From Comamonas suwonensis (lineage in GTDB: Bacteria; Pseudomonadota; Gammaproteobacteria; Burkholderiales; Burkholderiaceae_C), in assembly GCF_012844455.2 (NCBI RefSeq), contig NZ_JABBCQ020000004.1, positions 240,979 through 304,978 on the forward strand: DNA of 64,000 nucleotides. Reading direction: 5' to 3'. The notes under the pieces are model-generated. The model saw only the letters and a list, made by a program, of their open reading frames with translations. It ran no database searches and was not told where the DNA came from. Position 1 is the stretch's first letter, and each line of letters starts with the position of its first letter. The translations under genes and the position numbers were made by a program. Positions 1-64,000 of the stretch are shown here, piece by piece.

Positions 1-556
1 GCGGCTCAGCCTTGCTACGCAGCAGGCCCAAATCGGTGCCGCAATGCGACTCGGTCAGGCACATAGTGCCTGTCCACTCACCGCTGGTCAGCTTGCCCAG
101 ATAGGTCTTTTTCTGCTCGGGTGTACCGTAGGCATGCAGGGCTTCATAAGCACCGTGGGACAGGCCGGGGTACATGGTCCAGGCCTGATTGGCGCTGTTG
201 AGCATTTCATACAGTGCCGAATTCAGAACCATGGGTAGGCCCTGACCGCCGTATTCGGGGTCGCAGGACAAGGCAGGCCAGCCACCTTCCACAAACTGGG
301 CATAGGCTTGCTTGAAGCCTTTGGGCGTAGTCACCTCATGCGTGGCCTTGTCCAGCGTGCAACCCTCGGCATCGCCGCTGATGTTCAGCGGAAAGGTCAC
401 ATTGGCCGCAAACTTGCCAGCCTCTTCCAGCACCGCATTGATGGTGTCTACATCCACCTCGGCGTGCGTGGGCATCTGCTGATAAGACTCAGCGACCTTG
501 AAGACCTCATGCATGAGGAATTGCATATCACGCAGTGGCGGGTTGTAGCTGGGCAT
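1..556 (-). CDS. Acyl-CoA dehydrogenase, N-terminal part (DmdC/FadE-like; cut by window edge)
   Basis: The first 185 residues are visible, starting MPSYNPPLRDMQFLMHEVF at an ATG at 556; the rest lies beyond base 1. The opening is typical of the roughly 600-residue acyl-CoA dehydrogenase subfamily that includes 3-methylmercaptopropionyl-CoA dehydrogenase (DmdC). The segment YGGQGLPMVLNSALYEMLNSAN and the later GTMCLTESHCGTDLG belong to the N-terminal and middle FAD/substrate domains. The family oxidises acyl-CoA thioesters to 2-enoyl-CoA and passes electrons to ETF. A TetR regulator gene sits 70 bp upstream on the same strand and is its likely controller. The exact substrate cannot be told from this fragment. 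Confidence 0.88.
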   Translation of the reverse strand, partial: MPSYNPPLRDMQFLMHEVFKVAESYQQMPTHAEVDVDTINAVLEEAGKFAANVTFPLNISGDAEGCTLDKATHEVTTPKGFKQAYAQFVEGGWPALSCDPEYGGQGLPMVLNSALYEMLNSANQAWTMYPGLSHGAYEALHAYGTPEQKKTYLGKLTSGEWTGTMCLTESHCGTDLGLLRSKAEP

Positions 557-626
557 GTGTCGTCTCCTGAGGTAGTTTCGCGTTGGATAGGGTTGCTAGA
601 TGGACCGTCGCTTGCCGTGTGGGGCG

Positions 627-1445
627 TCAGGCCGCTGGGGGCTCACTGGCGTAGCGCGCCAGAATGTTGTTGAAGCCAGCATGGGCACGCTCGATCGAGC
701 CTTCACTGTGCAAGAAGCGGGCTTCGTAGTGCAGCGCCAGAATCAGGCCGTGAATTTCAAACAGCAACTGGCTGGCATCGGCATCAGCACGTAGGTCGCC
801 ACATTCCTGGCTCTGCTCAATCGTGCGACGCATGGCAGCCAGCCAGGTGCTGACGGACTCGACCAGCGCATCGCGCACAGGGCCGGTGCGGTCGTCAAAC
901 TCCACGGCACCGCTGATATAGATGCAGCCGGAATCAATCTCCATGGAAGTGCGCTTCATCCAGTTCCCAAACAGCTCACGCAGACGCGGTATGCCACGCT
1001 CTGCCTCGATGGCTGGGTAGAACACTTCTTGCTCAAAACGGTCGTGGTATTCGTGCACCACGGAAATCTGCAACTCTTCACGCGAGCCAAAGTGGGCAAA
1101 CACGCCTGACTTGCTCATGCCAGTGAGTTCAGCAATCGCACCAATGGACAGGCCTTCCAGACCTATATGGGTTGCCAAATTAAGAGCGGACTCCACAATC
1201 GTGGCCTTGGTTTGCTGGCCTTTTGCCAATGAGCGCCCTGAAGTCTTGACGGCAGACTCAGTGCCCTCTGCCCTGGGGCTAGCAGCAGCTTGCGCAGCGG
1301 GCAGTGCCTTGCGAGACTTGGCAGCAGTCTTTGCAGGCATCTCTGGATGATTCAGCCCGGCACTCCCCTCTGCGCGGCCAGCCACATGCGCCGCATCCCG
1401 GCTAGCGGGAGAAGTTGAAGAACGGGGAACGGAAGACGAAACCAT
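627..1445 (-). CDS. TetR/AcrR-family transcriptional regulator
   Basis: This is a 272-residue protein with an unusually long, Ala/Ser-rich N-terminal tail of about 75 residues. A TetR helix-turn-helix follows (ATIVESALNLATHIGLEGLS then MSKSGVFAHFGSREEL), and after it a ligand-binding domain rich in helices. The open frame extends to 1484, but that start would place a perfect 12-bp palindrome inside the gene. I prefer the ATG at 1445 (MVSSSVPRSS), which leaves the palindrome in the leader. The gene precedes the acyl-CoA dehydrogenase on the same strand, so a fatty-acid or acyl-CoA responsive repressor is a reasonable inference; the ligand is unknown. Confidence 0.85.
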   Translation of the reverse strand: MVSSSVPRSSTSPASRDAAHVAGRAEGSAGLNHPEMPAKTAAKSRKALPAAQAAASPRAEGTESAVKTSGRSLAKGQQTKATIVESALNLATHIGLEGLSIGAIAELTGMSKSGVFAHFGSREELQISVVHEYHDRFEQEVFYPAIEAERGIPRLRELFGNWMKRTSMEIDSGCIYISGAVEFDDRTGPVRDALVESVSTWLAAMRRTIEQSQECGDLRADADASQLLFEIHGLILALHYEARFLHSEGSIERAHAGFNNILARYASEPPAA

Positions 1446-1462
1446 GAAATTCTCAATAAAAC

Positions 1463-1474
1463 GAACGATCGTTC
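1463..1474. promoter_or_regulatory. Perfect 12-bp palindrome, candidate TetR operator
   Basis: GAACGATCGTTC is its own reverse complement and lies 18 bp upstream of the preferred TetR start at 1445. Its position and symmetry fit an autoregulatory TetR operator. No matching second copy was seen before the acyl-CoA dehydrogenase start, so that gene may be controlled by read-through. Confidence 0.55.
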
Positions 1475-1573
1475 TATTTTGCACAGTTTCTTTATGGATT
1501 CAGGCATGCAAAGGGTAAATACCGATCCTTTCTTGCCAAGGATTTCCCTAGCTGCAACCTCCTCGCAGTCATG

Positions 1574-1610
1574 AAAAAACGCCGCCAGTCCTGCGACTGC
1601 GGCGTTTTTT
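1574..1610 (-). terminator. Rho-independent terminator after slmA
   Basis: A 12-bp stem (1574-1585 pairing with 1599-1610) is flanked by A6 and T6, so it can work on both strands. It sits 20 bp past the slmA stop and upstream of the TetR gene, and would insulate the two. Confidence 0.85.
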
Positions 1611-1630
1611 CATGGAGGAAAAGCGCTGGA

Positions 1631-2326
1631 TTACGCCACGACCATCATGGCCAGGCTGGCATCCAGGTGTTCAGTCGGCAAGCGGCGGAAGCCCGAACGG
1701 GCATAACGCTGTAGACGGCCCAGCGCAAACGCAGTCAGCACGCTGGCTGCCACCGAAGCTTCAGCCGTAGGAGCGGAAGAGCCCATGGCACCCGCCGCAG
1801 GGCGCAGGCACTGGCGCAGAGTGGATTCAATGCGGTCAAAAAACTGATTCATGCGTGTTTGCAGGCGCTCGTGCTCAAACACGATGGCATCGCCCACCAT
1901 CACCCGCACCATGCCAGGATTCTTTTCACCAAACTGCAGCAACAGAGCGATCACGCGGTTGGCATTGCGCGCGCCTTCGATAGGACCGAGTGCTACCTCT
2001 GGCACATCACGGCCTACGATTTGTTGAATCATGGAGAAGACAGACTGCTCGATGAATTCGATCAGGCCTTCAAACATCTGGGCCTTGCTGGCGAAGTGGC
2101 GATAGAGCGCCGCCTCGCTCACGCTCAGATGGGCAGCCAGGGCAGCCGTCGTAATGCGATCGGCACCGGGCTTTTCCAGCATGGATGCCAAGGCCTGCAG
2201 GATTTGCTCACGGCGCTCTCCTGGCTTGGGACGCTTGCGCGCAGGGGCCAATGCAGGAGCGACGGATGTGTCCTCAGTTAGATTTTCGTTATTGGAAACA
2301 GGCGATAGGACTTCAGACTCAGACAT
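1631..2326 (-). CDS. slmA: Nucleoid occlusion factor SlmA (TetR family)
   Basis: This 231-residue protein has a variable, Pro-rich N-terminus followed by KPGERREQILQALASMLE and the helix-turn-helix ITTAALAAHLSVSEAALYRHFASKAQMFEGLIEFIEQ, the hallmark of SlmA. SlmA binds specific chromosomal sites and blocks FtsZ ring assembly over the nucleoid. The ATG at 2326 (MSESEVLSPV) is preferred to a 19-residue upstream extension, which lacks family similarity. A bidirectional terminator follows the stop. In many betaproteobacteria slmA lies next to argB, which is 2.7 kb away here, separated by the two-component genes. Confidence 0.92.
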   Translation of the reverse strand: MSESEVLSPVSNNENLTEDTSVAPALAPARKRPKPGERREQILQALASMLEKPGADRITTAALAAHLSVSEAALYRHFASKAQMFEGLIEFIEQSVFSMIQQIVGRDVPEVALGPIEGARNANRVIALLLQFGEKNPGMVRVMVGDAIVFEHERLQTRMNQFFDRIESTLRQCLRPAAGAMGSSAPTAEASVAASVLTAFALGRLQRYARSGFRRLPTEHLDASLAMMVVA

Positions 2327-2413
2327 AGGCGACTCAGTATTTATTAGCAATTTTCTCACAGCCAGTTGCACTGTTAAGCACACGACTCCCTAATCGGCAG
2401 GCTTTCAGGTTTG

Positions 2414-2438
2414 CAAAACCGTACTTAATCCGGTTTTG
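2414..2438 (-). terminator. Inverted repeat downstream of the sensor kinase
   Basis: Perfect 8-bp arms CAAAACCG and CGGTTTTG are separated by 9 bp, 63 bp after the kinase stop and 88 bp before slmA. It could terminate the two-component transcript or be an operator for slmA. There is only a weak T tract after it on the - strand. Confidence 0.4.
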
Positions 2439-2500
2439 TGGTCTCCGCGCCTGAACATTCAACCCACCGCTCTCACCACCTCCCAAGCGTAACCGAGAAA

Positions 2501-4000
2501 TCACCCTTGCAGACCTTCAGATAGATCATGGCTACCTTCTGAAACTGTTTGAACTGGAATTTCAAGCCTTACTAATAAGCCTTTACCAAAACTACCCTCG
2601 GCAAAACTCAGAACGCCTTGGTGGAGTTGAGTAATCTCATCGGCAATCGCCAAACCCAAACCCGTTCCCTCTTCCACCACGCCCTGAGCGCGATAAAAGC
2701 GCTGGGTAATCTGGCTGCGCTCTTCCTCAGGCACGCCGGGTCCATCGTCATCGACTTCGACATAGGCCCACTGAGCAACGCCGGGCATATTGAGCAGCGT
2801 GACATCATCCGTACCCACAGGCTGAGGGCGCAGTCCACAAAGCAGCGTGACACTGCCACCTTGGGGCGTGTATTTAATGGCGTTTTCCACCAGGTTCGAG
2901 ACCAGCTCACGCAGCAACCAGCTATGGCCCCAGACAGAAGCTGGCTGAACCTCCAGCCCAAAGTCCAGACCCTTGGCTGAGGCCCGGTCGATAAAGGTCT
3001 CCAGCATGCTCTCGCACAGGTCTTTGAGGTCGACCTCTTGCAGGGGCTGCACCTCGGCATTGCGGGCATCCGCGCGCGACAAGGCCAGTAACTGGCGCGC
3101 CAGCTGAGAGGTGCGCCGCGTGGCATCACGCAACTGCTCAATCTGCTCCACATTCAGCACCACCTGTGCCTGCCCGCCGCTGCGCTTGGCAATGCGCTGC
3201 GCCTCTTGCGCGCTCAGCGCCCAGGCCTCAACCTGTGCCTGCAAGGCGGCAAGCGGCGTGCGCAACTGATGGGCCGCATCCGCCACAAATCGGCGCTGAC
3301 CTTCGGCCTGTGCATTGACTAAAGAGAACAATCGATTGAGAGCACGCACCAGCGGGCGCACTTCAGCGGGCGATGTCTGCTCATCAATAGGGCTGAGGTC
3401 GCGCGGTGAGCGGCGCTCTACCGCCTGAGTCAACTTATGCAACGGCTTGAAGGCCCGACTAACCGACCAGTAAATCGCCACGGCCGCGCCGGCAATCAGC
3501 AGCAGATTGGGCAGCAGCACATGCATGATTAACTGGCGCACCCATTGCTGACGCACATCACTGCTATCCGCCAGCATGACGACCATCTCGCCCGCACCAT
3601 AGGTTTCTGCCTTGAGCACGCCCACGCGGTAAGTCACGCCGTCATGCTCCTGGCTGTGAAATTCCGCCGTGCCCGTCGCCGGTACATCAAAGCGTATCCA
3701 GGCATCGCCCGCAACCACATTGCCTTGCAGATCGCCAATGGCATAAGCCACTTCATCGCCCTGATTGCGCAAAAAATCTTCCACCGAGGGAGTCAGCGAC
3801 ACCAGCGGCGGCGTGCCATCGGCAATCGACGGGGCCAGCACCGAATCCGCCAGTGCAGGCAGCAAGCGCAACAAGCGCTGGTCATGCTGGGTAGAAGCCT
3901 CATCCGCCGCACTGTAGCTGAACCAGCCACCCATGACCCCCAACAGCATCAGTGGCACCAGCAACAAAACCAGCAGACGAAAGCGCAGGTTGGCAGTCAT
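2501..4000 (-). CDS. Sensor histidine kinase, TctE/QseC-like
   Basis: This 499-residue membrane kinase has a first membrane helix at residues 7-25, a periplasmic sensor domain to about 155, and a second helix at 158-180. A HAMP-like linker follows, then the H-box FVADAAHQLRTPLAALQ with phospho-acceptor His244. The N-box reads ELVSNLVENAIKYTP and the G-box DDGPGVPEEE with GTGLGLAI. The short periplasmic domain and overall order fit the TctE family, which senses organic acids for tricarboxylate transporters. Its response regulator gene lies 147 bp upstream on the same strand. TctC-like binding proteins occur 40 kb away, but a functional link is only a guess. Confidence 0.88.
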   Translation of the reverse strand: MTANLRFRLLVLLLVPLMLLGVMGGWFSYSAADEASTQHDQRLLRLLPALADSVLAPSIADGTPPLVSLTPSVEDFLRNQGDEVAYAIGDLQGNVVAGDAWIRFDVPATGTAEFHSQEHDGVTYRVGVLKAETYGAGEMVVMLADSSDVRQQWVRQLIMHVLLPNLLLIAGAAVAIYWSVSRAFKPLHKLTQAVERRSPRDLSPIDEQTSPAEVRPLVRALNRLFSLVNAQAEGQRRFVADAAHQLRTPLAALQAQVEAWALSAQEAQRIAKRSGGQAQVVLNVEQIEQLRDATRRTSQLARQLLALSRADARNAEVQPLQEVDLKDLCESMLETFIDRASAKGLDFGLEVQPASVWGHSWLLRELVSNLVENAIKYTPQGGSVTLLCGLRPQPVGTDDVTLLNMPGVAQWAYVEVDDDGPGVPEEERSQITQRFYRAQGVVEEGTGLGLAIADEITQLHQGVLSFAEGSFGKGLLVRLEIPVQTVSEGSHDLSEGLQG

Positions 4001-4034
4001 TAATAGGTATGTGAATAAAGTGGCTGAGAGCTCT

Positions 4035-4124
4035 ATTTCTCATAGCTACCATCGCTTCATTAATAAAGAATTAAGATATATATCTATCTGAAATCAATAT
4101 CAATTAAGCGTAAACAGCTATCAG
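4035..4124. repeat. Inverted pair of a dispersed small repeat motif
   Basis: The kinase-regulator intergenic region holds the motif ATAGCT-N4-CGCTT forward (4035-4056) and in reverse (4106-4124), separated by AT-rich DNA. The same motif recurs elsewhere in the window at 23.1, 27.0, 34.5, 39.3, 40.9 and 47.0 kb. Confidence 0.5.
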
Positions 4125-4147
4125 TTTGATCCATCAATGCGCTTTAA

Positions 4148-4867
4148 TCAAAGAGCTTCAGGCATCAACTCCAACCGATAACCAAAGCCTCGAATAGAGC
4201 GCAAAGCCACACCATGTGGCTCCAGTTTGCTGCGCAGGCGCGAAACATAAACTTCTACCGCATTAGGTGTGATTTCACGGTCCCAGCCTGTCAGGGCTTG
4301 CAACAGTTTCTCTTTGCTGGCGGGCTTGGGCGCATTGAGCAGCAAATATTCAAGCACCGTCCATTCACGCGGACCCAGATCAATCGCCAGAAGCTTGCCT
4401 TCGTTCTCACCCTCTTGCGGCGCCTGGCGAGCACCCGCACGGCGACCAGCCGTATCCAGCTCAATACAGCCAAAGTTCAGCACTGCAGACGTTGCAGCCT
4501 GAGAGCGGCGCATCAGTGCCCGCAGACGCGCCAGCAGCTCGGGAAGCTCAAAGGGCTTGACCATATAGTCATCTGCCCCCCAGTCCAGTCCCTGCACCCG
4601 ATCCTGCAGCGCATCACGCGCAGTGAGGATCAATACCGGCATGGCCTTGCTTTCCACCTCGCTGCTGCGCAGGCGGCGGGTCAGCTCCAGCCCGTTGATG
4701 CCAGGCAGACCGATATCGATCACTGCAACATCAAACGCCTCCTGAGCCAGCACCTCCAGCGCACGCTCCGCACTACCTACCCAGTCCACGGCATAGCCAG
4801 CGTCGGACAGACCAAGCTTGATACCGCTGGCCACCATCACATCATCTTCCACCAGAAGCAAACGCAT
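4148..4867 (-). CDS. OmpR-family response regulator, TctD-like
   Basis: This 239-residue protein has a receiver domain (residues 1-120) with acidic residues ED8D9, phospho-acceptor Asp51 in VAVIDIGLPG, and Lys in the MVKPFELPEL segment. A C-terminal winged helix for DNA binding follows (LGPREWTVLEYLLLNAPKPA to IRGFGYRLE). It is encoded just upstream of the TctE-like kinase, so the two form a cognate pair. The ATG at 4867 is the first residue of the conserved MRLLLVEDD. The argB terminator lies only about 27 bp upstream, so the promoter must be compact or overlap it. Confidence 0.92.
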   Translation of the reverse strand: MRLLLVEDDVMVASGIKLGLSDAGYAVDWVGSAERALEVLAQEAFDVAVIDIGLPGINGLELTRRLRSSEVESKAMPVLILTARDALQDRVQGLDWGADDYMVKPFELPELLARLRALMRRSQAATSAVLNFGCIELDTAGRRAGARQAPQEGENEGKLLAIDLGPREWTVLEYLLLNAPKPASKEKLLQALTGWDREITPNAVEVYVSRLRSKLEPHGVALRSIRGFGYRLELMPEAL

Positions 4868-4893
4868 AAAGTCCTACCTAGCTCAAAAACAAA

Positions 4894-4913
4894 AGCCGCC
4901 CAAAGGCGGCTTG
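4894..4913 (-). terminator. Rho-independent terminator of argB
   Basis: An 8-bp GC-rich stem (AAGCCGCC/GGCGGCTT) with a 4-base loop is followed on the - strand by TTTTGTTTTT. It lies about 110 bp past the argB stop. Confidence 0.85.
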
Positions 4914-5024
4914 CGGCGGGATCCTGAGCTCAGGTCCGCCCGAAAAAGCCCTGTGACGATGTTAACGCTTTATGCGACAAGCCACCTTGCACGGGCAGCT
5001 ACATGTCAGGGCCAGACAGGCTCA

Positions 5025-5924
5025 TCAATGGCTACGAATCATCGTGCCATAAGCCTGGTCCGTCAAAATTTCCAGCAGCATGGAATGCGGCACGCGACCA
5101 TCAATGATGTGCACGGCGTTCACACCCGCCTTGGCAGCATCCAGAGCACCAGCAATCTTGGGCAACATGCCGCCAGAAATCGTGCCATCCGCAAACAAAC
5201 CATCGATTTCACGAGCCGTCAGATCCGTCAGCAACTTGCCTGCCTTATCCAAAACACCCGGAGTGTTGGTTAAAAGCACCAGTTTTTCAGCTTGCAACAC
5301 AGTCGCCAGCTTACTGGCCACCACGTCTGCGTTGATGTTGTAACTCTCGTTTTCCTCACCAAAACCGATGGGGCTGATCACAGGAATGAACGCATCATCC
5401 TGCAGGGCCTTTACCACGCTAGGATCGATCGCCACGATGTCACCCACATGGCCCACATCGTACTCAATGCTCGGATCTTTGTTGTCCACCATCTTGAGCT
5501 TCTTGGCACGAATCAGCCCACCGTCACGGCCGGTCAGACCCACAGCCTTGCCACCCGCCTGATGAATCAGACCCACGATGTCCTGCTGCACCTCACCAGC
5601 AAGCACCCACTCCACGACTTCCATGGTCTCTTCATCCGTGACACGCATGCCTTGGATGAACTCCCCCTTCTTGCCCAAGCGCCCCAGCGCCGCTTCAATC
5701 TGAGGCCCACCACCATGAACCACCACAGGGTTAATCCCCACCAGCTTGAGCAACACCACATCTTCCGCAAAGTCCGCCTGCAGGGCAGGATCGGTCATGG
5801 CGTTGCCGCCATACTTGATGACCATGGTCTTGCCATGAAACTTGCGAATGTAGGGCAGCGCTTGCGCGAGGATTTCAGCTTTGTCGCGAGGGGCGATCTG
5901 GGTGGTGGGGTCAATGGTGGTCAT
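5025..5924 (-). CDS. argB: Acetylglutamate kinase
   Basis: This 299-residue enzyme phosphorylates N-acetyl-L-glutamate in the second step of arginine synthesis. It shows the amino-acid-kinase fold motifs [12 protein letters not shown] near residue 32, [14 protein letters not shown], the nucleotide-site [10 protein letters not shown] and [18 protein letters not shown]. Length and order match bacterial ArgB. The start [21 protein letters not shown] fits betaproteobacterial homologues. A terminator follows 110 bp downstream. It appears to be monocistronic here. Confidence 0.96.
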
Positions 5925-6059
5925 AGATCAAGGCTCTGTCCCGTGGGACAATGTTCAAGTCAGATGGGCTGCATTGTGCCGCAAACAGCGCTACAGCACA
6001 GATTGTTCCACCGATCCGCCCCAGGTCGATAACCACGCCTTCCAACAAGAACTAGTTGC

Positions 6060-7169
6060 ATGTTTTCAACTCAATTTTCGCTTCTTGAATTAATACGATA
6101 TGACGCAACAGTTGCCCTACTGGCATCTTTTGCAACCTGCCTTCTCCTGGTTCTTACGCAAAAATGGCATGGCAGCTTATCCATGGATTCAAGCAGCGGA
6201 GTCCAGAAAGTTCATACCACCCCCACACCACGTATCGGCGGCATTGGGATTGCGATCGGGGTTTTTGCAGGATTTGCGGCCTCCAGTCATGGTATTGCTG
6301 CAGCAGAAAAAAGAGCTATCCTCAGCGCCATTCTGCTGGCGGGCATACCCGCTTTCATTTTTGGATTACTGGAAGATCTGACCAAAAAAGTCTCTGTAAA
6401 GATACGACTGCTGGCAACCATGGCATCTGGCGTACTAGGCTGGGGCATTACAGGTACCTCACTCACTCATGTCGACGTACCAGGTATTGACTTTTTACTG
6501 GGTTTTACCGTCATCTCCGTCATCTTTACTGCGATTGCAGTGGGAGGCGTCGCCAACTCTATCAATATTATTGATGGACTGAACGGTCTTACGGCTGGCA
6601 CAGCTTTGATCATCTTGGCCGCCTTCGGCGTCGTCGCTAGGCATGTGGGTGATATTCCCCTCGCTTTCACTTGCATGATCATCGCAGGTGCGGTCGCCGG
6701 CTTTTTTCTCGTCAACTGGCCCAAGGGTAAAATATTTTTGGGCGACGGCGGCGCCTACTTCCTGGGATTTACGCTAGCTTGGATTGCTGTACTTTTACCT
6801 GAGCGAAATCATTCCGTATCACCGTGGACCAGTTTACTGATCTGTTCCTACCCAATTATTGAGGTCGGCTTCAGTATTTTGCGCCGAACCATGCGCGAAG
6901 GTTACAGCCCGACAGAGCCAGATTTCTTTCACCTGCATTCACTTGCAAACAAGCGCTGGGCAAGAAAAATATTCTCTAATTTTTCAAAACCCATGCAAAA
7001 CGGGCTGACCTCACCATTCCTCTGGATTTACGCAGCAATTCCCTGCTCTCTAGCTGTTTTGACATATCAAAGCAAATTACTTACGGCAACTTCTTTTGTA
7101 GTGAGTTTTTTGTGTTATTTGGCATTTTATAACAAGCTGGCTTATTTCCGTTGGAATCCAAAAATATAA
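6060..7169 (+). CDS. WecA/WbpL-type polyprenyl-phosphate sugar-1-phosphate transferase
   Basis: This 369-residue integral membrane protein has about ten hydrophobic segments. Family motifs include HTTPTPRIGGIGI (52-64), GLLEDL (102-107), NSINIIDGLNGL (166-177) with the catalytic Asp, FLGDGGAYFLGF (226-237) and the HLHS His motif (291-294). These enzymes transfer a sugar-1-phosphate (usually GlcNAc, FucNAc or QuiNAc phosphate) from UDP onto undecaprenyl phosphate and start O-antigen or capsule units. It faces the polysaccharide operon across the IS nest, so it probably initiates that glycan. The substrate sugar cannot be read from sequence. Confidence 0.9.
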   Translation: MFSTQFSLLELIRYDATVALLASFATCLLLVLTQKWHGSLSMDSSSGVQKVHTTPTPRIGGIGIAIGVFAGFAASSHGIAAAEKRAILSAILLAGIPAFIFGLLEDLTKKVSVKIRLLATMASGVLGWGITGTSLTHVDVPGIDFLLGFTVISVIFTAIAVGGVANSINIIDGLNGLTAGTALIILAAFGVVARHVGDIPLAFTCMIIAGAVAGFFLVNWPKGKIFLGDGGAYFLGFTLAWIAVLLPERNHSVSPWTSLLICSYPIIEVGFSILRRTMREGYSPTEPDFFHLHSLANKRWARKIFSNFSKPMQNGLTSPFLWIYAAIPCSLAVLTYQSKLLTATSFVVSFLCYLAFYNKLAYFRWNPKI

Positions 7170-7327
7170 AAACACAACGTAGAAATCGAACATCTCCGAT
7201 TATTAAAAAAACACTAAAATAATAGCTTGATCATTTTTAATTTCAAAAATTGGAGGAAATGAGAGGGTAATCCCACCGCAAATCCAGCGCCCTGAGAAGT
7301 AGAGGCTTTCACATGAGAGTCTTTACC

Positions 7328-7420
7328 ATGAAAAAATAACGTTTCACCGACAGCCAGATCATCGAGGCACTCAGACGCGCAGATGTCGATTTGGCGGCCC
7401 CAGAACTCTATCGAGAACTA
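7328..7420 (+). pseudogene. Remnant of an IS3-family transposase orfA
   Basis: Thirty-one codons read MKK, a TAA stop, then RFTDSQIIEALRRAD and AAPELYRELG, which is the start of an IS3-type OrfA (usually MKKRFTD.QII). It carries an in-frame nonsense codon at 7337-7339 and is cut at 7420, exactly where the IS5-like element begins. It is therefore the oldest visible layer of the nest. Confidence 0.7.
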
Positions 7421-7547
7421 GGGAGCCTCTGCACAAAGCAGTTCCGCACGTGATAGCCACCACATAAGCGTGTACTGCCACTTTTTGGTAGCTCTACTCC
7501 CCATCAAGATGTCCGCGTTTAGCGGACATCTTGCCTTCTCAGGCTGC

Positions 7548-8346
7548 TTAAACTGATCTGAATGGACTGTTTGCGAGCAAGCAGGTACGGGTCATCCACA
7601 AATTCGCCAAAGCAAACAGGGTGTGCAATTGCAGGGGGTTCTTGTTCAAGCCTCGGTAGCGAACTTTGACGTGACCAAACTGGCGTTTGATGACCCGGAA
7701 TGGATGTTCGACCTTGGCCCGTATTTTGGATTTGACCTGCTCGAGTTGCTCTTGCAACAAGGGGATCGGCTGCATCGGGTCCAGAGCCTTGCGCTTGCTA
7801 CGCTTCATTGCAATGTGCCAGTGCAGCTTGCGCACGGATGTGTCAACCGGCATGTCAGGACGTTTTGTCTGCGCCCTGATAGCCTGCATCACCATAGCCA
7901 TCGGTTTCCTGTCCGTGCAGAAGGCTGTTGGCTTCGACAACATCGCTGACATTGGCGGCAGTTCCACGCACGGTGTGAACCAAGCCAGAGTCAGCATCCA
8001 CACCGATATGGGCCTTCATGCCGAAGTGCCACTGGTTGCCCTTCTTGGTCTAGTGCATCTCTGGATCACGAGACTTGGTGCTGTTCTTGGTGGAACTGGG
8101 CGCTGCAATCAACGTGGCATCCGCGATGTTGCCTGTACGCAGCAGCAGCTTTTTGCCCACGAGCAAGTCCGTGACGATCTTCAGAATTTGCTCGGCCAGC
8201 TTGTGCGTTTCCAGTAAATGGCAGAAGCGCAAGATGGTGCTCTCATCGGGTGTAGAGCTATTCCACGACAAACCTGCGAAATCCCGAAACAACGGCATGT
8301 CATGCAGCGCTTCCTCCATGGCGGGATCACTGAGGGTGAACCACTA
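7548..8346 (-). pseudogene. IS5-family transposase, C-terminal fragment
   Basis: The reading begins WFTLSDPAMEEALHDMPLF and continues with RFCHLLETHKLAEQILK and [22 protein letters not shown] DDE transposase blocks. It has a stop after RDPEMH (near 8053) and a frameshift near 7865, after which frame 2 gives [16 protein letters not shown] and [17 protein letters not shown]. The N-terminus is missing because an IS1111-like element inserted at about 8344. The gene is clearly dead. Confidence 0.85.
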
Positions 8347-8422
8347 CTACTGAGATGGACCCGACGCCACTTTCGTCACAAACTGGTCGTCTTTCACAAC
8401 TTGCCGCTACCGAAGGTCCATC

Positions 8423-8723
8423 ATGAACGTTGACATTCTGGGCATCGATTTGGCCAAGCGCGTGTTTCAACTACACGGAGCTGATCGTCGCGGTCGTGCA
8501 CTGCACCGAGCCAAGGTCAGTCGATCTGCATTGATGGAGGCGGTCCGGCAACTACAGCCGCGCACCATCGCGATGGAGGCCTGCAGTTCCGCTCATCACT
8601 GGGCAAGACAGTTCCAAGCCATTGGCATCGAAGTCAAGCTGATCAGCCCGCATTACGTCAAGCCCTTCGTCAAGACAAACAAGAACGATCACAACGATGC
8701 AGAGGCGATCGTCGAGGCAGCCT
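8423..8723 (+). pseudogene. IS110/IS1111 transposase, N-terminal fragment
   Basis: The fragment MNVDILGIDLAKRVFQLHGAD and KPFVKTNKNDHNDAEAIVEA carries the DEDD/RuvC-like catalytic Asp of IS110 transposases (GIDLAK) and the NDHNDAEAI block. It is cut after EAIVEAA by the IS3-family element at 8724. The continuation is found at 9940. Confidence 0.88.
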
Positions 8724-8775
8724 TGTATTGACCCAGTGAATTCCTGCTCAGGTGTTAACGTTGAAGGAAACGACG

Positions 8776-9093
8776 ATGAGCACCCTGATGGAAGACGACA
8801 TCAAGCGCTGGACAGCCAAGCGTAAGACAGCCCTTGTCCTGGACATCATCCAGGGCAAGACCACGATCTCGGAGGCCAGCCGGGCCTTCGACCTCAACCC
8901 CTCGGAGGTTGAGCAATGGGTCGATGAAGGCAAGCGTGGCATGGAGAACGCCCTGCGCACCAAGCCCTTGGAAATCAAAGAGCAGTACGAGAAGCAACTG
9001 CGCGAACTTCAGCAGGCCTATGGCGAAGCTATGTTGGAGCTGCGTGCCAGAAAAAAGCTGGCGTCCCTGCTGGGCAACGAGGACGAGAAATGA
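8776..9093 (+). CDS. IS3-family transposase OrfA (helix-turn-helix)
   Basis: This 105-residue basic protein starts MSTLMEDDIKRWTAKRKT. It has a helix-turn-helix (TISEASRAFDLNPSEVEQWVDEG) and a C-terminal helix likely to act as a leucine-zipper-like segment. It recognises the IS ends and works with OrfB. Its TGA overlaps the OrfB ATG as ATGA (9090-9093). No A-rich slippery site is visible at the junction, so OrfB is probably made by translational coupling rather than by the usual -1 frameshift. Confidence 0.9.
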   Translation: MSTLMEDDIKRWTAKRKTALVLDIIQGKTTISEASRAFDLNPSEVEQWVDEGKRGMENALRTKPLEIKEQYEKQLRELQQAYGEAMLELRARKKLASLLGNEDEK

Positions 9094-9911
9094 TCCTCAG
9101 CCTTCAGCAGGGACTGGCCCAAGACGGATTCAAAGTCAGCCTGGTCAAGCTGTGCGATTGGTTCGAGATGCCCCGGCGCACGGTGTACTACCGCAGCACC
9201 AAGGCACCACCGAAGGTTCAGGAACACTTCGTCAAGCCCATCAAGGCCATGATCGAAGAGAACCCGTCGTTCGGCTATCGCACCGTGGCGCACCTGCTTG
9301 GCTTGAACAAGAACACCGTGCAGCGGGTCTTCCAGCTCAAGGGCTGGCAGGTGCGCAAGCGCCCGGTGGGCTTCAGGCCTCGCATCCAGGCATTGCCTTC
9401 TGTGGCCAAGGCGCCAGATGAGCGCTGGGCCACCGATCTGTGCCGCGTGTGGACAGGGCGTGATGGCTGGGCTTCGCTGGCCCTGGTGATCGACTGCTAC
9501 AGCCGCGAGCTGCTGGGCTGGCACCTCAGCCGAAGTGGCCGATCCAAGACCGCTGAAGCGGCGCTGGAGCAGGCGTTGATTGCCAGGTACGGCTGTCTGG
9601 GCAAGGTCCGGCACCCGTTCCTGTTGAGGTCAGACAACGGTCTGGTGTTCACCAGCCGCAGCTACACGGCCTTGGTCAAAAGCTATGGCCTGCAGCAGGA
9701 GTTCATCACCCCGTACAGCCCGGAGCAAAACGGCATGGTCGAGCGCGTGATCAGAACGCTCAAAGACCAATGCGTGCACCGCCACCGCTTCGAGACACTG
9801 CAGCACGCCAGTCGTGTGATCGCAGATTGGATCGGCTTTTATAACCACCGGCGCCCTCATCAGGCGCTGGGCATGAAGACCCCCGCTGAGGCTTATGCTT
9901 TAGCAGCCTGA
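9090..9911 (+). CDS. IS3-family transposase OrfB (DDE integrase)
   Basis: This 273-residue protein has an N-terminal HTH_21-type region (NPSFGYRTVAHLLGLNKNTVQRV) and an rve integrase core. The catalytic triad is visible as Asp in RWATDLCRV, Asp in LLRSDNGLVF and Glu in EQNGMVERVIRTL. The C-terminus FYNHRRPHQALGMKTPAEAY is typical of the family. It is full length and undisrupted. It belongs to the IS inserted in the IS110-family transposase. Confidence 0.93.
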   Translation: MILSLQQGLAQDGFKVSLVKLCDWFEMPRRTVYYRSTKAPPKVQEHFVKPIKAMIEENPSFGYRTVAHLLGLNKNTVQRVFQLKGWQVRKRPVGFRPRIQALPSVAKAPDERWATDLCRVWTGRDGWASLALVIDCYSRELLGWHLSRSGRSKTAEAALEQALIARYGCLGKVRHPFLLRSDNGLVFTSRSYTALVKSYGLQQEFITPYSPEQNGMVERVIRTLKDQCVHRHRFETLQHASRVIADWIGFYNHRRPHQALGMKTPAEAYALAA

Positions 9912-9939
9912 CCTGTGCAGAAACCGCTGGGTCAATACA

Positions 9940-10657
9940 GCCTGCCGCCCGAGCATGAACTTCGTGCAGGTGAAGTCCGTCGAGCAGCAAGACATTCAGG
10001 CCGCGCGAGCTGCTAGTACAGCAGCGTACCGCACTCATCAATCAAGTGCGGGGTCTGCTCGCAGAAAGAGGCATCACCGTAAACCGATCTCCAGCAGCTT
10101 TTAAGAAGTCTTTCCCTGAAATCCTCGAGCAGACACAAGGCGAGCTGACCATTCGCTGCCAGACGTTACTGCGCATTGCGCTCAATGGGTTCCACGCAAT
10201 CGAAGCTCAGATTGCTCAAACGGAAGAATGGCTTGAAGCATTCATGAAACAGCCCGCGTTGTGCCAGAAAATCGCAGCCATCCCAGGCATAGGGGTGATG
10301 ACCGCAACTGCAATGGTGGCCGCTATTGGCGATGCCAAGACATTCAAAAACGGCCGCCACCTGGCTGCTTGGATCTGACTCGTTCCCCAACAAAATTCAT
10401 CGGGCGGAAAGTCTCGCCTGCTCGGCATTAGCAAGCGGGGAAATACCTATTTGCGAACGCTGTTGATCCACGGTGCGCGCTCTGTCCTGATCAGAGTTGC
10501 GTGCCGCGAGGATGCACGCAGCATGTGGCTGCGGGAACTGATCTCCAGGCGCGGATACAACCGCACGACTGTAGCGCTGGCCAACAAGAATGCACGGATC
10601 ATTCAATCTGTCCTGAGTGGTCCTGAGAGCTACCGCCCGTCGATGGTGGCGGCATAG
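9940..10657 (+). pseudogene. IS110/IS1111 transposase, C-terminal fragment
   Basis: The fragment contains the transposase_20 block ALCQKIAAIPGIGVMTATAMVA and GNTYLRTLLIHGARSV. Besides the IS3 insertion it has a frame change near 10000 (between IQAA and LLVQQRTALINQVRG) and a nonsense codon at 10376-10378 (AAWI stop LVPQQNSSGGKS; Gly to stop is the likely change). The element cannot make transposase. Confidence 0.85.
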
Positions 10658-10943
10658 CAGAACGCTCTCGAACTTGATTGCAGGCCGGCAAGAGTCGGTC
10701 AACACCCCGCCGTGGTTTTTTTGCGACGCTTCTCAAATGTGATGACACAACCGGTTAGACCAGCGTTACGTGATCCTGTATTTCATGTGGGCCGAGCGAT
10801 CAGTCCGAACTGCTGCTAAGGACGGAACGCGCGGATCTCATCAAGGCTGCGGGCAAGCGAAAGCATTGCCTATCAAGCAAGCCGAATACATGTGTGCAAA
10901 CCGTTGATCATCAAACGAGAGGGGCTTGCAAAAGGCGTCGAGT

Positions 10944-11165
10944 CCATACATGCATGAAGTGGACGCGCTGCAACATCTCGGCAGGAAACGGGGGACGCCC
11001 CTTGCGGCCTTCGGGTGCGTAAGGCGCAATTAGTGCTACCAAATCCCTCCAAGGCACAACCTGCTGCATCTGTTCAAGGAATTCGCGTTTGCGTGTCTTC
11101 TTGGTGGAGAGGTTCAGGCCGAGATCAGATTGCTGGATGGGCCGGGATGCTGCCGCACCCGGCAC
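10944..11165 (-). pseudogene. IS5-family transposase, N-terminal fragment
   Basis: The fragment QQSDLGLNLSTKKTRKREF and VALIAPYAPEGRKGRPPFP is the conserved N-terminal region of IS5-type transposases. It is cut after FMHVW at the IS1111 boundary. The rest of the protein lies 2.6 kb away at 7548-8346. Confidence 0.85.
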
Positions 11166-11291
11166 GCATGTGTAAGCACATGCGTTGGGGGTTTATGCAG
11201 AGGTTTCTTAGTCAAGAGTTACTGATCAGCGCTTGCGTTGATGGGAAGTCCCTGTAACGCAACAACACCTTGCAGAATCAATACACGGAAA

Positions 11292-12362
11292 TTATTGAAG
11301 AAGTTTCAAATACTCATTCGCAATAAATTTACTTTTGTACATTTCTCTAATTATTGATCTATTTTTTATAATTTTCTCGGTAGCGTTGATTTCAAGAGCC
11401 AAGCTATCGACATCCCGAAAATATTCAGCAGCATCTTTGGCAGCCTCACGATTAAAAATGACATCAAAGCAAATTATCCTGCAATCATAAAATAACATCT
11501 CTACTAAAGATGGGTTGGTTCCGCCAACGCTATGCCCGTGCAGATATACCGCACATTCTTCCCTGATTTTAGCCAAATCCATAGGATCATAAATTGGATC
11601 TAATAATGAAAGATTGGGATAAGCAGAGTATTTATTTCGTATGTTAATTCCGTATTTACTAGAATTCCAATTACCAACAATTTTATAATTTTTCAGACCG
11701 GCCCGCAAAGCACCCAATATTAGCATTTCAATATTGTTTTCAGGCTCTATTCTACAGATAGTTAACCCTCCCTGCCTAACGACAACCTCTTCCGTTTTTC
11801 TTATAACATGATCCCCGGAATAAGCTATAAAGACAGATTTTCTCCTACCACCATTAATTAAAAAATCTTTTAGTCCAACATTATCATAAATTACAACATG
11901 TGAGAAAATTTGAGCAAGTCTATCAAAAATCCAGATAACACATCTTTTAAAAAAGCTGAATTTCTCTCGACGCCATTCAACACCATCAACATTAACAATC
12001 AACTTTTTCTTTAGAATATCACATAATATTCTAAAAAAAGGAAACCAAACCCCGCCAGAAACACCAAGTACTACAATATGAGTAGAGCGCTTGAAAACCT
12101 TAAAAAATGCGAACAAGTCGTGAAATATAGATTGCCAGCCATTAGCTGGTGTATTGATAAATATGCGATGCATGCCTTTATATATAGTACTCACATCTTC
12201 ATATAATCCAGCATCACAAGTCACAAAGACCTCTTCAACTTTTGAGGCTATTTCTGGACCGCAATACTCAACGAAAGCCTCGAAGCCACCGTACCGATTA
12301 GGAACACCAGCACAGCCAATGAATGCCACTCGACTACTCAACCTGATCGGATTCTCATTCAT
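11292..12362 (-). CDS. Glycosyltransferase with DUF1972 domain (rhamnosyltransferase-like)
   Basis: This 356-residue protein opens with VAFIGCAGVPNRYGGFEAFVEY, the signature of the DUF1972 domain found in GT4-type rhamnosyl and related transferases. Blocks follow such as VVLGVSGGVWFPFF, LIVNVDGVEWRREKF and a GT-B C-terminal half with LHGHSVGGTNPSLVEMLFY. It is probably cytoplasmic or membrane-associated and adds a sugar to the lipid-linked repeat unit. The donor could be dTDP-rhamnose, since rfbBDAC is in this window, but that is inference. It is the last gene of the AT-rich operon and ends 85 bp from the IS nest. Confidence 0.85.
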   Translation of the reverse strand: MNENPIRLSSRVAFIGCAGVPNRYGGFEAFVEYCGPEIASKVEEVFVTCDAGLYEDVSTIYKGMHRIFINTPANGWQSIFHDLFAFFKVFKRSTHIVVLGVSGGVWFPFFRILCDILKKKLIVNVDGVEWRREKFSFFKRCVIWIFDRLAQIFSHVVIYDNVGLKDFLINGGRRKSVFIAYSGDHVIRKTEEVVVRQGGLTICRIEPENNIEMLILGALRAGLKNYKIVGNWNSSKYGINIRNKYSAYPNLSLLDPIYDPMDLAKIREECAVYLHGHSVGGTNPSLVEMLFYDCRIICFDVIFNREAAKDAAEYFRDVDSLALEINATEKIIKNRSIIREMYKSKFIANEYLKLLQ

Positions 12363-12397
12363 CTAACAACCCCCTAATAATTATCAGCAATATTCAA

Positions 12398-13204
12398 TTA
12401 AGCGCGATATCTTCTTTTTATTAAATCATTAATTACTCGAAGAGATCCAAAAAATCCACCCAATCCGAATTTTATAATTGCTATTGGCAAAGAAAATTCT
12501 CTAAAAAGTAACCTTCTTGCTTCAAATTCACCTTGACGCATTTTCCAAACATTACGAGAAAGTCCGCCATCCTCACCTTGAGAGCGGAAAACAATGGACA
12601 AGTTTTCATTCAAATAAAAGACTCTTGTTTGGCTCGTAACATAACGAATCAAATAAGCCCAATCCTCCGAGAATCTAAATTTCTCAACACCCAGTTTATT
12701 CATACGCCTAATAATCAAAGAAGGCGTAACAACTGGATTAAAAATGCAAATCAACCAATGCAAAGGAATTATTCTCTTTAGCTTTGAATACCAAAAATTC
12801 CCCAACACACTGTACTTGGATGCTCCCTCGACTCCATGGAAAATCAAATCACAGGATTCTTTTTGCAAAATATTCAAAATAATATCTATTTTTGATTGAG
12901 AAAAAGCATCATCTGAATCAAGAAAAGCAATATAGGCAAACCTAGCTCGACGAATACCCATATTTCTTGCACCTTGGGCGCCAGAATTCTTATATTTTCT
13001 ATATTTTCTAATTAAAATTCCATTTTTATTAAAATTCGGAACATTTTCTAATATATTAATATCAGATCCATCGTCGATAACAATAATTTCCACTCTTTCC
13101 GGGTTTATAGAAAATACGGAATCATACGCACGACTCAGTAAATCAACTCGATTAAATGCAGGGATAACGACGGATATCCCGATATTATTATTGACTTTAT
13201 TCAT
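12398..13204 (-). CDS. Family 2 glycosyltransferase
   Basis: This protein of about 268 residues has a GT-A fold: ISVVIPAFNRVDLLSRAYDSV (10-30), nucleotide-binding IIVIDDGSD (40-48) and the metal-binding motif FLDSDDAFS (94-102). The C-terminus holds basic amphipathic stretches and the tail RRYRA. I use the ATG at 13204. A TTG at 13213 that overlaps the upstream stop as TTGA is the alternative. It sits between two other polysaccharide genes and has very low GC. The sugar and acceptor are unknown. Confidence 0.87.
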   Translation of the reverse strand: MNKVNNNIGISVVIPAFNRVDLLSRAYDSVFSINPERVEIIVIDDGSDINILENVPNFNKNGILIRKYRKYKNSGAQGARNMGIRRARFAYIAFLDSDDAFSQSKIDIILNILQKESCDLIFHGVEGASKYSVLGNFWYSKLKRIIPLHWLICIFNPVVTPSLIIRRMNKLGVEKFRFSEDWAYLIRYVTSQTRVFYLNENLSIVFRSQGEDGGLSRNVWKMRQGEFEARRLLFREFSLPIAIIKFGLGGFFGSLRVINDLIKRRYRA

Positions 13205-13209
13205 AAATC

Positions 13210-14301
13210 TCAAATAAAGTTAGTATTTCTCATATGATTAGAGCCAACAGCCCACGCAAGAATAATAATTACATTAAAAACTAACATAATAAAAACCTTA
13301 CGATCATCATTTTTTTTTCTAGAGGAGATATCCTTCATTATAAGAAATAAAACAACGGGATACACTCCATAAACTATTCTATACCCGAAGTAAGGGAGCC
13401 ATAGAAATGGAATGCAGAGGAAACACAATCGCAAAGCCAACAATCTAAACCCAATTGACTCTCCCGAATAAAATTTATTATCTCCAATAGAGAGAATATA
13501 AATAGAGATTAAAGATAAAAATGCAAATACCCTAATAAAAATTTCATCACTATCATGCAACAAATATTTTTTTATCTCGTACATAAAGCTTGAAATTATT
13601 GGAATATTAATTTCAAAATTAACTAATGCACAAACAAAAAATATAGAAAAAAAGAAAAATAAATAAAAAACCCTTCTTCTGAGCTTGGTCAAAATATACA
13701 TCGCAAAAACCAGAAATGAGCTTGAGTGAAATAATATAGAAACAATTAAAAAAACAATCGCAAGAATATTTCTTCTATCAAAATAAGAAATTGCAACTAT
13801 TAAAAATCCTAAAGAAAAACCCTGCCTTAACGCATTTGTTGTAAACTCTACTCCAATGATGGAAAATAATAAAAGCGAAAAAAAATATATTTTGAAATTA
13901 AATTTCATCCTCATGAACAAGAATGGCACCATAAACCCGGCTCCCCAAGCCATAGGTAAAATATTCACATCACAAGCCCCAAACATGAAAAAATTCAACC
14001 AATTTAATGAATATATAAAGCTGGCATCGTTGCCAACATCCTTATCACCAGAACAGAAATCATGAAACAACGAGGCGTATGTTGCAGTATCCACGCCGAA
14101 ATCTAGACTTCGTACACTCAATATAAAAATATATAGCACCACCATAGAAGAAGTGCCAACCAGAAGGGGGATTCGATTCTTCTTAAAATCCTGTATTTTG
14201 TTTTTTCCTTCTCCAGAAATGGTGCATGTGAAGTAAAGCGAAGTCAGTGCCAGCAATAATCCAACTAAAATAATCACCAATATTACTTCGAAGAAATTCA
14301 T
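13210..14301 (-). CDS. EpsG-family polysaccharide polymerase (Wzy-like)
   Basis: This 363-residue, strongly hydrophobic protein has about ten membrane segments. The segment SVRSLDFGVDTATYASLF near residue 65 matches the EpsG motif region (R..xGvDt..Y), and ALRQGFSLGFLIVAISYF matches the conserved RQ block. EpsG/Wzy proteins polymerise lipid-linked repeat units in the periplasm. Position within the operon, beside Wzx and glycosyltransferases, supports this. The sequence is extremely AT-rich, as Wzy genes often are. Overlap with the next gene is 4 bp if that gene uses its TTG start. Confidence 0.85.
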   Translation of the reverse strand: MNFFEVILVIILVGLLLALTSLYFTCTISGEGKNKIQDFKKNRIPLLVGTSSMVVLYIFILSVRSLDFGVDTATYASLFHDFCSGDKDVGNDASFIYSLNWLNFFMFGACDVNILPMAWGAGFMVPFLFMRMKFNFKIYFFSLLLFSIIGVEFTTNALRQGFSLGFLIVAISYFDRRNILAIVFLIVSILFHSSSFLVFAMYILTKLRRRVFYLFFFFSIFFVCALVNFEINIPIISSFMYEIKKYLLHDSDEIFIRVFAFLSLISIYILSIGDNKFYSGESIGFRLLALRLCFLCIPFLWLPYFGYRIVYGVYPVVLFLIMKDISSRKKNDDRKVFIMLVFNVIIILAWAVGSNHMRNTNFI

Positions 14302-14322
14302 AATATATCCAGATATTTAATC

Positions 14323-15483
14323 TTAAATATCCAATTTGATTCTATTATTTTTCATATAATCTACAAATATATCATAGGCAGAATCCGTATCTTCAATATT
14401 CTCAAATACAATCCGCCTATTTTTTTTGGAAAACTTAATTTTCATCTTCAGCGAGATAAAAATTAAAATATTCCTATTTAACACAAAAAAATCACTCAAT
14501 ATTTTCAATAAAGAGTTGCTAGAAATATATTCAAGCACACATGGCTTCACATAATTCTTATACTTGAAATTATTGACAACTATTCTAAAATAAAGATTTG
14601 GCAAATTAATACTACGTTTCCATTCAGGATTGAGGTCAACCGCTTTGAGTAAAGAATAAGCCCAGACAGTTGGAACGCTATAAAACTCGGGAACCCGGTG
14701 GTCCCAAATCAAGTCTTTAAATGCCGAAATATGAGCATTCTCCCTTAGAGCGCCTTCATGACGGCCATTTGCACTTTGACCAGAAGTGCTTCCTCCTGAT
14801 GCACCTGGTATGATAATAGGAAAATCAATGAAATATGAATTCAGAGACTCCATCGAAATTAGAGCAGCACTATATATATCAGGGCTAACTCCACCAAATA
14901 ATTCACCATATTTATCAGAAATTCTATCCAACAAATCTCGAGAAATCATACCCGCATAAGCTCTTGGCATACCTAATACGCCAGCACCCAAATTTTGTAG
15001 CGATTTATGAAGTTCCTGTCGGCAATTGATTGGACGCACACCGCCTTCAAAATTATCGATAGATAGAGTTCCACTTGATGCAGCCCAACGTGTCGAGCTG
15101 ATGAAATTAGGCCAGTAATAAAGGGCAGGAAAAGAAAAGCTCAATGCATCGGCATCATTTTTTTTGGCCCAAAGAGCGACATCAACGATGTCAGGTGAAA
15201 CTAAATCATCGTCTCCAATAAATACAATAAATTCTCCTTCAGAATGTTGAAGAGCATAATTAAAGTGCTCCACTACACTCATTTTCCTTTCAGGTCGGAT
15301 GTATTTCAATCTACTACATTTATATGATGCAATTTTTTTTGAAATGGCATCTATTTCGCTTGTATCACTAAGAACTATCTCAACGCAATCTGCCAACTTC
15401 AGCAAAGACCTGACTGCACTCACTGCGCAATCAGGCCTATTATGCGAAGGAACGATGATAGAAATTAAAGGTTTGGTTGTCAT
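14323..15483 (-). CDS. Family 2 glycosyltransferase
   Basis: This 386-residue protein has a GT-A domain: LISIIVPSHNRPDCAVSAVRSLL (6-28) and EFIVFIGDDDLVSPDI (84-99) with the DxD-type motif at 91-93. A long C-terminal half of unknown role has hydrophobic and basic stretches. Its ATG overlaps the stop of the upstream dehydratase gene (ATGA, 15480-15483), indicating translational coupling. It likely adds a sugar to the repeat unit; the specificity is unknown. Confidence 0.87.
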   Translation of the reverse strand: MTTKPLISIIVPSHNRPDCAVSAVRSLLKLADCVEIVLSDTSEIDAISKKIASYKCSRLKYIRPERKMSVVEHFNYALQHSEGEFIVFIGDDDLVSPDIVDVALWAKKNDADALSFSFPALYYWPNFISSTRWAASSGTLSIDNFEGGVRPINCRQELHKSLQNLGAGVLGMPRAYAGMISRDLLDRISDKYGELFGGVSPDIYSAALISMESLNSYFIDFPIIIPGASGGSTSGQSANGRHEGALRENAHISAFKDLIWDHRVPEFYSVPTVWAYSLLKAVDLNPEWKRSINLPNLYFRIVVNNFKYKNYVKPCVLEYISSNSLLKILSDFFVLNRNILIFISLKMKIKFSKKNRRIVFENIEDTDSAYDIFVDYMKNNRIKLDI

Positions 15484-16493
15484 TTAATTTCCAATTGTTC
15501 TTTAATATACGACAGGCTCAGCAATAATTTCTTTATTTCATCAATGCTCAAACGATATGTGTTATGTGAAGTATAGTCATCGATTGCATTTGCTTCAGGC
15601 TTGCCTATCAATATGAACTTGTCATAATTCAAATCCCTATTATCGGCAGGAACTCTATAATAGCGCCCCATATCTTCTGCTTTACTCATCTCTTCACGAG
15701 ATATAAGTGTTTCATAGAGCTTTTCGCCATGCCGAGTTCCAATGATTTTTACAGGAACATTGGAGTTGAAAAGATCCTGGATTGCTTGTGCCAGATCAGC
15801 AATAGTGGATGCAGGTGCTTTTTGGATAAAAATATCCCCTTGCTTGCCATTTTCAAACGCATGTAGCACCAGATCGACAGAGTCCTCAAGCGACATCAGA
15901 AAACGCGTCATCTCTGGATCTGTAATCGTAAGCGGCATCCCAGCTTTCAGCTTTTCAACAAAAAGTGGAATGACCGACCCTCTTGAAGCCATGACATTTC
16001 CATAGCGGGTTGCACAGAACACCGTTCCACCGTCGGAAATCGTCCGAGATTTTGCTGTCACGAGCTTCTCGGCCATTGCCTTTGAAATGCCCATGGCATT
16101 GATAGGGTAAACAGCTTTATCCGTACTTAAAACAACAACGCGCTTCACTCCGCGATCAATCGCAGCATTGAGAACATTTTCAGTTCCAATGACATTGGTC
16201 TGTACAGCTTCCATTGGAAAAAACTCGCACGATGGGACCTGCTTCAATGCGGCTGCATGGAAAATATAATCCACTCCGACCATTGCACGGGAAATGCTTT
16301 CGTAATTTCTAACATCACCAATGTGAAAGCGCACTTTAGGATTATTCAGTGCAATACGCAAGTCTTCCTGCTTTTTTTCGTCCCGGCTAAAAATCACAAT
16401 TTCCTTGATATTGGTATCAAGGAATCTATTAAGCACAGTCTTACCGAAAGATCCTGTACCACCGGTGATCATCAGAGTTCTATTTTTTAACAT
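15480..16493 (-). CDS. UDP-GlcNAc 4,6-dehydratase (5-inverting), FnlA/WbjB/CapE-like
   Basis: This 337-residue SDR enzyme has the NAD(P) motif GGTGSFG (11-17), IFHAAALKQVPSCEF (77-91), STDKAVYPINAMGISKAM (123-140) with the M-x3-K catalytic pair, and RYGNVMASRGSVIP. These details match FnlA/WbjB/CapE rather than PseB. The family turns UDP-GlcNAc into a 6-deoxy-4-keto sugar with the beta-L-arabino configuration. FnlB and FnlC partners, which complete UDP-L-FucNAc, are absent nearby. The 4-keto product may instead go to the DegT-family proteins encoded upstream. Confidence 0.9.
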   Translation of the reverse strand: MLKNRTLMITGGTGSFGKTVLNRFLDTNIKEIVIFSRDEKKQEDLRIALNNPKVRFHIGDVRNYESISRAMVGVDYIFHAAALKQVPSCEFFPMEAVQTNVIGTENVLNAAIDRGVKRVVVLSTDKAVYPINAMGISKAMAEKLVTAKSRTISDGGTVFCATRYGNVMASRGSVIPLFVEKLKAGMPLTITDPEMTRFLMSLEDSVDLVLHAFENGKQGDIFIQKAPASTIADLAQAIQDLFNSNVPVKIIGTRHGEKLYETLISREEMSKAEDMGRYYRVPADNRDLNYDKFILIGKPEANAIDDYTSHNTYRLSIDEIKKLLLSLSYIKEQLEIK

Positions 16494-16521
16494 TTCTTTT
16501 CCTCATAATATGTATGAACTG

Positions 16522-17889
16522 TTAATTATTCATCAAAATAAGCATCAAAATAACGACTACCAAAAAGAATAATATACCGTCTCTATACAAAAACGTTTTA
16601 TATCCATTCTGGGTCTGCAAAAAACAAGCACGCAGCCATCCCGCAAAAGCAGATAATATGTGATAAATCACATATACAATACATATTGCCTCGACGTTAT
16701 TGTTTTTTGCAAAATATGCAGTCACCCCCAATGTCATTATTGTCATTGCCGCAGATATTATTGCTTGCGCTTTATAATCCTGATATGCAATCAATATCAC
16801 ATAGGAAACAAAACCAAATGAACCTATAGCGACACCAGGCAGCAAAAGTTTCACATAATGTATAACTTCATCTGTATTGCTTTGGCCTCTCAACCAGATA
16901 TTCACTATTAATTCTCTGTTTATCCAGAGCAATAATGATGGAATCACAACCGCCAACATCAGGGCCATGATCATAAGTTTCAGATTCCTTTCGAAAGAAT
17001 CAAAATCTCTCGCTGTCAGATTGCTAATGATCTTTGGCTGAAAGTACTGTGCAACCGGCCCGGCCAACACACTTATCGGAACAAGACATAATGTACTGGC
17101 AAGATAATAAGCCGCAACAGCCTTGGTATCCCCCCACACGCCAATAATCACCTTGTCCATCTGCATCACTGCAGCACCGGCCAACCCGAAAGCGACCAAA
17201 GGCGCGCCTCTTCTCAGAATATTTCCAACAACCGGTACAAATTCATTAATGCTATATTCAAAATCATCTTTATTAACCACTTTGTTACAAAAATGCAATG
17301 TCAAAAACATTTGAAAAACTGCTACTACTGACTGAACAAAAAGAAAACTCTCGAAATTTGCGAAAAAAAAGCTCAGAACCAATATGGTGATGAATGCTCT
17401 GGATAAAACTCCAACAATCTGAGATACTGCTGCCAAGTGATATTTTCGGCGTGCCATTAATGCAGATTGCCCTATATTTTGAACAGAGAGGGCCCAAAAA
17501 AATATCGTTCCCAAAATTATCTGAATGGACGGAAAATTAAAATTTAATATTCTATTTAAAAGTAATGCCAGTAGCATTAGAAAAATATAGAATAAATGCA
17601 GAACCAACTCACCGGCCCTCAGTGTACAGCGCGGAGGGCTAAAACTTTTTTCCGCCGCCAGTTCTCTCCCCACCAATGTGGAGGTTCCGAGATCCATCAT
17701 CAAAAAGAATGCCTGCAAGGCCAATATAAGTGCAACCAGACCGAAATCGGACGCGCCCAATAGTTTTTGATACCACGGAAGAGCAAATACACCGACAACA
17801 ATGGCGCCAGATTTACTAATATACAATAGAAGTAAATCGAATATCGCCCGATATCTCTTACGAATTAGAATGCTACTCTTCACTATCAA
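16522..17889 (-). CDS. Polysaccharide flippase (Wzx/MATE-like)
   Basis: This 455-residue protein has 12 or more hydrophobic segments and the N-terminal KSGAIVVGVFALPWYQKLLGASDFGLVAL typical of Wzx-type O-antigen/teichoic-acid exporters. It would flip undecaprenyl-linked repeat units across the inner membrane. The start is a TTG at 17889 overlapping the previous stop (TTGA). A GTG at 17883 is an alternative, and neither has a strong ribosome site. The neighbouring dehydratase, glycosyltransferase and polymerase genes support the role. Confidence 0.87.
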   Translation of the reverse strand: MIVKSSILIRKRYRAIFDLLLLYISKSGAIVVGVFALPWYQKLLGASDFGLVALILALQAFFLMMDLGTSTLVGRELAAEKSFSPPRCTLRAGELVLHLFYIFLMLLALLLNRILNFNFPSIQIILGTIFFWALSVQNIGQSALMARRKYHLAAVSQIVGVLSRAFITILVLSFFFANFESFLFVQSVVAVFQMFLTLHFCNKVVNKDDFEYSINEFVPVVGNILRRGAPLVAFGLAGAAVMQMDKVIIGVWGDTKAVAAYYLASTLCLVPISVLAGPVAQYFQPKIISNLTARDFDSFERNLKLMIMALMLAVVIPSLLLWINRELIVNIWLRGQSNTDEVIHYVKLLLPGVAIGSFGFVSYVILIAYQDYKAQAIISAAMTIMTLGVTAYFAKNNNVEAICIVYVIYHILSAFAGWLRACFLQTQNGYKTFLYRDGILFFLVVVILMLILMNN

Positions 17890-19013
17890 TCAGTGTAAAA
17901 TTCAGCTATGGTGTTGGCTATGGCATCAATATTCTCCTCCCCCAACCACCAGCCACAGGGAATCGCCATGATATGCCCCATGATGTATTCGGTCCCATCT
18001 AGCTGAGCCTGAACAGGAGAAAATCCGGTATAGACATCATTACGCTGATGCAATATCGATGCATTAATATTATTTCTCTTGAGTGTTTCGAGAAGCTGGT
18101 CGCGCTGCTCCGCATAAATCAAAAAAACCCAGTATGCAGGCAATTTATCTTTATCTGTAGCAATCAGATTGATACCTTTGATATTCACCAACCCTGCTCT
18201 CAAGCGCTCTGCATTTCTCAATGTCTGAGCTTGTCTTGCAGCAAGTGTGGGCAATTGTGCAAGAGACACTGCGGCGTTCAACTGGCTGAAGGAAGCTGAG
18301 ATTCCAATTTCTGGAACATCACATCCCGGATCAATTTCACCGCGATGATCCCTGAAGTTTTTATAATCGACACCAAAACGCCGAAGTTTTTTGGCACGAT
18401 TTTCATTCGCATCATCAGGACAGACCACAGCGCCGCCTTCGAAGCCGTTGACCTGACGGTTCGGATAAAACGAATAAACTGAAAAATCGCCCATCTGCCC
18501 CACTGGACTTCCTCCAGTCAATGCACCCAAGGCGTTATTGCAATCCTCTATTAATTTAATACTGTTGGTACGGCATATTGAGGAGATCTTGGCTGTTTCC
18601 GCCGGATAGCCCGCAATATGGTAAAGCAATACGGCCTTGATATCGGGAGACATCTTACGTCCCAGATCTTCTGGGCACATGGACAGTATTTTCGGATTGA
18701 TATCAATCCATACTGGCTCAGCCCCCACAATAGCAATTGCGGAGTTGGTCGAAAGGCAGGAAAAGGCCTGTGTTGCCACTTTGTCCCCGGGCTGTACCCC
18801 AGACAACTTCAGCGCCAATATCAAAGCGCTGGTCATATCATTTGTTAGAACGATATGATCTTTTTTCACAAGTTGCGAAAGCTCCCTTTCAAACTGTTCC
18901 ACCAAGGGACCTGCAGCAATTTGCCCCGATCTAATTACATCCAGTGCTGCTTTTTCCATTTCCGGCAAATTAACCGGAACGAAAAGTGGCATTTTCCCGC
19001 TTCCTGAACTCAT
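17886..19013 (-). CDS. DegT/DnrJ/EryC1-family protein lacking the PLP lysine
   Basis: This protein of about 375 residues has the sugar-aminotransferase fold: SGQIAAGPLVEQFERELS, GDKVATQAFSCLSTNSAI, LIEDCNNALGA with the PLP-binding Asp157, and SFYPNRQVNGFEGGAVV. In the last block the Schiff-base lysine (normally HPTK or QAIK) is replaced: Arg186 stands where the paralogue encoded next door has Lys182. A standard aminotransferase reaction is therefore unlikely. It may be a dehydratase-like variant, a regulatory partner or a non-catalytic subunit. The ATG at 19013 follows AAGG by 9 bases; TTG/ATG starts at 19022 and 19019 are possible. Confidence 0.85.
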   Translation of the reverse strand: MSSGSGKMPLFVPVNLPEMEKAALDVIRSGQIAAGPLVEQFERELSQLVKKDHIVLTNDMTSALILALKLSGVQPGDKVATQAFSCLSTNSAIAIVGAEPVWIDINPKILSMCPEDLGRKMSPDIKAVLLYHIAGYPAETAKISSICRTNSIKLIEDCNNALGALTGGSPVGQMGDFSVYSFYPNRQVNGFEGGAVVCPDDANENRAKKLRRFGVDYKNFRDHRGEIDPGCDVPEIGISASFSQLNAAVSLAQLPTLAARQAQTLRNAERLRAGLVNIKGINLIATDKDKLPAYWVFLIYAEQRDQLLETLKRNNINASILHQRNDVYTGFSPVQAQLDGTEYIMGHIMAIPCGWWLGEENIDAIANTIAEFYTD

Positions 19014-19018
19014 GATCA

Positions 19019-20104
19019 TCAACCTTTTCGCAACGCGTTGACGATATGGTTACGGTCTTCCGCACTCACCCACCAGCCGCATGGGATATGCAAAAGACGT
19101 TGATAGAACTTCTCCAGCCCTGGCAAAGAAGTCTCGGACTGCGAGAAGATGCTGTGGAAATTGTTCGGCCGATGCAATTTTGAAGCATGAATACCCGCTC
19201 CAGCAAGCGACTTTTCAATTTCATCACTGGTATCACTCAGCATGGTATACAGCCAATAACTGGATTCTCCTTTTTCATCGCATTTTGCGAAATCCAGTCC
19301 AGGAATCTTTGCTAATTCGTGGTCAAAATATTTTCCATTCTCCTTGAAGGCATTGATGCGAGCATCAATTACCTGCAGTTGCGAAAGACCAATTGTCGCA
19401 ACCACATTGTTCATATTATATTTATAACCAATGCTTGTTATGTCCACCTCGGTACGAGGCACCCCTTTCAGCATGCCAAACCATCGAAACTTCTTGGCTG
19501 GCCTCATATGCCTTTCTTCCTTGCATATAAGAACCCCTCCATCAACCATCGGCATGTGTTTGATCGCTTGAAAAGAGAATATAGAAAAATCTCCAATCAA
19601 TCCAACTGAATTTCCATCATATTTGGCCCCCAAGGCATGGGCACAATCCTCGATGAGAGAGATTCCATGTCTGTCTGCGATTTCTCGTATTTCAGCCAAA
19701 CGTACCGGATAACCAGCATAATGAACAACGATGATAGCTTTTGTTTTGGACGTAATCTTTTCCAGAATAGAGTTCGGATCAATATTTCCAGAAACCGGAT
19801 CCACATCCGCCCAAACCACCTTGGCTCCGCAATAAAGGATAGATGTATTGGTCGGCTCAGCAGTCATAGGAGTGCTGATCACTTCGTCTCCGGGAGATAC
19901 GCCGGAAAGAGTCAATGCAGCATGGAGCGCGGCAGTTCCACTGCTCATGGCCAAAACATGCGACAACCCAAAATGCTTGCTGAACCTCTCTTCGAATTCG
20001 TAAACCTGTTCGCCTTCCGCAATCTGTCCGCTGTATAGAACACGTTCAAGCGAAGGCATCAACTGTTCAGATGGTGGCAGTCCAACTTTAACTAGGGGCA
20101 ACAT
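19019..20104 (-). CDS. DegT/DnrJ/EryC1-family sugar aminotransferase
   Basis: This 361-residue enzyme has LYSGQIAEGEQVYEFEERFS, MSSGTAALHAALTLSGVSPGDEV, LIEDCAHALGA (Asp153 for the PLP ring) and FSFQAIKHMPMVDGG, in which Lys182 should form the PLP Schiff base. Such enzymes aminate keto-sugar nucleotides. Here the likely substrate is the 4-keto-6-deoxy sugar made by the FnlA-like dehydratase of the same operon, with a GNAT encoded upstream that could acetylate the product. Its stop overlaps the start region of the lysine-less paralogue. Regiochemistry is not known. Confidence 0.9.
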   Translation of the reverse strand: MLPLVKVGLPPSEQLMPSLERVLYSGQIAEGEQVYEFEERFSKHFGLSHVLAMSSGTAALHAALTLSGVSPGDEVISTPMTAEPTNTSILYCGAKVVWADVDPVSGNIDPNSILEKITSKTKAIIVVHYAGYPVRLAEIREIADRHGISLIEDCAHALGAKYDGNSVGLIGDFSIFSFQAIKHMPMVDGGVLICKEERHMRPAKKFRWFGMLKGVPRTEVDITSIGYKYNMNNVVATIGLSQLQVIDARINAFKENGKYFDHELAKIPGLDFAKCDEKGESSYWLYTMLSDTSDEIEKSLAGAGIHASKLHRPNNFHSIFSQSETSLPGLEKFYQRLLHIPCGWWVSAEDRNHIVNALRKG

Positions 20105-20112
20105 AAATTTTC

Positions 20113-20961
20113 CTAAATTCTTTCCAAGACGGGAATTTTGATCTTATTGACAAGATCAGAGACACGCAGTTTCAAATCGATTGTGTGCCACATCTGAAGA
20201 TTGACCAGATCCACATTTATTTCGTAGCCCAAGCGTTCCAGCTCACCCTTCAGAGGATCATCTTTTTCAATATTCAATCTCCAGCTATTCACCAAATTTC
20301 TGGCCATCAAATAAGCCGCCTCTTTCACATCCCCCTTATAGCCAGCAACAATCCATCCATTTCCATCCTTGATCAAGAAAACAGAAGAAATCTTTCCTTT
20401 CAACTCATTAATAGATTGAGCAAATGGAGGTATCGCCTTTCCCTGTATTTCGGCAATATTAAAATCAACTAAGAAAATATCTTCTTTTTCATCTACTCTT
20501 TCCTTTTTATGAACCCATCCATATTGCCAAGCATCTGCCCCAAAAAAACCATACTGTGCATACAGTGCCGGTGAATTTGTCCACAACGTCAGTGCATCAA
20601 ATGAATCAACCCTAGCCTCACTCAAGGCTGCTTCAAGAAGCATTCTGGAAATTCCTTGGCCTCTGAAGTCGAAACTCACGCAAACCAAGCCAATCATCCC
20701 CACTTTAACATCATGACCGTCAATCAATCCTCGCCAGTTCTTGACCACAAGCCCACCGACTACGCGCGCCTTGATCTCTGCCAAGATATAGAACCCCTTA
20801 TCCAGAGGTTCAAGAATCCAAGGGAAATGCCTGACTAGAGATATACCTCTACTCTTTGATTGAAAAAAAATATCCCAAGCCAGTTCTTCAAAACCAGGGA
20901 CCCTATCTGATGTTTTTCTAATCGTAACCATCATTTTTCCCAAATATTTATTTCCATTCAT
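20113..20961 (-). CDS. GNAT-family N-acetyltransferase
   Basis: This protein has 282 residues from the ATG at 20961; a shorter start at 20934 (MVTIRKTSDRVPGFEE) has a better GGGA ribosome site. The acetyl-CoA motif A is VGMIGLVCVSFDFRGQGISRMLLEAAL, followed by TLWTNSPALYAQYGFFGADAW. The C-terminal 120 residues are not recognisable. As first gene of the polysaccharide operon and next to a sugar aminotransferase, it could N-acetylate an amino sugar, although GNATs of this shape also modify other small molecules. Confidence 0.75.
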   Translation of the reverse strand: MNGNKYLGKMMVTIRKTSDRVPGFEELAWDIFFQSKSRGISLVRHFPWILEPLDKGFYILAEIKARVVGGLVVKNWRGLIDGHDVKVGMIGLVCVSFDFRGQGISRMLLEAALSEARVDSFDALTLWTNSPALYAQYGFFGADAWQYGWVHKKERVDEKEDIFLVDFNIAEIQGKAIPPFAQSINELKGKISSVFLIKDGNGWIVAGYKGDVKEAAYLMARNLVNSWRLNIEKDDPLKGELERLGYEINVDLVNLQMWHTIDLKLRVSDLVNKIKIPVLERI

Positions 20962-21018
20962 TTATGGAGAAAGGTTTGGGCATCATTTTTTTTTAAAATG
21001 ACCAAGAATATAAAATCA

Positions 21019-23133
21019 TCACGCGACAAGCTTCGCCAAATCCGCCACCCGATTCATAGCCCCATGGAGCGAAGCCAGCAAGCCCAGTCGATTGGCCTTG
21101 AGGGTCGGATCTTCGGCATTGACCATGACATGCTCGAAGAATGCATCGACCGCAGCACGCAATGCTGCCAGTGTTTGCAGGCTGGCGGTGTAATCACCTG
21201 CTGCAAGCTGTTGCTGGGCTTTGGGCGCCACTTGTTGCAGCACCGCATACAGGTCTTTTTCAGCCTGTTCCACCAGCTGCGCCTCGTTCACCTGGGGCTG
21301 AACGTCGGTTTCAGCTTTCTTCAAAATATTGCCCACACGCTTGTTGGCCGCAGCCAGGGCCGCAGCCTCGGGCAGGGTCGCAAACGCGCGCACGGCCTCC
21401 AGGCGCTTTTGCACATCGGACAGGCGCTGGGGATGCAGGGCCAGCACGGCCTCGACTTCCTGGGCGCTGTAGCCTTGTTCGCGGAACATATTGGCCAGGC
21501 GGTCGTAGATGAATTCGACCAGCTGGGGCGTGGCGTCCTGGATCTTGTCGCCAAAGGCGGGCAAGGTGCTGACCAGCAGGGTTTCCAGATCCAGCTCCAG
21601 ATCCTTTTCGACCAGCATGCGGATCACGCCCAGCGCATGGCGGCGCAGGGCGAAGGGGTCGCGGTCGCCGGTGGGCAGGTTGCCGATACCGAACATGCCG
21701 ACCAGGGTTTCGAGCTTGTCGGCCAGGGCCACGATCACGCCGACATCGCCGCGCGGCAGTTCGTCGCCGGCAAAGCGGGGCTTGTAGTGGTCTTCGATGG
21801 CATCTGCCACAGCCACATCCAGGCCGTCGTTCTGGGCGTAGTAACGGCCCATGATGCCTTGCAGCTCGGGGAACTCGCCCACCATGTCGGTGACCAGATC
21901 GGTCTTGGCCAGCATGGCGGCCTGGTCGGCCAGACGGCCCAGCTCGGAGTTGCCCAACTGCTGGGCAATGCTCTTGGCGATGGCGCGTACGCGCGCGATG
22001 CGCTCGCCCTGGGTGCCCAGCTTGTTGTGATAGACCACCTTGTCCAGCTGCTCTACGCGGCTGGCCAGGGTCTTTTTGCGGTCCTGGTCGAAGAAGAACT
22101 TGGCGTCCGCCAGACGGGGGCGCACCACACGTTCGTTACCGCCGACCACGGCCGAAGCGTCCTGGGGCTGAATGTTGCTGACGATCAGGAACTGGTGGGT
22201 CAGCTTGCCATTGGCATCCAGCAGCGGGAAGTACTTCTGATTGGCCTTCATGGTCAAAATCAGGCACTCCTGGGGCACGGCCAGGAATTCCTTCTCGAAC
22301 TCGCAGACCAGCACATTGGGGCGCTCGACCAGGGCCGTCACCTCGTCCAGCAGGGCCGGGTCGTCGATGGGGCGCACGTCGCCGCCAATGCGTTCGGCGG
22401 CGGCCTGCAGCTGGCGGGCGATATCGGCACGGCGCTCGGTGAAGCTGGCGATCACGGCGCCCTCTTCGCGCAGTTGCTCGGCATAGCTGTCGGCATTCTG
22501 GATGACCACGGGGTCCACAGCGGCTTCAAAGCGGTGGCCATGGGTGGCGGCACCGGCCGTCAGGCCCAGGGCCTTCACGCCGATCAGCACCTGGGTGCCA
22601 TGCAGCACGACCAGACCGTGGGCCGGGCGCACAAAGTGCACGCTGGTCCAGCCGTCCTGCAACTGGTAGCGCATGACCTTGGGGATGGGCAGCTTGGCCA
22701 GTGCTTCATCCAGCGCCTTTTGCACGCCATCGGTCAGCAGCACGCCCTTGGCAGTGGATTCGTAGAACAGGGCTTCGGCCTTGCCTTCGCCCTGGCGCTT
22801 CAGAGCGGCCACGGCGGATTCGTCGGACCCCAGGGCCGCCAGCTTTTTCAGCAGTGCGGCCGTGGGCTTGCCCTCGGCATCCAGCGCCACGGAGACAGGC
22901 ATCAGCTTTTGCGAGACAGCCTTGTCCTCAGCCTGAGGCAGCACTTCGGTGATGTGCACGGCCAGACGGCGGGGCGAGGCGTAGGCGGTCAGGCGCGACT
23001 CGGTCGATGCCAGCAGTCCCTGGGCCTTGAGCTGCTCGAAGATGACGGCAGCAAAAGCATCGCCGAGCTTTTGCAGCGCCTTGGGCGGCAGCTCTTCGAC
23101 AAACAGTTCAACCAGTAGATTCGATGCGTTCAT
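21019..23133 (-). CDS. glyS: Glycyl-tRNA synthetase beta subunit
   Basis: This 704-residue protein begins NLLVELFVEELPPKALQKLGDAF and shows the tRNA-synt_2f blocks TAYASPRRLAVHI, GATHGHRFEA and GNERVVRPRLADAKFF. The C-terminal half is an HD-like/DALR anticodon-binding region. It pairs with GlyQ in the alpha2beta2 enzyme that charges tRNA-Gly. glyQ lies 97 bp upstream on the same strand, the normal order. Length and order match the family. Confidence 0.97.
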   Translation of the reverse strand: MNASNLLVELFVEELPPKALQKLGDAFAAVIFEQLKAQGLLASTESRLTAYASPRRLAVHITEVLPQAEDKAVSQKLMPVSVALDAEGKPTAALLKKLAALGSDESAVAALKRQGEGKAEALFYESTAKGVLLTDGVQKALDEALAKLPIPKVMRYQLQDGWTSVHFVRPAHGLVVLHGTQVLIGVKALGLTAGAATHGHRFEAAVDPVVIQNADSYAEQLREEGAVIASFTERRADIARQLQAAAERIGGDVRPIDDPALLDEVTALVERPNVLVCEFEKEFLAVPQECLILTMKANQKYFPLLDANGKLTHQFLIVSNIQPQDASAVVGGNERVVRPRLADAKFFFDQDRKKTLASRVEQLDKVVYHNKLGTQGERIARVRAIAKSIAQQLGNSELGRLADQAAMLAKTDLVTDMVGEFPELQGIMGRYYAQNDGLDVAVADAIEDHYKPRFAGDELPRGDVGVIVALADKLETLVGMFGIGNLPTGDRDPFALRRHALGVIRMLVEKDLELDLETLLVSTLPAFGDKIQDATPQLVEFIYDRLANMFREQGYSAQEVEAVLALHPQRLSDVQKRLEAVRAFATLPEAAALAAANKRVGNILKKAETDVQPQVNEAQLVEQAEKDLYAVLQQVAPKAQQQLAAGDYTASLQTLAALRAAVDAFFEHVMVNAEDPTLKANRLGLLASLHGAMNRVADLAKLVA

Positions 23134-23136
23134 GAT

Positions 23137-23198
23137 GATTTTGATAGCAGTCAGCGCTTTCTAGATCAAGGCTGGCTGCTGAAATTTTGGAATTTGGG
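23137..23198. repeat. Dispersed small repeat between glyQ and glyS
   Basis: The TTTTGATAGCAGTCAGCGCTT motif followed by a partly complementary tail fills most of the glyQ-glyS gap. It is one of about seven related copies in this window. I recall similar intergenic repeats as common in Comamonadaceae genomes. Confidence 0.5.
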
Positions 23199-23230
23199 AC
23201 GGTGGTAGCGTGAAAGCGGCTCAGACAGGC

Positions 23231-24169
23231 TCAAGCGGCTTTCTTGGCTGCCTGCTCTGCGGCCTTGGCCAGCTCGGCCAGCACCTCGTCGGCGTGCTGC
23301 TTGGGCGCCATGGGGAAGCCCAGACGCGCGCGGCTGTCCAGATAGCTCTTGCCCACGGCGCGGGCCAGATTGCGGATGCGGCCGATATAGGCAGCGCGCT
23401 CGGTCACTGAGATGGCGCCACGGGCGTCCAGCAGGTTGAAGGTGTGGGCGGCCTTGAGCACCTGCTCATAGGCAGGCAGCGCCAGCTGGGCGTCGATCAG
23501 CTGATTGGCCGTGCCTTCGTGGGCCGCAAAGGCGCTGAACAGGAACTCGGCATTCGAATGCTCGAAGTTGTAGGTGGACTGCTCCACTTCGTTCTGATGG
23601 AACACGTCGCCATAGGACAGGCCGTCGGTATAGACCAGGTCGTACACCGATTCCTTGCCCTGCAGATACATGGCCAGACGCTCCAGCCCGTAGGTGATCT
23701 CGCCGGTGGCGGGCTTGCAGTCGATGCCGGCCACTTGCTGGAAGTAGGTGAACTGGGTCACTTCCATGCCGTTGAGCCAGACTTCCCAGCCCAGGCCCCA
23801 GGCGCCCAGCGTGGGGTTTTCCCAGTCGTCCTCGACAAAGCGGATGTCGTTCTTCTTCAGATCGAAGCCCAGTGCTTCGAGCGAGCCCAGATACAGCTCA
23901 AGGATGTTGTCGGGTGCGGGCTTGAGCACCACCTGGAATTGGTAGTAGTGCTGCAGGCGGTTGGGGTTCTCGCCATAGCGGCCGTCCTTGGGGCGGCGGC
24001 TGGGCTGCACGTAAGCGGCCTTCCAGGGCTCGGGGCCGATGGCACGCAGAAAGGTCGCGGTGTGCGAGGTACCGGCGCCGACTTCCATGTCATAGGGCTG
24101 GAGCAATGCACAGCCCTGTTCGGCCCAGTAGGACTGCAGTTTCAGAATGATTTGTTGGAAGGTCAGCAT
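23231..24169 (-). CDS. glyQ: Glycyl-tRNA synthetase alpha subunit
   Basis: This 312-residue class II synthetase subunit begins [34 protein letters not shown]. Further conserved blocks are [28 protein letters not shown] (motif 2 region) and [23 protein letters not shown]. It forms the catalytic aminoacylation centre with GlyS. Length is normal (about 300). The two genes form an operon, and transcription begins in the 378-bp gap upstream. Confidence 0.97.
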
Positions 24170-24547
24170 GACAAAAGGTACGTTCGCGCGGCAGAAATAA
24201 TCTGTCGCTTATCTATATAGGAGTGTCTGGGCGGTCTAGCCGCGTAGACAGTGATTCTAAGTCTGAGAGTCCTACGCTGGGCGTAGGCTGTATCCGCGGC
24301 CCCACGGAATGCATTCTCCAAGGCAGCAACTGCGGATGAGATTTCAAAATGTGAAAGTTCTTACAGCGCTGTTTTCGCGCCCATGCGACTGAAATCAGGC
24401 TTTTTAGGCAGCTAGCCCATATAGATCAAGCGGAAGACGCTCACTTTTTTAACAATTTCCCTACCGCTCTTTGGCGATAGCGAGGCTGCGCAGCCTGCCA
24501 GCCTCCTAGAATGTTTCATTTCCCGTCATCCACTTCTGGAGCTCGCC
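24170..24547. other. 378-bp divergent intergenic region between glyQ and the SPFH gene
   Basis: No credible gene is present. It must carry promoters for both flanking genes, but I cannot place -35/-10 boxes with confidence. A perfect 7-bp hairpin CCTACGC-TGG-GCGTAGG lies at 24271-24287 without a T tract, so it is not a terminator. It might be a leader or protein-binding structure. Confidence 0.4.
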
Positions 24548-25657
24548 ATGGATTTCATGAAAATCATCACCAAGCAACTGATTGAAATCATCGAATGGAC
24601 CGATGATTCGCGCGACACGCTGTCATACCGCTGGCCTGATGAGGACAAGGAAATCAAGAACGGCGCCCAGCTGATCGTTCGTGAGTCGCAACAGGTTCAG
24701 TTTGTCTCCGAAGGCCAGTTCGTAGACCTGTTCAATCCGGGTCGCTATCAGCTGACCACGCAGAACATTCCCATCCTGTCCACATTGCGTGGCTGGAAGT
24801 ACGGCTTCAACTCGCCCTTCAAGTGCGATGTTTACTACATCAACACGCGCTTGTTCACGGGCAACAAGTGGGGAACGTCCAACCCCATCATGATGCGTGA
24901 CAAGGACTTTGGCGTAATCCGTCTGCGCGCCTTTGGTACCTATGACTTCCGCATCGTGGACCCGGCCAAGTTCCTCAAGGAAGTGGCGGGCACCGATCAG
25001 AATTTCCGTCTGGACGAGTTTGCCGACACCATGCGCTCGCGCATTGTCAGCATCTTCTCTGAAGCACTGGCCAAGGCACACATTCCCGCGCTCGACGTGG
25101 CCCAGCGCTATAGCGAGCTGGGAGATGCGCTGCTGCAGCTGATCAACCCACCTGTCGCAGAAAAATACGGCCTGGAGATCACCAGCTTCCTGCTGGAAAA
25201 CGTCTCCGTGCCGCCTGAGGTCGAGCAAGCCATCGACAAGCGCTCCAGCATGGGCGCCATTGGCAACCTCAACGATTATGTGAAGTACCAGATGGGCCAA
25301 GCCATGGCCAACGGCGGCGAAGGTGCGGCTGCGGCCACCATCCCCGCCACCATGGCCATGGGCTTTGGCATGGCACAAGAGATGATGAAGGGCATGCAGT
25401 CTGGCGGCGGCGCTATCGCAGCAGGAGCAACTGCCGCAGATCCCTTCTCGCCTGCAGCCTCACAGGCTGCGCAAACACCGGCCGCCCCCGCTGCAGGTGG
25501 ACTGCAAGTTCTGACCCCTGCTCAAGCAGCGCAGGTGCTGGGGGTAGCCGAGGCTGATGTACTGGCCGAAATTCAGGCCGGCAACCTCAAAGCCCGCCAG
25601 ATCGGCAGCCAGTGGCGTATTGCGCAGGCGGCACTTGACGAGTTCTTGAGAGGGTAA
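24548..25657 (+). CDS. SPFH/band-7 protein with C-terminal excisionase-type helix-turn-helix
   Basis: This 369-residue protein starts at an ATG preceded by GGAGCTCGCC. Residues 1-235 match the SPFH domain of virion-core/YdjI-like proteins (LIVRESQQVQFVSEGQF, NPGRYQLTTQNIPILST, LRAFGTYDFRI, LLENVSVPPEVEQAIDKR). A Met/Ala/Gly-rich linker follows, and the last 50 residues are an HTH_17 excisionase-type domain (LTPAQAAQVLGVAEADVLAEI then GSQWRIAQAALDEFL). There is no transmembrane helix. SPFH proteins form membrane-linked oligomers. The added DNA-binding-type domain is unusual and may instead act as a protein contact. The next gene encodes a zinc-ribbon membrane protein, a common partner. Confidence 0.85.
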   Translation: MDFMKIITKQLIEIIEWTDDSRDTLSYRWPDEDKEIKNGAQLIVRESQQVQFVSEGQFVDLFNPGRYQLTTQNIPILSTLRGWKYGFNSPFKCDVYYINTRLFTGNKWGTSNPIMMRDKDFGVIRLRAFGTYDFRIVDPAKFLKEVAGTDQNFRLDEFADTMRSRIVSIFSEALAKAHIPALDVAQRYSELGDALLQLINPPVAEKYGLEITSFLLENVSVPPEVEQAIDKRSSMGAIGNLNDYVKYQMGQAMANGGEGAAAATIPATMAMGFGMAQEMMKGMQSGGGAIAAGATAADPFSPAASQAAQTPAAPAAGGLQVLTPAQAAQVLGVAEADVLAEIQAGNLKARQIGSQWRIAQAALDEFLRG

Positions 25658-25659
25658 AA

Positions 25660-25780
25660 GCCCCCTGAGCCGCTACGCGGCTTTCCCTCTCTCGCTTGGC
25701 GGGAGGGGGTCTACGCCCTCTTGCTGCGGGGCGGCCCTTCCCGGCGTTTCTTTGATTGGCTGCGCCGGTGTCCAAGGTCC
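25660..25780. repeat. REP-like palindromic intergenic repeat
   Basis: The gap between the SPFH and zinc-ribbon genes holds nested short palindromes (AGCCGC-TAC-GCGGCT; CTCTCGC and GCGGGAGGGGG-type arms; CGGGGCGGCCC). The string resembles GC-rich intergenic repeats that I recall from Comamonas, Delftia and Acidovorax genomes. A genome-wide count was not possible here. Confidence 0.45.
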
Positions 25781-25799
25781 AATGCAGTGCCTTTGAGAA

Positions 25800-26963
25800 A
25801 TGCACGCCGTGACCGACAAAGCCCCCTCTTCCAGCTACACCCCTGCCACTGAAGCCGCGCCGCCCACCATGGTCGGCAAACATGTCTGCCCGGAATGTGC
25901 AGGCAATCTGGAGTGGAATGCCAAAGCCCAGTCGCTCAAGTGCCCCTACTGCGGCACGGTGGTGCCCTGGAGTGAGGAGACGCAGCCTGAACTGGGGCAG
26001 GCTGTCTTGGAGCAGGATTTAGCCGAGGCTTTGCGCAACCCCGCCAACGGCCGCGGCTGGGGAACGGATGAGCGCTACGAGGTGCAATGCCAGAACTGTC
26101 GTGCCATTTCGGTCTTTCTGAACAAGACAACAGCCCAGCGTTGTGACTTTTGCGGTTCACCCGCCATAGTCGCCCACGAAGAGCGCAACGACGCCATCAC
26201 GCCGCAAAGCATCTTGCCGTTCAAGATCAGCGACGGGCAGGTTCGCGACAAGATTCGCCAGTGGTATGGCAGCCGCTGGTTTGCACCCAGCAAACTCAAA
26301 AGCGCAGCACTGACCGATACGCTGCACGGCGTGTATCTGCCCTATTGGACTTTTGACGCCCACGCCGCCGCCCAGTGGTGGGCCGAGGCCGGGTATTACT
26401 ACTACACCACCGAGTCGTATCGCGACAGCAACGGCAATGTGCAAACCCGCCAAGTGCAGCATGTGCGCTGGGAGCCGGTATCAGGCAGCCTGCAGCATTT
26501 CTTTGACGATGAACTGGTGCCTGGCACCGTCGGCGTACAACCCAACCTGCTGCGTCAGATTGAGCCCTTTCCCACCACCACCGACCTCAAGCCCTACAGC
26601 CCCGAATTTGTGCGCGGCTGGACGGTAGAGCGTTACCAGGTGGACCTGAGCAAAGCCGCCAAGCTCAACGAAGAAGATATGGACAGCCAGCTGCGCAATC
26701 TTTGCTCACAGCAGGTCCCAGGCGATACCCAGCGCAACCTGCAGGTGCAGCGCCAGTACTCAGGCCGCACCTTCAAACACACGCTGGTACCCGCCTGGCT
26801 GGTGGGCTACACCTACGGCAGCAAGACCTACCAGATCGTGGCCAATGGCTATACAGGACAGATTGCCGGTGAACGGCCTTATAGCTGGGTGAAGATCACC
26901 TTCGCCGTTCTGGCGGTGCTTTTGCTGTTGATGCTGATTGCTCCGATATTGGTTCAAAGCTAA
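25800..26963 (+). CDS. Two-zinc-ribbon protein with C-terminal membrane helix
   Basis: This 387-residue protein has Cys4 zinc ribbons at CPECAGNLEWN..KCPYCG (Cys 30, 33, 48, 51) and CQNCRAISVF..RCDFCG (Cys 97, 100, 115, 118). A central beta-rich domain contains LPYWTFDAHAAAQWWAEAGYYYYTT. One strong transmembrane helix lies at about 365-384 (ITFAVLAVLLLLMLIAPILV), so it is tail-anchored in the membrane. Homologues often accompany SPFH-domain genes, as here, 142 bp downstream. They are thought to work together at the membrane, but no biochemical role is established to my knowledge. Confidence 0.82.
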   Translation: MHAVTDKAPSSSYTPATEAAPPTMVGKHVCPECAGNLEWNAKAQSLKCPYCGTVVPWSEETQPELGQAVLEQDLAEALRNPANGRGWGTDERYEVQCQNCRAISVFLNKTTAQRCDFCGSPAIVAHEERNDAITPQSILPFKISDGQVRDKIRQWYGSRWFAPSKLKSAALTDTLHGVYLPYWTFDAHAAAQWWAEAGYYYYTTESYRDSNGNVQTRQVQHVRWEPVSGSLQHFFDDELVPGTVGVQPNLLRQIEPFPTTTDLKPYSPEFVRGWTVERYQVDLSKAAKLNEEDMDSQLRNLCSQQVPGDTQRNLQVQRQYSGRTFKHTLVPAWLVGYTYGSKTYQIVANGYTGQIAGERPYSWVKITFAVLAVLLLLMLIAPILVQS

Positions 26964-26964
26964 T

Positions 26965-27060
26965 TTCATAGCTGCCTGCGCTTGATTTGATTGAGCTTCA
27001 GATCATTAACTCAATGAATCTCCTGCTATTCAAGCGCGAAAAACTATTAAATTAATAGCA
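26965..27060. repeat. Dispersed small repeat, two copies in opposite orientation
   Basis: TTCATAGCTGCCTGCGCTTGA (forward) is followed by TGCTATTCAAGCGCG and ATTAATAGCAC (reverse). It fills the gap between the convergent zinc-ribbon gene and rfbC, where it could also act as a weak bidirectional terminator. Confidence 0.5.
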
Positions 27061-27073
27061 CATCAGTCCATAC

Positions 27074-27625
27074 TTAATCGAACATTTCTGCCAATTTGAA
27101 TGTAGGCTGCTTCTGATCCTTCTCGGACAGAGAGAACGCTACATCCAGCGAAGGCCATGCAATGCCAATGTCCACATCGTTCCAGAGCAGGCCACGATCC
27201 GACTCCGGCGCGTAATAGGCCGTGGTCTTGTAGACAAAATCAGCTGTATCGCTGAGCACTAGAAAGCCATGGGCAAAGCCCGGCGGAATCCAGAGCTGAT
27301 GATGATTCTCAGCCGTCAGCTCTGCTCCCACCCACTGGCCAAATGTGGACGAACTACGGCGAATATCCACGGCCACATCAAACACCGCGCCAGAGGTTAC
27401 GCGAACCAGCTTGCCCTGAGCATGAGGCGGCAGCTGATAGTGCAAACCACGCAGCACACCCTTGCTGCTGCGGCTATGGTTGTCCTGAATGAACTCGTAG
27501 CTGGTGCCTGTTGCCGCGTTGAATGAATCCTGCTTAAAGCTTTCCAGAAAAAAGCCACGTGCGTCGCCAAACACCTTGGGCTCAATCAGAAAGACATCGG
27601 GAATTGCCAAAGGTGTGAACTTCAT
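27074..27625 (-). CDS. rfbC: dTDP-4-dehydrorhamnose 3,5-epimerase
   Basis: This 183-residue cupin enzyme shows [43 protein letters not shown] with the catalytic His, and [24 protein letters not shown]. It converts dTDP-4-keto-6-deoxy-glucose to the L-rhamno isomer, the third step of dTDP-L-rhamnose synthesis. Its ATG overlaps the rfbA stop (ATGA). It is the last gene of rfbBDAC. Confidence 0.96.
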
Positions 27626-28512
27626 GGGTGCAGTTTTTCCTTGAGCACTTGAAGCAGATACTGACCATAGCCATTTTTAGCCAGTGCCTTACCCAGCTTT
27701 TCCAACTGCACAGCATCGATCCATTTCTGGCGGTACGCAATTTCTTCGGGGCAAGCAACCTTCAGACCTTGACGCTGCTGCAGTGTGGCGATGAATTGCC
27801 CCGCCTCAAGCAAGCTGTCGTGGGTGCCGGTATCCAGCCAGGCATAGCCTCGCCCCATCAACTCCACATTGAGTTTCCCTTGGGCCAGATACATGGCATT
27901 GAGGTCCGTAATTTCCAGTTCACCACGCGGTGAAGGCTTGACCTGCTTGGCAAGCTCAACCACTCGTTCATCGTAAAAGTACAAACCCGTCACCGCGTAA
28001 TTGCTCTTGGGTTGCGTGGGCTTTTCTTCCAGCGACAACACCCTGCCATTGGCATCAAACTCGGCCACGCCATAGCGCTCAGGGTCCTGCACATGGTAGG
28101 CAAACACGGTAGAGCCTTCTGTGCGTTCACCTGCGCGTTGCAGCAGTCGATGCAACTCATGACCGTGATAGATGTTGTCACCCAACACCAAGGCGCTGGG
28201 GGCACCATCCAGAAATTTTTCGCCAATCAAAAATGCCTGGGCCAATCCATCAGGACTGGGTTGCACCGCATATTCAAGGTTCAGTCCCCACTGACTGCCG
28301 TCACCCAGCAACTGCTCGAAACGCGGCGTATCCTGCGGCGTGCTGATAATCAAAATATCGCGTATACCCGCCAACATCAGCGTGCTCAACGGATAGTAAA
28401 TCATGGGTTTGTCGTAGATCGGCAGCAGTTGTTTGCTAATGGCAAGCGTTGCAGGATGGAGGCGCGTGCCCGAGCCACCAGCCAAGATGATGCCTTTGCG
28501 TGCTTTTGTCAT
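27622..28512 (-). CDS. rfbA: Glucose-1-phosphate thymidylyltransferase
   Basis: This 296-residue nucleotidyltransferase shows [41 protein letters not shown], the full pyrophosphorylase signature, then [11 protein letters not shown] with the metal-binding Asp, and [16 protein letters not shown]. It makes dTDP-glucose, the first step to dTDP-rhamnose. Length fits the short RfbA class. It overlaps rfbC by 4 bp and follows rfbD by 30 bp. Confidence 0.97.
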
Positions 28513-28542
28513 GGATCGTTTCCGTTCGTGCGGGCTTGATAT

Positions 28543-29427
28543 TTAGAGAATCTCTTGCAGCATGCGGTCTACACCGCACTTCCAGTCCGGTAAATTCAGC
28601 TTCATCGCCGCCTGCAATTGATAAGTATTGAGGCGCGAATTCAGGGGGCGAACAGCAGGTGTGGGGAAGGCTGTTGTCGGCACTGCCGCAATTTCCTGCA
28701 CTTTCCAATCCAGATCAGGACGCAGGTTTTTAGCCCGCTCAATCACATAACTGGCATAGGCATGCCAGTTGGTCTCGCCTGATGCGACGAGATGATAAAC
28801 ACCCTGGTCAGCGGCATGCTGGGCCACATGTCGTATCGCATGAGCGCTAATGTCTGCAATCAGGTCTGCACCCGTTGGGGCACCCCACTGGTCGTCAATC
28901 ACGCTGAGTTTTTCACGCTCCTGCGCCAAGCGCAGCATGGTCTTGGCAAAATTACCGCCACGTGCCGCATAAACCCAACTGGTGCGAAAAATCAGATGTC
29001 TGCAGCCAGCCTGCGCAATACGCTGCTCACCTTCGAGTTTGGTGCGGCCGTAGACCGACAAGGGGCCGGTATCATCGCTTTCCTTATGGGCTAGGGCTCC
29101 AGCGCCATCGAACACGTAGTCGGTACTGTAGTGCACAAGCAAGGCACCAAGTTTCTGGGCTTCCTCAGCCATCAGCGCAGGTGCCTCGGCATTCAAGCGC
29201 CGAGCCAGATCTGGTTCGCTCTCTGCCTTATCCACGGCCGTATGAGCCGCTGCATTGACGATGACATCCGGCCGCACATCGCGAATGATCTGCGCCAGCG
29301 CCAACAGATCGGAGATATCTCCACCTTTATCGCGGCGATCAAGAGCCAGCAACTCGCCCAGCGGGGCCAGGCTGCGCTGCAGCTCCCAGCCCACTTGGCC
29401 GTTTTTACCCAGTAGCAAAATTTTCAT
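28543..29427 (-). CDS. rfbD: dTDP-4-dehydrorhamnose reductase
   Basis: This 294-residue SDR protein begins MKILLLGKNGQVGWELQRSL (NADP-binding GxxGxxG). Further blocks are VDKAESEP, YSTDYVFDGAG, YGRTKLEGE with the Tyr-x3-Lys pair, and RTSWVYAARGGNFAKTML. It reduces dTDP-4-keto-L-rhamnose to dTDP-L-rhamnose, the final step. It sits 6 bp after rfbB in the same transcript. Confidence 0.96.
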   Translation of the reverse strand: MKILLLGKNGQVGWELQRSLAPLGELLALDRRDKGGDISDLLALAQIIRDVRPDVIVNAAAHTAVDKAESEPDLARRLNAEAPALMAEEAQKLGALLVHYSTDYVFDGAGALAHKESDDTGPLSVYGRTKLEGEQRIAQAGCRHLIFRTSWVYAARGGNFAKTMLRLAQEREKLSVIDDQWGAPTGADLIADISAHAIRHVAQHAADQGVYHLVASGETNWHAYASYVIERAKNLRPDLDWKVQEIAAVPTTAFPTPAVRPLNSRLNTYQLQAAMKLNLPDWKCGVDRMLQEIL

Positions 29428-29433
29428 GCAAGC

Positions 29434-30492
29434 TTACTCCGCGTACTGCTTTTGCACCCAGTCGCGATAGCTGCCAGACTGAACGTTAGCCACCCATTCA
29501 GGGTTTTCCAGATACCACTGGACTGTCTTCCGGATACCCGTTTCAAAGGTTTCAGCCGGCTTCCAGCCCAGTTCACGCTCAAGCTTGCGGGCATCAATGG
29601 CATAGCGACGGTCATGGCCAGGGCGATCCTGTACATAAGTGATCTGCTGTGCATACGGCAGGCCATCCGTGCGGGGACGCAGTTCATCAAGCAAGCTGCA
29701 TACTGTCTTGACGATATCGATATTGGCCTTCTCGTTCCAGCCGCCCACGTTATAAGTCTCACCTAATATTCCCGCATCCAGTACCCGGCGGATGGCGCTG
29801 CAATGGTCGCGCACATAGAGCCAGTCCCGGACTTGCATGCCATCGCCGTAAACAGGCAGTGGCTTGCCGGCCAAGGCATTGACGATCACAAGCGGGATCA
29901 GCTTTTCAGGGAAGTGCAGCGGCCCGTAATTGTTGCTGCAGTTAGTGGTGAGCACCGGCAGACCGTAGGTATGGTGCCAGGCACGTACCAGATGATCGCT
30001 GGCCGCCTTGCTGGCCGAATATGGGCTATTGGGTTCATAGTTATGTTCTTCGGTGAACGCTGGGGCAGTGGGCGACAAAGTGCCATACACCTCATCGGTC
30101 GACACATGCAAAAAGCGGAAGTCCTTCTTCAAAGCAGCATCAAGAGTACCCCAATATGCGCGCACGGCTTCCAGCAAGCGAAAGGTGCCGACCACATTGG
30201 TCTGTATAAAGTCCTCAGGACCATGGATTGAGCGATCCACATGCGACTCAGCCGCAAAGTTCACCACAGCGCGCGGCTGATACTTTGCCAGCAAAGCTGC
30301 CATCTGCTGGCCATCGCCAATATCTGCCTGCACAAAAATGTGGCGAGGCTCGTTAAAAACACTACTCAGATTCTCAAGATTTCCGGCGTAAGTCAGCTTG
30401 TCAATATTGACCACAGATTCATCTGTATTTGCCAACCAGTCCAAAACAAAATTAGCACCAATAAAGCCCGCACCGCCAGTTACAAAAATCAT
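29434..30492 (-). CDS. rfbB: dTDP-glucose 4,6-dehydratase
   Basis: This 352-residue SDR enzyme has [39 protein letters not shown], the catalytic region [11 protein letters not shown] with Thr-Asp-Glu, and [15 protein letters not shown] (Tyr-x3-Lys). It catalyses the second step of dTDP-rhamnose synthesis. It is the first gene of rfbBDAC; transcription starts in the 61-bp gap after coaX or reads through from it. Rhamnose made here is a likely substrate for the polysaccharide glycosyltransferases at 11-16 kb. Confidence 0.97.
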
Positions 30493-30553
30493 GGGAACAA
30501 CCTTAAATTAAAACTCGAATGATCTGAGCGCGGAAGGAGCACCTAAAGTAGCC

Positions 30554-31327
30554 TCAACCCCAGCGCTTTTCAGCCATAACCAGCAAACCATCGAAAATCA
30601 GGTTATTGATCAGCTGAAAGGGGCGAGTCATGCTTGGAGACATCTTCCAGCCCGCACCGCCAGCCATGATGCACATGGGCTCAGAGCCGCAATGCTCGGC
30701 CAGATGTTGGTACATGCGTTCAACGGCTCCCGCGATGGCATAGGTGCCTCCGCTGGTCAATGCATCACTGGTGTTCTTGGGAAAGCTTTTGACATCGCCC
30801 GTGGGAACATGCAGGCCAGCCGTCCCCCCTTCCAAGGCTTTGAGCATGATGCCATGACCGGGAATAATCAGGCCACCGAGGAAGTGCCCTTGGGCATCCA
30901 TGGCATCCACCGTGACAGCGGTACCGACCATGACCGTAATCAGAGGCCTTGCGTCACCCAACTGCAGCATGTGGTGACGCGCACCAATCATTGCGACCCA
31001 GCGATCCGCTCCTAATCGGGAAGGATGGTCATAACCATTGCTCACACCCGCCTCGGCCGTGGAGGGGATGGCCCAATGAGGCTCAAAGTTCCACCCCACC
31101 ATGAGTTCAATCTGTTCATGCACGCGGCGTCTTGCCGTCTCTCCAGCCACGACGCAGCCCAGCATGCGATCAGGCGCCGGCAAGCCTGCCCAGGCCCCTT
31201 CTGCCAGTCGCTCGATATGCTCCAGAAACTCCGCCCCATGCGCCAGCAAGGCAGCCCCGGGGCGGTGATCTTCATACATGGCCCACTTCAAACGGGTGTT
31301 GCCAATGTCTATCGCCAAAAATGTCAT
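30554..31327 (-). CDS. coaX: Type III pantothenate kinase
   Basis: This 257-residue protein begins [20 protein letters not shown] (phosphate-1 motif). The open frame extends 18 codons further, but that stretch lacks family similarity. Other blocks are [45 protein letters not shown] and [22 protein letters not shown]. It phosphorylates pantothenate in the first step of CoA synthesis and needs a monovalent cation. The gene commonly follows birA, which is not seen here. Confidence 0.95.
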
Positions 31328-31499
31328 GCGGCGGATTATCAGTACTTTTCCCCGCTGCAGGCACCCGGTTGCAACATTCATTACCTATTGATGGGAAATT
31401 GTCAAAAAAGCGCTGAGTCCATGTCCTGCAAGGAATCTTCTGTATTTCCATGTAAAGTGAAACGCCTATTTCTTCCATCACTTTGAGGAGTCGAAAACC

Positions 31500-31970
31500 A
31501 TGGGTCTGTTCAGTTTCATTAAGGAAGCCGGTGAAAAACTATTTGGCGGCAGTGATGCACATGCCGCAGCGCCATCGGAAGACTTGAATGTGAAGGCGGC
31601 TCAAGCCATCGCAAACTACATCAACACACAGAATCTGGGCGTCTCCAATCTGCAGGTTCAATTCGATGGATCTCAAGGCAAGGTCACGGTGCAAGGCGTA
31701 GCCCCCACCCAGACGGCGAAGGAAAAGGTCACTCTGTGCTGCGGCAATGTTGCCAATGTCCAGTCTGTGGACAACCTAATGAGCGTCACCAACCCCGAAC
31801 CCGAAGCCCAGTACCATGATGTGGTGCGCGGCGACACGCTGTCGGCCATTTCCAAGAAGTACTACGGCGACGCCAACAAATACAACACCATCTTTGAAGC
31901 CAACAAGCCCATGCTCAGCAACCCAGACAAGATTTATCCTGGTCAGAAGCTGCGTATCCCTGCGCTTTAA
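31500..31970 (+). CDS. BON and LysM domain protein (Kbp/YgaU-like)
   Basis: This 156-residue protein starts at an ATG after GAGGAG. A short amphipathic N-terminus (MGLFSFIKEAGEKLFGG) is followed by a BON domain at about 28-95 (LQVQFDGSQGKVTVQGVAPTQTAKEKV) and a LysM domain at about 103-155 (YHDVVRGDTLSAISKKYYG to IYPGQKLRIP). This is the same architecture as E. coli Kbp, a potassium-binding protein. There is no signal peptide. It is monocistronic with a strong terminator just after. Confidence 0.92.
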   Translation: MGLFSFIKEAGEKLFGGSDAHAAAPSEDLNVKAAQAIANYINTQNLGVSNLQVQFDGSQGKVTVQGVAPTQTAKEKVTLCCGNVANVQSVDNLMSVTNPEPEAQYHDVVRGDTLSAISKKYYGDANKYNTIFEANKPMLSNPDKIYPGQKLRIPAL

Positions 31971-31985
31971 ACACAATTAACACCG

Positions 31986-32013
31986 AAAAAAGCGCTCAGA
32001 TGAGCGCTTTTTT
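31986..32013 (+). terminator. Rho-independent terminator after the BON-LysM gene
   Basis: The stem AAAAAAGCGCTCA / TGAGCGCTTTTTT has 13 bp and a 2-base loop, with a T6 run. It lies 15 bp past the stop and 28 bp before galE. Confidence 0.93.
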
Positions 32014-32040
32014 CATACCGCCAACGCTAGACTACTTTCC

Positions 32041-33063
32041 ATGAAAACTTTGCTCACAGGCGGCGCCGGTTATATCGGCAGCCACACCGCCATCGAATTG
32101 CTCAGTCACGGCCATGAAGTCGTGATCTTTGACAACTTCAGCAACAGCCATCCAGAAGCCATTCGGCGAGTAGAGAAGATCACTGGGCGTTCGATTCCGG
32201 TCATTCGCGGCGACATCCGCGACCAGGGTGCACTGGAGCAGGCACTGAAAGAACACAGCATCGACAGCGTGGTGCACTTTGCGGGTAAAAAAGCAGTTGG
32301 CGAATCGGTCGCCCAGCCTGTGGACTATTACGACAACAACGTCAACGGCACCCTGGTTCTGCTGCGCGCGATGAAGAGCCAGAATGTGCGCAAGCTGGTA
32401 TTTAGCTCATCGGCCACCGTCTATGGCTCGCCGCAGTATCTGCCGCTCAATGAAGAGCACCCGACTTCTGCCACCAACCCTTATGGTCGCAGCAAGCTCA
32501 TGGTGGAAGAGATTCTGGCTGACCTCTACCGCTCTGACTCGCAGTGGTCACTGGCTGTGCTGCGCTACTTCAACCCCATCGGTGCGCATGCAAGCGGCCT
32601 GATTGGCGAAGACCCCTCGGACATTCCCAACAACCTGCTGCCCTTTGTCGCGCAGGTCGCCGTGGGCCGCCGCGAGAAGCTGCAGATTTTTGGCGGCGAC
32701 TATGACACGGTAGACGGCACCGGTGTGCGCGACTACATCCACGTCGTGGATCTGGCCCGGGGCCATGTCAAGGCGCTGGAAAAACTGGCCGGCCTGGCTC
32801 AGCCCGAACTGCTGACTGTCAACCTGGGTACCGGCAAAGGCTATAGCGTGCTTGAAGTCCTGCACGCCTTTGAAAAATCGTGCGGCAAAACCTTGCCCTA
32901 TGTGATCTCGGAGCGTCGCCCTGGTGACGTGGCCAGCTGCTACGCCAACCCGGACCACGCCCTGAAAACCCTGGGCTGGCAGGCCGAGCATAGCCTGGAG
33001 GCCATGTGCGCTGACACCTGGCGCTGGCAAAGCCAGAACCCGAACGGCTACCGCGAGGTTTAG
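32041..33063 (+). CDS. galE: UDP-glucose 4-epimerase
   Basis: This 340-residue SDR enzyme has LLTGGAGYIGSHTAIELL, SVVHFAGKKAVGESV, FSSSATVYGSPQYLP, NPYGRSKLMVEEIL (Tyr-x3-Lys) and RYFNPIGAHASGLIGEDP. It interconverts UDP-glucose and UDP-galactose (or their GlcNAc forms) with bound NAD. It may feed the polysaccharide locus. Its start lies 28 bp after the preceding terminator, so its promoter must overlap that hairpin or read-through supplies it. Confidence 0.96.
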   Translation: MKTLLTGGAGYIGSHTAIELLSHGHEVVIFDNFSNSHPEAIRRVEKITGRSIPVIRGDIRDQGALEQALKEHSIDSVVHFAGKKAVGESVAQPVDYYDNNVNGTLVLLRAMKSQNVRKLVFSSSATVYGSPQYLPLNEEHPTSATNPYGRSKLMVEEILADLYRSDSQWSLAVLRYFNPIGAHASGLIGEDPSDIPNNLLPFVAQVAVGRREKLQIFGGDYDTVDGTGVRDYIHVVDLARGHVKALEKLAGLAQPELLTVNLGTGKGYSVLEVLHAFEKSCGKTLPYVISERRPGDVASCYANPDHALKTLGWQAEHSLEAMCADTWRWQSQNPNGYREV

Positions 33064-33206
33064 AGGCACGGACACCACCCAGCCAATCGCAGATTGGCGG
33101 TTGAGACGAGGCATGAAGCCGCAGGCAGTACAAACGCACGACCAGGCAAATAACGACCACCTCAAGGGTGGTGTTAGTGACTCTTAAGCCTATGGCTGCG
33201 CTGGTG

Positions 33207-33623
33207 TCACTGATTCCAGGGTAGGCCGCGTTTGCGCCAGCCACTCAGGCGGCCCCGCTGACCGTTGGCATCCACATCGCCTTCAAAGCCTTCGAGGATG
33301 TTGTAAGCCTCAATCCCCAAACCTGCTGCGCGCTGGGCGGCAGCGACGGAACGCACGCCGCTGCGGCATAGCAACACGACTTTTTTACCTTCGGGCACGG
33401 CTGCGCGAAGCTGCTCATCAAAGTTTGGATTGGCCGCCATGCCTGGCCACTGCTTCCACGCCACGGCAATCGCGCCCGGCACCTTGCCTACCCATTCACG
33501 TTCGGCATCGGTGCGTACATCGACCAGCACGGCTTCGCCGCTTTGCAGCCATTGCCAAGCCAGCTCCGCTGGCACATCACCGGCATAGCCAGTAGCGGGC
33601 TGAATTTGCGTCGTATTGCTCAT
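33207..33623 (-). CDS. Rhodanese-like domain protein
   Basis: This 138-residue single-domain rhodanese has ELAWQWLQSGEAVLVDVRTDAEREWVGKVPGA and the active loop LLCRSGVRSVAAAQ with Cys86. Such proteins move sulfane sulfur, often from thiosulfate or persulfides, and are cytoplasmic. It has no signal peptide. It follows the YgjP-like gene by 36 bp on the same strand and may be cotranscribed. Confidence 0.9.
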   Translation of the reverse strand: MSNTTQIQPATGYAGDVPAELAWQWLQSGEAVLVDVRTDAEREWVGKVPGAIAVAWKQWPGMAANPNFDEQLRAAVPEGKKVVLLCRSGVRSVAAAQRAAGLGIEAYNILEGFEGDVDANGQRGRLSGWRKRGLPWNQ

Positions 33624-33659
33624 ATTGAATCCTTGTTGTTGAGTGCCGCGACACCCTGC

Positions 33660-34640
33660 CTACTCCCAGGCGGGAAGCGGCTTGTCTCTCAATGACCTGC
33701 GCAACTGCTTCCAGTCGGGCAGAACCTGCTCTACCACGGACCAGAACTGCGGACTGTGATCCATATGGTGTAGATGCGCCAGCTCATGTACCACCACATA
33801 GTCAATGATTTGCGGGCTGTGCTGCATCAGCCGCCAGTTCAGCCGGATGATGCCACCGCTAGTGGCACTGCCCCAGCGCGTGCTGGCACTGCTCAACCGC
33901 AGCGCCGTCCAGCGCACATCCATCTGACCGGCAAAGTGCAGCATGCGCGCGGTGAAATGGGTACGGGCTTCCCGCAAAATCCAGGCCTGAACGGCGGCGC
34001 GAATCTGCGCTGCAGATGCCTGGACGGTAAGCGGCAAGTGCAGATTTTGCGCACCGTCCGCCGCCTGTTCTCTATGGGTTTGCCGGGTGCGCAAAGGGTT
34101 CGCTGCGTCACCTGTCAGCCTCAGCGCCATGGGTTGACCCAGATAGCCCAGCAGCCCACCTTCTTGCCAGAAGATGCGGGCTTCGTTCTTGATTTGCTGA
34201 CGCTGGCCCGACTCCTGGAGTTTGCGCACAATCCAGTCGGCCTTGGTCTGAAGCGCAGATTCGATATCCCCCATGCCCAGCCATTGCGGCGCTGTGACCT
34301 CAAGGCCTTGCACCCCCACACTAAAGCCGATGCTGCGGCGCGCTGAACGGCGCAGCAAGTAAGCCACGCTACGCCCTTGTAGCTGCGCGCTGTGACTAGC
34401 TCCGGGGTGCACAGGCAAAGCCGCCTGCGCTGGCGGTGCATCCTCTGCAAAATCAATAGCATCTACTGCTCTATCAGCAAGCGGTTGAGCCGTATTTTTC
34501 TCAAAATCAAGCACAGCCTGACTTGCATTAACCCCCGTGCTGCGCAAGCGCCTGCGTGGGATCAAGCCGCCCTGCCCGTCCTCAACGGCAGGCGGCGTCA
34601 GCCATTGCCAAGCTTGCTGCAAGCTATCGCCGGTGGACAT
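33660..34640 (-). CDS. YgjP-like (DUF45) metallopeptidase-type protein
   Basis: This 326-residue protein has the zinc motif VVHELAHLHHMDHSPQFW (HExxH plus a third His), preceded by the conserved WGSATSGGIIRLNWRLM. The family includes M48-like peptidase-fold proteins and YgjP. Residues about 29-57 encode an unusual insert (FEKNTAQPLADRAVDAIDFA) that matches one of the dispersed small repeats of this window, so the insertion seems to have stayed in frame. It clusters with plsC and gmhB. Confidence 0.85.
   Translation of the reverse strand: MSTGDSLQQAWQWLTPPAVEDGQGGLIPRRRLRSTGVNASQAVLDFEKNTAQPLADRAVDAIDFAEDAPPAQAALPVHPGASHSAQLQGRSVAYLLRRSARRSIGFSVGVQGLEVTAPQWLGMGDIESALQTKADWIVRKLQESGQRQQIKNEARIFWQEGGLLGYLGQPMALRLTGDAANPLRTRQTHREQAADGAQNLHLPLTVQASAAQIRAAVQAWILREARTHFTARMLHFAGQMDVRWTALRLSSASTRWGSATSGGIIRLNWRLMQHSPQIIDYVVVHELAHLHHMDHSPQFWSVVEQVLPDWKQLRRSLRDKPLPAWE
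34449..34511. repeat. Dispersed small repeat inside the YgjP-like gene
   Basis: AATCAATAGCATCTACTGCT, AGCAAGCGGTTGAGCCGT and TTTTTCTCAAAATC run through coding sequence without breaking the frame. Its base composition and motif order match the intergenic copies. It encodes a low-similarity insert in the N-terminal region of the protein. Confidence 0.5.
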
Positions 34641-34660
34641 GGATCAGGTTCTGCAACTGG

Positions 34661-35407
34661 TTAACTTTTCTGAGCGTAAGCCTCAGGGTCAAGACGCTGC
34701 ATTTCGGCCTCAATCCAGGCTTCCACCTCGGCCATCAGCTCATCATGCTTGCGGCCAACGGAAGGAATGGGTTGACCAATGGACACATCAACCACACCGG
34801 GCGACTTAATGAAAGCCTTGCGTGGCCAGCACTTGGCTGAAGTCACGGCAACGGGCACCACAGGCGCGCCCGTCATGATGGCCAGACGCGTGGCACTGGT
34901 CTTGTATTCCCCCTTTTCGCCGCGCTTTATGCGTGTCCCTTCGGGAAACATGATGACCCAGGTACCTTGATCGAGCAGGCGCTTGCCCTGCTCTACCACT
35001 TTGTGAAAAGCGCGCGAGCGCTGGGCACGGTCGATGTGGATCATATCCAGAGCACCTATAGACCAGCCAAAGAATGGAACCTTGAGCAGCTCCTTCTTGA
35101 ACACATAGGCCAGTGGGCGCGGCATGATGGCAGGCATCAAAAAGGTCTCATACGTGGACTGGTGCTTGACCAGCAAAACCACGCCTTGCTTGGGATCGGT
35201 TGGCAGGTTCTCCATGCCCTGCACCCGGTACTGAATTCCCATAATGACCTTGGCACTGTCCACCGACAGCTTGAGCCAAGCACGGGCCACGCGATAAGTC
35301 TTGGCGGATGAACCGCTGACCCACTTGGTCAAAAGCACAGCGAGGGTGTAGGGGATGACGGTGACGACCATCCACAGCATGTGGAGGACTGAACGGATCA
35401 GGGACAT
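34661..35407 (-). CDS. plsC: 1-acyl-sn-glycerol-3-phosphate acyltransferase
   Basis: This 248-residue membrane protein has an N-terminal helix (residues 1-30) and acyltransferase motif I as VVLLVKHQSTYETF, with Glu where many family members have Asp (H-x4-E). Motif III is WVIMFPEGTRIKRGEKGEYKT and motif IV is APVVPVAV. It acylates lysophosphatidate to phosphatidate. The H-x4-E form is common in Burkholderiales. The ATG at 35407 (MSLIRSVLH) is preferred over an upstream in-frame ATG. It lies in a same-strand run from gmhB to the rhodanese gene. Confidence 0.92.
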   Translation of the reverse strand: MSLIRSVLHMLWMVVTVIPYTLAVLLTKWVSGSSAKTYRVARAWLKLSVDSAKVIMGIQYRVQGMENLPTDPKQGVVLLVKHQSTYETFLMPAIMPRPLAYVFKKELLKVPFFGWSIGALDMIHIDRAQRSRAFHKVVEQGKRLLDQGTWVIMFPEGTRIKRGEKGEYKTSATRLAIMTGAPVVPVAVTSAKCWPRKAFIKSPGVVDVSIGQPIPSVGRKHDELMAEVEAWIEAEMQRLDPEAYAQKS

Positions 35408-35528
35408 GACGGCAATCGAAAAGCTGGAGGGCAGGCACCCGTTAATGGGGCTCAAAAATCTGCAAGAAACATAGCAGCTTGCGCTGATCTTTCAAGCGGT
35501 TGAGACTATTTTGACCTGAAACCTGAAA

Positions 35529-36113
35529 TCAATGGGAGGCAGGCGCTGAATCGGTGGCGGAAGCTTCACCATCGCTGAGCGGCAGCAGCATGTTGACCAC
35601 GGCCTCCAAATCAGGATAACGCTCACTGCCCTCTGGCAGATTGACATCATCGCAGGACACAGGCCTGGCTGTGGATTCCACAAACACCAGATGCGCACCC
35701 AGCACCTTGCCGGCCTGCAAATGCTCTACACCACTGCCAATGGCCCAGATTTCCGGGCCTTCCGCACCATAGCGGTCAGCAATCTGCTCAAACAAGGCTG
35801 CACCCGGCTTGCGGCAAAGGCAGTCTTCATCGGGGGCATGAGGGCAAAAAAATACGGCTTCGACCCGGGCACCCACGGCCGCCAGCTCACGCTGCATCTT
35901 GGCGTGCACGGCGTTGAGCTCAATCACATCAAACAGCCCGCGCCCCAGCCCCGGTTGATTGGTCGCCACCACCACATGCCAGCCTGCGCGATTAAGGCGC
36001 GAAACCGCCTCCAGCGCGCTGGGCACCGCCACCCATTCATCGGGGCTTCCTATAAAGCCTTGCGCACCCCATTCATTCAAGGTGCCATCACGGTCAAGAA
36101 TTGCGATCTTCAT
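35529..36113 (-). CDS. gmhB: D-glycero-D-manno-heptose-1,7-bisphosphate 7-phosphatase
   Basis: This 194-residue HAD phosphatase begins KIAILDRDGTLNEWG (DxDGT motif). It has VVVATNQPGLGRGLFD, the zinc-loop cysteines CPHAPDEDCLCRKPG and the Asp-containing C-terminal core. It removes the 7-phosphate in ADP-heptose synthesis for the LPS inner core. The open frame extends to 36146, but the ATG at 36113 gives the conserved start. It is followed by plsC, a common arrangement in betaproteobacteria. Confidence 0.93.
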   Translation of the reverse strand: MKIAILDRDGTLNEWGAQGFIGSPDEWVAVPSALEAVSRLNRAGWHVVVATNQPGLGRGLFDVIELNAVHAKMQRELAAVGARVEAVFFCPHAPDEDCLCRKPGAALFEQIADRYGAEGPEIWAIGSGVEHLQAGKVLGAHLVFVESTARPVSCDDVNLPEGSERYPDLEAVVNMLLPLSDGEASATDSAPASH

Positions 36114-36144
36114 GAAGGAGGCTATGGTCAGTGACGTTGGTGAC

Positions 36145-36178
36145 AAAAAAGCCCGCTTACCTTGAGGTCAAGCGGGCT
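36145..36178 (-). terminator. Rho-independent terminator after fabB
   Basis: The stem AGCCCGCTT / AAGCGGGCT (36150-36158 with 36170-36178) is followed on the - strand by T6. It lies 20 bp past the fabB stop and just upstream of gmhB. Confidence 0.88.
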
Positions 36179-36198
36179 GGCGATCAAGGCTACAGAGC

Positions 36199-37422
36199 TT
36201 ACTGGCCTTCCCAGCGCTTGAGCACCAGGGAAGCATTGGTGCCACCAAAACCAAAGCTGTTGGACAGCACGGTCTTCAGTTCGGCATCACGGGTCTGAGT
36301 GACCAGAGGCATATCGCCCAGCAGCGGATCAGGGGTATCCACGTTCACGGAGCCGGCGATAAAGCCCTTGTTCATCATGATCAGGCAGTAAATGGCCTCC
36401 TGCACGCCGGTGGCGCCCAGCGAGTGACCGGTCAGCGACTTGGTGGACGAGAACGGAGGCACCTTGTCACCAAACAGCGCCCGCATGGCGCGCACTTCCT
36501 GCATATCGCCCACCGGGGTCGATGTACCGTGTGTGTTGATGTAGTCAATGGGTGCATCGATGGTTTCCATGGCTTGCTGCATGCAGGCAATGGCACCGTC
36601 ACCCGAAGGTGCGACCATGTCTTCACCGTCGCTGGTAGCACCGAAACCGACCACCTCAGCCAGAATGTTGGCACCACGCGCCAGGGCATGCTCCAGGCTT
36701 TCCAGCACCACAGCACCGCCGCCGCCCGCGATGACGAAACCGTCACGGTTGGCATCGTAGGCACGCGAAGCCTTCTCGGGCGATTCGTTGTTCTTGCTGG
36801 ACATGGCTCCCATGCCATCAAACAGCAGGGACATGCCCCAAGACAGCTCTTCGCCGCCGCCGGCAAACATCACATCCTGCATGCCCCAGGCGATCTGCTG
36901 CGCGGCCGCACCAATGCAGTGTGCCGAGGTAGAGCAAGCCGAGGTGATGGAATAGTTGATGCCCTTGACCTTGAAATTGGTTGCCAGGCAGGCGGACACG
37001 GTAGAGCTCATGCAACGCGTGACCTGATAGGGTCCGACACGGCGGATGCCCTTTTCACGCAGCGTATCAGCCGCTTCAATCTGGTTGGCTGGCGAGCCGC
37101 CGCCAGAGCCCATGATCAGGCCAGTACGGGGATGGCTCACCTGCTCAGGCGTCAGGCCCGCTTGCTTGATGGCGTCTTCCAGAGCGATCTGCGAGTATGC
37201 TGCAGCATCGCCCATGAAGCGCAATTGCTTGCGGTCAATGCGTGCTTCGATATCGATTTCAGGGATACCGGCCACCTGCGAGCGCATGCCCAGCTCGGTG
37301 AACTTCGGCATGGCCTTGATACCGGTGCGGCCTTCGCGCAGCGAGGTCTCCACCGTTGCCAGGTCATTACCAATGCACGAGACAATGCCCGCGCCGGTGA
37401 TCACTACCCGCTTCTTGCTCAT
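36199..37422 (-). CDS. fabB: 3-oxoacyl-ACP synthase I
   Basis: This 407-residue condensing enzyme begins [18 protein letters not shown]. The active-site Cys lies in [17 protein letters not shown], with His in [12 protein letters not shown] and [11 protein letters not shown], and the C-terminal [14 protein letters not shown]. Sequence style and linkage to fabA mark FabB rather than FabF. It elongates cis-3-decenoyl-ACP in unsaturated fatty-acid synthesis. The ATG overlaps the fabA stop (ATGA), so the two are translationally coupled. Confidence 0.96.
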
Positions 37423-37943
37423 GCTGGCGTTCCCTTGGCACCGTCTTCACGCAGGAACAGACCCACGCGCAGATCATTGGCCACGTAGATTTCCTTGCCG
37501 TCAGCCAGCAGGCGTGCATCGCCAATGGCCATGTTCAGCTTGCGCTTGATGACGCGCTTGATATTGATTTCGTAGGTCACCAACTTGACGTCCGGGCCCA
37601 CTTCGCCGGTGAACTTGACTTCGCCCGCACCCAGAGCGCGGCCCTTGCCGGGCAGGCGCAGCCAGGTCAGGTAAAAGCCGATCAGCTGCCACATGGCATC
37701 CAAGCCCAGGCAACCGGGCATGACGGGATCGCCCTGGAAGTGGCATTTGAAGAACCACAGGTCGGGGTTCACATCCAGCTCGGCCACAATCTTTCCCAGA
37801 CCGTGCTCACCGCCGTCTTCATCAATATGCGTGATGCGATCGAACATCAGCATGGGAGGCAGGGGCAGACGTCCGCTATCAGCGCCAAACAGCTTGCCTT
37901 CGCCGGACGCGATCAATTGTTCGTAGGAAAAAGATTCAGCCAT
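37419..37943 (-). CDS. fabA: 3-hydroxydecanoyl-ACP dehydratase/isomerase
   Basis: This 174-residue hotdog enzyme has [15 protein letters not shown] and the catalytic region [24 protein letters not shown] (His in [11 protein letters not shown] and Asp in LDAM). It dehydrates 3-hydroxydecanoyl-ACP and isomerises the trans-2 to the cis-3 bond, the branch point to unsaturated fatty acids. It is the first gene of the fabA-fabB pair. Confidence 0.97.
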
Positions 37944-38161
37944 TCTTTCAATTGCTCCACGGCAGCCTGTGCAAGCTACCCGTTACTCTATATTTGGGTG
38001 GGTGGGTCTACGCCCACACGGGCGCACATAACCCGGCATTATCAAGGCTGCCGCCATACCCGAGACAAAATACCCGTTATCTGGATCGAAACTCTGCCAC
38101 AAATACGGCAAGGCCTGATGACAGAAGTGCTTATCCCACATGGGGAACTCCCCCATGGAAT

Positions 38162-39802
38162 TCAATCTTCTGCGCTTCGATTCCTGCGCCACGCAAAGCC
38201 ACAGACCGCCAGACACAGCAGCGTCAAAGGCAGCAGCCCCAGCGCATGTACCCAGCGCGCATAAGGCGTCAGAGTGTCTCGCCCCTGCACCTCGCCTTGC
38301 AGCACCGCCCGGTCAAAGGGTGCCAGCGCGCTGACAACCTCGGCCTTGTGGTTGATGATCACGGTGGCCCCTGTATTGGTGGCGCGCAGCATGGGGCGCT
38401 CAAACTCCAAAGAGCGCATGCGGCTGATAGACAGATGCTGGTCAATGGCCACCGAATCGCCAAACCAGCCAATATTGCTCAGATTGACCATCACTGTGGG
38501 GGCCGTGGCGGCATTGCCAAAGTGCGCTGCCAGCTCTTCGCCAAACAAGTCTTCGTAACAAATATTGGGAGACAAACGTTCGCCCGCCCAGTTCATGGAT
38601 GGCTGACCCAAAGCGCCGCGATTGAAGTCGCCCAGCGGAATGTTCATCAACTCAGTAAACCAGCGGAACATGGGTGGAATGAACTCGCCAAACGGCACCA
38701 GATGGTGCTTGTCGTACTGATAAGGCTGGGCCTGCCCGGGCAGCCAGCCTTCCACCGTATTCGTAAAGCCCTTGTCCCAGTCACCTAGCGGAATACCCAC
38801 CAGCGCGGCCTGTTGGGAGTTTTTACCCACAAACGGCTGGCGCACAAAGTCCATATAGTCTGCGGGCAGTTGCTGGGGCAGCAGCGGGATAGCCGTTTCA
38901 GGCGCTACCACCAGCTGAGCCTTGGCGTCATGCAGCTGCTGGGCATACCAGCGCAGCGCATCCACCACACCAGAGCCCATTTCAAATTTTTCGTCTTGTG
39001 GAATATTGCCCTGCAGCAATGCCACGCTCATGCCAGGCTGCGGACTGGGGGCATCAACGGCGTCATTGCGCAGCCACCACAGGCCGCCCAAGGCGAGAGA
39101 CAGGGCTGCAACACTTGCCGCTGCAGGCTTGAGCTGTAGCACGCGCTGCTGCGTCTGCCAGCGCCAGAGCAGCATGGCCAGCCAGGCCGCAATCCAGGCA
39201 GCCACAAAACCGGTGCCGTAAACACCCACCCAGCGCGGCAGCGCGGCCAACGGACCTTCTACATGGGCGTAACCGCCAGCCCCCCAGGGAAAGCCTGTCC
39301 ACAGCCAGCCACGCGCCAACTCGGCCAGCGTCCACAAGGCAGCAAAAATCATAGCTGTCAGTGCATGCTGTGTATGAAATAGGCGCTTAAATAACCAAGA
39401 AAAAATGGCGTAATAACACCCCAAAAACGCAGCCAGAGCCAGCACCGCAGCCACAGCCAGCGGTGCTGCCAGACCACCGTAGGTGTGCATGGAGATAAAC
39501 AACCACCAGAAAGTAGCGGCCAGCCATGCCGTACCAAACAGCCACGCCCTGCCTGCGGCCTGCCTTGCAGTGCCCGCCGCCAGCAATGCATGAACCAGCA
39601 CGGCCAGCGACAGAATCTGCAGCCACCACAGAGGGCGACCATAGCCGCCCACCAGCGTCAGAAGCCCATCGCCCTGCCCGCGCGCCCAGGGCCAGGCCAG
39701 AGAAAAGGCCTGCAAGCCGCCCGCGACCAGCATCAAAAGCCCGCTCATCCAGCCCTGGGGCTTGGCGTCGAGGGTCTTAGCAATGGAAGCGGTGGTGGTC
39801 AT
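38162..39802 (-). CDS. lnt: Apolipoprotein N-acyltransferase
   Basis: This 546-residue inner-membrane enzyme has about six N-terminal transmembrane helices (to about residue 230) and a periplasmic nitrilase-type domain. The catalytic region shows VVAPETAIPLLP (Glu), KHHLVPFGEFIP (Lys) and NICYEDLFGEEL (Cys). It adds the third acyl chain to lipoproteins. It follows corC on the same strand, a conserved pairing. Residues near FKRLFHTQHALTAMIF are encoded by a segment resembling one of the small repeats of this window. Confidence 0.95.
   Translation of the reverse strand: MTTTASIAKTLDAKPQGWMSGLLMLVAGGLQAFSLAWPWARGQGDGLLTLVGGYGRPLWWLQILSLAVLVHALLAAGTARQAAGRAWLFGTAWLAATFWWLFISMHTYGGLAAPLAVAAVLALAAFLGCYYAIFSWLFKRLFHTQHALTAMIFAALWTLAELARGWLWTGFPWGAGGYAHVEGPLAALPRWVGVYGTGFVAAWIAAWLAMLLWRWQTQQRVLQLKPAAASVAALSLALGGLWWLRNDAVDAPSPQPGMSVALLQGNIPQDEKFEMGSGVVDALRWYAQQLHDAKAQLVVAPETAIPLLPQQLPADYMDFVRQPFVGKNSQQAALVGIPLGDWDKGFTNTVEGWLPGQAQPYQYDKHHLVPFGEFIPPMFRWFTELMNIPLGDFNRGALGQPSMNWAGERLSPNICYEDLFGEELAAHFGNAATAPTVMVNLSNIGWFGDSVAIDQHLSISRMRSLEFERPMLRATNTGATVIINHKAEVVSALAPFDRAVLQGEVQGRDTLTPYARWVHALGLLPLTLLCLAVCGFAWRRNRSAED
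39343..39400. repeat. Repeat-like segment inside lnt
   Basis: AAAAATCATAGCTGTCAGTGC followed by TAGGCGCTT is AT-rich against its GC-rich surroundings and resembles the dispersed repeat. It stays in frame within the membrane domain of Lnt. Confidence 0.4.
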
Positions 39803-39821
39803 AAGAATAGACAGGCTCTAA

Positions 39822-39850
39822 CAAAAACACCCAACCGGGTGGCTGGGTGT
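39822..39850 (-). terminator. Hairpin terminator between corC and lnt
   Basis: The stem ACACCCA / TGGGTGT (39827-39833 with 39844-39850) is followed on the - strand by TTTTTG. It lies between the two genes, so transcription into lnt may be attenuated. Confidence 0.7.
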
Positions 39851-39868
39851 GTTCAAGGATAAGGGATA

Positions 39869-40750
39869 TCAGTTCTTCACCAGACTGTCTGGCGATGGAT
39901 CGCGCACGACCTTGAACCAGCGCACCGCGCCGCCCTTGGTGTGAAGCACGGTGAACTCCAGCCCGCCCAGATGAATCTGCTCTCCGCGCTTGGGCACATG
40001 GCCGACTTCATGGGCAATCAGGCCGCCAATGGTGTCGAAATGCTCATGAGGGTCGCTGGCCTGCAGCGTGGTCTCGAATTCCTCGCTCACATGCTCGACG
40101 CTTGCATCGCCCGCCACGCGGTAACTGTTGTCAGCCAAAGCAAAGATGTCGCCCTCATCCTCGGGGATGTCGAACTCGTCTTCGATCTCGCCCACGATTT
40201 CTTCCAGCACGTCTTCAATCGTCACCAAGCCCGCCACGCGGCCAAATTCGTCGATGACGATGGCCAGATGGTTTCGGTTGGCGCGAAACTCGCGCAGCAA
40301 ATCGTTGAGCCCCTTGCTCTCGGGCACAAACACGGCGTGGCGCACCAGAGCGCGGATATTCAGGGTCGGAGAGCGCTGCAGCTTGAGCAAATCCTTGGCC
40401 AGGAGAATGCCAATGATGTTCTCGCGCTCGCCTTGATACACCGGAAAACGCGAGTGGGCCGTGGTGATGACCTGGTGCAGGATTTCTTCAAACGGCGCGT
40501 CAATATTGACGAGATCCATGCGTGGCGCAGCCACCATGACCTCGCCGGCGCTCATATCGGCCATGCGAATCACGCGTTCCAGCATGACGCGGGACTCGGT
40601 GCCGATGACCTGGTTGTCTTCGGCCTCAGCCAGGGTTTCGATCAGTTCATCGGTTGATTCCGGAGCCGGATGGATGAACTCAGCCACCTTTTGCAGGAAG
40701 CTTCGCTTGTCTTCCCTCTCAGGAAGTCGCGAATGATGGGGGTCAGACAC
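39869..40750 (-). CDS. corC: CorC/HlyC-type CBS-domain protein
   Basis: This 293-residue soluble protein has no N-terminal membrane domain. It carries two CBS domains (RVMLERVIRMADMSAGEVMVAAPRMDLVNI and AVFVPESKGLNDLLREFRANRNHLAIVIDEFGRVAGLVTIEDVLEEIVGEI) and a C-terminal CorC_HlyC transporter-associated domain. Homologues (YbeX/CorC) are linked to magnesium/cobalt efflux and ribosome metabolism. The start codon is GTG at 40750. The neighbouring lnt gene is a typical partner. Confidence 0.92.
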   Translation of the reverse strand: MSDPHHSRLPEREDKRSFLQKVAEFIHPAPESTDELIETLAEAEDNQVIGTESRVMLERVIRMADMSAGEVMVAAPRMDLVNIDAPFEEILHQVITTAHSRFPVYQGERENIIGILLAKDLLKLQRSPTLNIRALVRHAVFVPESKGLNDLLREFRANRNHLAIVIDEFGRVAGLVTIEDVLEEIVGEIEDEFDIPEDEGDIFALADNSYRVAGDASVEHVSEEFETTLQASDPHEHFDTIGGLIAHEVGHVPKRGEQIHLGGLEFTVLHTKGGAVRWFKVVRDPSPDSLVKN

Positions 40751-40873
40751 TGTCTTGGAGTGCAGGACGTGCGGTAGTCAAACAAGCTACCAAGAATAAC
40801 GGATTGTGATGACAACAAGCTTGCGACGGCACAAAAGCCATGCCCCAATATTCCAGTCGGCGCAGTTTTATCA

Positions 40874-40935
40874 CTTTTTTGATAGCTGCTTACGCTTTTC
40901 TGGATTGGGCTTGAGGCATTTCAGCCTTCAAAACT
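40874..40935. repeat. Dispersed small repeat upstream of corC
   Basis: TTTTTTGATAGCTGCTTACGC, then GGGCTTGAGGC, in the 236-bp gap between corC and the GNAT gene. It is the best match to the family consensus among the copies here. Nothing else was recognised in this gap. Confidence 0.55.
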
Positions 40936-40986
40936 CGAACACTGCTGCAGATTTTCGGTGCAATCGACATCAGGTGCCGAGGCGAC

Positions 40987-41709
40987 TTACTCGCCCGACT
41001 TGTGGCGGCCTTCCTGCACACCCTTGCGCACTTCCTGCACGCCGGCCAGAAAGCTCCAGAAGTTGACGGCCTGTTTTTTGAGCTGGTAGTCCATCTCGCC
41101 CAAATGCTCGGTCACCAGCTCGCTCACATGGGTCTCGAAGTTGGCAGGCGGCAGCTCCAGATAGGCTTCGGCTTCCGAGCCTTCACGCTTGACGGTCGCG
41201 CCTGCATTGCGTGCGATCTTAAGCATGGCCGTGTTCTCGGACAGCGCATGAATAAACATCATGCTCACATTCTTGCTGCGTGCATGCAGCACGGCACGGT
41301 CAAACAGACGCGCGCCCAGCCCCTTGCCGCGTGCCGTCTTGAGCACGGAAACACCGAATTCAGCGCATTTCTCGTACTCCGGGTGACCCGCAAACGCCAA
41401 GTGGGCCATGGCGATCAACTCCAGGCGGCGGTTGAAGATACCGAAGATATCGTCGCGCTCAAAGTCCAACTGCTCCACATAGCGCGCCACCTGCTCATCG
41501 TTGGCCGCATAGCCAAAGCGCAGATAGCGGTCCCGCGCATCGAGCTTGAGCAGGTGCTTGGTAATGCGATCGCGGTGGCGCGGGCTCAACGAGCGAATCG
41601 GCACCAAGGACGGCGAGCGACGCTCGGCGCTATGGGACTTACCCATGACGCGCAGCCAGCCGGAGCTGGCCTGCCAGGGCGATTTCAACCAGTCTTTGGG
41701 GAGGTTCAT
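40987..41709 (-). CDS. GNAT-family N-acetyltransferase
   Basis: This 240-residue protein has a GNAT fold: VPIRSLSPRHRDRITKHLLKLDARDRYLRFGYAA, then ELIAMAHLAFAG, acetyl-CoA motif EFGVSVLKTARGKGLGARLFDRAVLHAR and ALSENTAMLKIARNAGA. It is cytoplasmic and the substrate is unknown. About 30 N-terminal residues and the basic tail are extra to the fold. It stands alone, with short gaps on both sides. Confidence 0.85.
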   Translation of the reverse strand: MNLPKDWLKSPWQASSGWLRVMGKSHSAERRSPSLVPIRSLSPRHRDRITKHLLKLDARDRYLRFGYAANDEQVARYVEQLDFERDDIFGIFNRRLELIAMAHLAFAGHPEYEKCAEFGVSVLKTARGKGLGARLFDRAVLHARSKNVSMMFIHALSENTAMLKIARNAGATVKREGSEAEAYLELPPANFETHVSELVTEHLGEMDYQLKKQAVNFWSFLAGVQEVRKGVQEGRHKSGE

Positions 41710-41858
41710 GGCATGAAATATAGGTAAAAACCCGAATCATCACAAGCTCCATATTGCATCGCAACAATCTTGTAAGGATTTTGCGTTAATTCAACACCTT
41801 AGCGCCATTTTTTGGCTAGCCCATGGTCCGTATGAAGGACGCCACCTCTTCTTGCACT

Positions 41859-42341
41859 CTACAGGGGAACCGCCGTTGTGACCTTGACTCTGTCCATCAC
41901 AAAGCTGGTCTTGCAATCTTGCACGCTGGGATGCTTGAGCAGGGTATCCATGATGAAACGGCTGTAATGCTGCATGTCGGCCACCACCACGCGCAGCAAA
42001 TAGTCCATCTCACCGGTCAGGGACACGCACTCCACCACCTCGGGCCAGGTCTGCACGCTGGCGCGAAACAGATCCATGGGGTTGCGCTTGCTGGTTTCGG
42101 TGTACTTTTCCAAGCGCACGTTGATGTAAGCCGTCAAGCCCAGGCCCACACTTTCGGGCTGCACCAGTGCGACATAGCGGTCGATAACGCCGTTTTCTTC
42201 GAGGCGTTTAACCCGGCGCAGCACGGCGCTGGGGGACAGGCCGACCTGCTCGCCGATAACGTCATAAGTTTCTCGGCCATTGGCCTGCAATCGGCGCAAA
42301 ATCGCCTTGTCCAGTTTGTCGATGGTGTGCGTAGGGCTCAT
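41859..42341 (-). CDS. Lrp/AsnC-family transcriptional regulator
   Basis: This 160-residue protein has an N-terminal helix-turn-helix (LDKAILRRLQANGRETYDVIG then LSPSAVLRRVKRLEENGVI) and a C-terminal RAM ligand domain (VVECVSLTGEMDYLLRVVVADMQHYSRFI). It is transcribed away from hppD across a 219-bp gap that contains three TGCATGAA half-sites. Lrp-type regulators of 4-hydroxyphenylpyruvate dioxygenase are known, and the arrangement suggests that it controls hppD in response to an aromatic amino acid. Confidence 0.92.
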   Translation of the reverse strand: MSPTHTIDKLDKAILRRLQANGRETYDVIGEQVGLSPSAVLRRVKRLEENGVIDRYVALVQPESVGLGLTAYINVRLEKYTETSKRNPMDLFRASVQTWPEVVECVSLTGEMDYLLRVVVADMQHYSRFIMDTLLKHPSVQDCKTSFVMDRVKVTTAVPL

Positions 42342-42404
42342 GGCGGCAGATTATAAAAATATCGCAGTTTTTGTTCGGGGTTAACCCGCAATATCCACTT
42401 AAAT

Positions 42405-42475
42405 TGCATGAAATCAATATTTCTCGCAATTTTCATGCATTCAAGTGGTGGCGACTACCGTATTTTTGCATGAAG
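42405..42475. promoter_or_regulatory. Candidate operator: three TGCATGAA half-sites between lrp-type gene and hppD
   Basis: Perfect 9-bp inverted arms TGCATGAAA (42405-42413) and TTTCATGCA (42431-42439) are separated by 17 bp. A third direct copy, TGCATGAAG, is at 42467-42475. A separate 10-bp palindrome GGGTTAACCC lies at 42378-42387. The spacing suits a multimeric Lrp-type regulator. Confidence 0.55.
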
Positions 42476-42560
42476 GCTGTTCATGCTCTGCCCTACAGTG
42501 AATCCATCCTTCGACACCTGTTCTTCATGTGTTGACCCCCTATCGGATGGAGACCCCGCC

Positions 42561-43682
42561 ATGAACGCAGCCCTGCCACAAAGCACCCCCAGCAACTTCC
42601 AGACCTGGGACAACCCCATGGGTACGGACGGTTTCGAGTTCGTCGAATATGCCGCCCCCGATCCCGTTGCGATGGGCGCTCTGTTCGAGCGCATGGGCTT
42701 TACTGCCATCGCCAAGCACCGCCGCAAGAATGTGACGCTGTACCGCCAGGGCGAGATCAACTTCATCATCAACGCCGAGCCTGACAGCTTTGCCCAGCGC
42801 TTTGCCCGGCTGCACGGCCCCAGCGTCTGCGCCATTGCCATTCGTGTTGACGATGCCAAGTTTGCCTATGAGCGCGCCACCTCGCTGGGGGCCTGGGGCT
42901 ATGCCCAACAGGCCGCCCCAGGCGAGCTGAACATTCCCGCCATCAAAGGCGTTGGCGACTCGCTGATCTATTTCATCGACAAATGGCGCGGCAAGAACGG
43001 CGCCAAGGACGGCGACCTGGGCAACATCAGCTTTTTTGACGTGGACTTTGAGCCCCTGCCCGGTGCCGACTTGCATCCTGAAGGCCTGGGCCTGACCTAC
43101 ATCGACCACCTGACCAACAACGTCTACCGGGGCCGCATGAGCGGACTGGCCGATTTCTACGAGCGCATCTTCAACTTCCGCGAAATTCGCTACTTCGATA
43201 TTGAAGGCCTGTCCACGGGCGTCAAGAGCAAGGCCATGACCAGCCCCTGCGGCAAGATTCGCATACCCATCAACGAAGAAGGCAATGACAAGGCCGGCCA
43301 GATTCAGGAATATCTGGACATGTACCACGGCGAGGGTTTTCAGCACATCGCGCTGGGCTCCACCAATCTGTACGACACGGTAGATGGCCTGCAGATGAAC
43401 GGCATCAAGCTGCTCAACACCAGCGAGACCTATTACGAGCTGCTGCCCAAGCGCATCCCCAATCTGCAAGAACCTGTGCCCGAGCTGATGGCGCGCAATA
43501 TTCTGGTGGATGGCGCACAGGGCGAGTTGCTGCTGCAAATCTTCAGCGAGAACCAACTGGGGCCCATCTTCTTCGAGTTCATCCAGCGCAAGGGCAATAG
43601 CGGCTTTGGCGAAGGTAACTTCAAGGCGCTGTTCGAGACCATGGAGCTCGACCAGATGCGCCGCGGCGTGCTCAAGAGCTGA
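42561..43682 (+). CDS. hppD: 4-hydroxyphenylpyruvate dioxygenase
   Basis: This 373-residue enzyme has two vicinal-oxygen-chelate halves. Iron ligands are visible as His in YIDHLTNNVYRG, His in EGFQHIALGS and Glu in ELLLQIFSEN. It converts 4-hydroxyphenylpyruvate to homogentisate in tyrosine breakdown. I use the ATG at 42561 (MNAALPQSTPSNFQTWDNPMG); an upstream ATG adds 26 residues without similarity. phhA, encoding the preceding pathway enzyme, lies 2.5 kb downstream. Confidence 0.96.
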   Translation: MNAALPQSTPSNFQTWDNPMGTDGFEFVEYAAPDPVAMGALFERMGFTAIAKHRRKNVTLYRQGEINFIINAEPDSFAQRFARLHGPSVCAIAIRVDDAKFAYERATSLGAWGYAQQAAPGELNIPAIKGVGDSLIYFIDKWRGKNGAKDGDLGNISFFDVDFEPLPGADLHPEGLGLTYIDHLTNNVYRGRMSGLADFYERIFNFREIRYFDIEGLSTGVKSKAMTSPCGKIRIPINEEGNDKAGQIQEYLDMYHGEGFQHIALGSTNLYDTVDGLQMNGIKLLNTSETYYELLPKRIPNLQEPVPELMARNILVDGAQGELLLQIFSENQLGPIFFEFIQRKGNSGFGEGNFKALFETMELDQMRRGVLKS

Positions 43683-43986
43683 GCCCGCCACGGCCATCAC
43701 ACCGGCAATACAGCCATGTTCAGCATCCACCCCAGCTCTTCTGCCTGCGCCAGCCGCCCTGCAGCAGACTGGGGCGAGGTGCTGTTGCCCGGTCGCCACC
43801 AACGATCAAACGGACCATATCCGCTACATTTTTCATATCTATACTTTTACAAATGCTGCATCGCCGCATTTGTGGTCAAACCACAGGTGACACCGGCCCG
43901 CTGCAGCGCTGATCAACGCCCTGAAAGCCAACGTGCCGCACCCTCATCCACCCGCCACTGCCTCACAAGCCTGCAGAGCGACGGGA
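43683..43986. other. 304-bp intergenic region after hppD
   Basis: No gene is supported. It contains a perfect hairpin TGTGGT-CAA-ACCACA (43871-43885) about 100 bp before the TctC-like gene, which could be an operator or leader structure. An AT-rich patch at 43830-43850 could hold a promoter. Confidence 0.4.
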
Positions 43987-45018
43987 ATGGAGTTGCCTGC
44001 TGCAGCAACCAGTGTTTCAAGACGCCAGGCCCTCAGGCTGGCCGCTACGACCGCTACATCTTTAGTAGCTTCCAGTGCTTTAGCCGCCGGGGTGCATGGG
44101 GAATTTCCCTCAAACACCAGCCGCCGCAAGAGCGAGCTGTCTCTGGTCGTTCCCTACGCAGCAGGTGGACCTCTCGATCGCTCAGCGCGCAAGCTGGCGG
44201 CGGAGACCACGACGCTGGGCTCCATTCAGGTGCTCAATGTGCTTGGCGACGGTGGGGCGAAGGGTGCCGCCATGGTGGCCAGAGCAGGGGCTCGCGAGCC
44301 CATGCTGCTGATGGGCGCGGTGGCCACCCATGCCGTCCTGCCTTGGCTCAACCCGCAACTGCCCTACGACCCGCTGCGCGATTTTCAGCCTCTCACCATG
44401 GTGGCGCGCATGCCTCATGTACTGGTCATGCGCGCCGATCTGGCCATGCAATGGCGCATCTACACGCCCGACGATTTGTTGCGCTTCATGAGCAAAACCA
44501 GGCAACCCCTGCGCTATGCCTCAGCGGGCAACGGCAGCATCGGCCATATTGCGGGCCAGCTATTTCAGGCACTCACCCGCGTGCCGCTGCAGCATCTGCC
44601 GTTTTCCGGAGCCAGTCCGGCGTTGTCGGCACTGCTAGACGGGTCAGCCGATCTGATGTTCGACAACATTGCCTCGGCGCTGATTCATCTGCGCGCCGGT
44701 CGCCTCAAGGCGATTGGCGTGACTGCGCGCTCACCGTTGGCCGTGCTGCCGCAAGTGCCCAGCCTGGAAGCCAGTGTGCCGGGACTGAGCCTGCCTACCT
44801 GGTTTGGCGTGTTTGCCACAGCCGGCATACCGGATGCACTGGCCAGGCGCTGGTCAGACGCTTTTGCACAGACGCTGCAAAGGCCCAAGGTGCAGGAATA
44901 CTTCGACGCCATGGGCGTGATTCGCGAGGACCTGCGCCTGCAGGACTTCGCCCGTTTTTTGCAGCAGGAGCACAGCTACTACGGCAAGGTTCTCAAGGCC
45001 CATCAGTTGATCCCCTGA
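43987..45018 (+). CDS. TctC/Bug-family periplasmic binding protein, Tat-type signal
   Basis: This protein of about 343 residues starts MELPAAATSVSRRQALRLAATTATSLVASSALAAG, a twin-arginine-like signal (SRRQAL) with AxA cleavage. The Bug fold is shown by LSLVVPYAAGGPLDRSARKLA, LLMGAVATHAVLPWLNPQLPYDPLRDF, YASAGNGSIGHIAGQLFQ and GLSLPTWFGVFATAGIPD. Such proteins bind organic acids or aromatic compounds in the periplasm. No TctA/TctB membrane genes are in the window. A GTG at 43933 is an alternative start. It is a tandem paralogue of the next gene. Confidence 0.87.
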   Translation: MELPAAATSVSRRQALRLAATTATSLVASSALAAGVHGEFPSNTSRRKSELSLVVPYAAGGPLDRSARKLAAETTTLGSIQVLNVLGDGGAKGAAMVARAGAREPMLLMGAVATHAVLPWLNPQLPYDPLRDFQPLTMVARMPHVLVMRADLAMQWRIYTPDDLLRFMSKTRQPLRYASAGNGSIGHIAGQLFQALTRVPLQHLPFSGASPALSALLDGSADLMFDNIASALIHLRAGRLKAIGVTARSPLAVLPQVPSLEASVPGLSLPTWFGVFATAGIPDALARRWSDAFAQTLQRPKVQEYFDAMGVIREDLRLQDFARFLQQEHSYYGKVLKAHQLIP

Positions 45019-45149
45019 CGCCGCAAGCCAAAGCGACGCAAGCCTTTACTGACGCGGCGGAATATATTCCGCCTGCAGGGATTTCGCTGTCCTCTGCGTT
45101 TCTATACTTCCGGAGGCCCTCGGTGGGGCTATTTTTCCCGGAAACCATT

Positions 45150-46115
45150 GTGAAACGTCCCTTACTGCTTGCTGCCCTGCTCTCTGCTTCCGTTTTTAGC
45201 GCCTTTGCCCAAAACGCGGCCCAGCCCCTGTCCTTCGTCGTCCCTTATCCTGCTGGCGGCCCTCTCGATACCTCAGCGCACTTGCTGTCCGAAGGTGCCC
45301 GACAAAACCTGGGTGCCATCACCGTCACGAACAAGCCCGGAGCAGGGGGTGTGACAGGCGTCGATCTCATCGCCAAGGCTCAGCCCCAGCAAAATCTGGT
45401 TGTCATGGGTGCCGTCGCCACCCATGCCGTGCTCCCGCATCTGGGCAAGGCTCTGAGCTATGACGTCAACACAGACTTCAAGCCCCTGATTCTGGTTGCC
45501 CGCGTACCGAACGTACTGGTCACCACCAAGGCCCGTGCAGCCGAGCTGAAACTGCAAAACACCACCGATCTGGTGGCCTATATCAAAGCCCACCCCAATG
45601 GCCTGAAACTGGGCGCAGCGGGTAACGGAAGCATTGGCCACATCGCGGGTGAGATGTTCAAGACGCTGGCCAACCTGCGTATTAGCAACCAGCAGTACGA
45701 GGGCGCATCTGCCGCCCAGAAAGCATTGCTCAAAGGCGAGGTAGACGTGGTCTTTGACAACCTTGCCTCCGCCCTGCCCCTGATCGCATCGGGCGAGCTG
45801 GTCCCGCTGGCCGTCACCACCTTGTCGCCCAATATTGCCCTGCCCAATGTGCCACCGATGAACGAAGCGGTGCCGGGCTTTGATGTGGCCACCTGGTTTG
45901 GCGTGTTTGCGCCAGCCAGCCTGCCTGACAAGGACGCCCAGAAGTACGCAGAGGCGTTTCAGGCCGCACTGAATGACCCGAAATACCGCAGCCAGTACCG
46001 CAAGATGGGCATTGCCCAGGAAAACATGCGACTGCTTGAGTTTTCAGAATTTGTGAAGCGCGAGAACCGAAGATTTCAGTTTTTGATCAGCGCAACCAAG
46101 ATCAAGGCAGGCTAA
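45150..46115 (+). CDS. TctC/Bug-family periplasmic binding protein, Sec-type signal
   Basis: This 321-residue protein starts at GTG 45150, giving KRPLLLAALLSASVFSAFA followed by Q, a clear Sec signal peptide. Bug-fold blocks are LSFVVPYPAGGPLDTSAHLL, VMGAVATHAVLPHLGKALSYDV, LGAAGNGSIGHIAGEMFKTL and FDVATWFGVFAPASLPDKD. It shares the same motifs as the upstream paralogue but has a different export route. It ends 50 bp before phhA, so a ligand related to phenylalanine or tyrosine breakdown is possible. Confidence 0.9.
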   Translation: MKRPLLLAALLSASVFSAFAQNAAQPLSFVVPYPAGGPLDTSAHLLSEGARQNLGAITVTNKPGAGGVTGVDLIAKAQPQQNLVVMGAVATHAVLPHLGKALSYDVNTDFKPLILVARVPNVLVTTKARAAELKLQNTTDLVAYIKAHPNGLKLGAAGNGSIGHIAGEMFKTLANLRISNQQYEGASAAQKALLKGEVDVVFDNLASALPLIASGELVPLAVTTLSPNIALPNVPPMNEAVPGFDVATWFGVFAPASLPDKDAQKYAEAFQAALNDPKYRSQYRKMGIAQENMRLLEFSEFVKRENRRFQFLISATKIKAG

Positions 46116-46165
46116 GTCGTCACCTGCGGGCGGTGGTTTAGCCAGACCTCTACAAAAAGGAGCAC

Positions 46166-47014
46166 ATGATGGGACAAGCCCCTGTTGTCTACGGCCAATC
46201 CGACCGCCCACCGCGTGGCGACTACACACGCGCCCATGCCGACTACACCTGCACGCAGGACTACGCCGCCTATACCGAGGCCGACCACGACACTTACCAC
46301 CGCCTGTACGAGCGCCAGTCCGCCTTGCTGGCAGGCCGCGCCAGCCAGCATTTCATTGACGCCCTGCCCTCGCTGGGTGCCAAAGAGCGCATTCCGCGCT
46401 TTGAAGAGATCAACGATCGCCTGTTCAGAGCCACGGGCTGGGAGATTGTGGGTGTGCCGGGGCTGATCCCCGAGGTGCCCTTCTTCTCGCTGCTGGCCCA
46501 GCGCAAGTTCCCCGTCACGGACTGGATTCGCAAGCCCGAGGAGTTTGAATACATCGTCGAGCCCGACATCTTTCACGACCTGTTCGGTCATGTGCCTCTG
46601 CTATTCAACCCCGTCATGGCCGACTTCATTCAGGCCTACGGTCAAGGCGGGCTGAAGGCCGCCGAACTGGGTGCCTGCGAAATGCTCTCGCGTCTGTACT
46701 GGTACACGGTGGAGTTTGGCTTGATTCGTGAGAATGGCGGCGTGCGCGCCTATGGTGCGGGCATTCTGAGCTCGGTCGGCGAGCTGGAATACAGCGTCAA
46801 CAGCCCTCAGCCGCACCGCCTGCCGCTGCAGCTGGAGCGCACCATGCGCACTCTCTACAAGATCGACACCTACCAGCAGACCTATTTCGTCATCGACGAT
46901 ATGCAGCAACTGCTCGCTCTGGCCAACACCGAATTTGCACCGCTGTATGAGGAGCTGCGCCTGCAGCCAACCGTCGGTGCCAAGGAGTTGCTGGCAGGTG
47001 AACAGCTACTCTAA
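46166..47014 (+). CDS. phhA: Phenylalanine 4-monooxygenase
   Basis: This 282-residue enzyme starts at an ATG after AAGGAG. Iron ligands are His and His in DIFHDLFGHVPLL and Glu in YWYTVEFGLIRENG; pterin-site residues lie in VPGLIPEVPFFSLLAQRKFPVTDWIR. It hydroxylates phenylalanine to tyrosine with tetrahydropterin and O2. With hppD upstream it forms a Phe to Tyr to homogentisate route, missing only the transaminase. The pterin dehydratase gene phhB is not present nearby. Confidence 0.96.
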   Translation: MMGQAPVVYGQSDRPPRGDYTRAHADYTCTQDYAAYTEADHDTYHRLYERQSALLAGRASQHFIDALPSLGAKERIPRFEEINDRLFRATGWEIVGVPGLIPEVPFFSLLAQRKFPVTDWIRKPEEFEYIVEPDIFHDLFGHVPLLFNPVMADFIQAYGQGGLKAAELGACEMLSRLYWYTVEFGLIRENGGVRAYGAGILSSVGELEYSVNSPQPHRLPLQLERTMRTLYKIDTYQQTYFVIDDMQQLLALANTEFAPLYEELRLQPTVGAKELLAGEQLL

Positions 47015-47030
47015 AAAACAAGTCATTCAT

Positions 47031-47070
47031 GGCTCAAGCGCTTACATATCAAGCGCTTTCAGCTATCTTC
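47031..47070. repeat. Dispersed small repeat after phhA
   Basis: CTCAAGCGCTTACATATCAAGC, then GCTTTCAGCTATC, is the reverse orientation of the family motif, with two AAGCGCTT palindromes. The rest of the 186-bp gap before the channel gene shows no feature. Confidence 0.5.
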
Positions 47071-47200
47071 TGCATAGCAGATCAGAGGGATGCGGGGAAA
47101 CCCTGCTCGCAGCATTGCACCTATAGTTGCAGCGTGCTGGCGGCCCACAAGGCCGTCAATCCGCGCCGCGCTGCGGCCCCGACCCACTCCTAATCAAACC

Positions 47201-49657
47201 ATGCAACACCCTTGCATCCGACTGCTGCGCTGGCTCATAGCGCTTCATCTCTGTATAGGCCTGGCCATCGCGGCTGAGACTTCGCCGTCCACCACCGATC
47301 CGCAAGCCGCATCGCTTCAGCAACTGGAGCAGGCCGCCACCTCGCTGGATGCCATGCGCAAAGCACTGGACGACACCGATTCGGCCGATACCCTGCAAAC
47401 CCTGTCTGAAAGCGCGCTGCAATCCAAACGCGATGCGGACAGTGCCGTCGCGGCGCTGGAGCCCTTGCTCAAGCAGCTGGACGCCCGCATCGCCCAGCTA
47501 GGCACTGCGGCCGATGGCGTGGAAGAAAGCCCAGAGATCAAGCAGCAGCGCAAGGAGCTGTCTCAGCAGCACAGCGATCTGGATTCGGCCATCAAACGCG
47601 GCAAGCTGCTGTCGGTTGAGGCCAAGCAGGCGGTGGACAGCATTGAAAAAATCCGCACCCAGCAGTTCAACGCGCAAATTGCGCGCAAAGTCGCATCGCC
47701 CCTGTCGCCCTCGCTGTGGAAGAAGTTTGCCGCTGACATCCCCCTTGACCTGCAGCGCATCAATGGCCTGATTCGCCAGGGCGAAGCCAGCTTCAACGCC
47801 GCCATTGCGCAGCACGGCTGGAAGATTCCGCTGCTGGGCACGCTGGCCGCGCTGGTGCTGATGTTTCCGCTGCGCATCTGGCTGCGCACTCTGGGCCGCA
47901 GCTTTGCCGCGTCTGAACGCGCGCCCAATGGCCGCCTGCGCCGCTCGGGTCTGGCAGTGTGGATGCTGCTGGTGGGGACGGCCCTGCCTGGTCTGGCGGG
48001 CATGGTCTTTATCGAAAGCCTGCGCTCCATCGATGCCATTGCACCGCGGCTGGATCTGGTGGCAGACGCCTGGATCAAGGGCATGTTTGTGGCGGCGTTC
48101 TTCCTGTCCGTCAGCGCCAGCTTGCTGGTGCCCAAGCGCCCCTCGTGGCGGCTGCTGAATATTGACGACGAAGCTGCGCCCAAGCTCACCCACCTGGCCT
48201 GGGGCGCCGCCGCGCTGACCTGGTTTTCCATCATGCTCAACGCGGTAGACATCGCCGCGCGCACCAGCGCCATCAGCAGTGTGGCACTGGATGGACTGAT
48301 CGCACTGACCTACGTCGGCCTCATCATGTCGGTGCTGGTAGTGATCAAAAAGCAGCGCCAGCGCCAGCAGGCCATAGACCGCGAAAAAGCCGCCCAGAAC
48401 CCGCAGGAACATCGCCCCGCGACCACCAGCAACTGGCTGATGTTCGCCTGGCTGGGCGGGCACCTGACGGTATTGGCTGCGCTGATTGCTGCGCTGATCG
48501 GCTACCTGAACTTCTCCGTTTTTGTCGCCACGCAAATGGTGTGGATCACCGTCGTGGTACTGGCCACCACGCTGCTGATGAAGTTCACCGATGACTTCTT
48601 TGGCTGGATATGCTCCGCCGACAGCCGCATTGGCCAGGGCATTGTGCTGAGCACGGGCCTGAAGTCATCGCGGCTGGAGCAAATTGGCGTGCTGCTGTCC
48701 GCACTGGGCCGGGTCTGCCTGCTGCTGCTGGGCATGCTGGCCCTGACTGCGCCCTTCGGCAACTCCAGCAGCCTGCTGGCCCTGACCGACACCCTGACCA
48801 AGGGCCTGCCCATTGGCGATGCCGTGCTGCGCCCCATGACCATCGTGCGCGGCCTCATCGTGCTGATTGCGGGTTTGACCATCTTTCGCGCACTGCAGCA
48901 CTGGCTGGTCGAGACCTATCTGCCCAAGACCGAACTGGACATCGGCGCCCGCAACTCCATCAGCACTGTGGCACGCTATGTGGGCATCACGCTCTCGGCG
49001 CTGTGGACGCTGGCTGCGCTGGGCATTGGTTTTGAAAAAGTGGCGCTGCTGGCCAGTGCGCTATCCGTTGGCATCGGTTTTGGCCTGCAGGCCATTACGC
49101 AGAACTTTGTCTCTGGCCTGATCTTGCTGGCCGAGCGCCCCGTAAAGCTGGGCGACAGGGTACGCATTGGCGATCAGGTGGGCGACATTCGCCGCATCAG
49201 CGTGCGCGCCACCGAGATCCAGACCGATGACAAATCGACCATCATCGTCCCCAATTCCGAGTTCATCACCAAGTCCGTGCAGAACCTGACCATGGATGGC
49301 GCGCTGGGTCGCATCTCGATTGCATTTTCCGTGCCGCTGAACACCGACATCGTCAAGCTGCGCGAAGTGCTGCTGGGCCTTTACGCCGAGCATGAAGCCG
49401 TGCTGGCCACCCCCGCACCGGCCATGTATGTGGACTCCATCAACGGCAGCGTGGTCAACATCACCAGCTTTGGCCATGTCTCCAGCTCGCGCAGTGTTTA
49501 CAGCACCCGCAGCGATCTGCTGTTTGGCCTGCTGCAGCGCTGCGCCGAGCAGAACATTGCCCTGGTATCTGCCACCGATATCCACCTGGTCCGCGACCCG
49601 GAAAGCTCTGCAGCTGCAGCGGCCCCTGCGTCGCAAACCCCAGAGCCTCAGGCCTGA
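47201..49657 (+). CDS. MscS-family mechanosensitive channel with DUF3772
   Basis: This 818-residue protein has a signal peptide (LLRWLIALHLCIGLAIAAE), then a periplasmic coiled-coil region with DUF3772 (residues about 25-190) and about ten membrane helices. The C-terminal MscS domain contains the pore helix ALSVGIGFGLQAITQNFVSGLILLAERPVKLGDRV and the beta domain IQTDDKSTIIVPNSEFI. Large MscS homologues open under membrane tension. The ATG at 47201 begins the signal peptide; 37 upstream codons look non-coding. Its end overlaps the convergent hydrolase gene by 10 bp. Confidence 0.92.
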   Translation: MQHPCIRLLRWLIALHLCIGLAIAAETSPSTTDPQAASLQQLEQAATSLDAMRKALDDTDSADTLQTLSESALQSKRDADSAVAALEPLLKQLDARIAQLGTAADGVEESPEIKQQRKELSQQHSDLDSAIKRGKLLSVEAKQAVDSIEKIRTQQFNAQIARKVASPLSPSLWKKFAADIPLDLQRINGLIRQGEASFNAAIAQHGWKIPLLGTLAALVLMFPLRIWLRTLGRSFAASERAPNGRLRRSGLAVWMLLVGTALPGLAGMVFIESLRSIDAIAPRLDLVADAWIKGMFVAAFFLSVSASLLVPKRPSWRLLNIDDEAAPKLTHLAWGAAALTWFSIMLNAVDIAARTSAISSVALDGLIALTYVGLIMSVLVVIKKQRQRQQAIDREKAAQNPQEHRPATTSNWLMFAWLGGHLTVLAALIAALIGYLNFSVFVATQMVWITVVVLATTLLMKFTDDFFGWICSADSRIGQGIVLSTGLKSSRLEQIGVLLSALGRVCLLLLGMLALTAPFGNSSSLLALTDTLTKGLPIGDAVLRPMTIVRGLIVLIAGLTIFRALQHWLVETYLPKTELDIGARNSISTVARYVGITLSALWTLAALGIGFEKVALLASALSVGIGFGLQAITQNFVSGLILLAERPVKLGDRVRIGDQVGDIRRISVRATEIQTDDKSTIIVPNSEFITKSVQNLTMDGALGRISIAFSVPLNTDIVKLREVLLGLYAEHEAVLATPAPAMYVDSINGSVVNITSFGHVSSSRSVYSTRSDLLFGLLQRCAEQNIALVSATDIHLVRDPESSAAAAAPASQTPEPQA

Positions 49658-50592
49658 TCCACCGCCGCCTGCAACTGCCCACGCAGTTCCAGGCAATAGC
49701 GCCACACCCGCGCATCAAACAGGAGCTGCATGTGCGCAGCATCATCCACCTGATGCAACTGCGCCTGCGGCAAGGTCGCCAGATTGAGCGGAAACACGAT
49801 GTTGTCGCTGCTGCTGCACCAGCAGCTGAAGGGCACATCCAGCGGTGGCTGGCCCAGCTGACACAGCCAGTCACTGCCCTCACGCATATCCACGGCAGGC
49901 TGGCGGTGCGCAAACCGCGCCAGCCATGTGCCGCCATGCGGCGTGGCAACCGTCACCACATGGACGACATACTGCGCCCGCTCACTGGCGCTCAGCTGCT
50001 TGAGCCAGGCCCGCACCACCAGCCCACCCATGCTATGCGCTACTAAAAGTGGAGCTACTCCCGTATGCTGCACAAGCGCTTTGACGCATTGATCCAGATT
50101 TTCCACCATGGCATCGACAGGGCTGCCGTGGGCGGGCTCCAAGGTCATGGCAACGCAGGGAATGCCACGAGCCTTGAGCTCGCGCAGCCAGCCATTCCAC
50201 ACCGCACGGTTGCAAAAATAGCCATGCACCAGCACCACGCCCACCAGCCCTTGCGGAGCGATATCGGCCTGCCCGGCGCGATGAGGGGGGGGCCCATCCA
50301 CCTCGGCGTGTTCCTGAAACGGAACCTGCCAGCCAAAGATGCGCACCGCCCAACGCCACTCCGCCAGCCATGCACGCCAGGCCACGCTGGCCGCTGGCAG
50401 CGCTTGCCCCCTGCTGCGCAGCACCGCACGCATCATCAGCATCTGCACGCCCAGCTGCAGCCCAGCGCCGCAGGCAATCAGGCACGCGCCCAGCAATGCG
50501 ATCGCAACCGATCGCTGCCACCAGTAGCTGCACCACAACAACAGCGCCAGCCAGCTACTCACCACCACACAGCGCCAGAACCAGGTATTCAC
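49648..50592 (-). CDS. Membrane-anchored alpha/beta hydrolase (lipase-like)
   Basis: This protein of about 314 residues has two N-terminal membrane helices (WFWRCVVVSSWLALLLW and ALLGACLIACGAGLQLG). The hydrolase domain shows the oxyanion HG in GVVLVHGYFCNRAVW, the nucleophile elbow LLVAHSMGGLVVRAW and a late Asp/His pair (SSDNIVF, VDDAAHMQLLF). A GTG start at 50592 follows GGAGG by 8 bases and is preferred over a TTG at 50610. It probably cleaves esters or lipids near the membrane; the substrate is unknown. Confidence 0.85.
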   Translation of the reverse strand: MNTWFWRCVVVSSWLALLLWCSYWWQRSVAIALLGACLIACGAGLQLGVQMLMMRAVLRSRGQALPAASVAWRAWLAEWRWAVRIFGWQVPFQEHAEVDGPPPHRAGQADIAPQGLVGVVLVHGYFCNRAVWNGWLRELKARGIPCVAMTLEPAHGSPVDAMVENLDQCVKALVQHTGVAPLLVAHSMGGLVVRAWLKQLSASERAQYVVHVVTVATPHGGTWLARFAHRQPAVDMREGSDWLCQLGQPPLDVPFSCWCSSSDNIVFPLNLATLPQAQLHQVDDAAHMQLLFDARVWRYCLELRGQLQAAVDQA

Positions 50593-50764
50593 GATCAACA
50601 CCTCCACCAACGCAGCCTAGCAAACCGGGCCGCAAGCGCCTAGGACAAGCCCCCGTAGACCCTGGCTGACGCGATCCGCAGAATCAGCCGCAGCGCAAGC
50701 ACGCTTCACTTTGTTCAACCTGCCGCCTTCAGCATGCATGAGCGGCCTCTCCAAGGTGCCTTTC

Positions 50765-52474
50765 ATGGACGCTGCAGCCCCGTGGTTCAAGAACTATCCG
50801 CCCAATGTGCCGCACGATGTGCATCCCGAGCAGTACCGCTCGCTGGTGCACCTGCTGGAAGAGGCTTTTACCCAGCATGCAGACCGGCCGTTTTCGGTCT
50901 GCATGGACCGCTGGATGAGCTATGCCGAGCTGGATCAGTTATCCATACAGATGGGCGCGTGGCTGCAAAGTCTGGGGCTGGAGCCCGGTGCGCGCGTGGC
51001 CATCATGCTGCCCAACGTGCCGCAGTTCGCCGTCAGCATGGCCGGGGTTCTGCGCGCGGGCTTTACCTGCGTGAATGTGAACCCTCTCTACACCCCGCGT
51101 GAGCTGGAACACCAGCTCAAGGACTCGGGTGCCACTGCCATCATCATTCTGGAAAATTTTGCGAACACACTGGGCCAGGTGCTGGAGCGCACAGCCATCC
51201 GCCACATCTGCCTGACCAGCATGGGCGACCTGCTGGGGGGCCTTTACGGCAACTGGATCACGTTTGCCGTGCGCCATCTGGCCAAGATGGTGCCCGCCTT
51301 TGATCTGCCCCTGGGTTCGGCTGCTGGCACCGGTAGCCAGCAGCGCCAGGTCACGCCGTTCACCAAGGCGCTGGCGGCGGGTGCAGAGCGCAAGCTGATC
51401 CCCAGCACGGCCACGCTCGACTCCACCGCCTTTTTGCAATACACGGGCGGCACCACGGGCCTGTCCAAAGGCGCGGTGCTGACCCACCGCAACATCGTGG
51501 CTGCCACGTTGCAAGCCCACACCTGGTTCACGCCCGCGCTGGAGGGCCGCGTCAAGGCCAACGAAACCCATATCGTGGCGGCCTTACCGCTGTATCACAT
51601 CTTCGCGCTCACCGTCAGCCTGTTTGCCATGCGCCTGGGCGGCAGCCTGAGCCTGATCCCCAATCCGCGCGATATCCCTAAGTTCGTCAAGGTGCTCAAA
51701 AAGCGCCCCGTCCATGTGTTCCCAGCGGTCAACACGCTGTTCAACGCCTTGCTGAACAACCCCGAGTTCCGCCAGCTCGATTTCTCGCAGCTCTTCATCT
51801 CGCAGGCTGGCGGCATGGCCGCCTCAGAAGGCACGGCGCGCCAGTGGCAGCAGGTCACGGGCTGCGCCATGATTGAGGGATGGGGCATGAGCGAGACCTG
51901 TGCCATCGGCACCAACAACCCGGTCACCAACAAAGAGTTCACCGGCACCATCGGCCTGCCCCTGCCCAGCATCACGGTGGCGATCAAGGATGACGACGGC
52001 AACAGCGTCCCCAACGGGCAGCCGGGGGAGTTGTGCATCAAGGGCCCCAACGTCATGCACAGCTACTACAACCAGCCCGCAGAAACCGCCAAAGCCTTCA
52101 CGGCAGACGGCTATATGCGCACCGGCGATATAGGCGTGCTGGACGACGAGGGCTACACCCGTATCATCGACCGCAAGAAGGACATGATGGTGGTCAGTGG
52201 CTTCAACGTCTACCCGAATGAGCTGGAGAACATCATCTCCATGTGCCCCGGCGTGCTGGAGTGCGCGGCCGTCGGCGTCAAAGACGAACAGCAGGGTGAA
52301 TCCATTAAGGTCTATGTGGTGCGCAGCGACCCATCGCTCACCGAAGACCGCGTCATGCGCTACTGCCAGGAGCAGCTGACTGGCTACAAACGCCCGCGCT
52401 TCATCGAATTCCGCGACGAGCTGCCCAAGACCAATGTGGGCAAAATTCTTCGCCGCGAACTGCGGTCAAACTGA
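50765..52474 (+). CDS. fadD: Long-chain fatty-acid-CoA ligase
   Basis: This 569-residue enzyme starts at an ATG preceded by AAGG (MDAAAPWFKNYPPNVPHDV); two upstream in-frame starts are weaker. AMP-binding signatures are FLQYTGGTTGLSKGAVLTHRN (P-loop), IEGWGMSETCAIGTNNP and YMRTGDIGVLDDEGYTRIIDRKKDMMVVSGFNVYPNELE, with Lys in PKTNVGKILRREL. It activates long-chain fatty acids to acyl-CoA. Close match to FadD over the full length. Confidence 0.93.
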   Translation: MDAAAPWFKNYPPNVPHDVHPEQYRSLVHLLEEAFTQHADRPFSVCMDRWMSYAELDQLSIQMGAWLQSLGLEPGARVAIMLPNVPQFAVSMAGVLRAGFTCVNVNPLYTPRELEHQLKDSGATAIIILENFANTLGQVLERTAIRHICLTSMGDLLGGLYGNWITFAVRHLAKMVPAFDLPLGSAAGTGSQQRQVTPFTKALAAGAERKLIPSTATLDSTAFLQYTGGTTGLSKGAVLTHRNIVAATLQAHTWFTPALEGRVKANETHIVAALPLYHIFALTVSLFAMRLGGSLSLIPNPRDIPKFVKVLKKRPVHVFPAVNTLFNALLNNPEFRQLDFSQLFISQAGGMAASEGTARQWQQVTGCAMIEGWGMSETCAIGTNNPVTNKEFTGTIGLPLPSITVAIKDDDGNSVPNGQPGELCIKGPNVMHSYYNQPAETAKAFTADGYMRTGDIGVLDDEGYTRIIDRKKDMMVVSGFNVYPNELENIISMCPGVLECAAVGVKDEQQGESIKVYVVRSDPSLTEDRVMRYCQEQLTGYKRPRFIEFRDELPKTNVGKILRRELRSN

Positions 52475-52540
52475 GTTTTTCAGGAAATTTACGAGTTTTC
52501 CCGAAGAGCCGCTTTAGATGCTGCTAGAATTGCGGTCTTC

Positions 52541-52615
52541 GGGTGATTAGCTCAGCGGTAGAGCACTGCCTTCACACGGCAGGGGTCACATGTTCGATCC
52601 ATGTATCACCCACCA
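52541..52615 (+). tRNA. tRNA-Val (CAC)
   Basis: This 75-nt gene includes an encoded CCA. The acceptor stem is GGGTGAT/ATCACCC, the D arm GCTCAGCGGTAGAGC, the anticodon arm CTGCC-TTCACAC-GGCAG with anticodon CAC, and the T arm contains GTTCGATCC. A TAGAAT -10-like box lies 11 bp upstream (52525-52530). Confidence 0.95.
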
Positions 52616-52621
52616 ATTAAT

Positions 52622-52696
52622 GCGCGATTAGCTCAGCGGTAGAGCACTGCCTTCACACGGCAGGGGTCACATGTTCGATCCATGTATCGCGCACCA
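52622..52696 (+). tRNA. tRNA-Val (CAC), second copy
   Basis: This gene is identical to the upstream copy except in the acceptor stem, GCGCGAT/ATCGCGC. Both pair changes (2:71 and 4:69) are compensatory, so the stem remains fully paired. It lies 6 bp after the first copy, is certainly cotranscribed, and is followed by a terminator. Confidence 0.95.
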
Positions 52697-52699
52697 AAT

Positions 52700-52736
52700 A
52701 AAAAACCTCTTGAATCAACGGTTCAAGAGGTTTTTT
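52700..52736 (+). terminator. Rho-independent terminator after the tRNA pair
   Basis: The perfect 15-bp stem AAAAAACCTCTTGAA / TTCAAGAGGTTTTTT has a 7-base loop. It starts 3 bp after the second tRNA and also faces the convergent rhombosortase gene. Confidence 0.92.
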
Positions 52737-52807
52737 GCTTCTCAAGCACCATCTCTTGATGCTTTCTCCTCCATCAGAGGAAAGCCATAGGGATGAAAGG
52801 GCCCAGC

Positions 52808-53398
52808 TTACCTCCCAAGCAACTGGCGGCAGCAGCTTATCAGCGCGCCCAGGAAGCCACCCAGAAGCCCAAACCAATGCGCCTGGGTGACGATGTATCC
52901 ACCGATCAGCTTTTGTTCAAGCGGATCAGGGCCAGCCCAGGACTGCCAGCTCAACCAGCCAATGACAGCTAGCAGAACCATGGCAGCCGTGGCGTCGCGC
53001 TGAAGCAGTACCGGTGGCAAAAGCATCCAGACTATCAATCCGTAAAGCACACCGGATAGACCCACATAGTCATGGACCTGCGGTGAAATAGTCCACAGCA
53101 GCAGCGAGACCAGAACACTGAGCGCTGCCATGCGCATCAACAGTCTCCGCCCTGTCCAGGTGGCATCGGCCAAAGCGCAGCACAGCAACAGGCCGCAGGC
53201 ATTGATTCCTGTGTGAGGCCAGCTCAGATGCAGCCCGTGCGCCGTCAAGGCTCTCCACCATTGCCCGGCAGACAGTGCTTGCTCCTCATAACGTAGCACC
53301 CCACGCCACGACGGGGGCAAGGCCTGCAACACCGCCACCAACATGCACAGCGCCAGCGCGCACTGCCACAGTGCAACAGGACGGACTATGGGCTTCAT
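52808..53398 (-). CDS. Rhombosortase-like rhomboid protease
   Basis: This 196-residue membrane protein has about six helices. The rhomboid Ser motif YVGLSGVLYGLIVW (GxSG) and the catalytic His in TQAHWFGLLGGFLGAL form the dyad, with an upstream WRALTAHGLHLSWPH loop. The short size and motif set fit rhombosortases, which cut GlyGly-CTERM tails of secreted proteins. Two proteins with such tails are encoded 2-6 kb upstream in the same strand run. Its ATG at 53398 overlaps the DUF454 stop (ATGA); an upstream extension of 46 codons is unlikely. Confidence 0.82.
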   Translation of the reverse strand: MKPIVRPVALWQCALALCMLVAVLQALPPSWRGVLRYEEQALSAGQWWRALTAHGLHLSWPHTGINACGLLLCCALADATWTGRRLLMRMAALSVLVSLLLWTISPQVHDYVGLSGVLYGLIVWMLLPPVLLQRDATAAMVLLAVIGWLSWQSWAGPDPLEQKLIGGYIVTQAHWFGLLGGFLGALISCCRQLLGR

Positions 53399-53829
53399 GC
53401 CACAGGCTCTGGTCTCAGCCATAGCCAAACCAGCACGCAGGCCATGACCGCCAGTGCCAATCCGGTCAACCATGGTTTTACGGACAGATGGAAAATCAGA
53501 GCGGAGCTGAACAACATGCTTGCGCTGGCAGTCCATTTGACGCGGCGGCTCACCTGGCCGCCCTCATCCCAGTTGCGCAATATGGGGCCGAACATGGAAT
53601 GCGCATAAAGCCAGCCGTGAAGTCTGGGCGAGCTGCGCATGGCGGCCCATGCCGCCATCAGGATAAAGACGGTTGTTGGCATACCGGGCACTACGGCACC
53701 AATCAAGCCCAGCAGCACGCACAGCACGGAAAACGCCATCAAAAGACAGCGCAAAGGCAGGGAGAGAGGCCGTGGAATGCCAAGCTTTTCTGCAGCTGGC
53801 GTTTCGGGCGAGGAAGACGGATCTGTCAT
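53395..53829 (-). CDS. DUF454 (YbaN-like) inner-membrane protein
   Basis: This 144-residue protein has a disordered start and then LLMAFSVLCVLLGLIGAVVPGMPTTVFILMAAWAAMRSSPRLHGWLYAH, the DUF454 core with the VPGMPTT motif, and two further helices at about 102-138. The function of YbaN proteins is not established. It is coupled to the rhombosortase gene by a 4-bp overlap and starts 3 bp after gspN. Confidence 0.87.
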   Translation of the reverse strand: MTDPSSSPETPAAEKLGIPRPLSLPLRCLLMAFSVLCVLLGLIGAVVPGMPTTVFILMAAWAAMRSSPRLHGWLYAHSMFGPILRNWDEGGQVSRRVKWTASASMLFSSALIFHLSVKPWLTGLALAVMACVLVWLWLRPEPVA

Positions 53830-53832
53830 GAG

Positions 53833-54699
53833 TCAAGGAAGCTGAGGGCGCACGATGCTCCAAGCAATATCTCCGCCACGGTTTCCTATGAGGTTCAATA
53901 TATTGGCCAAGGCTGCATCTTGCCCAGGTTCTGCCTGAGCCTGACCCCGAAAGCGCCAATGACCTGCAAGCTGTTGGCCTTTTCCACTCAGTCGCAGTGC
54001 ACCTTGCAATGTACCCAGCTCAAACCCCAGGCCGGATCCCGATTGTGCACCCTGAGCGTCGAGAACCAGGCGATAACTGCCCAAGGGGCGCAAGGTGGAA
54101 AGCCGGGATGAAAGCGAGAGCGCTTTCATCTCAAGACTGCCGCGCATGGATGCCGCCTCCAGATTTTGTGACCATTGAAGAAAAGACGAGGTCAGCTGCA
54201 TGCGGCCTTCCAGGCTCAAGGTATTCCAGGGAGTCCCCAAGCCCACAAGCACCTGGGCTGGCAGCTGCCATTCCAGACCGGACAACTGAAACACCTGCTG
54301 AAAAGGCCGCCAGACCAGCTGCAACCCGGGCTTCTGGCAGCAGGCATGCTCGATCAAAGCGCCAATTCCCCAGCCACGGTTTTGCGAGCCTTGATTTGGT
54401 ACCCCAGTGTTCCAGCCCATCTGCAGCCGCCAGCTCAATCGGCCCGGCAGGGCTTGAGCATCACGGCTGCCTGCTCCACCAGCCAGAACCAGCACCGCAG
54501 AGCCATTCCAGATTGAGCCGCGCGCGCCCTGCAGCAAGACTCTCTGCCCGCTTGCCAACGCGACGGCATCGACAACCCAGCGCGCAGGAAAAAACACCAG
54601 CAGACACAGCAAGCCGCCCACCAGTGCACCAGCCAAAGCCCAACGCCAAGGTGCGCCGGCCATGGGCAGCTTTGGCCTTTCAGTTCTGCGCAATCGCAT
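53833..54699 (-). CDS. gspN: Type II secretion system protein N (GspN)
   Basis: This 288-residue bitopic protein has one N-terminal membrane helix (residues 20-40) after a basic start (MRLRRTERPKLP). The periplasmic domain reads VVDAVALASGQRVLLQGARGSIWNGSAVLVL, the typical GspN opening. GspN is an accessory inner-membrane component of type II secretion. The core gsp genes are not in the window, so this copy is detached. It lies 12 bp after the heme oxygenase gene and 3 bp before DUF454, in one transcript with the rhombosortase. Confidence 0.87.
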   Translation of the reverse strand: MRLRRTERPKLPMAGAPWRWALAGALVGGLLCLLVFFPARWVVDAVALASGQRVLLQGARGSIWNGSAVLVLAGGAGSRDAQALPGRLSWRLQMGWNTGVPNQGSQNRGWGIGALIEHACCQKPGLQLVWRPFQQVFQLSGLEWQLPAQVLVGLGTPWNTLSLEGRMQLTSSFLQWSQNLEAASMRGSLEMKALSLSSRLSTLRPLGSYRLVLDAQGAQSGSGLGFELGTLQGALRLSGKGQQLAGHWRFRGQAQAEPGQDAALANILNLIGNRGGDIAWSIVRPQLP

Positions 54700-54711
54700 G
54701 CCGTCTATTGA

Positions 54712-55359
54712 CTAAAGCGCTGGCTCACGGGCCTCGCTGCGATCAACGTCCTCGCTTTCAACAGAGCGAGAGAAATGCTGCTCCAGCAAGCTGCCAAAAC
54801 GGTCATACGCAGCATTGGCACCAGCGATCACCTGATCTTGAATCGCAGCATCACCGAGTGCGGGTGCATCCAGTGATTCCACAAAGGCACGCCAGGCCAG
54901 AGCTCGCCCCCGAGGGTAGGCCGCCAGATTGCGAGCGCCAAATGTTTCCGACAGGCCCAGCCGCTCCTTGGCTTCCTTGAACAAAAAGGCCGCGCCCAAG
55001 GTGGAGCCTTCCGACACATACAGCCAGCCCAAAGCCTCGGGCATGCCAACCCCTTCACTGGCCAGCGCGCTTTGAGGCACAGCAACTCCCAGATCCGCCA
55101 AATCTGCCAGCGAAGCCTCTTCACGCCCACGAGCCTCCAGATCAGGGACCACAGTCTTCACAGCGGCGTCATGAAACAAGTGCTCCACATCGCGTTGGAA
55201 CAGGTACTGAGCCGCCACAAAGCGCGCGTAGTGACCAAGATCCGCAAATGGATTGCACTGCTCCATCAACACATGCATGCGCTCATGCTGCTGGGCTGTT
55301 TCGGCCCTGAGGCGCTGAGACAGTCTGGAGCCGCTCACGGGGTCGGTTTGAGCATTCAT
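54712..55359 (-). CDS. Heme oxygenase (BphO/HemO-like)
   Basis: This 215-residue protein has RLSQRLRAETAQQHERMHVLME with the proximal heme ligand His25 and the distal-helix region ALGWLYVSEGSTLGAAFLFKEA. The family opens heme to biliverdin, CO and Fe2+. The preferred start is the ATG at 55359 (MNAQTDPVSG). It sits downstream of the TonB-dependent heme receptor in the same direction, consistent with release of iron from imported heme. A role in bilin supply for phytochrome is possible, but no phytochrome gene is here. Confidence 0.9.
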   Translation of the reverse strand: MNAQTDPVSGSRLSQRLRAETAQQHERMHVLMEQCNPFADLGHYARFVAAQYLFQRDVEHLFHDAAVKTVVPDLEARGREEASLADLADLGVAVPQSALASEGVGMPEALGWLYVSEGSTLGAAFLFKEAKERLGLSETFGARNLAAYPRGRALAWRAFVESLDAPALGDAAIQDQVIAGANAAYDRFGSLLEQHFSRSVESEDVDRSEAREPAL

Positions 55360-55452
55360 AAGATTTCCTTGCTTCAATTCAATGAGTGAAGCGGCCCCCA
55401 AGGCATTGCATCGGCGTGCAACAAACCGTGAAGACCGCTTGGCCGTTCCGCC

Positions 55453-57381
55453 TCAGTGTTGGGACGATGGGGATACTCGGCGGCGCGTCCAGGCCAGAAC
55501 GGCCAGCGGTGCCAGCAGCAGAGCGCTCAATGGACCGCCACCGCCGCCATTGCTGTTGCCGCTGTTATTGCCGCTGTTGTTGTTGCCTGTGCTGCCGGTT
55601 CCACCAGTTCCCGTGTCTGGCTTTGTCACGGCGGTGGCCTGCACGCTGACTTTGCTAGTTACAGGCTGGCCGTCGTTCTGACTGCTGCAAGTCAAGGTGT
55701 AACTGTTCTCTCCCTCGGCTGCCAGCACCACCGGCACCTTGCTGGCACTGGTTTGCTGCGCACCACTCCACGCGCCACTGGCACTGCAGCTGTTGGCCTG
55801 GCTGGTAACCCAGCTCAGCTCAATGGTGGAGCCCACGGCAGCCGTGGCCACAGAGGCCGTCAACGGCTGGCTGAATGCAGCAATGGGCAGGGGCACGTCG
55901 ATGGAGAAGATCGTGCCATTGCCGGGCGCGCTCGTTGTCGTCGTCACCGGTTGGCCATTACCACCGGCGTTGGCTGCGCCATAGAGCTTCTGCACACCGC
56001 CCACGACCGCGCCAGCGCTCAGGCCGGTCAGGCTTCCGCCTTCGCTGCCCATGTCGAAACGATGCAGGACTTCGTAGCTGTCGTCCGCGTGATCGGCAGT
56101 GGCCCCAATCTTGATGCGGTACAGAGTTCCTGCGCCATACGGCGTGCCCAGGCCGGTTTTGGGCGCGTTCATGGTCGAACCATCGGTGGCCGTCGTTCCG
56201 TAGATATTGCCGTCTGCGGCCAGTACCAGCGGACCGGATGGAGCGTTACCGTCGGCCTGCGCAGTGCCATCGAGCGCCACAGTGTCAGCGCCGCGGAAAT
56301 AGTGCACGACGGCAAAGCTCTTGGGGTCCGATTTCTTCACGCGCCAGATCGTTCCGCCGTAACGGTTGTCCATTGCATTGCCCGCCGTGGGCGCATTGAA
56401 TTGCGTCGTGCCGTACAACCATTCACCGACCTCGACCATGCCCACCACACGCGCGCCCTTGGCCGTTGGCTCACCATCGCGAGCTCGCATAAAGGTGTGC
56501 AGCAGTTCGACCTTGGACGAATCCAGCGTACCCTTTCCGGCAACGCCTTCCTCGATGGCCGCCGTACTCAACTTGACCAGCGTTCCCACCGAGCGCCCCT
56601 GGTAGTCCGTGGTAAGCGTACTGTCCACCACGCCATTGGCTGATACTCCGGTCAGCACATACAAGGCCTGGTCCTTGCTGCTCCACACACTGGCAACCGG
56701 CGCACCGCCCTTGAGATGCAACTGCTTGTTGCCTTGTTGCTCCTCGTAATCGCAGAAATTCAGCACCTTGGAGTAGCTCTGATCGGCATTCATGCGCCAC
56801 AGAATATTGGCCGTGGTAGTCGCACCGCAAGCCGATGCCGATTCACCCGATCCCATATAGAGATTGCCTGCGGTGTCGAGGGCCATGGTTCCCAGTGGCT
56901 TGAAGCTGGGTGCGGGCAGCGCCACAGCCTTGCCGCCCTTGATACTGAAGACTGCGCCTGCAGTTTCCCAGGGAACGCCACCCGGTGGGACGGCACCATT
57001 GCCAGCAACAAAAAAGCCACCATCGGCCGTAGGCACCAGTGGGGTCGAGCCCTGGTAGATGCTGCCCAGCAGTTCGAAGCGGTGGTTGGCACCCGTGGTG
57101 TCGAGGCCATAGACCGTACCCTGGCCCCAGAAGGCAGGCGCAACGGCCGTCGCGCCCAGGAAAGTGTGACCATAGAGGCGGCCATCAGCAGCCAGCACCG
57201 GTGGCACGGCCGGCTTGGCACCACCGTTGTTGATGCCGCCAAACTTGTGCAACACCGTGGGCTTGAAGGCGGCTGGCAGCGTCTGTGCCACGGCATGCGC
57301 CAAGGGCAGAGCCAGTGCCAGAGCGGGAACTGCGACACGTGCAACACGCCGCAGAGCGGGTTGGATTGAATTCATGGCCAT
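55453..57381 (-). CDS. Secreted GloVer-repeat protein with GlyGly-CTERM-like tail (paralogue 2)
   Basis: This 642-residue protein has a Sec signal (VAVPALALALPLAHAVAQ) and about five Gloeo_Verruco (GloVer) repeats, e.g. LAADGNIYGTTATDG ending GAGTLYRI. An Ig-like domain with paired Cys follows (TIELSWVTSQANSCSASGAW to YTLTCSSQND), then a Gly/Asn-rich linker. The C-terminal tail is GGGGGPLSALLLAPLAVLA followed by WTRRR. The tail (Gly run, hydrophobic helix, basic end) fits rhombosortase substrates. The ATG at 57381 follows AGGA. It is a paralogue of the next upstream gene. Confidence 0.82.
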   Translation of the reverse strand: MAMNSIQPALRRVARVAVPALALALPLAHAVAQTLPAAFKPTVLHKFGGINNGGAKPAVPPVLAADGRLYGHTFLGATAVAPAFWGQGTVYGLDTTGANHRFELLGSIYQGSTPLVPTADGGFFVAGNGAVPPGGVPWETAGAVFSIKGGKAVALPAPSFKPLGTMALDTAGNLYMGSGESASACGATTTANILWRMNADQSYSKVLNFCDYEEQQGNKQLHLKGGAPVASVWSSKDQALYVLTGVSANGVVDSTLTTDYQGRSVGTLVKLSTAAIEEGVAGKGTLDSSKVELLHTFMRARDGEPTAKGARVVGMVEVGEWLYGTTQFNAPTAGNAMDNRYGGTIWRVKKSDPKSFAVVHYFRGADTVALDGTAQADGNAPSGPLVLAADGNIYGTTATDGSTMNAPKTGLGTPYGAGTLYRIKIGATADHADDSYEVLHRFDMGSEGGSLTGLSAGAVVGGVQKLYGAANAGGNGQPVTTTTSAPGNGTIFSIDVPLPIAAFSQPLTASVATAAVGSTIELSWVTSQANSCSASGAWSGAQQTSASKVPVVLAAEGENSYTLTCSSQNDGQPVTSKVSVQATAVTKPDTGTGGTGSTGNNNSGNNSGNSNGGGGGPLSALLLAPLAVLAWTRRRVSPSSQH

Positions 57382-57421
57382 TGACTTTCCTGGTGTAAAA
57401 AACGATGAGAAAAGGACACGC

Positions 57422-59560
57422 TCAACCGAGCGTCTGGGAGTTGCGTGCTGCGCAGCGCTGTGTGCGGCGGCGGTAGACCGCCAAGCCCGCCAAGGGAGCC
57501 AAAAGCCACAAAGCCAAAGGCCCGCCGCCGCCATTGCCGTAGGAGACCTGATTGCCGTCTTCGGCGGTTGCCGGGGTGCTGACATAGACCACGGCGGCAG
57601 CAGAAACCTGAGCGCCTGCTGCGCCGCCTGCCACATCACAGGTCAGGGTGTAGCGATAAGTGCCTCGGGCCGGACGTAGCTCGACGCTGCCCTGTGTGGC
57701 CACAGAGCCCACCCAATCACCTGCTGTCGATGCCGCCGTGCATTGCTTGGTGTTGTTGGTGATCCAGGTCAGCGAGACGGTTTCTCCAGCCTTGATCTCA
57801 CCAGCGCTGGCGACCAGGCTGGCGTCAGCACGCGGGGTTTCTGCTGAATCCACCGCGAGCTGGAAAACGGTGCCGAAATCAGTGGCTACGGTCAGGGCCG
57901 CACTGTTCAGATAGTGGCCGCCCATGGCCGTCACGCCATACAGACGGCCGTCAGAGCCAGTGCGCACGCCTACGGGTTTGCGACCATCTTTGCCGGAGAA
58001 GGAGTGCACCAGCTCAAAACCGCTTTGCGTCACCTGGCCGTCGCCATTCACCACCATGCTTGCCGGCCGGATACGGTAGACCGCACCGCAGCCGACTTCG
58101 GAATTGGCCGCAGCGCTGGACGGCACGCACAGATTACCCCCACCGGACATGGTGGTGCCATAGATAGCACCATCCGCCCCCAGAGCCATGGGGCCGCGCG
58201 GCGTGGCACCGTCGGCATTGCTGAAGGTATGGACGATCTGCAAAGGCCCGCCCGCCTTGGCAATGCGGTACAGTGCGCCATAGGGCTTGGGGCCGTCGTA
58301 ATAGGGCAAATCCTTGATGTAGCTCAGCGTGGCGCTTGGTGCCCACTTGCGCGAGCCGCAGGACGGGTTGTCGCGCGTGACGCTCTTGATCCAGGTACCG
58401 GTGAGGCTGCTGTTGCCATGCACATAGCAGTCGCCCACCGAAGTCCCTCCGTACAGATAGCCATCGCCGCCATCAATCAGCGAAGACAGGCTGTGCTCTT
58501 GCCCAGAGCCCATGGTCCGATTGGTCACGTCCCCGCCGGCCGTCACCCCCGCTTCGTAAGGAATGCCGCTGGGATAGAGCACAAAGCCTTCGCTGTTGGC
58601 GTTGTCATGGATGTTGATTTCGCCTTCTGCCAACGTGAAGGTATGCAGCACGGCAAAGCCCGAGCCGTCGGCTGCATTGATGCGGTAGAGCGTGCCCGTG
58701 GGCGTGGTTGTGGCGGTCGGCGTCGATGGTGCCAGCGGCAATCCGCGGTTGTAAGCGGTCACGCCATACAGAACACCATCCTTGCCCAGAATCAGGTCGT
58801 TTGCCGTCTGGCGCATGCCTGAAGGCCCGACGGAAAACTCATGCAGCGTGCTGACGCTGCCGGAGGCGATATGGAGCTTGAAAATTCGCCCCTGCCCCTT
58901 GGGCCCCTTGTCGATGCCATACAGGTTGTCCTGCGCATCAATGACCAATGCGCCATTGGGCGAGTACAGCTGGCCGCGCGTACCCTGCACCAAGGCGGAA
59001 TTGGCACCGTCATAGTCGGTGCGGACAATGACGCCCAGACCCACGGCTGGTGAATAGGAGATATCGCTGGGCTTGTTCTTGCCGGCGTTCCTCTCGCCAT
59101 TAATGGTCGTCATTACCGCATACAGGCTGCCGTCAGATGCGCGCACCGGCGTGCCCGAGATGCGGCCGTGCAGATCATTGGCCGGGTTATAGGCTACGCG
59201 CTCGTAGACCGAGACACCGGCTCGCATGGTGTACATGCCAAACGCGGTGTACATCTGCGAGGGCAGAACTGATGGCCCGCCGCCGTTGAAACCACCAAAC
59301 AGATAGCCGGCGCTTGAACCAGGGCGCACTGCATACAAAGGCGGCGAACTGGGGTAACGGGCTCCGGGCCAGCCAATGGTTCCGTCAGGCGTGGTCACGT
59401 CATCCCCTGCAGGGCGCAGCGAGGTGAGCGTGGTCAGCTTCACATCGCCAACCTTGGTCTGGGCAGCGGCAGGCAAGGCAGCGCACAGCGCGCCGACGGC
59501 CAGGCAGGCAGCCACGCTGCGACGCCATGGTCTGTCATGGGGAACGGAAAAGGACATCAT
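57422..59560 (-). CDS. Secreted GloVer-repeat protein with GlyGly-CTERM-like tail (paralogue 1)
   Basis: This 712-residue protein has a signal peptide (PWRRSVAACLAVGALCAALPAAAQ) and about six GloVer repeats, e.g. IDAQDNLYGIDKGPKGQGRIF, LGADGAIYGTTMSGGGN and GSDGRLYGVTAMGGHYLNS. An Ig-like domain follows (TVSLTWITNNTKQCTAAS to YRYTLTCDVAGG). The tail is GNGGGGPLALWLLAPLAGLA followed by VYRRR. It starts 55 bp after the heme-receptor stop, implying cotranscription. The repeats resemble beta-propeller blades; a ligand is not known. Confidence 0.82.
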   Translation of the reverse strand: MMSFSVPHDRPWRRSVAACLAVGALCAALPAAAQTKVGDVKLTTLTSLRPAGDDVTTPDGTIGWPGARYPSSPPLYAVRPGSSAGYLFGGFNGGGPSVLPSQMYTAFGMYTMRAGVSVYERVAYNPANDLHGRISGTPVRASDGSLYAVMTTINGERNAGKNKPSDISYSPAVGLGVIVRTDYDGANSALVQGTRGQLYSPNGALVIDAQDNLYGIDKGPKGQGRIFKLHIASGSVSTLHEFSVGPSGMRQTANDLILGKDGVLYGVTAYNRGLPLAPSTPTATTTPTGTLYRINAADGSGFAVLHTFTLAEGEINIHDNANSEGFVLYPSGIPYEAGVTAGGDVTNRTMGSGQEHSLSSLIDGGDGYLYGGTSVGDCYVHGNSSLTGTWIKSVTRDNPSCGSRKWAPSATLSYIKDLPYYDGPKPYGALYRIAKAGGPLQIVHTFSNADGATPRGPMALGADGAIYGTTMSGGGNLCVPSSAAANSEVGCGAVYRIRPASMVVNGDGQVTQSGFELVHSFSGKDGRKPVGVRTGSDGRLYGVTAMGGHYLNSAALTVATDFGTVFQLAVDSAETPRADASLVASAGEIKAGETVSLTWITNNTKQCTAASTAGDWVGSVATQGSVELRPARGTYRYTLTCDVAGGAAGAQVSAAAVVYVSTPATAEDGNQVSYGNGGGGPLALWLLAPLAGLAVYRRRTQRCAARNSQTLG

Positions 59561-59615
59561 GTGAATCTCGAGCAAAGCAATGGGGGGATGAGGTCTGACA
59601 TACGCAGACCGCGAA

Positions 59616-62219
59616 TCAGAACGTGATTGACAAGGTTGCAGTGGCCGTGCGACCGGGGCCAATGAAGTAGCTGCCGCCCTGCATTTCGGAATAGTTCAGG
59701 TCGCGCAGGTTGTTGATGGCAACACGCAAGATGGCATTCGACGAAAGCTCGTAACTGGCCCACAGGTCGAACAGCCGCCAGGACTTCTGGTTGTAGCGCT
59801 CGCCCTGTGCCGTCCACACACTGCTATTGGTGCTGGGCGCCTGAAAGCGCATGCGACCGCCGAGGGTGAGTTTTTTGTCCAGCAACCGCACGCCGGCGCT
59901 CAGGCTGGCGGTTTTCTTGGGTGGCAGCACATACCAGATGTTGGCGTCACCCGCCTCGCCCAGATTGTTGTGGGGGTAGCCCGTCAGGCTGCCCAGAGGA
60001 AAGGAGTCATACCCGCCTTTGCCGGTATTGACGAGCATGTGGGTGTAGTTGAGGCTGCCGAAAACGCGGCCGTTGTCATAGTCGCCCTGCAGCTCCAGAC
60101 CTTTGCTGCGAAAAGGGTCCTGCAGGTTCACATAGGCATACGGCCCGAGCAAGCCACCGCCCGCAGTGTCTATGGGCGACATGATGCGCGCCAGGGTCAC
60201 ATAGTCCTTGACCTTGTTGTTGAACCAGGCAGCCTTCACGCGCAGCTTGTCGCCGCGACTGAGAACGTCGTCAAACATGCCGTTGGCACCGACTTCCCAA
60301 TTGCGCGAACGCTCGGCACGCAAATCCGGATTGGGGTAGTAAGGGAAGAGACTGCCCGTGTGCTGGCCCCACATCAGCGCCTCGGTCAGCGCTGGCGGGC
60401 GCATGCCACGCCCTGCGCTGGCAAACAGCTGCACAGACTCTATGGGTTTGAGCGCGAGTGCCAGACGGGGCGCAAACGCACCATCGTTGCGATCCGCCTT
60501 GAAACGGGTGTACAAGGCCGTGGCAGGCGGGCGCACGCCTGGAGGATTGATGAGAGAGCCCACACGCATGCGTCCATCACCCTGCATGCCATACCAGTCA
60601 TAGCGCAGGCCACCGGTCAGCTCCAGCCAGTCGCTGTGCATCCAGTTGACTTCACCGAACAGGCTGGCCACGGTGCGCTTGCCTTTGGGGGTAGCGCCCG
60701 AATACAAAGCCGTCGTACCGGCGTCTGCGCCCACGGACAGAGCCTGCGCCTGCGGATCGGTCCAGTCATGAAAGAACTCCGCTCCGGTCTTGACCAGTGC
60801 CGCATCCTTAGGCCCCCACTCAAGGCGGGAGGTGTTCTCCAGCGTGCCGCCCACAGTACTGGTCTGGTAACGCAGATCGTAGGCGTATGAGTCCAGCGTG
60901 CCACCCGCATAGCGGTGGGCCTGGTTGCGGGTGCGGGTGTAGTAGAGGCTGGACTTGAGATCCACCAGGGCGTTTTCAGACAGACTCCAGGTGTAGTTGG
61001 CCAACAAGGTGTCGGTGCGCACATGGTTAAGAATGCCGCCGCCACTGGCCGACTGTGGCTTCTCGCCAAACTTCGCATCCATGCCGATATAGCTGAGCTT
61101 GATCTGCTGCTCGGGCGCAAAACGCCAGCTACCCTTGAGCAAGACCGAGGTCTGGTCTTGTGAGGTCAGCTGGCTCACGCCATGCGTGGTTGCATCCTTC
61201 TGGCTGGAAGCCGATTCACGTCGGCCTTTTTCAAACTCGCCCACTTTTTTTCGACTGACCAGCATCACCATATCGACGTCTTCGCTGGGTTTGAGACCCA
61301 GGGCCGCACTACCGGCAAAGTGATAGCCATTGCTGCCGCTGGAAAGGTTCAGGCGAGCGCCCCGGGTCTTGTCTTCCTTGACCAGATCGTCTGCCTCCAA
61401 CGTGCGAAAGTTGACGACGCCGGCAATCATTCCCGCGCCGCCCACTGTGGAGGTCGGACCTTTGGAGATGTCCACTCCGCCGATCATTTCCGGGTCCAGG
61501 TAGACTGAACCGTTGGAGCCATGGCCGCTTTGCTGGTAGTTCTGGCGCGTGCCGTCAATCATGACGTTGACGCGCCCGAAGTCCTGCATGCCGCGAATAT
61601 TCACGGAAACGCCCGGGTCCCTACGGCTTTGCGAGGTGTAAACCCCGGGTACCTCGGCCAGCACATCGGCGGTATTGCGTGGCGGCAGTCGGTCAATTTC
61701 TTCGCGCGTGACCACGGCCACCGAGCCGGCCGTCTCGAACACCTGCTGGCGCGCATCTTTTTTGGCGACCACCGTCACCTCGTTCATATTTCGCTCCAGC
61801 GCACCGCCCGCTGCCCCCGCTGCATTTTTCTGAGCGCGAGCCGGTGTAGGTCGAATGCGCCATGCGCCCTGCCCTTCACTTTGGGCTTGCAACGGGTGAC
61901 TTTCCAGCAGCGAATCCAGCACGCCCTGAACCGTGGCCACGCCCTTGAAGCCTCGACTTTGCTTGCCTTGAACCAGTTCAGGATCGAAGGCGATCATGAC
62001 CTGTGCCTCTCGAGCCAGCTGGTTCAACGCCGTCTCCACGGAGGCCGACGGAATCGAGAACGAGCGCAATGCCTTGTCGGCGGCATGGGTGGCAGGCTGG
62101 GCATTGGCAGCCAACGGCGTCAGACCCGAACCCAGACTGACAGCCGCAGCGGCCATGGCGAGCACGGTAGGACGCCAATAGGCAGGAGCACGCATGCGCG
62201 GCAAACGACGGGAGGGCAT
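59616..62219 (-). CDS. TonB-dependent heme/hemoglobin receptor with STN signalling domain
   Basis: This 867-residue outer-membrane receptor has a signal peptide to about residue 40, a secretin/TonB N-terminal (STN) domain at about 52-122 (FSIPSASVETALNQLAREAQVMIAFDP) and a TonB box near NEVTVVAKKD (146-155). A plug domain and 22-strand barrel follow, ending in a C-terminal Phe. The heme-receptor segment ASAGRGMRPPALTEAL followed by PYYPNPDLRAERSRNWE corresponds to the FRAP-NPDL region. STN plus the upstream FecR and sigma genes indicates cell-surface signalling. The ATG at 62219 follows AAAGGA. Confidence 0.93.
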   Translation of the reverse strand: MPSRRLPRMRAPAYWRPTVLAMAAAAVSLGSGLTPLAANAQPATHAADKALRSFSIPSASVETALNQLAREAQVMIAFDPELVQGKQSRGFKGVATVQGVLDSLLESHPLQAQSEGQGAWRIRPTPARAQKNAAGAAGGALERNMNEVTVVAKKDARQQVFETAGSVAVVTREEIDRLPPRNTADVLAEVPGVYTSQSRRDPGVSVNIRGMQDFGRVNVMIDGTRQNYQQSGHGSNGSVYLDPEMIGGVDISKGPTSTVGGAGMIAGVVNFRTLEADDLVKEDKTRGARLNLSSGSNGYHFAGSAALGLKPSEDVDMVMLVSRKKVGEFEKGRRESASSQKDATTHGVSQLTSQDQTSVLLKGSWRFAPEQQIKLSYIGMDAKFGEKPQSASGGGILNHVRTDTLLANYTWSLSENALVDLKSSLYYTRTRNQAHRYAGGTLDSYAYDLRYQTSTVGGTLENTSRLEWGPKDAALVKTGAEFFHDWTDPQAQALSVGADAGTTALYSGATPKGKRTVASLFGEVNWMHSDWLELTGGLRYDWYGMQGDGRMRVGSLINPPGVRPPATALYTRFKADRNDGAFAPRLALALKPIESVQLFASAGRGMRPPALTEALMWGQHTGSLFPYYPNPDLRAERSRNWEVGANGMFDDVLSRGDKLRVKAAWFNNKVKDYVTLARIMSPIDTAGGGLLGPYAYVNLQDPFRSKGLELQGDYDNGRVFGSLNYTHMLVNTGKGGYDSFPLGSLTGYPHNNLGEAGDANIWYVLPPKKTASLSAGVRLLDKKLTLGGRMRFQAPSTNSSVWTAQGERYNQKSWRLFDLWASYELSSNAILRVAINNLRDLNYSEMQGGSYFIGPGRTATATLSITF

Positions 62220-62369
62220 TGCAAAGTCCTTTCATGAAAGCCCCCGCATCTGACCAACCGAACGACGAGTCTGTTTGAGGCGCTACTGTTAACAAGGACG
62301 AAGCAGTTCGCCAAACCCGTAATGTTTTTGCAAAATTTTTTGGCGATGCCTGTGCCAAGCCCTGCGAGT

Positions 62370-63362
62370 TCAGCCTCGCGGCACCAGCGTGACCCAATAA
62401 CGCGTGCGTCGGCGCAGCTCTATAGGCCAGGTTTTTTGCAGCAGGTCCAGGCTGCGCTCGGTGTCCTTCAAGCTGAAGACCCCAGAGATGCGCAGCTGCG
62501 CCACCCGCTCGTCGCAGGCAAGATGACCGAGCCGGTAACGACCCAGCTGCTCCAGCACCGCAGCCAGCGGCATGCTGCGCGCCACCAGCACGCCGTCCGT
62601 CCAGGCATCACTGTCACCATCACTGGCTTCCAAATCATGTACCTGACTGGCATCAAACCAGGCTTGCTGGCCTTGGCGCAGAACCCGAACCTCGGAGGAT
62701 CCATGAGGCCTTAGCTCCACCGCATCGCTTTGCACCTGCACCTGGGTGCCGTCTGCCTGCAGATGGGTCTGAAACCGGGTACCCAGCGCCCTCACCTGGC
62801 CATGCAGCGTCTGCACCACCAGGGGTCGATAGCGCTGTGCGCTGGCATCTGTGCCCGAGGTCAAGACGATTCGCCCCTTGATCAAGACCAGACGACGTTC
62901 GTCCGCATCAAAGCGCAAATCCACGGCCGTCGCGGTATCCATCAGCAGCACCGAGCCGTCGGTCAGCACCACGCGGCGCACTTCACCCACACCGGTGCGC
63001 AGATCGGCCAACATGGCGCTCTCCGACCAGGGCTGGCGCAGCAACAGCGCCGTACCTCCAACCCCCACGGCAACGCTCAGCAAACCCATGGCTTTGCGCC
63101 GCCCCATATGCTTGCGGGCCACATCCATGGTTTGCTGCGCCAGGGCCGAGGGAACGTCCGGCATGGCGGCAAAACGACCTTGAATGCCCTGCAGCCGCTC
63201 CCAGGCCAGGGCATGTTCGGGGGCTGCCTCTCGCCAGCGCAGGCATTCGTCCCAGGCCCCGGGCGAAGCGCTACCGGATTGCAGCCTCACCATCCAGGCA
63301 ATCGCCTGCTGCACCACGGCGGGCGAGGGCTCATTCGGCGCGGCGCGGGCAAAACCGCTCAT
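62370..63362 (-). CDS. FecR-family anti-sigma/sigma-regulator
   Basis: This 330-residue bitopic protein has an N-terminal cytoplasmic segment with WMVRLQSGSASPGAWDECLRWREAAPEHALAWERL (DUF4880/FecR N-terminal), a membrane helix at about 94-112 (AMGLLSVAVGVGGTALLL) and a periplasmic FecR domain (DLRTGVGEVRRVVLTDGSVLLMDTATAVDLRF). It passes the receptor signal to the sigma factor. Its ATG overlaps the sigma stop (ATGA). Confidence 0.93.
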   Translation of the reverse strand: MSGFARAAPNEPSPAVVQQAIAWMVRLQSGSASPGAWDECLRWREAAPEHALAWERLQGIQGRFAAMPDVPSALAQQTMDVARKHMGRRKAMGLLSVAVGVGGTALLLRQPWSESAMLADLRTGVGEVRRVVLTDGSVLLMDTATAVDLRFDADERRLVLIKGRIVLTSGTDASAQRYRPLVVQTLHGQVRALGTRFQTHLQADGTQVQVQSDAVELRPHGSSEVRVLRQGQQAWFDASQVHDLEASDGDSDAWTDGVLVARSMPLAAVLEQLGRYRLGHLACDERVAQLRISGVFSLKDTERSLDLLQKTWPIELRRRTRYWVTLVPRG

Positions 63363-63877
63363 GCCGCAGCATCCAGATAAACGATGCGATAGCAGTGGGC
63401 AAAGGCTGTGGCCATATATTTTTCAACGGAGCTCAAGGACACGCCCAGGCGGGCGGCCACTTCCTTGTAGGTCAGACCGTCCAGTTGCGCCAGCAAGAAG
63501 GCGCTGCGTGCGCGAGCCCCCAGGCCGTCCAGCATGCGATCAATCTGTTCCAGAGCCTGCAACACCATGGCGCGCTCCTCGGGTGAAGGCGTCACCGGCT
63601 CGGGCATCAGCGCCAGCGTCTCAAGGTAAGCGCGCTCCAGCGACATGCGTCGGCAATGGTCGATGAGCACGCTGCGCGCCACGGTGGCGAGAAAAGCGCG
63701 CGGCTCCTGCAACTCTGGCGGGCACTGTTTGAGAAGGCGCACAAATGTGTCCTGTGCCAGATCTGAGGCCTCCTGCACGCAGTGCACACGCCGCTGCAGC
63801 CAATGCACCAGCCATCCATGGTGGTCGCTATAAAGCGTCTGTAAAAGCGAAGAGGAACTAGCGTGCGCACCAGCCAT
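63359..63877 (-). CDS. ECF sigma factor, FecI/HurI-like
   Basis: This 172-residue protein has sigma-70 region 2 (LYSDHHGWLVHWLQRRVHCVQEASDLAQDTFVRLL) and region 4 (RSAFLLAQLDGLTYKEVAARLGVSLSSVEKYMATAFAHCY). Iron-starvation sigma factors of this class drive their cognate TonB receptor gene. A Fur-box-like palindrome lies 37 bp upstream of its ATG. It is the first gene of the heme operon. Confidence 0.93.
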   Translation of the reverse strand: MAGAHASSSSLLQTLYSDHHGWLVHWLQRRVHCVQEASDLAQDTFVRLLKQCPPELQEPRAFLATVARSVLIDHCRRMSLERAYLETLALMPEPVTPSPEERAMVLQALEQIDRMLDGLGARARSAFLLAQLDGLTYKEVAARLGVSLSSVEKYMATAFAHCYRIVYLDAAA

Positions 63878-63913
63878 GGCTCAGGATTTCCCTAGAGTGT
63901 TCAGCAACATTAC

Positions 63914-63928
63914 TGAGAATCGTTCTCA
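63914..63928. promoter_or_regulatory. Fur-box-like palindrome upstream of the sigma gene
   Basis: TGAGAATCGTTCTCA has 6-bp inverted arms around TCG and continues into flanking T/A matches, close to the core of betaproteobacterial Fur sites. Its location upstream of an iron-type ECF sigma gene supports Fur repression in iron-replete cells. Confidence 0.75.
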
Positions 63929-64000
63929 ATTGTATTTGAATGTTGCCATCTGCTACACCCCCCTGGCATAGCCCTGCAAGTGCCCAGGAAAAGCTCAGCG

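What the first reader, a model, noticed from the sequence alone, without database searches (positions are those of the whole stretch)
52808..63928. Heme sensing and uptake operon that also carries a rhombosortase, GspN and two GlyGly-CTERM-like GloVer proteins
Seen: about nine genes on one strand with short gaps. They encode ECF sigma, FecR, an STN-type TonB heme receptor, two GloVer-repeat proteins with Gly-run/hydrophobic/RRR tails, heme oxygenase, GspN, DUF454 and a rhombosortase with GxSG and a catalytic His. Known: rhombosortases process GlyGly-CTERM proteins, which in Vibrio are type II secretion substrates, and FecIR-type systems induce receptor operons on ligand binding. Inferred: heme and iron signalling switches on both the cargo and its sorting and secretion helpers, so the GloVer proteins may capture or display heme sources, as hemophores do. 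I know of no described system that joins these parts.
Basis: partly seen in the sequence, partly recalled or inferred. Interest (0 to 1): 0.85.

Follow-up and report, generated by a model that had tools for sequence, protein, structure and literature searches.

The report
Heme operon with dedicated surface-anchoring kit
Some bacteria (Comamonas, Variovorax) keep nine genes in one fixed order that join a heme (iron) uptake receptor with two proteins predicted to be propeller-shaped, the protease predicted to cut and anchor those proteins, and a distinct form of a secretion helper (GspN); the propellers would likely stand on the cell surface to catch heme, which makes it directly testable what that poorly understood helper does.

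Summary
ECF sigma–FecR–STN heme receptor–GloV1–GloV2–heme oxygenase–GspN–DUF454–rhombosortase lie on one strand with gaps of -4 to 150 bp; the same nine genes in the same order occur in 5 named genomes (2 Comamonas testosteroni, 3 Variovorax). Two relatives have the parts split but still tied to secretion: in one the rhombosortase abuts gspN at the end of the type II secretion (T2SS) operon; in the other gspD-E-F run into ECF–receptor–GloV2, and GloV1 follows a HasA hemophore gene. Among 66 surveyed family genomes with both genes, rhombosortase and gspN lie within 5 kb in 3, exactly the 3 with GloV. The 8 rhombosortase-linked GspNs form one clade (100/100) apart from 14 others. In the own genome the only GlyGly-CTERM hits over cut-off are GloV1 and GloV2. 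GloV1 is modelled as beta-propeller, Ig-like domain and tail. Best reading: a heme-responsive system that would sort propellers to the surface by rhombosortase, T2SS and its own GspN, to feed the receptor. Induction, cleavage, display and heme binding are untested. A 2011 paper noted the gene pair near the rhombosortase in C. testosteroni, not the heme or GspN link.

The parts
63909..63927 (.). Fur-like operator (palindromic core 63915-63927) about 31 bp before the sigma-factor start
   Evidence: 13 of 19 matches to a typed Fur consensus, 2 of 300 base shuffles as good; sites of 12-14 matches before the sigma gene in 8 of 8 loci, 0-8 of 300 shuffles as good; core coordinates
63359..63877 (-). 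FecI-type ECF sigma factor
62370..63362 (-). FecR-type anti-sigma/sensor protein
   Evidence: PF04773, PF16220
59616..62219 (-). TonB-dependent heme receptor with STN signalling domain
   Evidence: TIGR01785 499.8 bits, STN PF07660
57422..59560 (-). GloV1: signal peptide (by eye), GloVer beta-propeller, Ig-like domain, GlyGly-CTERM tail
   Evidence: TIGR03803 88.8 bits; AlphaFold2 model pLDDT 82.6; tail kept in the 34 best-scoring relatives; TIGR03501 19.0 bits
55453..57381 (-). GloV2: second GloVer protein with Ig-like domain and GlyGly-CTERM tail
   Evidence: TIGR03803 43.9 bits (cut-off 44); Ig-like part aligns with that of GloV1; TIGR03501 18.8 bits
57566..57850 (-). Ig/PKD-like beta-sandwich domain of GloV1, between propeller and tail
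54712..55359 (-). heme oxygenase
   Evidence: PF01126 74.6 bits
53833..54699 (-). second GspN, of a rhombosortase-linked GspN clade
   Evidence: PF01203 70.7 bits; tree; the canonical gspN lies in the T2SS operon on contig C3
53395..53829 (-). DUF454 (YbaN-like) protein
   Evidence: PF04304 118.3 bits
52808..53398 (-). rhombosortase (start at the ATG overlapping the DUF454 stop)
   Evidence: TIGR03902 127.2 bits; GLSG and AH

Best explanation
This is a conserved nine-gene heme-uptake operon that carries two predicted beta-propeller proteins, which are predicted to be cut and lipid-anchored by the operon's own rhombosortase, likely passed by its dedicated GspN to the type II secretion system, and would then stand on the cell surface to capture heme or heme proteins for the TonB receptor next door. 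Shown: gene content, order, conservation, the separate GspN clade, the tails, T2SS genes in the genome; the propeller and Ig-like folds are models. Inferred: (1) under iron shortage Fur would release the sigma/FecR pair, and the heme-loaded receptor would signal through its STN domain to FecR and the sigma factor to raise the operon; (2) GloV1 and GloV2 would cross the inner membrane by their signal peptides and be held by the C-terminal helix; (3) rhombosortase would cut at the Gly run and leave a C-terminal lipid-type modification, as proposed for VesB; (4) the GspN of this clade would shield or hand over the modified protein to the T2SS, as proposed for lipoproteins in Acinetobacter, with the Ig-like domain a likely T2SS signal as in VesB; (5) the displayed propellers would bind heme or hemoproteins and pass heme to the receptor, much as the propeller lids BtuG and XusB serve their TonB transporters; (6) heme oxygenase would free the iron.
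Against: No heme-binding motif was tested, and a propeller fold fits many functions; 8okv is rank 43 of the 50 listed rows. BIGb0124 has no second gspN and keeps rhombosortase away from the heme genes, so co-transcription is not obligatory. The operon is rare: GloV in 3 of 399 family genomes; 4 congeners lack it. The GlyGly-CTERM model is borderline: only one of the two GloV tails passes in each of the three Variovorax and in BIGb0124, and none passes in the P. wautersii MAG. The heme-linked rhombosortases are not shown to be one clade. No paper I looked at tests GspN on GlyGly-CTERM cargo: EpsN/GspN has 0 occurrences in three of the four VesB papers and in the fourth appears only in a legend and as part of a whole-operon deletion. 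VesC is mostly released (PMC13393428, abstract and passages), so a GlyGly tail does not ensure display. VesB's Ig domain was not among the 50 listed structural matches.
Confidence: 0.55

Rival explanations
1. GloV1 and GloV2 are released heme scavengers (hemophores), not surface lids: the rhombosortase cut or a second protease frees them, and they return to the receptor.
For: GloV1 lies between the HasA hemophore and its exporter genes in the P. wautersii MAG; the genomes with the nine-gene operon have no HasA hit, 1 of 12 genomes searched has one; VesC is released by cleavage in its linker (PMC13393428, abstract and passages).
Against: A gspN paralogue is kept with the operon in 6 of 6 genomes, and GspN is reported to be needed for lipoproteins and not for soluble T2SS substrates (PMC12802150, abstract and discussion).
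Confidence: 0.2
2. The propellers bind something other than heme (a polysaccharide, a host or prey surface, or another porphyrin or corrinoid), and merely share the iron-responsive operon.
For: Propeller lectins and integrins are among the Foldseek matches; 10 of 17 GloVer loci show no heme-operon gene.
Against: Those 10 are only 27-34% identical to GloV1 and several are short contigs, whereas 7 of 7 close loci have a heme-uptake gene beside GloV.
Confidence: 0.15
3. GspN, DUF454 and rhombosortase are passengers: they share the operon but serve the general T2SS and envelope, not GloV.
For: DUF454 has no role known to me; BIGb0124 has rhombosortase apart from the heme genes.
Against: The only GlyGly-CTERM hits over cut-off in the own genome are GloV1 and GloV2; the canonical gspN is retained in the T2SS operon; rhombosortase over cut-off is absent from 4 of 4 congeners lacking GloV; separate GspN clade.
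Confidence: 0.1

Closest known systems
Rhombosortase RssP / GlyGly-CTERM / T2SS route of VesB (Vibrio cholerae; PMC6219818, PMC13393428, PMC12369372, abstracts and passages)
   Same: TIGR03902 protease, Gly-run/hydrophobic/basic tail, Ig-like domain just before the tail, T2SS present
   Different: Cargo are heme-operon propellers rather than serine proteases; enzyme, cargo and a gspN share one operon; iron-type regulation predicted
GspN-dependent export of lipoproteins by the T2SS (Acinetobacter InvL, Klebsiella PulA; PMC12802150, abstract, passages, sections 5 and 13)
   Same: A GspN family protein beside predicted lipid-anchored T2SS cargo
   Different: Known cargo are N-terminal lipobox proteins; here the cargo have no conserved N-terminal Cys and a C-terminal tail; GspN is a second copy outside the gsp operon and of its own clade
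Propeller lids BtuG (B12) and XusB (ferric enterobactin) of Bacteroides TonB transporters (PMC10404256, PMC13142918, passages)
   Same: Beta-propeller encoded beside a TonB-dependent transporter for a tetrapyrrole or iron complex
   Different: Those are N-terminal lipoproteins of Bacteroides; no sequence match of GloV1 to any solved structure; heme binding here untested
Slam-dependent hemophilin system HphA/HphR/HsmA (A. baumannii hemO locus; PMC8560813, passages)
   Same: Heme oxygenase locus that encodes heme receptor, extracellular helper protein and its own export factor
   Different: Export factor is Slam, not rhombosortase plus GspN; HphA is not a propeller
Has system (HasA hemophore, type I export, HasR with HasI/HasS; recalled)
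   Same: ECF/anti-sigma, STN heme receptor, extracellular heme protein
   Different: No HasA hit in the own genome; GloV would use T2SS; the P. wautersii MAG has both
Haft and Varghese 2011 note on Comamonas testosteroni KF-1 (PMC3237569, passages and section 15)
   Different: 'heme' 0 and 'TIGR03803' 0 occurrences in the main text; not among the 3 papers that hold both rhombosortase and GspN

Membership tests
Rhombosortase | TIGR03902 over curated cut-off | tested here: met
   127.2 bits, cut-off 84
Rhombosortase | GxSG serine and catalytic His | tested here: met
   GLSG...AH in the window; GxSG and AH in the 7 homologues
Rhombosortase | cleaves GlyGly-CTERM tails | not testable with these tools
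   needs mass spectrometry
GlyGly-CTERM cargo | TIGR03501 over cut-off | tested here: inconclusive
   19.0 and 18.8 bits in the genome search, but 14.2 (GloV1) and unlisted (GloV2) in hmmscan; cut-off 15.5; mixed in relatives
GlyGly-CTERM cargo | tripartite tail conserved in homologues | tested here: met
   GNG(G/S), hydrophobic stretch, basic end in 34 of 34 best relatives P0001-P0034, P0001 being the window's own (by eye)
GloVer (TIGR03803) protein | repeat score over 44 bits | tested here: met
   GloV1 88.8; GloV2 43.9, a hair under
GspN of the T2SS | PF01203 over cut-off | tested here: met
   70.7 bits, cut-off 29.6
GspN of the T2SS | encoded within the gsp operon | tested here: not met
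   the window copy is in the heme operon; the canonical copy is on contig C3 beside gspD, M, L, E, F and G
GspN of the T2SS | needed for transport of lipidated cargo | not testable with these tools
   needs a deletion strain
TonB-dependent heme receptor with surface signalling | TIGR01785 over cut-off plus STN plus ECF/FecR neighbours | tested here: met
HasA hemophore | PF06438 | tested here: not met
   no Pfam hit in GloV1/GloV2 at E <= 0.1; no HasA in the own genome at E <= 0.001
BtuG/XusB propeller lid | beta-propeller beside a TonB transporter | tested here: met
BtuG/XusB propeller lid | N-terminal lipobox Cys | tested here: not met
   no conserved Cys near the signal peptide in 29 aligned sequences
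BtuG/XusB propeller lid | binds ligand and the transporter | not testable with these tools
   needs purified proteins or a complex prediction
Slam-dependent surface protein | Slam gene in the locus | tested here: not met
   none of the nine genes hits a Slam domain in Pfam; the rest of the genome was not searched

The most novel reading that the evidence does not exclude
A new class of heme capture: beta-propeller 'lids' fixed to the cell surface by their C-termini, delivered by a dedicated rhombosortase plus a specialised GspN subfamily that rides inside the heme operon. It would show that GspN serves not only lipobox proteins but also C-terminally lipidated GlyGly-CTERM proteins, which would explain why bacteria without known lipoprotein T2SS cargo still keep gspN.
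Probability: 0.45. Interest if true: 0.87.

Novelty: new variant of a known kind. Interest (0 to 1): 0.78.

Why it matters
The role of GspN was unclear until a December 2025 paper tied it to N-terminal lipoproteins, and that paper says that V. cholerae has GspN but no confirmed lipoprotein T2SS effector (PMC12802150, abstract and section 13). A natural operon that pairs one GspN clade with a rhombosortase and exactly two GlyGly-CTERM proteins offers a clean genetic test of whether GspN also carries C-terminally anchored cargo. It also gives one branch of the GloVer repeat proteins a specific predicted role, and shows a heme-receptor operon that brings its own predicted surface-sorting machinery.

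Tried and rejected
Chance cluster or drift: rejected, order conserved in 5 named genomes and dN/dS 0.06-0.22. Recent gspN duplication inside each genome: rejected, the operon copies form one clade. Rhombosortase generally beside gspN: rejected, 3 of 66. One clade of heme-linked rhombosortases: not shown; the tree needs 2 changes, two other rhombosortases (L008, L010) fall among them, and only 6% of bootstrap trees give one clade. In that tree 22 of 36 rows form a remote clade although over the TIGR03902 cut-off, so the 73-genome count includes a possibly different rhomboid group. The near clade has 14 rows: 8 are the GloV genomes, each with a gspN beside the rhombosortase or in the same operon, and the other 6 (G071, G177, G122, G175, G069, G132) have a GspN, but not within 5 kb. 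Only the 30 best matches were in that tree. Sequence relatives among solved structures: none. The Ig-like domain alone had no Foldseek match at E <= 0.001, and VesB was not listed, which decides nothing. Kerstersia and Pigmentiphaga relatives (P0022, P0025, P0028) could not be placed in a genome: no such match in 399 family and 399 order genomes, and the two plasmid matches were at 23-26% identity to other GloVer proteins. DUF454 with heme oxygenase: no paper. Comamonas heme literature: nothing useful in the ten listed. One search was badly posed and answers nothing about GloVer papers. A shared ECF promoter motif before the receptor was looked at by eye and not pursued. The HlyD query was a long ORF, partly out of the gene's frame, and gave many spurious hits that I ignored. 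Rows dropped: the 10 loci with only distant GloVer matches were left out of the order count (7 of 17 used); the 7 of 73 rhombosortase genomes without a listed PF01203 hit were left out.
Full report
What is there. On the minus strand of window 52808-63877 lie nine genes with gaps of -4, 150, 55, 40, 93, 12, 3 and -4 bp: ECF sigma, FecR, an STN-containing TonB heme receptor, GloV1, GloV2, heme oxygenase, GspN, DUF454 and rhombosortase. Curated models name them, with one near miss (GloV2 43.9 bits against a cut-off of 44). A Fur-like palindrome at 63909-63927 precedes the sigma gene; sites of 12-14 of 19 matches occur before the sigma gene in 8 of 8 loci, the window included, with at most 8 of 300 base shuffles as good. 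The contig ends with the window, so nothing further upstream could be read.

Conservation. The only genome-contig scan, with an alignment of three GloV1 proteins, returned 17 loci. Seven encode close relatives. In five of them, C. testosteroni ATCC 11996 and JL40, Variovorax boronicumulans, Variovorax UMC13 and Variovorax OK212, all nine genes follow in the same order on one strand. The other ten loci, some on short contigs, hold only distant GloVer proteins and no other gene of the operon at E <= 1e-3. Each gene shows dN/dS of 0.06-0.22 against the two C. testosteroni strains.

Two split arrangements. The P. wautersii MAG (L051; likewise G150) has gspD-E-F (Pfam) directly followed by ECF, a heme receptor and GloV2 (L090), and on another contig HasA (PF06438 63.2 bits), GloV1, a type I exporter (HlyD), heme oxygenase, DUF454, a DUF423 protein, GspN, and a convergent rhombosortase. 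So heme genes and GloV are tied to rhombosortase, GspN or the T2SS in three different layouts.

Presence and absence. A drawn set of 200 family genomes gave TIGR03902 over the cut-off in 73, PF01203 in 171 and a GloV1 relative at E <= 1e-8 in 5, of which two are weak. With 399 genomes and a 29-sequence profile, GloV is in 3; with 399 genomes of the order, in 2, one of them weak; the own genome is counted in each. Of the 73, 66 also have a listed GspN, and rhombosortase and gspN lie within 5 kb in 3: the own genome, G022 and G150, the three with GloV (3 of 3 against 0 of 63, Fisher p 2e-5; rows missing from the capped list were filled). Relatedness is not corrected for, and G022 and G150 share a genus label, though their layouts differ. 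In 12 genomes looked at closely, rhombosortase over the cut-off is in 8 of 8 with GloV and 0 of 4 congeners without. In 11 of these, all 8 GlyGly-CTERM hits over the cut-off lie in GloV genes: both tails in each C. testosteroni, one tail in each Variovorax and in BIGb0124, none in the MAG (one hit elsewhere, under the cut-off) and none in the 4 congeners. The own genome has two, GloV1 and GloV2. Each of the 6 genomes with the nine-gene operon has two GspN, the other 10 of 16 have one. T2SS gspD is in 8 of 8, and Pfam names D, E, F, G, L and M beside the canonical gspN of the own genome.

A GspN clade. In a tree of the 22 GspN proteins, the 8 that neighbour a rhombosortase or share its operon form one clade with 100/100 support, including the gspN at the end of the T2SS operon in BIGb0124 and the sole GspN of the P. 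wautersii MAG; the 14 others, among them the canonical copies of the same Comamonas and Variovorax genomes, are on the other side. This points to an old, specialised GspN that stays with rhombosortase, and in two genomes stands in for the canonical one. The tree was drawn with a midpoint root. The rhombosortases themselves are not shown to be one clade.

Controls. Three other rhombosortase loci (L035-L037) have a protein with a GlyGly-type tail (found by a pattern of mine) beside the rhombosortase, a GH10 enzyme in the one tested, and two (L038, L039) have one about 4 kb away, an M14 carboxypeptidase in the one tested. A tblastn of the nine proteins and six T2SS proteins found only the rhombosortase in these five loci. 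One result cuts the other way: L038 does hold the end of a TonB-type receptor about 8 kb from its rhombosortase, which I did not follow. So pairing of rhombosortase with its cargo is usual, as Haft and Varghese reported, but pairing with GspN and heme uptake was seen only in this group.

How it likely works. See Best explanation; the steps after gene content and predicted structure are inference by analogy with VesB, InvL and BtuG/XusB.

What is known. Of 21 papers holding 'rhombosortase', 3 also hold 'GspN' and 1 also 'heme uptake', a review of the Acinetobacter secretome (listing only). The GspN paper holds 'rhombosortase' once, in its reference list. The four VesB papers do not single out EpsN. 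'GlyGly-CTERM' with 'Comamonas' gives only the 2011 paper, whose section 15 notes the pair of targets in C. testosteroni KF-1. I found no description of the heme or GspN link in this library; most subscription journals are not held.

Verdict. A real, conserved operon; a new combination of known parts with one new element, a rhombosortase-linked GspN clade. Function is predicted, not shown. On checking, facts were mended but none called for a change of odds.

Noticed in passing
window about 55900-59400 against L046: GloV1 and most of GloV2 are 90-94% identical in DNA to C. testosteroni JL40 while the rest of the operon is 68-88%; dS 0.31-0.38 against 0.83-1.30 in the other genes. This looks like exchange of the cargo genes between species.
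   Followed up: partly
P0041 (Aquabacterium MAG protein): One 498-residue protein strings together pieces of the heme receptor, the GloV1 start and a GloV2-like tail: a decayed or misassembled copy of the operon.
   Followed up: no
L004-L033: Proteins scoring over the TIGR03902 cut-off split into two remote clades (14 and 22 of 36 rows, six of the rows from other loci), so the cut-off may admit a second rhomboid group in this family.
   Followed up: no
L051 107-8135: In the P. wautersii MAG a GloVer protein gene sits between hasA and its type I exporter genes.
   Followed up: partly
L090 48-10282: An ECF-receptor-GloV2 unit without a FecR match is joined to the end of gspD-E-F.
   Followed up: no
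L038 8530-17948: Another rhombosortase locus has a GlyGly-type M14 carboxypeptidase and, farther on, the end of a TonB-type receptor: perhaps a second rhombosortase-TonB pairing.
   Followed up: no
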